DNA of 20,718 nt from a virus: positions 1 through 20,718 of the IMG/VR virus record IMGVR_UViG_3300028364_000181. One strand, written 5' to 3'. This document shows, piece by piece, positions 1 through 20,718 of the stretch. The notes below the pieces were generated by a model. That model did no database searches. It was not told the origin of the DNA and was given only the letters and a program-made list of their open reading frames with translations. Position numbers and translations under genes: made by a program. The number at the start of each line of letters is the position of its first letter. Positions within the stretch are counted from its first letter, which is position 1.

Positions 1-2
1 CT

Positions 3-950
3 AAAAATTCATTTAGACATCTAAACAATCTAGCTACTAGCTTGGGTCAAGATTCCGCTATTATATCAGACGGTCACGATCACGAAATGCATTATCTCAA
101 TGGAACTCAGGCTGGTAGGCACTATAAAGGTAGTGGTACAGTTTTCCACAGAGACGAGCCTGAAGATTACTATTCAACTTTAGCAGATGGTACTCATTTT
201 GCACACGAATTTGACACCGAAAAAACACACAAAGATTCAAAATTTATTAAAGACATTGCAGGTTCAATAAAAAAATCTGAGTCTTTTGTTAGAAACGGTA
301 TATTTAATTTAAAAAAAACAGAAGAAAAATCACATAAACTCGACAACGCTGGGGTAGGTACTAAATTAATCCATTATTCACCACACGAAGGTTTAGAGGA
401 AATCAATCCCGAACATCACGGTATTAGAAGAATTGGATCTGAAGTTAAACAAGGTGTTCCTGATCACAAGATGTCTTTTTATTACTCTGAAGGTACTAAG
501 CCTGAAACTGTAGTTACATCTGGATCTAAACACAAATACGTAGCTGATTTGGGTGATAAAAAGATATATGATATCGCTAAAGATAAAGATGGTATGCACA
601 GTAAAGTTATGGAAAAATTACAAGCCGAAGCTAACAAAAGACCTATCAATAGAGGTATTGTAAACTCTCAAGAAAAAAAGAAAGCCTTTCATGGTGCTAT
701 TAGAGATGCTGGATATCACGGTATTTATAATTCTGGATTAGATGAAACTATGAGTAATGTAGTTGGTATGTTTGAATCTATGAAACCTGAATCTTCTCAC
801 AAAATACACCCTAACGACTTCAAAGAAGCTTCTTCAAAAAATCACCACGAATCTGACGAAAAAAAATCTAAAGCCAAAGAGTTTGCTGCAAACGAAGGGC
901 ATCATAACCATAAATTCTTGCACAATTTAGGTGAGGGTTTGAATGAGTAG
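3..950 (+). CDS. Partial phage protein with HYS-type domain (polyvalent-protein-like, possibly ADP-ribosyltransferase-like), 5' end outside window
   Basis: The reading frame is open from base 3, so the gene begins upstream. A TTG at 42 is in frame but has no obvious Shine-Dalgarno and is probably internal. The protein is very hydrophilic and rich in His, Lys, Asp and Glu. The His codon at 372 begins a recognisable block, LIHYSPHEGLEEINPEHHG, followed by a GVPD segment, an FYYSEGT strand, a KYVADL strand and, near the end, DAGYHGIYN. I associate this 'HYS ... Tyr-rich strand ... GYHGIYN' layout with domains in phage polyvalent proteins. It also recalls the His-Tyr-Glu order of ADP-ribosyltransferases, but I cannot assign the catalytic Glu. 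The last 40 residues are charged and probably disordered. The 3' end overlaps the next gene by 8 bases, which suggests translational coupling. The gene is certain; an enzymatic role is only inferred. Confidence 0.75.
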   Translation, partial: KNSFRHLNNLATSLGQDSAIISDGHDHEMHYLNGTQAGRHYKGSGTVFHRDEPEDYYSTLADGTHFAHEFDTEKTHKDSKFIKDIAGSIKKSESFVRNGIFNLKKTEEKSHKLDNAGVGTKLIHYSPHEGLEEINPEHHGIRRIGSEVKQGVPDHKMSFYYSEGTKPETVVTSGSKHKYVADLGDKKIYDIAKDKDGMHSKVMEKLQAEANKRPINRGIVNSQEKKKAFHGAIRDAGYHGIYNSGLDETMSNVVGMFESMKPESSHKIHPNDFKEASSKNHHESDEKKSKAKEFAANEGHHNHKFLHNLGEGLNE

Positions 951-3900
951 GTATTATAATAAAATTATCGATCTTATTAAGAACGAAGATGTGGATAAAA
1001 AATCCAGAGATTGGAGAGACATCAGAGGTCAATACGCCTTAGTTAATTATATTAAAGAACATGGTAAGTTAACTGAAGATCAGTTTGTAGAACTCTATAC
1101 TGGGGATCAGGCTTTTTCAGGAAGTGCAGCTTATTTAGGTAACATAGCGTCTGTCCATACAGATACTCAAGATCCAGTTGGGTTAATAAAAAAACTTAAA
1201 GGTAAATTGGAAGGACTTAGTAGTGAAAATAATGAAGATTATTTCCAAAGCTTTAGGGATTCAGCTGATAAATTTTTAAAAACAAATAGTAACGAAGGTA
1301 TATCTGAAGGTATAGAGGTAGGTGATAAGTTTATCGTTGAAAGTCCCATGTTTACAAAAAGCCATTTATACAAAATGATAGATAGACACCCTCATCTTGC
1401 GACTGCCTATACCAAACACCCTGAATTTGACCAAAAAGCAGCTGAAATGCTTTTGTCCAACAAAGACACGCCTCGTAACGACATTCATAATATATTAAAC
1501 AAAGTATCTGAAGGGTACGGATCTGGAAACATACCTAATGAAGGTGAAGATAGAAAGGTAAACCTAAGTCCAAATGTAATTCATGGTGTTTTAGACAGTC
1601 ACGCTGATGTTTTGGATAAGAATACGTTGGATATGTTGTTAGACCACACCGAACCTAGTTGGAAAAAAAATTGGGTAGATACTAAGTTAGGAATTAAAGA
1701 TGGTGAGGGAAATCACGTATATAAGCCTGAGGATTTTCTTGACGAAGGTGAACATAAAGAAGCAGATTGGGGAAATTTCCAATACAAAGACAAAGATAAA
1801 AGATTAAGTGATTACCTATCCCAAAGCCGCCATTTATCAGATGATCAGGCTGAAAATATAAAAAGACACGGTAATTCTGAAGAAAAATACAACCTATACC
1901 ACAACGAACATGTAGATCCAAAACATGGTGTAGAAATGTTTCAAAAATGGTATGACGATGACCATCAAGATGGTTATGACGCTGCCGACCTTACAGAGAT
2001 GTATAAAGATAGAAAGAAAGATATATACTCTATGGACGATATTGATGAGGACAGTAAGAGCCAAATTCTAGAAGATGGTCATGACTACATTAGAGAAAGT
2101 GTGGAAAATAACTACCATTTTAATGATTGGGCTGATGAAAACGAAGATAAAGTTAAAATTTTTTTGACAGAAAATAATGATGAAATCTGGCAAGGTGTTA
2201 ATGATAGTATGTATGAAAAATACGACTGGACAGGGGAAAATCAAAATTCAGTACAAAATGTTGGAGACAAAACCTTTGATGGTTTAAATCAGGTTTACGA
2301 CCACATAAAAGAAAAGGGCGATGATTGGATCAATTCAGAAGATATTGAAAAAATTACAGGATCAAAACATGATTTTTTTGGTTTTGATGGTGATCACTTA
2401 GATGACGATGGAGATATAGCCCTAGAAGATATTGAAGATAAGTTAAACGAATACGGTGGACCACTAAATGTAGATTACTCCAACAGCGATAGTCACGCCA
2501 TTGACGAACATCCCGAATACGAAGATAGATATAGAGAAAGTGAAGGTGAGGTTTTAGACCACCATGTTAGTAGTGCAAATCATTACGAGAATGGTTTTTT
2601 TGAAGAACATATGGATGACTATTTTGGATCAGATCGCTATCAAGAAGAGATGATGGATGCAGAAAGAGAGTATTTAGAAGAAAATTCAAGTGAACATTTT
2701 GACGAGCTGTACGAAAACTCACACCAAAGTCATAGATTTATACCCAATCACTTACACCCTCATATTCCTAATTATAGTGAATTAGTGGAAGAAGAAAAAA
2801 AACAAAAAGCTGACGGACCAAACGGTGCATTTTTAAATGCCAATATTAAAGAAAGAGATTACGAACATCATTATGGTGAGGATCAGCATTTTCACGAAAT
2901 GGTTAGGGATCACGCTGAAGCCAACAATGGAAAAATTGATGTTGGTACTATGAATAAGCTTTACCCTAATCAGAAAGATAAGTGGAAAAAAGTATTTGGC
3001 GGTAAGGGTAAGTTAACTCACGAAGAAGCTTCTCAAAAAGTTGATGAACTTCCTAAAACTAAATATGACATATCTTACGGTAAGTGGGGTAGTGGTATGC
3101 AAAACGTAAATGACCAAAAACAAGTTATTTTCAGACTTGATCATTCTACTGATAGTTTAAAACCTATCATGGACGATCCTGATATGTACAATACTTTCAA
3201 GAAAGTACAGGGTGTATCTAAACAATCTGGACACCCTACTAACGATAGTACCATAGCTTGGGCTAGGGTTGATACTACAGATCCAAATCACTGGATGATC
3301 GATGAAGTCCAATCAGATTTTGGTAAGACCGTAACTAGATATTTAAAAGATCAAGGTTCTGATGATAAAGCAGGGCATATAGATAAGATAAATGATCACC
3401 ACAAAAACTGGCGTGAAAATATTGTAAATTCTGTACTTAAAGAAGCCAAGAAACATGGTGCTGAAAAAGTATCTACACATTCACCTGAATCTAAAGCAAA
3501 ACACACAGGTTCTAGTAAAGTACACTCAGTATATAAAGACAGTTACAAAAAAGTTCCTAGAAGTATGGGTTTCCAGTCTTCCCACTATGAAGATCTACCA
3601 CTTACAGATAAGGGTAAGGGTGTTTTTGAAGGTCAGTTATCTCAAGAAAGTCTTAAGGATTATGAGTCTCATGTAGATGCGTGGGATCACCATAAAACTA
3701 TGGAGTCTTGTCATAGAGATTTAGGCAATACAGAGCATCAAGATAAACACAACAATTTAGCAAACTCCCACTACGAAAGGGCTAAAGTTATAAAACCAAC
3801 ACATGTTGACAAACATTTTAAAGTACCAGAGTCTGGTTCTGAATACAGTAGTGTTGATATTTCTAGAGCTAAGAGAGCTGGTGAGGAAAATATCGTTAGC

Positions 3901-4311
3901 ACACATAGTGCAGATAGCATACTTGAAAGCGAACCAAAACCACCTAGAGAAAACCACCTTAAAGGTCATACATTTCATTTGACACCACAACTACTTAAAA
4001 AGAATATGGACTATACATTAGACTATCTTGAAAAGCTTGAGAAGGGTGAATTTACTAGGGCTGCTAAGGGTATTACTCTAGCCTTAGGTTTAGGCATAGC
4101 GGCTCAACATGTAGGTAAGATTGATAATAAAAAGCCCTTAATGAACAACAAAAGAATAGCAATTATGAACGCTAACAAACAAGCAAAGGTTCAAGAAATC
4201 AATCCCGAAATAGAAAAGGTTAAAAACTTGGAAATAGAAGAGAAATACCAAGAACCTGACGAAAGCGAGGCAAACTTCACTAATAGAAGGATGTTTAGAG
4301 GTCATAAATAA
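943..4311 (+). CDS. Large acidic polyvalent-type phage protein (1122 aa) with EVQSDF-motif domain
   Basis: The ATG at 943 overlaps the upstream stop (ATGAGTAG) and follows a GGTGAGG ribosome site. The protein is extremely rich in Asp, Glu, His, Asn and Tyr. Residues 1-250 look helical, with leucine-spaced repeats. Residues about 250-620 are a long acidic stretch, including an EF-hand-like DDDGDIALED around residue 488. Near residue 784 lies WMIDEVQSDF, followed about 30 residues on by an amphipathic helix and KKHGAEKVSTHSPES. This matches a layout I know from phage polyvalent proteins: an 'EEIQSDW' motif, then an 'A..YAAENGY..I....' helix-strand unit. Its biochemical role is unknown to me. 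A hydrophobic stretch at residues 1043-1058 could be a weak membrane or packing segment. Overlaps on both sides place it in an operon with two proteins of the same style. Likely virion-associated, by inference. Confidence 0.75.
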   Translation: MSRYYNKIIDLIKNEDVDKKSRDWRDIRGQYALVNYIKEHGKLTEDQFVELYTGDQAFSGSAAYLGNIASVHTDTQDPVGLIKKLKGKLEGLSSENNEDYFQSFRDSADKFLKTNSNEGISEGIEVGDKFIVESPMFTKSHLYKMIDRHPHLATAYTKHPEFDQKAAEMLLSNKDTPRNDIHNILNKVSEGYGSGNIPNEGEDRKVNLSPNVIHGVLDSHADVLDKNTLDMLLDHTEPSWKKNWVDTKLGIKDGEGNHVYKPEDFLDEGEHKEADWGNFQYKDKDKRLSDYLSQSRHLSDDQAENIKRHGNSEEKYNLYHNEHVDPKHGVEMFQKWYDDDHQDGYDAADLTEMYKDRKKDIYSMDDIDEDSKSQILEDGHDYIRESVENNYHFNDWADENEDKVKIFLTENNDEIWQGVNDSMYEKYDWTGENQNSVQNVGDKTFDGLNQVYDHIKEKGDDWINSEDIEKITGSKHDFFGFDGDHLDDDGDIALEDIEDKLNEYGGPLNVDYSNSDSHAIDEHPEYEDRYRESEGEVLDHHVSSANHYENGFFEEHMDDYFGSDRYQEEMMDAEREYLEENSSEHFDELYENSHQSHRFIPNHLHPHIPNYSELVEEEKKQKADGPNGAFLNANIKERDYEHHYGEDQHFHEMVRDHAEANNGKIDVGTMNKLYPNQKDKWKKVFGGKGKLTHEEASQKVDELPKTKYDISYGKWGSGMQNVNDQKQVIFRLDHSTDSLKPIMDDPDMYNTFKKVQGVSKQSGHPTNDSTIAWARVDTTDPNHWMIDEVQSDFGKTVTRYLKDQGSDDKAGHIDKINDHHKNWRENIVNSVLKEAKKHGAEKVSTHSPESKAKHTGSSKVHSVYKDSYKKVPRSMGFQSSHYEDLPLTDKGKGVFEGQLSQESLKDYESHVDAWDHHKTMESCHRDLGNTEHQDKHNNLANSHYERAKVIKPTHVDKHFKVPESGSEYSSVDISRAKRAGEENIVSTHSADSILESEPKPPRENHLKGHTFHLTPQLLKKNMDYTLDYLEKLEKGEFTRAAKGITLALGLGIAAQHVGKIDNKKPLMNNKRIAIMNANKQAKVQEINPEIEKVKNLEIEEKYQEPDESEANFTNRRMFRGHK

Positions 4312-6311
4312 TGTATAAAAAAGTATTCAAAAGTCTAAAGAAATCTCAAGAAGATAAGATAAATGAACATCTTGGTAAACTAAAAATTGGTTACGAATAT
4401 GATCGTGGAGACATAGATACAAAAACACCTGAAGGTAAGGAGAAGGTTAAGGGTAAGTTAACAACAAAAAACCTTAATAGCTCTTTATACTCCGTTCCTT
4501 CAGAGAAAAATGTAAAAGGTATACCTAAAAAAACCGGACACCAAGCTGGAACTATCAATGTATTTGGTGCTCACTATCCAGTTGTTAAGATCATGAACGA
4601 CAATACTTTGTTATTGCACACTTCTGACTATGGAGATAGTGAACAAGGAATGCAGTCTAAGACAAGACAGTTGGTAGATAAGATACAGAAAGAAGTTCCA
4701 GAACATTTTCCAGATATGAAAATCGTTAAAATAAACCATCCTGACTATACCCACTCTTCTAGAATAATGAGAGAAAATAATCACGAAAAAGTAAGTCAAT
4801 ACCTACAAGATGCTTCTCAAAATCACCCAGATGAAGAGTATAGACAACACGCAGCTGAATCTCATTTACACCTAAACCCTGTAAAAAAAGGCTTCAATAC
4901 AAAACCAATCCACCAGAAAAGGATTGAAAATGAAGGTTGGGATGGTAAGAAAAATATAGAAAATAGAACAGATAGGATACATCAGTATTTACAAAAAATA
5001 GGTTTAAGTGCCGATTTGGGGGATAATGACGAAAACACAAGAGCAATGGGTGCTAGAGAACCTAATGCTTTAGGTGTTAATCCAAAAGGAGACCCAACAG
5101 ATCAGCAGTTAATTCATGAAGCTGGTCATGCTGTTTTGACTCCAGAAAATGCTAAATTAGAAGATTATCAAGAAATGATAGGCAGTCCAGGTCTTGATGC
5201 AAAAGTAAAAGCTTCCCAACAAAGAGAGACGATGCAAGATCATCATGGTGGAGGTATGCCAGAACAAACAGCTCAACACGCTGAAGCCGCAATAGCTAGA
5301 AGATCGGGTGTAAATCCTTTTAGAGTTCCTAAGAGGAGTGCTCGTTCAGACACTGCCGAAGAAGGTGCTAGAAGACACGCCAAAAAACAAATAAATATGT
5401 TGGATGAAGGTATACATAGGTTTAACCCTCAAACTGGTAGGAAAGAAATACAGGGTACGGTTAATGCTCATATAAATGCTAAGAGTAAGGGTTTTACAGC
5501 GGAAGCTGAGAAAATAAGTGGTAAACTAAAAGAAAAATACAAAGAAAAAAATAAACTAAAAGAGCAAAATCCTGACGCTCATGATTTCTTGTTTGGAAAA
5601 TCAGAAGACGCTAGTAGGCAGGGTCAGGAAGGCTTAAAACCTCAAGCTACCCAACAAAAAGATCCTGTAATAGAACTCAATCACGATCACGGCAAAGAAG
5701 TTGCGGATGCTTATCACAGTATGAAGCACGACCCTTCCCATCCAGAAGTTAAAGAGGCTTACGGTGCTTTAGTTGGTGAAACAAAAAAGCAATTTGAAGA
5801 TATATCTAATAGTGGTATAAAAATATCTAGAATTAAACATGGTCAAGAAAACCCATATAAAAACTCAAAAGAACTTCATCACGATATAAAAAATAACAAT
5901 CACATGTGGTTTTTCCCTACAAAAGACGGTTTCGGCAGCGATGCAGAAAAAGACTTTTCAGATCACCCAATGTTACAAGGCACTGGAGTTCACCATGACG
6001 GTGAAGAGTTACTAGCTAACGATATGTTTAGGATAGTCCATGACATTAACGGTCACCATCACGGTGGTGAAACTGGATTTGGACCTAAGGGTGAACACCA
6101 AGCCTACAACGCTCATAAAAAGATGTATTCTCCGCTGGCTAACAAAGCACTAGCTACAGAAACACTGGGTCAAAATAGCTGGGTTAATTTTGGACCACAC
6201 GGTGAACATAATAGGTCTAAACCTCATGAGACTAAGTATGCAGATCAAAAAGCTGGCTTAATGCCAGATCATATAGTAAACGGTAATTGGCACACAAAAG
6301 AAACAAAATAA
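4311..6311 (+). CDS. Polyvalent-type phage protein (666 aa) with HEAGH zincin-like motif and VHDxxGH/GQNSWVNFG domain
   Basis: The start ATG shares one base with the upstream TAA. Three parts can be seen. Residues about 40-190 hold a mixed beta domain of unknown type. Residues about 230-370 hold LIHEAGHAVL with H269, E270 and H273, the HExxH zinc-metallopeptidase signature, so a zincin-like domain is likely; the third ligand is not obvious, though an AEAA segment about 45 residues on could supply a glutamate. Residues about 455-660 form a second domain with VHDINGHHHGGE (H577, D578, H582), GEHQAYNAH (E595, H602) and ATETLGQNSWVNFG (E617 to G628), then KAGLMPD. I recognise this His/Asp/Glu-rich set as a recurring domain of phage polyvalent proteins, probably a metal-dependent hydrolase, but the reaction is unknown to me. 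It follows two proteins of similar composition and is the last of the cassette. Confidence 0.78.
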   Translation: MYKKVFKSLKKSQEDKINEHLGKLKIGYEYDRGDIDTKTPEGKEKVKGKLTTKNLNSSLYSVPSEKNVKGIPKKTGHQAGTINVFGAHYPVVKIMNDNTLLLHTSDYGDSEQGMQSKTRQLVDKIQKEVPEHFPDMKIVKINHPDYTHSSRIMRENNHEKVSQYLQDASQNHPDEEYRQHAAESHLHLNPVKKGFNTKPIHQKRIENEGWDGKKNIENRTDRIHQYLQKIGLSADLGDNDENTRAMGAREPNALGVNPKGDPTDQQLIHEAGHAVLTPENAKLEDYQEMIGSPGLDAKVKASQQRETMQDHHGGGMPEQTAQHAEAAIARRSGVNPFRVPKRSARSDTAEEGARRHAKKQINMLDEGIHRFNPQTGRKEIQGTVNAHINAKSKGFTAEAEKISGKLKEKYKEKNKLKEQNPDAHDFLFGKSEDASRQGQEGLKPQATQQKDPVIELNHDHGKEVADAYHSMKHDPSHPEVKEAYGALVGETKKQFEDISNSGIKISRIKHGQENPYKNSKELHHDIKNNNHMWFFPTKDGFGSDAEKDFSDHPMLQGTGVHHDGEELLANDMFRIVHDINGHHHGGETGFGPKGEHQAYNAHKKMYSPLANKALATETLGQNSWVNFGPHGEHNRSKPHETKYADQKAGLMPDHIVNGNWHTKETK

Positions 6312-6335
6312 TGTTCCAAAAATCTCATAAAATAT

Positions 6336-6355
6336 GGTATATATAGGTATATAAA
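6336..6355 (+). repeat. Tandem 10-bp near-repeat in intergenic gap
   Basis: GGTATATATA is followed directly by GGTATATAAA in the 74-base gap between the polyvalent cassette and the next gene. The AT-rich repeat could be part of a promoter or a protein-binding site, but I see no convincing -35 box at the right distance. Confidence 0.4.
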
Positions 6356-6385
6356 CTACTGAAAATACAAGTAAAAGGCTATAAA

Positions 6386-6622
6386 GTGGTAATGAAGTTA
6401 AAAGATCACACTGAAGCTGCAGAATCTATGGAATGGGATCTCTTAGCAGAAATTATAATGGATATGGAGAGAGATATTTATAAAATGTCTCCCTTTCTAA
6501 ATACGGTTGAGCGAAAAAACTTTGAAAAAATTGTTAAAATTTACGAATCTGAAAAAAACAAAAGAGTAATAAATTCAACTACTTACGAACATCTCATGTT
6601 TGATGACTATTACGAAGATTAG
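6386..6622 (+). CDS. Small acidic hypothetical protein
   Basis: A 78-residue protein starting at GTG 6386, with an in-frame ATG at 6392 as alternative. AAGG at 6375-6378 lies 7 bases before the GTG and 13 before the ATG, which favours GTG. It is predicted to be mostly helical, with an acidic N-terminal helix (EAAESMEWDLLAEII), a central ERKNFEKIVKIYE helix and an acidic end (FDDYYED). No transmembrane segment, Cys cluster or known motif is visible. It stands alone between two intergenic gaps, so it may be expressed separately from the polyvalent cassette. I do not recognise the family. Confidence 0.6.
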   Translation: MVMKLKDHTEAAESMEWDLLAEIIMDMERDIYKMSPFLNTVERKNFEKIVKIYESEKNKRVINSTTYEHLMFDDYYED

Positions 6623-6631
6623 TTAAAACCC

Positions 6632-6658
6632 TATAATAACAATCTTTATTATAAGGAG
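6632..6658 (+). promoter_or_regulatory. Candidate -10 box, small hairpin and Shine-Dalgarno ahead of gene at 6665
   Basis: TATAAT occupies 6632-6637, with TTACGA 16 bases upstream as a weak -35. A perfect 7-bp inverted repeat (ATAATAA 6633-6639, TTATTAT 6646-6652) encloses the six-base loop CAATCT. AAGGAG at 6653-6658 follows. The loop and 3' arm include CAATCTTTA, a 9-mer seen at three other gene starts in the window. Whether this is a promoter, an RNA structure, or both is not decidable from sequence. Confidence 0.4.
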
Positions 6659-6664
6659 CATGTA

Positions 6665-7186
6665 ATGGAAATTAAGCCAGAAGAGGTAGCTGAGGTTAAA
6701 ATCATAGGAAAACTAAACGGTGACGATGTAAAGGTTGTTCGCACTTTAGGTGGTTTTAATGTAGCTATGGGAAAGAAAGACAAATATAGTTTAAAGGCTG
6801 AAGCTTTAGCTGCTGGATCGCATATAGGATTAGTAGCTTACCAAGTAGAAAAAATGCATGGTCACGATTTTGAGGCTGCTATATATAAGTCCGAATCAGA
6901 ACAATTACCTCTAGTCGAAGACAAGACAGAAAGTTTGCCAGATTTGGCAAAAAATTCAGGTATAGAAATGTACGTTTTATGTAAATCCAATACCTTAGAC
7001 TTTATAATGTGTAAAAACGGTATTGAACTAGCTAAATACGAAACTGATTTTGTAAATGAAGAATTAAATATAAAAAAATACTCTTTTAGAGAAAGTTTAA
7101 GTCCAAATAGATTTTTATCACAGGTTATAGCTAAAGCTATAGATGAAAAGATGACAGAACTTGGTCTAAAGAAGGTTAATAAGTAA
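6665..7186 (+). CDS. Hypothetical protein (173 aa), possibly structural
   Basis: The ATG at 6665 is preceded by AAGGAG with 6-base spacing, a strong site. The N-terminal 50 residues look like a small beta domain (VKIIGKLNGDDVKVVRTLGG). A helical patch follows (KAEALAAGSHIGLVAYQVEKMHG), and the C-terminal half is mixed, ending in the helix FLSQVIAKAIDEKMTELGLKK. There is no signal peptide or membrane segment. The stop codon is directly followed by the ATG of the next gene, so the two are surely co-translated. I do not recognise the family. Its position between the polyvalent cassette and probable head or neck genes suggests a virion or assembly role, but that is inference from context only. 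Confidence 0.65.
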   Translation: MEIKPEEVAEVKIIGKLNGDDVKVVRTLGGFNVAMGKKDKYSLKAEALAAGSHIGLVAYQVEKMHGHDFEAAIYKSESEQLPLVEDKTESLPDLAKNSGIEMYVLCKSNTLDFIMCKNGIELAKYETDFVNEELNIKKYSFRESLSPNRFLSQVIAKAIDEKMTELGLKKVNK

Positions 7187-8119
7187 ATGGCAGATAAACC
7201 TATTAAGGGTACTCAGATAGATGCTTTAAAAAAAAGTCCTATGGATTTGGAGCAAATATCTTTTAACCTTGAAAAGCAAGATCAATTCATCAAATCTCAT
7301 GGGATTTGTTTTGTTCATTATAGAGCTATGCCTTCACCTATAGGTATGAAAGATAGAGGTGAATATAGAAGATCTGATTCTTTAGATACCATATCTGAAA
7401 ATGGGTTTATATACGAAAAATGTGGAGAGTTTACTGGTGTTATCCTTAGTAACGGAAAGAGCAAAGTTCCTGTAGAGGGTGGTCTTTACGACACATCTGA
7501 AGCACGACTTACAATGCCTAGATTTTACAATGAAGATTCTGACAATGCTGGTGGCGAAAGAATACATTTATGTCCAGGTGACAGAGTGTTTTTAAAAAAC
7601 GTTGACAAAGAAGAGAAGTCAGTTGCAACGTACCAGAGGGTACAGCACAACCCTAATTCTTCTAGTGATTACCTTCAGTTCCCTGCAAACTGTGTTGAGT
7701 CTATAGTTGACTCTAGAGGGGAAAGGTATAAAGAAGGTGTTCACTTTAAGATAAGTAAAAACCCAAACACCTTAGGCAATATAGAGTGGATTAAGGGTAA
7801 AAAAAACCCAGGCACTGATGTAGATACTGGCATGGGAAGGGTTTACTCAATCAGGTATAGATATGAAGCTCACTGGTATATAACAGCAGTACTTAATGAA
7901 ATGAGAATAGGCAGAACTACTGAGGGCAATGTTAGAAAAGAAACTAGAATGCCATATCAGGTTATGATCCAAAGAGAATATGTCTACCACAACAGAAACA
8001 GAGGTGATTCTCAAAATACCAATAAAGAAAACGAAACAGATAGAACAAACGAAAAAACAGAAGAAAAAATAGAAAACGAAAAATACGAAGTCAAGGTTAA
8101 TGTTAATAACTTTGAATAG
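7187..8119 (+). CDS. Probable virion structural protein (310 aa), beta-rich with disordered charged tail
   Basis: The ATG at 7187 follows the upstream TAA without a gap. The first 260 residues read as a beta-rich globular protein with many Gly, Tyr and Arg residues, for example GRVYSIRYRYEAHWYITAVLN and ETRMPYQVMIQREYVYHNR. This general look resembles phage neck or head-associated structural proteins, but I cannot name the family. From about residue 268 the sequence changes to a polar, repetitive Asn/Glu/Lys/Thr tail, probably unfolded, with a short beta-like end (YEVKVNVNNFE). No enzyme motif is visible. Fourteen bases separate it from the next gene. A structural role is likely from context, not proven. 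Confidence 0.6.
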   Translation: MADKPIKGTQIDALKKSPMDLEQISFNLEKQDQFIKSHGICFVHYRAMPSPIGMKDRGEYRRSDSLDTISENGFIYEKCGEFTGVILSNGKSKVPVEGGLYDTSEARLTMPRFYNEDSDNAGGERIHLCPGDRVFLKNVDKEEKSVATYQRVQHNPNSSSDYLQFPANCVESIVDSRGERYKEGVHFKISKNPNTLGNIEWIKGKKNPGTDVDTGMGRVYSIRYRYEAHWYITAVLNEMRIGRTTEGNVRKETRMPYQVMIQREYVYHNRNRGDSQNTNKENETDRTNEKTEEKIENEKYEVKVNVNNFE

Positions 8120-8133
8120 GATGGAGAAACAAT

Positions 8134-8613
8134 ATGGCTGTTAAACAAATATTAAACGCTTGGCAAAGAAGTTTTAAAAAAGTTTCGGATGTCGATGAAA
8201 TTCAAAACTGCATCTTTAACGAAGCTGCTGGTGTTCAAAAAGTTATGAATATTGAACCTGTCATTAAAGATGTATATTCAGCTAACGATTCAGTACCTTT
8301 TGGTAGCTATATTAAATTAGCTTCTGGAACTACAGACTATACCGTTTCTTGTGTAGGAAAAGACCATAATCCTAATTCTAAATACCAAATTGCTCAAATT
8401 GTAGTTGAAGGTGGACAAGTATATGTAGCTAATAAAGACATTAAAAACCCAAAAGCTTTTGATGTGCAAGATTGGACTAGAGTAGCACCTGCAACAATTG
8501 CTGGTATCCCTGTTGACGGAGCATCTACTATTTGTGTTGGTAAGTGGCACAATTCAATTAATGTATCGGGATTTTTAGTAGAAGACGATACTACTATCAC
8601 ACCAAGAAGATAA
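8134..8613 (+). CDS. Putative virion protein with carbohydrate-binding-module-like segment (159 aa)
   Basis: The start at 8134 follows GGAG at 8123-8126. Residues 84-117 read YQIAQIVVEGGQVYVANKDI, a short gap, then AFDVQDWTRV. This matches the pattern 'Y..gqiV...g.vY.A ... aFd...W..v' common in CBM5/12-like and other small beta modules on phage virions. The N-terminal 40 residues look helical, while residues 55-75 and the C-terminus are beta-like. Modules of this type often decorate capsids or tails and may bind host or environmental glycans. The gene overlaps the next by one base. The structural or decoration role is inferred from the motif and position; the exact family is uncertain. Confidence 0.55.
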   Translation: MAVKQILNAWQRSFKKVSDVDEIQNCIFNEAAGVQKVMNIEPVIKDVYSANDSVPFGSYIKLASGTTDYTVSCVGKDHNPNSKYQIAQIVVEGGQVYVANKDIKNPKAFDVQDWTRVAPATIAGIPVDGASTICVGKWHNSINVSGFLVEDDTTITPRR

Positions 8614-9572
8614 TGGATAAAAATATTACTGTATTGAAAAAACTTCTTGGTGAAGATATCTTTGATGAAATGAAAAAATCAGAGATATATAAGCCAGAAA
8701 CAAGAACGGCAGTTGATCTTGATGAGATCAAGATTGCCCTTGAAGTTGTTCCAAAAGCTGTAATGGCTTTTTTAATACAAAATTTAAAACACCTAAAAGC
8801 AGGGGATAATTTAGATCTTCCCTTGTATTTTGTAGAGGGTTACGATCAAGTGCCTAATCTACATGTTAACAAAATATCCAGAGATGTTTATTCTGGAGAT
8901 ATTACTTGTTTAGGGAAGAGAATAACTGACTTTAAATATAGAACCTTACCAGGCATAGGTCTAATAGTTCTATCTACATTTGAACTGTATGAAGTTGAAG
9001 AGTCTAAAAAAGATAACAACAGTAGTTGTGAAAGTGGTGAAGACCTATCTAGAATGATCGATGAAAGAATTAGGTTGAATTCTCTTATTAGAAATGTTTG
9101 TGAAGAAAAAATGAGCGAAAGAGAAGCAATACAGAATATGATTAATCATAGAATTTCTGAAAAGTTTTCTGAAGAAGAGATGGACGAAGATGAATGTGAA
9201 GATGAATGTGAAGATGAGTTCCAGCCTCTTGAAGAAAGCGAAGATATTGAAATTTTAGATGAATCTGGAGAAAACATAATGGATTCGAGTTCTAAAAAAA
9301 GTAAGTTAAGAGAGTTCCTAGATACAAGGGAGCACAAAAGAAAAGAAAAAGTAGAGCTAGAAAAGAACGAAAATATATCGTGTCCAGACTGTGCGAGTAG
9401 TCTATACAAAGGTGAGGATCATTTTAAACTTTGCATTTGTTTTGGTGATAATTACAACAAAGAAATTAAATTTACTAAGAGTGAAGACGGAAGAGTTGTT
9501 TTTAAGTTTCCTAAGAAATTTGACACAGACAACGTAGAGCTACTTTTAGAAGCAATAAAGTCAAATAAATAG
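8613..9572 (+). CDS. Hypothetical protein (319 aa) with acidic linker and C-terminal Cys cluster
   Basis: The ATG at 8613 shares a base with the upstream TAA. Residues 1-135 form a globular domain with a hydrophobic core (VPKAVMAFLIQNLKHL, LPGIGLIVLSTFELYEV) that I do not recognise. Residues 140-215 are charged and acidic, with an ECEDECEDE repeat. Around residue 228 a basic segment (SKLREFLDTREHKRKEK) precedes a small C-terminal domain with C257, C260, C274 and C276 (CxxC, 13 residues, CxC). H270 nearby suggests a possible zinc-ribbon-like fold. The last 40 residues are beta-strand then helix. A 9-base gap follows. The function is unknown; a zinc-binding C-terminus is plausible but unproven. 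Confidence 0.62.
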   Translation: MDKNITVLKKLLGEDIFDEMKKSEIYKPETRTAVDLDEIKIALEVVPKAVMAFLIQNLKHLKAGDNLDLPLYFVEGYDQVPNLHVNKISRDVYSGDITCLGKRITDFKYRTLPGIGLIVLSTFELYEVEESKKDNNSSCESGEDLSRMIDERIRLNSLIRNVCEEKMSEREAIQNMINHRISEKFSEEEMDEDECEDECEDEFQPLEESEDIEILDESGENIMDSSSKKSKLREFLDTREHKRKEKVELEKNENISCPDCASSLYKGEDHFKLCICFGDNYNKEIKFTKSEDGRVVFKFPKKFDTDNVELLLEAIKSNK

Positions 9573-9581
9573 GAGTATATA

Positions 9582-11303
9582 GTGGAATTTAAGTATTTAG
9601 CGATAAATGGTGATAATGTAGGTGACGGTATTGGAAATGCAATCGCTACAGACAACCATGAAGAACTTACAAAAATTACTGGTGGTCTTAACGAAGCTCA
9701 CGGTGGAATTGACGAATGGGTTGAGTCTATTGGTGGAGAGATCCTTACATCTTCTGGTGATGAGGGTATTTACAAAGTTCCATCTCAAGCTATGGAAAGT
9801 GCTAATTTAGATGAAATTAGACAGAGATACTCTGAAAGTGCTGGAACAACTATTACCATAGGTGTCGGTGCAAGTATGTCTGAAGCCTCTAAAGCTCTTA
9901 TATACGGTAAAATGAACGAAAAAGACCAAGTAGTGGAGTATGACCCTAGTATAGATGACTTTATAGCTTCTCATGGTGAAGACGAGTCTGAGGTTGGTAT
10001 CGAACCTGAATTACCAGAAGAAGGTATGGAAGAAGAAGGTCAATTTCCTGAAGAAGGTATGGAATCTGAATTGCCTGAAGAGGGTATGGAAGAGGAGCTG
10101 ATGCCAGAAGGTCAGATGCCCGAAGAGGGTATGGAAGATCCGTCTATGGAAGAAATGCATGAAGAAGGTATGGAAGGTAGTTTTGACGAAACTTTAATGC
10201 AAGAGGGAGAAGAGTCTCAAGAAGAGCTATCTAAAAACCCTGAAGAAAAAATAAGTGAAGCTGTTGGTCAAGATTTAGATGGTGACGGTGATTTGGATAT
10301 TATGCAAGCTCAAGATGATCCTCTAAATAACGCAGAGGGTGAAGAAGAAATGAGAGAAGAGCCTCAAGGCAATATGGATAATTTTGGTGAAGAAATGCCT
10401 GAAGAAGGTGAGGATAGACAGGGTGCTATTGGTGACATGATTCATGCAAATATGGAAGGTGAAGAGCAAGGTGAAGATCCTGAAGGTCTTAAAAATGAAA
10501 TTATGCAAGCTCTTATGATATTTAAAGAAAATAAAGATATGCTAGAAGCAAGTCAACAACAAAATCCAGAACTTTACAGTGGAATTATGTCTATGCTTAG
10601 TTCTATGATTGAAATGGCTAAACAGCTAAATATGAATCCTGTAGGGGATATGGCTAACGGTGAAGTTCAAGGTGAACTACCTCAAAGTGAAGGAATGCAA
10701 GAAGAAATGCCTGAAGAAGGTATGGAAGGTATGGAAGAGGAACTTGAAGAAGAAGTAGATCCTGATGTTATTGATGAGGGTGAACTTGCTGAGGATGATG
10801 AAGAGCAAAAAGATTTTAAGAATCAATTCAAGAAAAATGAAATAGATACACTATATAAAAACTTGTTTAAAAGTATTTCAAAAGTAAAGAATGCTGTAAA
10901 GAGCTTGAACAAAACTAGTAAGTTTGACTCAAAACTTTCTGCGGAAGGTAAGAAGGGTAGAAGAAAACTTGGCGGTAAAATGGCAAAGCCTAAATTTGGC
11001 GAGAGTGGTGTACATAGACCTACTTCAACTTCTGGAGAGTCAAATATGGGCTACACTGCTAGGCAGGGAACTAAAATGATGAGAGACACTGACAATATAA
11101 AAACAAAAGTAAAGGATGCACTGCTACCTCAGCACCATCCTGAAAAAAGCCTTCGTGCAACTGGAAAAAGAAAATTAGATGGAGAATATGGTGCAAAAGC
11201 ATCTTCTAAAAGAACATTGGGAGAGTCTAAAAAAATTAAACCTGACTTACCTAAGGGTGAAAAAGACGTTGTTAAAGTAAAGAAGGGTTCTGGAAAAAAG
11301 TAA
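9582..11303 (+). CDS. Palm-domain (GGDEF/mCpol-like) protein with acidic PEEGM repeats, 573 aa zero-frame product
   Basis: The start is GTG at 9582 after AGGAG at 9571-9575. Residues 3-120 closely follow the layout of nucleotide-cyclase palm domains. There is a first strand AINGDNVGDGIG (N9, D11), a hairpin GGEILTSSGDEG (D60, E61 at the GGDEF position) and a strand TITIGVG (90-96). These are followed by the EASKAL...GK...KDQVVEY helix and strand, comparable to 'EAL..AD.ALY.AK..GRN.V'. The usual first metal-binding Asp is Asn here (N9), so activity is uncertain. Residues 145-200 are acidic repeats around PEEGM. An EF-hand-like DLDGDGDLDI starts at D231. A helical, Met-rich segment spans about 300-350. 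From residue 425 the protein becomes strongly basic. It sits among structural genes and ends at a predicted frameshift site. Palm homology is my inference from motifs. Confidence 0.7.
   Translation: MEFKYLAINGDNVGDGIGNAIATDNHEELTKITGGLNEAHGGIDEWVESIGGEILTSSGDEGIYKVPSQAMESANLDEIRQRYSESAGTTITIGVGASMSEASKALIYGKMNEKDQVVEYDPSIDDFIASHGEDESEVGIEPELPEEGMEEEGQFPEEGMESELPEEGMEEELMPEGQMPEEGMEDPSMEEMHEEGMEGSFDETLMQEGEESQEELSKNPEEKISEAVGQDLDGDGDLDIMQAQDDPLNNAEGEEEMREEPQGNMDNFGEEMPEEGEDRQGAIGDMIHANMEGEEQGEDPEGLKNEIMQALMIFKENKDMLEASQQQNPELYSGIMSMLSSMIEMAKQLNMNPVGDMANGEVQGELPQSEGMQEEMPEEGMEGMEEELEEEVDPDVIDEGELAEDDEEQKDFKNQFKKNEIDTLYKNLFKSISKVKNAVKSLNKTSKFDSKLSAEGKKGRRKLGGKMAKPKFGESGVHRPTSTSGESNMGYTARQGTKMMRDTDNIKTKVKDALLPQHHPEKSLRATGKRKLDGEYGAKASSKRTLGESKKIKPDLPKGEKDVVKVKKGSGKK
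10014..10172 (+). repeat. Acidic PEEGM/HEEGM coding repeats
   Basis: Five PEEGM or HEEGM units occur in residues 145-197 of the protein above, starting at residues 145, 156, 165, 180 and 193. They are encoded by close variants of CCTGAAGAAGGTATGGAA. Another copy occurs near 10709. The spacing is irregular, as expected from repeated slippage and drift in a disordered linker. Confidence 0.7.
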
Positions 11304-11344
11304 TTAAGGAAGACCTTGAGAAGGGAACTATTCAAGGTCTTCCT
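11281..11344 (+). promoter_or_regulatory. Programmed -1 ribosomal frameshift signal
   Basis: The zero frame ends GGA AAA AAG TAA, which contains the slippery heptamer A AAA AAG at 11294-11300, the same as in E. coli dnaX. A 6-base spacer (TAATTA) is followed by a perfect 12-bp stem, AGGAAGACCTTG (11307-11318) with CAAGGTCTTCCT (11333-11344), enclosing a 14-base loop. An SD-like AGAAGGG (11281-11287) lies 6 bases upstream of the heptamer, as expected for a stimulatory internal Shine-Dalgarno. The -1 frame is open through 11629 and has no ATG, GTG or TTG start before its best-looking block. The stem is not followed by a T-run, so it is not a terminator. The geometry strongly supports -1 frameshifting. 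Confidence 0.85.
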
Positions 11345-11629
11345 GATAAATCTACTAAACACATATCGAGAAAAAGACTACCAGTTGGTGCTGTAAAGGG
11401 CGGTAAGGTTAAGGTCAAAGACGGTGACAGTGGAAATGTTTCTTGGAGATCTGGTAGATCAGGTATGTCAAGAGACTGGGATGGTGACGCTATTTCAACA
11501 AACTACAATAGAAAAGACATGAAGGCTAAAGTAACGCATAGGGTGCATGAGGGTAGTAAGAAAAGCCAAAAACCAACTCACGATGTACATATGGGTAAGG
11601 AAGACGGTAGGGAAAGAGCTGATGAGTGA
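11300..11629 (+). CDS. -1 frame extension (109 aa) of the palm-domain protein, reached by frameshifting
   Basis: After the slip at A AAA AAG, translation continues at GTA 11300 and stops at TGA 11627-11629, adding 109 residues and giving a 682-residue fusion. The extension contains RKRLPVGAVKGGKVKVKDGD and then GNVSWRSGRSGMSRDWDGD, a compact Gly/Val/Lys pattern that looks like a small beta-barrel domain and is clearly protein-like. A polar, His-rich end follows. No usable start codon precedes this block; the first in-frame ATG falls after it, in SGMSRDWDGD. The next gene's ATG (11622) overlaps this stop, so ribosomes finishing the long form could couple into it. The alternative is a real or assembly-level frameshift mutation, but the stem-loop argues against that. 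The role may be virion attachment, by analogy with other frameshifted phage structural proteins. Confidence 0.78.
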   Translation, partial: VIKEDLEKGTIQGLPDKSTKHISRKRLPVGAVKGGKVKVKDGDSGNVSWRSGRSGMSRDWDGDAISTNYNRKDMKAKVTHRVHEGSKKSQKPTHDVHMGKEDGRERADE

Positions 11630-12380
11630 TTTGAGGTTTGACTTAGATATAAGCTCTATTGCTGAAAGTTTTGGTGAAAAGAAAAAAGAACTAGAAAAAG
11701 ACTTGCAAAAATCAGTTGGTAATTTAGCTACAATGACACACGCTAAAACAATGGAATTAGCCACTTCTGAACTAGGTAGTCTATCTAAACAATATAAGGA
11801 TGGTTTGTCTTTTGAACAGGTGGATAAAAACCTTTGGGTAGTTTCACTTGATGAAAAGCTTCTTTGGATTGAAGAGGGTAGAAAAAGTGGCTTTATGGAA
11901 GAGTTACTAAATGGAAAGTCTGGAAAAGTGGGTAAGGATGGTACTAAATATGCGATCATACCTTTTGAACATTCCAAAAACCCTACAGAACAGTCAAGTA
12001 AGGCACAAGATCTAAGTAGTCAAATACAAGATGAGCTTAAGTCTAGAAATGTTCCCTATAAGAAAATAGAAAATAACCAAGATGGAAGTCCTAAACTTGG
12101 TTTGTTACATAAGTTTGATTTCGATTCACCTAAACTAAAGGACTCTCACAAAGACAGTCCTTTAAAGGGTGTAGCTATATACCAAAGGATGAATGTTAAA
12201 ACTGGAGATGTCCAGCGTGACGTTATGACTTTTAGAATAATAACAGAAAAACACAAAGAAGAGGGTAAGTGGGTTCACCCAGGCAGGGAAGGTGACAAGC
12301 TGATGGACAAAGCCTTTGAGTGGGCTATGAACGAGTGGGATAGTAAGATATTACCAGAGGTTTTGGCAAAACATGGATAA
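11622..12380 (+). CDS. Putative neck / tail-completion protein (252 aa, HK97 gp10-like character)
   Basis: I place the start at ATG 11622 (MSDLRFDLDISS), which follows AGGG at 11609-11612 and overlaps the -1 frame stop (ATGAGTGA). An in-frame ATG at 11547 lies inside the frameshift extension and is not favoured. The N-terminal 60 residues form a long amphipathic helix (ESFGEKKKELEKDLQKSVG ...), followed by a small-residue helix. Then come NLWVVSLDEKLLWIEEGRKSG and KYAIIPF. The order 'helix, strand, W.EEG, ...IPF' recalls HK97 gp10-type head-tail joining proteins, although the match is by general shape. The C-terminus is helical (DKAFEWAMNEWDSKIL). Position ahead of the tail genes fits a connector role. 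Function is moderately supported, the gene strongly. Confidence 0.62.
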   Translation: MSDLRFDLDISSIAESFGEKKKELEKDLQKSVGNLATMTHAKTMELATSELGSLSKQYKDGLSFEQVDKNLWVVSLDEKLLWIEEGRKSGFMEELLNGKSGKVGKDGTKYAIIPFEHSKNPTEQSSKAQDLSSQIQDELKSRNVPYKKIENNQDGSPKLGLLHKFDFDSPKLKDSHKDSPLKGVAIYQRMNVKTGDVQRDVMTFRIITEKHKEEGKWVHPGREGDKLMDKAFEWAMNEWDSKILPEVLAKHG

Positions 12381-12534
12381 TAATTTTTTTATATTTTTAA
12401 TGTGTTTGTTTCAAATACTTAATATATATGTTTTTAAAAAAGAAAGTAAGGGTATGGGTAGTAAAACATCAAGATCCTTTATGTTTATATTACCCTTACT
12501 GTGCGCTATATCAGTAATAATTAAACCACTTTAG
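12373..12534 (+). CDS. Small two-helix membrane protein (53 aa)
   Basis: The ATG at 12373 overlaps the end of the previous gene by 8 bases (ATGGATAA), and the frame stops with TAG at 12532-12534. Residues about 4-21 (NFFIFLMCLFQILNIYVF) and 36-50 (FMFILPLLCAISVII) are strongly hydrophobic. The loop between them is basic (KKESKGMGSKTSR), so the positive-inside rule puts both ends outside the cytoplasm. GAGG at 12357-12360 is 12 bases upstream, which is long; coupling to the upstream stop probably helps. The size and two-helix hairpin resemble small phage holins or membrane accessory proteins, but no family motif is visible. Without this gene the stretch would be a 166-base gap in a block with almost none, which supports it being real. 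Confidence 0.6.
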   Translation: MDNNFFIFLMCLFQILNIYVFKKESKGMGSKTSRSFMFILPLLCAISVIIKPL

Positions 12535-12546
12535 CTGGAGGGTATT

Positions 12547-13107
12547 ATGAAGATATATAAAATAACAAACAAGCTTGATGGAAAAGTGTATATAGGAAAG
12601 TGCGAAGGTAGTTTAGAAAAAAGGTTTCAGAGACACTGTAGACCTTCCAGTGGTTGTGTAAAGATCAAAAACGCCATTAAGAAACACGGTAAAGAAAATT
12701 TCTCAATAGAAGAAATAGATAGTTGCGAAAACGCTAAAGATCTTAATAAAAGAGAAATATATTGGATAAGTCAATATAAATCTGTAGAGAGTGGTTATAA
12801 TTTAACATATGGTGGAGAAGGTGGTAGTCCATCTAAAGAAACAAGAGAGAAGATAAGAAAACACAGAACTGGAAAGAAGATTAGTAAAAAAGTTAGAGAT
12901 AAGATGTCTATTGATAGAACTGGTCACAAAAACTACAGATCTAAAAAAACTTTAGTAATATACCCAGATGGGTCTCAGAAGGTTTTTAAGTGTCTTAAAT
13001 ACGCTTCAGAAAGCCTCGATATAAGCTACTCTTGTGCTAGGGCATTGGCTCAAGGACATAACAAAAAGAGTAGAGATGGTTATAAAATTAAATATTTGGA
13101 GGCGTAA
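12547..13107 (+). CDS. GIY-YIG homing endonuclease with NUMOD motifs (SegA-like)
   Basis: A free-standing homing endonuclease of 186 residues. The GIY-YIG nuclease core is clear: KIYKITN (Y4), KVYIGK (Y15, I16, G17), the catalytic Arg in EKRFQRH (R26) and the metal-binding Glu in KREIYWI (E70). It is followed by NUMOD3-type DNA-binding repeats (SKETREKIRKHRTGKK, then KKVRDKMSIDRTGHK). The C-terminal unit is NUMOD1-like (VFKCLKYASESLDISYSCA). Such enzymes cut a target site in related phages and spread their own gene by repair. GGAGGG at 12536-12541 gives a strong start. Its stop overlaps the next gene's ATG, and that gene's Shine-Dalgarno lies inside this gene's end, so it is neatly inserted in the structural operon without breaking neighbours. 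Confidence 0.93.
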   Translation: MKIYKITNKLDGKVYIGKCEGSLEKRFQRHCRPSSGCVKIKNAIKKHGKENFSIEEIDSCENAKDLNKREIYWISQYKSVESGYNLTYGGEGGSPSKETREKIRKHRTGKKISKKVRDKMSIDRTGHKNYRSKKTLVIYPDGSQKVFKCLKYASESLDISYSCARALAQGHNKKSRDGYKIKYLEA

Positions 13108-14099
13108 TGGCTTTATTTCAGGGTGACGTTGTAATTAAAACCGCTATTCAATTAGCTGTTGAGGATATAAAAAAGAATAGCTGGCTTATAGAAGATATCT
13201 TCTCTGATTTTATAGAGAACCCTATACTTAAGCAAAAGTACGGAATGAAAGAGATAGAGAGGGCTAAAGAGTTTATTTTAAATAACAAAATTAGCTACTA
13301 CATGAATCTAAGAATGGATAATGAAGAATTTCCATGTGTTACTGTTAGAATGGGCGATTCTCAAGAAGATGAGAGTTTAGCTACCTTAGGTGATAATACT
13401 ATATGCGTTGAAGACTTAGATCCAGAAGACATAAAAGAAACGATCGCTTTTATCGTCAAACCTTTTCAAATTATTAACTACGACCCTACAACTGGAACAA
13501 TCGAGATAGAAGAAAATATCGATGGTTTTGAATATGTAGGTGAGGGTATGATAGCCGTAGATCCTGAGACAGGAAATGGATTTACCATAAGTGAAAAGTT
13601 AGATAATAAATCTTTTAGGATATCTGCTGGATCTGACTTAAATGTAGACAAACTAGCTATAGTTCCTAAATATCAAAAATTCAGAGCAAGAAGGGAAGGT
13701 ATAACTAGTCAAGAAACTTATAATATTGGATGTCACGCTCATGGAGATCCTTCTACATTAATATTCCTTTTTTGTCTGGTTAAATACGCAGTTTTAAGAT
13801 ACAGAGAGGGACTTTTTGAATACAATAATTTTCAACTAAGCACGATATCTTGTTCGGATATGATTAAAAACACAGCCTTTCAAGCTGACAATGTATATTC
13901 TAGATTTATCACAATAAAAGGTCAAGCTCAAGAAGATTGGATTAAAACACCTTATAGGATATGGGAAGCTGTAGATATTGCAGATTGTGTAGATAACATG
14001 AAAGCAGGTATTAAAATATGTAGTAACGAAAATACTGTAGAGGGTACTCCTGAAGCAGATAATGATTTATGGGAGACGATTGATCAAGACGAAGAATGA
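13107..14099 (+). CDS. Putative tail-completion / terminator-region structural protein (330 aa)
   Basis: The ATG at 13107 overlaps the endonuclease stop by one base and follows TTGGAGG. Residues 1-75 are helical and then strand (AVEDIKKNSWLIEDIFSDF ... FPCVTVRMG). Residues about 120-190 read as a small inserted beta domain (YDPTTGTIEIEENIDGFEY; AVDPETGNGFTI). The last third has a helix bearing the hydrophobic run LIFLFCLVKYAVLRYREGL, then ISCSDM and SRFITIKGQAQEDWI. A fold with a membrane-like but probably buried helix followed by strands ending in 'R...I.G...' is reminiscent of tail-terminator or neck proteins of myoviruses. Location shortly before the sheath fits that. I cannot name an exact family. 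The C-terminus is acidic. Confidence 0.55.
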   Translation: MALFQGDVVIKTAIQLAVEDIKKNSWLIEDIFSDFIENPILKQKYGMKEIERAKEFILNNKISYYMNLRMDNEEFPCVTVRMGDSQEDESLATLGDNTICVEDLDPEDIKETIAFIVKPFQIINYDPTTGTIEIEENIDGFEYVGEGMIAVDPETGNGFTISEKLDNKSFRISAGSDLNVDKLAIVPKYQKFRARREGITSQETYNIGCHAHGDPSTLIFLFCLVKYAVLRYREGLFEYNNFQLSTISCSDMIKNTAFQADNVYSRFITIKGQAQEDWIKTPYRIWEAVDIADCVDNMKAGIKICSNENTVEGTPEADNDLWETIDQDEE

Positions 14100-14593
14100 C
14101 AATCTTTAATTATATGGAAGAGAAAGATATCGAAATAATTGCTAAATCTATGTACAAAGCTGTTAGAAAAGCTTTGGGTACAGCTATTAGTGAAAGAAGT
14201 AAAGACCAATCTAGGGAAAAGCAAAACAAAGATGTTGTTGCAGACGTTCTGGATGATAACTTTAGTGCTGAAGCTGGTTTAAAAACACCGCCTAAAAAGA
14301 CTGCTAATATGAATAAGTCAAAAAAAGGCGTAACTAAACTATCAAACTTCAAAGAAAAAGTCAAGAAAAAATATGAAGATAGAGCAACTACTGCTTCAGG
14401 CGTTAGTGAGATGGGTATTGAGAACAGAAGAGCTTCTGGAGATAACTCATTGAAATCAGGTTACAGTAAAGTTGCAAGTCCTGAAAAACACAAGGAAACA
14501 GCTAAAAAAATAGCTAGAAATAACTTGGCTGAGACTAAGCAAATTAGTCAAGACACTAAGCATAAGAATTTAGGTAAAAAAGAAAAGAAATAA
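14096..14593 (+). CDS. Small basic hypothetical protein (165 aa)
   Basis: The ATG at 14096 overlaps the previous stop as ATGA. An alternative ATG at 14114 (MEEKDIEIIAKS) would leave the repeated CAATCTTTA element (14100-14108) in the leader. Neither has a clear Shine-Dalgarno. A short N-terminal helix (IEIIAKSMYKAVRKALGTAI) is followed by a long Lys/Ser/Asn/Thr-rich, probably disordered region and a helix (KHKETAKKIARNNLAETKQI). No motif indicates enzyme activity. It is the first of three small charged genes between the tail-completion region and the sheath, possibly assembly or scaffold factors, though this is inferred from charge and place only. A TKLSNFKEKVKKKYEDR segment resembles motifs in two other proteins of the window. 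Confidence 0.6.
   Translation: MTIFNYMEEKDIEIIAKSMYKAVRKALGTAISERSKDQSREKQNKDVVADVLDDNFSAEAGLKTPPKKTANMNKSKKGVTKLSNFKEKVKKKYEDRATTASGVSEMGIENRRASGDNSLKSGYSKVASPEKHKETAKKIARNNLAETKQISQDTKHKNLGKKEKK
14100..14108 (+). promoter_or_regulatory. CAATCTTTA element, copy 2
   Basis: Exact copy of the 9-mer found at 6640-6648, 14594-14602 and 19226-19234. It lies just inside or just before the start of the gene at 14096/14114. Function unknown. Confidence 0.3.
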
Positions 14594-14625
14594 CAATCTT
14601 TAACGTATCGATAAAGTTATAAGGA
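14594..14625 (+). promoter_or_regulatory. CAATCTTTA element (copy 3), CTTTA/TAAAG inverted repeat and ribosome site ahead of gene at 14633
   Basis: CAATCTTTA at 14594-14602 is followed by an inverted repeat (CTTTA ... TAAAG, nine-base loop) and then TTATAAGG. The last resembles the ribosome-site context of the genes at 6665, 15581 and 17758. This is the only space between the two genes. A promoter or RNA element is possible. Confidence 0.35.
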
Positions 14626-14632
14626 AAAACTT

Positions 14633-15250
14633 ATGAAAGATAACAAAGAGAAAACTTACACAGCACAAGAAGTAGCTACGGCTATTATTGAAAAATGTCG
14701 TGGTTTATATAAAAACAGTGACTTAGCTAAATCCAATACTGCTCACGAGTTAGAAGTAGGTTCTGAACCTCATAATGAAGATTCTGAAGCCCCAGAACAT
14801 TTACAGGCTGGAGAGGTTTGTAAGCCTGAAGCTGGTGATGGTAAGAAGAAAAAGAAGGGTGATGGATCTGAAGAAGGATCTGAAGAAGGATCTGAAGAAG
14901 GATCTGAAGAGGGTACGGAAAAAATCGACATACCTGCAGATGAAGTTGATGGGGATTATGGTTCTAAAGACATGGCAGAAGGACAGCCTGATCACGAAAA
15001 AGATATGGGTGAAGAGGAAGAGTTTATTCATGACGCAAAAGAAAATAGGGATGATGAAGCTGACGATGACAACGTAGAAGCTGATGAAGAAGATTCTGAC
15101 GAAGAAGGTTCTGACGAAAAAGAAAAAGAACCCAAGAAGGACGATAAGAAAAAAGAGCCTTTTAAGAAGATGGAAAAGTCCGAAGATATGGGTACTAACA
15201 AGTTAAAGAATTTTATTAACAAAACAAGATCTAAAAGATCAAACAAATAG
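14633..15250 (+). CDS. Highly acidic low-complexity protein (205 aa)
   Basis: The ATG at 14633 follows TTATAAGG. The N-terminal 30 residues form a plausible amphipathic helix (YTAQEVATAIIEKCRGLYK). Residues about 75-175 are almost entirely Glu, Asp, Gly, Ser and Lys, including four perfect SEEG units and runs such as EEDSDEEGSDEKEKEP. The end is basic (NKLKNFINKTRSKRSNK). The bipolar charge pattern, acidic core with basic tail, is typical of disordered phage scaffolding or assembly chaperone proteins, but no family is recognised. It lies with two other small charged genes just ahead of the sheath. It ends 8 bases before the next start. Confidence 0.6.
   Translation: MKDNKEKTYTAQEVATAIIEKCRGLYKNSDLAKSNTAHELEVGSEPHNEDSEAPEHLQAGEVCKPEAGDGKKKKKGDGSEEGSEEGSEEGSEEGTEKIDIPADEVDGDYGSKDMAEGQPDHEKDMGEEEEFIHDAKENRDDEADDDNVEADEEDSDEEGSDEKEKEPKKDDKKKEPFKKMEKSEDMGTNKLKNFINKTRSKRSNK
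14864..14911 (+). repeat. 12-bp tandem repeat, four copies (SEEG coding)
   Basis: GGATCTGAAGAA is repeated four times head to tail (14864, 14876, 14888, 14900), the last copy differing only at its final base. A degenerate fifth copy (GGTACGGAA) follows. Each unit adds the residues GSEE in frame. Near-identity suggests recent slippage-type expansion, so copy number may vary between relatives. Confidence 0.92.
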
Positions 15251-15258
15251 AGGTTTCC

Positions 15259-15558
15259 ATGAGTAAGTCAAAAGAAACTAAAAAAGATAAAGAAGCTAAG
15301 AAGGAGATTTCTTCTAAGAGTATTTTTTCTGAAGCAAAAGAAAAAAGAAAAAAAGCTTATCAAGATAAGCTAAAAGCTAAAAAATCAGATGAAAAACAAA
15401 CTAGAGAAGAATTTAGAAAGTTTTTTGTAAAGATTAAAAAGAAACTTAGTATTACAGCAGACATGGAGCAGATTATTTGGATTCACATTAAAGCTGCTGG
15501 GTATAACAAAAAAGATAAGTTTGAAGATGGCGTTAAACATTTTGGATATAAAATATAA
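15259..15558 (+). CDS. Small conserved-looking basic protein (99 aa) ahead of sheath
   Basis: The ATG at 15259 follows AGAGG (15250-15254). Residues 1-50 are Lys/Glu-rich and probably disordered or coiled (EAKEKRKKAYQDKLKAKK). Residues 50-99 look like a folded three-helix domain: TREEFRKFFVKIKKKLSI, then MEQIIWIHIKAAGY, then KFEDGVKHFGYKI. The conserved-looking aromatic and hydrophobic pattern in this half suggests a genuine family, which I cannot name. Its place directly before the sheath suggests a tail-assembly or accessory role, by context only. Together with the two preceding genes it makes a run of small charged products. Confidence 0.62.
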   Translation: MSKSKETKKDKEAKKEISSKSIFSEAKEKRKKAYQDKLKAKKSDEKQTREEFRKFFVKIKKKLSITADMEQIIWIHIKAAGYNKKDKFEDGVKHFGYKI

Positions 15559-15559
15559 G

Positions 15560-15573
15560 TAATTATAAGGGGA
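15560..15573 (+). promoter_or_regulatory. Strong AU-rich ribosome-binding context for sheath gene
   Basis: TAATTATAAGGGGA lies 7 bases ahead of the sheath ATG. The tube gene has the same 14 bases with one change (TAATTATAAGGAGA, 17737-17750). Keeping the bases upstream of AAGG suggests an enhanced translation signal or an overlapping promoter element for these abundant proteins. Confidence 0.5.
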
Positions 15574-15580
15574 TAAAGAT

Positions 15581-17734
15581 ATGTCACAAAGAATTAGTAA
15601 TTCATTCATTAATACGAACACACCAGGTTCATATTTTGATGTAAAGGTAAAGTCAACTCCAGTAGGTGTTGCCTCTAGTGGTAACATTGTAATTATGGGT
15701 GAGGCTGCTGGTGGAGCTATTTATAGCGATGACAGTCTTAAGGATAACTGGTATACACCAGATCAATTGGATAGAGTAACTGCAAAATATATTTCAGGAC
15801 CTATTGTTGATGCCTTTAGAGCGTTATCTTCACCAAGTAATGACGCTGATATTACAGGCTCTGCAAACAGAATTTACATTGTTAAAACTAACGGTGGAAC
15901 TAAAGCTTCTGCTGGTGTTGGGTCTTCTTATGGAAACCTTCAAGATAAAAATTACGGTGTTGACGGTAATAAATATTTTTACCAAATAACAGAAGTAGAT
16001 TCTGAAGTTGGAGCTTCTCACGAAGGTACTCCTATTGCTGACTACTCTCTTTTAGCTGGTGCTCAATTTACAATGAGAGCGCAGGGTGGAGCTGAAGTAG
16101 TTATAGATGTCTTTACAGGTGTTGTTGGTGATTACGATGATCAAGCTAAAGTTATAGCTCTTATCGACACTGCTTTACCTGCTGGATTCAGTTGTGTTGC
16201 TGGAGTTGCTGGTGACTCAATTAAAATCGAATCGGATGAGGATATTTTAGCTCACGAAAAAGGTTATAGCAAATCTTTTGAACTTGTTGACTCTACTTTA
16301 GGTGATCTTGCTGCTTTAGGCTTGATTGCTGGTGAGTACAGTTCTTCTCAAGAGCCAAGTGTTCAAGTAGATATTCAAAGAGTAGATACTAACGTAAACG
16401 AGTCTTTTGAAGCCGTTGCTGAAGTAGCTCTTGAAGTTGGTTATGAAGGTACATCAGGTACATCAGGTACTTTAGATATTAGTGGAAATACACTATCAAC
16501 TAGTGTTGTTGGAGGTACTGGAGGTAATCTAAGTATCGATATGACTCAATACACTACAATTAAAGATTTAGCTGACTTTATCAATAGTCAAACTGGATAC
16601 AGCGCATCTAGCGCAAGTGGCTCTAGCCAATCACCTACATCACAACTTGATGAAGTAAGTGTTGGTATAGCATCTAGTACTGCAGGTGTTAAGCCAGCTA
16701 AAGTAAAAAAATCCGCATCTAACTTTGCTAGAGTTATCGGTCAATCAGTTGTATTAGACTGGACACCAATATCTAACTCTGGATTGCCTGAAGAAATAAG
16801 TACCGTTAATTTCCTTTCTGGAGGTCTTTTGGGAGCTACTTTAGCTGCTGACATTGCAAACGCTACTTTGGCAATAGAGACAATTGATGTAAATTTTGTT
16901 GTACCTCTTTTTTCAAGAAATGCTACACAAGATATTTCAGACGGTATTACCGATTCTGCATCTACATATACAATTTCTGCTGTAAACGCACTTGTTAAGA
17001 ATCACGTTCTTAAAATGTCTACAGCCAAAATTAAAAAACACAGGTCAGCAATTGTTAGTGTCTGGGGTAATTACAGTGAAGCTCGAAATGAAGGATCTTC
17101 AGCTGCAAACGCTAGAGTTAGTGTTGCTTTCCAAAGAGCTACACAGGTAAATAGTTTAGGTGTTATTACATCTTACCTACCTTGGTATACAGCTTGTGTT
17201 GCAGCTGGAATGCAGACCGCTGGTTTTTACAAAGCAATTGTTAATAAACTTGCTAATGTAATTAGTTTTCAAGATCCAGTTGGATTTGATTCAGGATCAC
17301 CTGGTGATGTTGAGGGTGCTTTAGACGCAGGTCTATTGTTTCTTGAGCAAGATGTTGCTGGAAGTAAGTGGGTTTCTGATCAAACTTCTTACGGTGTTGA
17401 TACAAACTTTGTATATAATTCTATTCAAGCAATGTATGCAGTTGACCTAGTATCTCTAGATCTTTCTGCAAGTTTTGAAACAGCTTTTGTTGGTAAGTCG
17501 CTTGCTGATGTTGATGCATCAACGGCACTTTCTTTCTTAGCTTCTAAGATGGATTTGTATAAGAAACAAAAACTAATTACTGGTTCAGACGATGCTCCAT
17601 TGGCATTTAGAAATGCTAAGGTTAGTATTAACGGTCCAATCATGTCAATTAGTGTTGAAATCAAACCTTCAACTACAATTTACTTTATTCCAATATCGAT
17701 TGAAGTAAGTCAAGTAACTAACAGTGCATCATAA
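15581..17734 (+). CDS. Contractile tail sheath protein
   Basis: Forms the contractile outer cylinder of the tail. The N-terminus has the sheath pattern PGSYFDVKVKSTPVGVASSG, then NIVIMGEAAGG (residues about 15-42). The C-terminal third (about 460-717) carries the conserved sheath core. It includes LPWYTACVAAGMQTAG, the ISFQDPVGFD segment, a long helix-rich part and the closing strands VSINGPIMSISVEIKPSTTI followed by FIPISIEV. The 717-residue length is somewhat above T4 gp18 (659). The excess lies in a Gly/Ser/Thr-rich middle section (about 120-430) with TSGTSGT and SSASGSSQSP, likely surface-exposed domains on the outside of the tail. It is preceded by a strong ribosome site and followed immediately by the tube gene, the usual sheath-tube order. 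Confidence 0.93.
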   Translation: MSQRISNSFINTNTPGSYFDVKVKSTPVGVASSGNIVIMGEAAGGAIYSDDSLKDNWYTPDQLDRVTAKYISGPIVDAFRALSSPSNDADITGSANRIYIVKTNGGTKASAGVGSSYGNLQDKNYGVDGNKYFYQITEVDSEVGASHEGTPIADYSLLAGAQFTMRAQGGAEVVIDVFTGVVGDYDDQAKVIALIDTALPAGFSCVAGVAGDSIKIESDEDILAHEKGYSKSFELVDSTLGDLAALGLIAGEYSSSQEPSVQVDIQRVDTNVNESFEAVAEVALEVGYEGTSGTSGTLDISGNTLSTSVVGGTGGNLSIDMTQYTTIKDLADFINSQTGYSASSASGSSQSPTSQLDEVSVGIASSTAGVKPAKVKKSASNFARVIGQSVVLDWTPISNSGLPEEISTVNFLSGGLLGATLAADIANATLAIETIDVNFVVPLFSRNATQDISDGITDSASTYTISAVNALVKNHVLKMSTAKIKKHRSAIVSVWGNYSEARNEGSSAANARVSVAFQRATQVNSLGVITSYLPWYTACVAAGMQTAGFYKAIVNKLANVISFQDPVGFDSGSPGDVEGALDAGLLFLEQDVAGSKWVSDQTSYGVDTNFVYNSIQAMYAVDLVSLDLSASFETAFVGKSLADVDASTALSFLASKMDLYKKQKLITGSDDAPLAFRNAKVSINGPIMSISVEIKPSTTIYFIPISIEVSQVTNSAS

Positions 17735-17757
17735 TATAATTATAAGGAGAATATAAT

Positions 17758-18219
17758 ATGGCTAAGGCAAAAACTTTTACTGGAGCACGAGCAAAGGTAT
17801 ACGTAGACAACGTACTAGTGGGGATGTTCGATAGTTGTACATACTCTGTAAATATCGGTTCAGAAGCTATCCATACGTTGGGTAGATATAGTCCACAGGA
17901 AATCACTCAAACTTCTTACGAAGCTGTTACGGTTAACTGTTCAGGATTTAGACTTATTGGTAATGGTGGTCACATCCTTCCAAAAGTACCTAAACTTCAA
18001 GACTTACTAGACTTAGAAGGTGTTACACTTTCAATGGTTGATCGTCAGTCTGATGCTAATGCAGAACCTATTATGACTGTTGTTAATTGTTTACCTGTAA
18101 ATTACAGTACTGGAGCTAACGCTAAAGCTACTTCAAGAATTCAGGTAACTTATATCGGTACGCACGCTTCTGATGAGTCTGGTGCTCAAGATGAAGGTGG
18201 AGCTGTAACTTTACCATAA
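17758..18219 (+). CDS. Tail tube protein
   Basis: Predicted to form the inner tube of the contractile tail, through which DNA passes. The 153-residue size and directly post-sheath position are typical. The N-terminal part (TGARAKVYVDNVLVGMFDSC, then TYSVNIGSEAIHTLGR) gives the beta-hairpin and strand layout of tube proteins. YSPQEITQTSYEAVTVNCSGFRL and the later strand (SRIQVTYIGTHA) complete a beta-barrel. The acidic, Gly-rich C-terminus is probably flexible. TAATTATAAGGAGA precedes the ATG by 7 bases, almost identical to the sheath site, as expected for two proteins needed in high amounts. Identification rests on gene order and fold pattern rather than a diagnostic motif. Confidence 0.8.
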   Translation: MAKAKTFTGARAKVYVDNVLVGMFDSCTYSVNIGSEAIHTLGRYSPQEITQTSYEAVTVNCSGFRLIGNGGHILPKVPKLQDLLDLEGVTLSMVDRQSDANAEPIMTVVNCLPVNYSTGANAKATSRIQVTYIGTHASDESGAQDEGGAVTLP

Positions 18220-18239
18220 TAATTAACTAGGTACAAAGA

Positions 18240-18575
18240 GTGGATAATAAATTAATGTACGACCTTCTTAGGGAAATAAAAGAAGAACAAAAAGAATTGT
18301 CAATAAAGTCCTCTCAACATAGAGAGGATACTACAATGTGGCAGTTAAGTTGTGATTCTAGAATGGAAAGGATTGAAGTAGATCTGAGAGAACACAAAGA
18401 AGGCGTAATACAAAATAGAGAGTTTCTAAAGCTAAATAGAAATAGAATAGAAACTCTAGAGCAACCAGAGAAGGTTAAAAAGTATCTATATAAAAAATGG
18501 ATGGATGCTTTTAAACTTATAGCCGCTGGTGGTGCTGCCTTTGGATTTTTATCAAAGTACTTAGGATGGTGGTAA
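18240..18575 (+). CDS. Coiled-coil protein with C-terminal membrane helix (XhlA-like character, 111 aa)
   Basis: The GTG at 18240 is the likely start, with TAGG at 18228-18231 upstream; an in-frame ATG at 18255 is the alternative. Residues 5-75 are a heptad-patterned coiled coil (LLREIKEEQKELSIKSSQHR; IEVDLREHKEGVIQNREFL; RIETLEQPEKVKK). A C-terminal hydrophobic segment, FKLIAAGGAAFGFLSKYLGWW, follows, Gly-rich and probably membrane-spanning. This layout resembles the XhlA-type small membrane-associated phage proteins found near holins, and also some tail-associated accessory proteins. It lies after the tube gene where an assembly chaperone or tape measure is often found. An intrinsic terminator directly follows. 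The role is unproven. Confidence 0.62.
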   Translation: MDNKLMYDLLREIKEEQKELSIKSSQHREDTTMWQLSCDSRMERIEVDLREHKEGVIQNREFLKLNRNRIETLEQPEKVKKYLYKKWMDAFKLIAAGGAAFGFLSKYLGWW

Positions 18576-18580
18576 TCAAT

Positions 18581-18606
18581 AAGGAGGCGAAAGTCTCCTT
18601 TTTTTT
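18581..18606 (+). terminator. Rho-independent terminator after tail module
   Basis: AAGGAGGC (18581-18588) pairs with GTCTCCTT (18593-18600) around a GAAA tetraloop, giving an eight-pair stem with one G-T pair, followed by eight T residues (18599-18606). It ends the transcript of the sheath-tube block. Its 5' arm also contains AAGGAGG, which would be a perfect Shine-Dalgarno if unfolded. Confidence 0.92.
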
Positions 18607-18617
18607 GAGAAAATTAT

Positions 18618-19217
18618 ATGAGTGAAAAACAACACAAGTCACAATTACAAGTTGTAGAGGGTTCGGCAGTAGGCGAGTTCCATGTAATACCTAAGTTTGA
18701 CTATAACTCTTCTATGCTTTTGGAGTATCTTGGTGAAGCTAAAATTACAGCTGCTGATAATACTAACAATCACTACATACAAAAATTTATATACGATAGT
18801 GTGTGTAACGTGTCTAGGATACTTATAGCTACTAACCAAGCTAGTGCTGGATGTACTGATGTTACAGTTGAAATACTATCTAAGAAAAAAGTAAAGATTG
18901 TGGCGAATAACGGTGACTTTAAGGAAGTAGAGATACCTACTATAGGTGGTGGTAAGCTTAAGGATAAGCAACAAGCTACTACAGTTAATTTGACAACTCC
19001 TACTCAAAGTTTTGTAGGAAAGGCTTGCAAGGTGTCTAGTGATGGGTCTGAAGTCGAAATAGAGCTTAACACAGAAGATTCTACTTTAATAGGTGAAACT
19101 AACACTGTTATTGACGAATTTGACTTAATGTTGCAATTCAACAGTAATAATAAACCATATGAAAAAAGAAGATGGACTAATAGAAAAAGGTATATTTATG
19201 CAACTTTAGAAAGTTGA
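18618..19217 (+). CDS. Probable virion protein (199 aa), fibre/tail region
   Basis: The ATG at 18618 is only 11 bases after the terminator T-run, and no Shine-Dalgarno is visible in that space. The protein looks like a beta-rich structural subunit: FHVIPKFDYNSSMLLEYLGEAK, VTVEILSKKKVKIVANNGD and SSDGSEVEIELNT strands. A basic, aromatic end follows (NKPYEKRRWTNRKRYIYATLES). No enzyme motif is visible. It is the first gene of the post-terminator fibre block. The frame and size are convincing; the family is not recognised. It could be a tail or baseplate-associated subunit. How it is transcribed, by readthrough or from a promoter upstream of the terminator, is unclear. Confidence 0.6.
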   Translation: MSEKQHKSQLQVVEGSAVGEFHVIPKFDYNSSMLLEYLGEAKITAADNTNNHYIQKFIYDSVCNVSRILIATNQASAGCTDVTVEILSKKKVKIVANNGDFKEVEIPTIGGGKLKDKQQATTVNLTTPTQSFVGKACKVSSDGSEVEIELNTEDSTLIGETNTVIDEFDLMLQFNSNNKPYEKRRWTNRKRYIYATLES

Positions 19218-19225
19218 TATAAAGG

Positions 19226-19284
19226 CAATCTTTAATATATACAGCTTTATGCTGCAGCTCTTTATGGGCTTACCCGTTGTGGTA
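19226..19284 (+). promoter_or_regulatory. CAATCTTTA element (copy 4) and three consecutive short hairpins in the leader of the fibre gene
   Basis: CAATCTTTA (19226-19234) is followed by three contiguous small hairpins. The first is CAGC-TTTAT-GCTG (19242-19254), the second AGCTC-TTTAT-GGGCT (19256-19270) and the third TACC-CGTTGT-GGTA (19271-19284). The first two share the loop TTTAT. Each stem is short (4-5 bp), but their adjacency in an 84-base gap is striking. They lie just before the ribosome site (GAGG 19288-19291) of the gene at 19302. A translational control or RNA-protein site is possible. Confidence 0.4.
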
Positions 19285-19301
19285 TTTGAGGAATTTAAGG
19301 T

Positions 19302-20408
19302 ATGAACTTTACTAGCTTTATTAAAAAGTTATTAGCTTTTGATGTGCTTTTTGGTGCAAAGAGTAAAAAACTATCTGGAATTAAAGATGCCAACAACCTA
19401 ATAACAGATGCAATAACAATATCTAGTATAAATAAAACAATAACATTAACACAAGAAATACCTAGTTATTTAAATGTTGATCAATATTTTCGTATAACAT
19501 CTGGTGTAAATGCTGGCAACCTTTTCAGAGTTAAATCCTTGGGTCCAAACACCATAGAGGTGTATGAAAGTATATCTAATGATTCTGGCTCTATTACGCT
19601 AGACGCTAGACTGTGGGTCGTTCACGATGACCCAACCATATCAAAAGCTGGAGCAAGTGGCTCTACAGTATTTAATGTTAATAACACTAACACAACTGGG
19701 CTAGATGATGGTTCTGGTGTTGCAGGTGTTAATGCAGATCACTACCATGGCGACAGTATAACAGATGTTGCTGCTATAGATGTAAGTTATGATAATTCTA
19801 GCTCCGGAGCAACTGGAGATAATGTACAAAATGTACTTGATGAAATAATTGCTGGTGGAGGCTCATCACTATTAATAGACACAATAATAAACATATTCAA
19901 TTCAACACCCGAAGAGGGACAACAGGCTTTTTCGACTGACACTGAAAAATATTATTTATATCAAGATTCAAAGTGGAAAGAGTCAGATGCAATCTCAAGC
20001 GAAAGAACTGGAGCATTGGATATGGGCGCAATCCAAGGCAGCATTTTATCTGGATATGGAAAAGAATATGTATCGAGCAAGATAATTTCTAACTGTAATG
20101 TTGGCTCAAATTCAGAAGCAAAAAAAGGCGCAATAAGAACAGTCTTTGCGAATAGTTTGCAGCGTGATTTATTTCAAATTTATTTGCAAGAAAACTGGCA
20201 GACTATATTAACTGGTGTAAATATTCAAACAGATAAAAACGAGGCGATTGTAGATATTGAGTTTACAGATTTTGCGCCATGGGTTCTTAGTTTGATAACT
20301 GGAAATAGTGATGTTAAAGATATAAACGGTACACCGATCGTTCAAAATATGCAGAGTGATATGGGTGCGATTCAGACACCTTTGGTAATAGATGGAGGTT
20401 ACTTTTAA
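19302..20408 (+). CDS. Tail fibre / baseplate-type structural protein (368 aa)
   Basis: The ATG at 19302 follows GAGG 10 bases upstream. Residues about 35-110 form a beta domain typical of fibre N-termini: ITISSINKTITLTQEIPSYL, YFRITSGVNAGNLFRV and PNTIEVYESISNDSGSITLD. A Gly/Asn-rich linker follows, then VSYDNSSSGATGDNVQNVLDEI, a segment common in phage tail fibres and adhesins. The C-terminal part contains DMGAIQ twice (GALDMGAIQGS near residue 240 and SDMGAIQTP near the end), a motif close to the 'DIGA(I/F)(Q/E)' tails of beta-helix and adhesin proteins. This suggests an attachment role for host recognition. It overlaps the next gene by one base. The fibre class is well supported; the exact family is not. 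Confidence 0.72.
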   Translation: MNFTSFIKKLLAFDVLFGAKSKKLSGIKDANNLITDAITISSINKTITLTQEIPSYLNVDQYFRITSGVNAGNLFRVKSLGPNTIEVYESISNDSGSITLDARLWVVHDDPTISKAGASGSTVFNVNNTNTTGLDDGSGVAGVNADHYHGDSITDVAAIDVSYDNSSSGATGDNVQNVLDEIIAGGGSSLLIDTIINIFNSTPEEGQQAFSTDTEKYYLYQDSKWKESDAISSERTGALDMGAIQGSILSGYGKEYVSSKIISNCNVGSNSEAKKGAIRTVFANSLQRDLFQIYLQENWQTILTGVNIQTDKNEAIVDIEFTDFAPWVLSLITGNSDVKDINGTPIVQNMQSDMGAIQTPLVIDGGYF

Positions 20409-20718
20409 TGACGACTTACTATATAGCGGCAAGCGGTAGCGATTCAAACAATGGAAGTGAGGCAACGCCATGGCGTAACCTTGATTATGCAATAGACAAC
20501 AGCGACCCTACAGATACAATAATTGTAATGACAGGGACTAACGTACAAACGGTCAATGTTGATGATGACAATCAGGATTGGGGATCAAGAATTGTAAAGT
20601 CAGCGACTGGAAATCCTAGAGAGTGCATCTTAGATTACAACGGCTTGAGCTATTCAAGAATACGAGCGGATGCAGCTTGTGAAATTTCGGGAATTACATT
20701 TCAAAATGTTTTTATGAA
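20408..20718 (+). CDS. Right-handed beta-helix (tailspike / pectate-lyase-like) protein, 3' end outside window
   Basis: The ATG at 20408 shares a base with the previous TAA, and the frame stays open to the window end (103 codons). It begins MTTYYIAASGSDSNNGSEAT, then PWRNLDYAID. This is the well-known start of pectate-lyase-like right-handed beta-helix proteins (YYV...GSD.N.Gt...P..tl..Ai). DTIIVMTGT then sits where these proteins usually have 'GDtI.l..G'. Short strand-turn units follow (SRIVKSATGNPRECILDYNG; CEISGITFQNVF), consistent with beta-helix coils. Such proteins are commonly phage tailspikes that bind or cut host surface polysaccharide. Codon use is richer in GCG and CGT than upstream genes, suggesting recent acquisition. 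Confidence 0.75.
   Translation, partial: MTTYYIAASGSDSNNGSEATPWRNLDYAIDNSDPTDTIIVMTGTNVQTVNVDDDNQDWGSRIVKSATGNPRECILDYNGLSYSRIRADAACEISGITFQNVFM

Follow-up and report, generated by a model that had tools for sequence, protein, structure and literature searches.

A dnaX-type −1 programmed ribosomal frameshift very likely takes place at the end of a neck-to-tail gene in a large contractile-tailed phage, although this reading rests on comparison and slippage has not been measured. The sequence analysed here, referred to as the window, is a 20.7-kb virus contig in IMG/VR. The position and spacing of slippery site and stem, the covariation of the stem, selection acting on the −1 frame and the occurrence of relatives with both halves fused are shown by comparison and support a programmed shift that gives a short and a long product, while frameshifting itself is inferred. 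The coordinates are summarized in Table 1.

Table 1. Features of the mCpol gene and its frameshift site (window coordinates)
Feature	Position	Strand	Remark
mCpol (minimal CRISPR polymerase / Cas10-like palm) domain	9582..9974	+	Asn9 at the place of KpOptS Asp6, Asp60 at that of Asp57
Zero-frame gene, short product of 573 aa	9582..11303	+	mCpol profile match PF18182, E 1.2e-11
SD-like AGAAGGG	11281..11287	+	6 nt before the heptamer; not significant
Slippery heptamer A AAA AAG	11294..11300	+	zero-frame phase GGA AAA AAG
Zero-frame stop TAA	11301..11303	+	directly 3' of the heptamer
5' arm of the putative frameshift-stimulating stem	11307..11319	+	6 nt past the heptamer
3' arm of the stem	11332..11344	+	also codes the conserved Gln-Gly-Leu-Pro of the −1 frame
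−1 frame extension, 109 codons + TGA	11300..11629	+	basic C-terminal domain LPDKSTKHI..GAVK.GKVKVKDG..WRSGRSGM; predicted long product of 682 aa
Next gene (phrog_16819), conserved neighbour	11622..12380	+	ATG overlaps the end of the −1 frame

The zero-frame protein comprises the mCpol palm (residues 1-130), an acidic low-complexity linker, a conserved helical segment and a lysine-rich end. Its gene follows a phrog_1004 virion protein gene and two further genes, and precedes phrog_16819, an SP10-terminator family protein gene, sheath and tube. This neck/tail order recurs in the relatives, several of which are on contigs of 124-170 kb. It is kept less strictly in Myxococcus phage Mx1, which has a genome of 169.6 kb, a contractile tail and an annotated sheath gene. 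Based on the gene order we infer that the mCpol protein is part of the phage particle. Identity with the tail assembly chaperone G/GT was considered and rejected, as the gene lies upstream of sheath and tube, encodes 573 aa and carries an mCpol domain.

Other parts of the module are less stable. The phrog_16819 homologue is inverted in two relatives (L004:10405-11166 and L005:2574-3350) while the orientation of its neighbours is unchanged. GIY-YIG-like endonuclease genes, spotted by eye and by mutual similarity without a profile search, occur at window 12547-13107, L022:8972-9556 and L008:3698-4315 and 8695-9492; their insertion points in the module vary among relatives and they are probably homing elements. 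The acidic linker of the mCpol protein (in L004, L005, L025, L027, L030 and L032) shares the segment IDIPADEVDGDYGS..MGEEEEFIHDAKENRDDE with a later gene at window 14633-15250, suggesting a possible exchange between paralogous linkers.

The signal and its stem

In the window, the heptamer and the stem are separated by the six-nucleotide spacer UAAUUA, within the 5-9 nt required of a dnaX-type signal. The arms 11307-11318 and 11333-11344 are perfectly complementary, and 13 Watson-Crick pairs form when 11319/11332 is added. The stem folds at -24.7 kcal/mol compared to a mean of -9.4 kcal/mol for dinucleotide shuffles (z -6.35; 0/200 as stable), and none of 237 other positions in the mCpol gene folds as well. 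The SD-like element is not supported to the same extent: it ends 6 nt before the heptamer, where about 10 nt would be expected of a dnaX-type stimulator, and its anti-SD pairing is equalled or beaten at 36% of positions in the purine-rich window gene, and across 11 relatives there is only a weak excess, with 683 of 20,000 random draws as good. A reading of the hairpin as a terminator was rejected, as there is no U tract and no terminator-like site at the junction. An Rfam search returned nothing above threshold and a single chance-level match to ylbH.

These results bear on a first-pass annotation of the window, made from the sequence alone, that had proposed a three-part dnaX-type signal in a palm-domain gene distinct from the usual tail-chaperone pair. 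The claims on the gene held, as Pfam identifies mCpol and the gene precedes sheath and tube. The A AAA AAG directly before the zero-frame stop and the perfect 12-bp stem six bases further on were confirmed at their coordinates, the stem being extensible to 13 bp. The three-part signal held in part: heptamer and stem are solid, while the SD-like element is present but not significant. An open −1 frame of 109 codons that lacks an initiation codon at its start and ends overlapping the next ATG was also confirmed. The two isoform sizes, 573 and 573+109 = 682 residues, hold as arithmetic, their production being inferred.

Relatives were searched with the −1 protein and with mCpol alignments, yielding about 20 distinct loci, all but Mx1 given here by L numbers; they are IMG/VR records from many samples. 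No DNA-level similarity to sequenced phages was found. In tblastn searches of phage records the −1 frame had no match and mCpol matched only Mx1, and no relatives in bacterial genomes were confirmed. Thirteen distinct groups show the split arrangement, with the C-terminal domain in the −1 frame and the stop of the gene at the slippery site or a few codons from it. At least 11 diverged groups (15 contigs) also have the stem (window; L002/L003; L008; L022/L023/L028; L024; L011/L012; L025; L027; L032; L033=L019; L034), while two split groups (L004, L026) do not. The C-terminal domain falls to 27-39% identity with that of the window in the remoter relatives.

Comparison of the site in related phages, proposed earlier as a check, shows that heptamer, spacing and covarying stem are kept in the 11 stem groups. 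The heptamer is A AAA AAG in ten of them, within runs of A6 to A8, and C CCA AAG in the GC-richer L034, and the stem begins about 6 nt past the heptamer in all 11, L034 included. The combination is also rare by chance. When 302 ORFs of at least 100 aa from the window and its relatives were screened for an X XXY YYZ heptamer no more than 6 codons from the stop and a −1 frame open for at least 60 codons, 15 qualified, 13 of which are the mCpol gene.

The stem stays in place and paired while the sequences of its arms change. In a helix-registered alignment 98.9% of cells are paired and seven of eight pairs change on both sides; such both-side changes occur in 27 cells compared to 8.0 in shuffles, with 0/500 shuffles matching and slid alignments likewise not near. 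This alignment was registered by hand, with bulges omitted in three sequences, which favours pairing. A second comparison anchored the arms by spacing and the Leu-Pro codons, independently of pairing: the 3' arms pair with their own partners at a mean of -18.1 kcal/mol, compared to -10.2 kcal/mol when arms are swapped among relatives (0/100,000 permutations). In every group the hairpin ranks within the strongest 0-3.3% of positions of its own gene, while L022 and L034, folded as single sequences, give unremarkable z-scores (-1.6 and -0.5, respectively). The covariation and the preference of the arms for their own partners thus provide strong comparative evidence that the hairpin is an RNA element under selection.

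The −1 frame and its fused counterparts

The −1 frame ends with a TGA at 11627-11629, so that it overlaps the ATG of the next gene at 11622. Differences between relatives fall mostly at the third codon position of this frame (31, 26 and 58 at positions 1, 2 and 3 for window/L003; 14, 12 and 39 for L004/L005). Where dS could be estimated, dN is far lower (0.22 vs 1.18 for L003/L008; 0.15 vs 2.03 for L004/L005). The −1 frame is thus conserved as a protein under protein-level selection. The motif LP[DE]K..KH....GA.K.GK.KV.DG...W remains recognisable even in fused relatives. Structure prediction gave no confident fold for the C-terminal domain (pLDDT 66, pTM 0.31), only a beta-hairpin.

One alternative is that the −1 frame is a separate gene, whose translation begins at an internal start or resumes by re-initiation past the stop. 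Phage operons commonly use termination-reinitiation, and L004 has an ATG just before the SLPDK of its extension. However, no ATG, GTG or TTG precedes the conserved part in the window, L003, L027 or L032, and the earliest such codon in the −1 frame of the window, at 11465, lies within the conserved domain. Moreover, fused forms exist, and a separate gene would leave both the slippery heptamer and the hairpin past the stop unexplained. This alternative is virtually ruled out.

The two halves lie in one open frame in L005, L030, L037 and Myxococcus phage Mx1 (L014), from which we infer that the long protein is a real product. In the mCpol tree, in which most other forks are poorly supported, the fused L005 is sister to the split L004 and the fused L030 pairs with the split L032. 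The frame relation of the halves has therefore switched more than once.

Fused relatives also raise the possibility of a sequence or assembly error, in which loss of an A from a run of seven would have split one continuous gene; the first-pass annotation had named continuous-frame homologues as an observation that would refute its reading. Such homologues were found in the four relatives above, yet they do not imply an error, because 13 groups from different samples share the split, in each case no more than a few codons from the stop, and 11 of these have the covarying stem. In addition, near-identical pairs from different samples agree on the split (L002/L003, L011/L012, L022/L023/L028). Sequence error is refuted as a general explanation and is as good as excluded.

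In the proposed mechanism of ribosomal frameshifting most ribosomes would read A AAA AAG and terminate at UAA, producing the 573-residue protein. A minority would be delayed by the hairpin 6 nt downstream; both lysine tRNAs would re-pair one base back and the stop would be bypassed, the host and its lysine tRNAs being unknown. The shifted ribosomes would translate through the hairpin region to give a protein of 682 residues, whose C-terminal domain is small and basic, and would terminate in the −1 frame where it overlaps the start of the next gene. As in T7 10A/10B or lambda G/GT, the extension may act as a domain that is added only occasionally. In the absence of expression data, the occurrence and rate of slippage and the role of both forms as virion or assembly proteins are inferred.

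Long A runs without a hairpin

L004 and L026, the split groups that have no hairpin, carry A9 at the junction, and of the fused relatives L005 has A9 and L030 A10. Runs of nine or more lack the conserved hairpin in 4/4 cases, compared to 0/11 for runs of eight or fewer, with the reservation that the groups are not independent. Nine As is the length of efficient bacterial RNA polymerase slippage and is used by Thermus thermophilus dnaX (PMC5009743). The A9/A10 junctions without a stem thus resemble that system and suggest homopolymer slippage.

A second gene of the module, g8, shows a similar arrangement, although its window copy (14633-15250) has neither an A9 run nor an extension. Its homologues in L003 (11464-12260), L008 (11404-12092) and L005 (4822-5471) end just past an A9 run and a homologous extension continues in the −1 frame, while in L004 (12646-13263) both parts are in one frame, likewise across A9. 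In L003, L008, L004, L005 and L026 all A9 runs of the locus lie at mCpol-gene or g8 junctions; runs of A9 or longer without a junction role exist in L012, L030 and L032. Transcriptional slippage at the A9/A10 junctions and in g8 is a possibility inferred from these patterns, and transcript slippage has not been observed.

It could accordingly be argued that both products come throughout from slippage of RNA polymerase on the A run and not of the ribosome. This is favoured by the A9 runs of L004 and L026, the A9/A10 kept in fused L005 and L030, the association of long runs with a missing hairpin and the A9 junctions in five relatives, and the A8 runs of L003 and L008 could slip in transcription too. 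However, the run in the window has only 6 A, and polymerase slippage gives no role to a covarying hairpin at ribosomal spacing or to the C CCA AAG of L034. As an account of the window site we consider it very unlikely, and ribosomal frameshifting remains the preferred reading.

The mCpol domain and comparison with known systems

The mCpol domain matches PF18182 over residues 5-120 (45.5 bits in the window, gathering score 26.4). Relatives with the same gene order score 31-74 bits, and Mx1 with 25.0 bits lies just below the gathering score. The family profile also matches PDB entries 9nwn and 9mnr with E below 1e-14. KpOptS requires the catalytic residues Asp6 and Asp57 (PMC12657218). With position 6 numbered on the 9nwn sequence, Asn occupies the Asp6 position in the window and ten relatives of its branch (L003, L004, L005, L008, L012, L022, L024-L027), while the Asp57 equivalent is retained as Asp60 in the window. 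The window thus does not meet the requirement for both catalytic aspartates of an active mCpol nucleotide cyclase. Because Asn replaces the Asp6 equivalent, the domain is more likely to be structural or altered than to be a normal cyclase, a prediction from the alignment only.

Asp is retained at this position in L029-L032, L034 and L036, with a GGDEF motif in L029 and L031, while the catalytic motif is further eroded in Mx1 and L037. Phage mCpol domains with both aspartates lie in the structural gene block at L029:6001-6366, L031:6001-6372 and L034:4543-4932, and judging by the sequence motif these may be active nucleotide cyclases. The C-terminal domain was looked for in L029 and L031 and is absent. 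In L035 and L036 mCpol is found around 6001-6375 in another phage context, beside repeated segments and without the C-terminal domain. No 2TM-beta effector was recognised among the conserved neck/tail neighbours of the mCpol gene, for which no dedicated 2TM-beta family search was made.

A bolder joint reading would be that a Cas10-like palm was recruited into the particle of a broad large-myophage group, that the isoform ratio is set by interchangeable ribosomal (short A run and hairpin) and transcriptional (A9/A10, no hairpin) recoding, with a second module gene using the transcriptional form, and that the both-aspartate branches deliver an active nucleotide cyclase to the cell for counter-defence. 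We regard this combination as unlikely.

The frameshift signal itself is of a known kind. E. coli dnaX (tau/gamma) likewise uses A AAA AAG with a stem-loop a few nucleotides downstream. In contrast to the phage gene, frameshifting in dnaX yields the short product, the genes are unrelated, and an SD stimulator is not established in the phage gene. A longer frameshifted product is the less common orientation for dnaX-kind signals, and candidate dnaX genes with this reversed orientation have been described, e.g. in Chlorobium (PMC5009743). Thermus thermophilus dnaX, with A9 at the junction and no ribosomal stem, is matched by L004, L026 and the g8 of L003, L008 and L005, whereas the window has A6 and a hairpin, and slippage of phage transcripts has not been observed.

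In T7/T3 gene 10 (10A/10B) and other capsid or tail extensions a −1 shift late in a gene of the virion region appends a C-terminal domain, and relatives alternate between frameshift and in-frame fusion (PMC5009743), as here; the phage gene, however, is not a capsid gene as far as the gene order indicates, has no recognised Ig-like domain and carries mCpol. Lambda G/GT is likewise a phage −1 frameshift with an extended minority product, which for the mCpol gene is inferred, but the mCpol gene lies before sheath and tube rather than before the tape measure and does not encode a small chaperone. With Panoptes OptS the phage protein shares the mCpol domain (Pfam; PDB 9nwn, 9mnr). It differs in its structural gene block, its long acidic linker and, in the branch of the window, the Asn at the Asp6 equivalent, and no 2TM-beta effector gene is recognised adjoining it.

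Phage frameshift signals supported by covariation are known mainly from tail chaperones and capsid genes. The kind of signal is already known. Within the limited open-access literature searched, no description was found of the gene, of how widely it is conserved or of its apparent exchange with A9 slippage. The mCpol neck-region gene is unannotated, and gene finders will truncate it or lose its extension. The family offers ribosomal, probably transcriptional and fused routes to the same long protein, a natural series in which to study how one recoding mechanism takes the place of another. In addition, it provides a testable role for an enzyme fold that is otherwise familiar from defence against phages.
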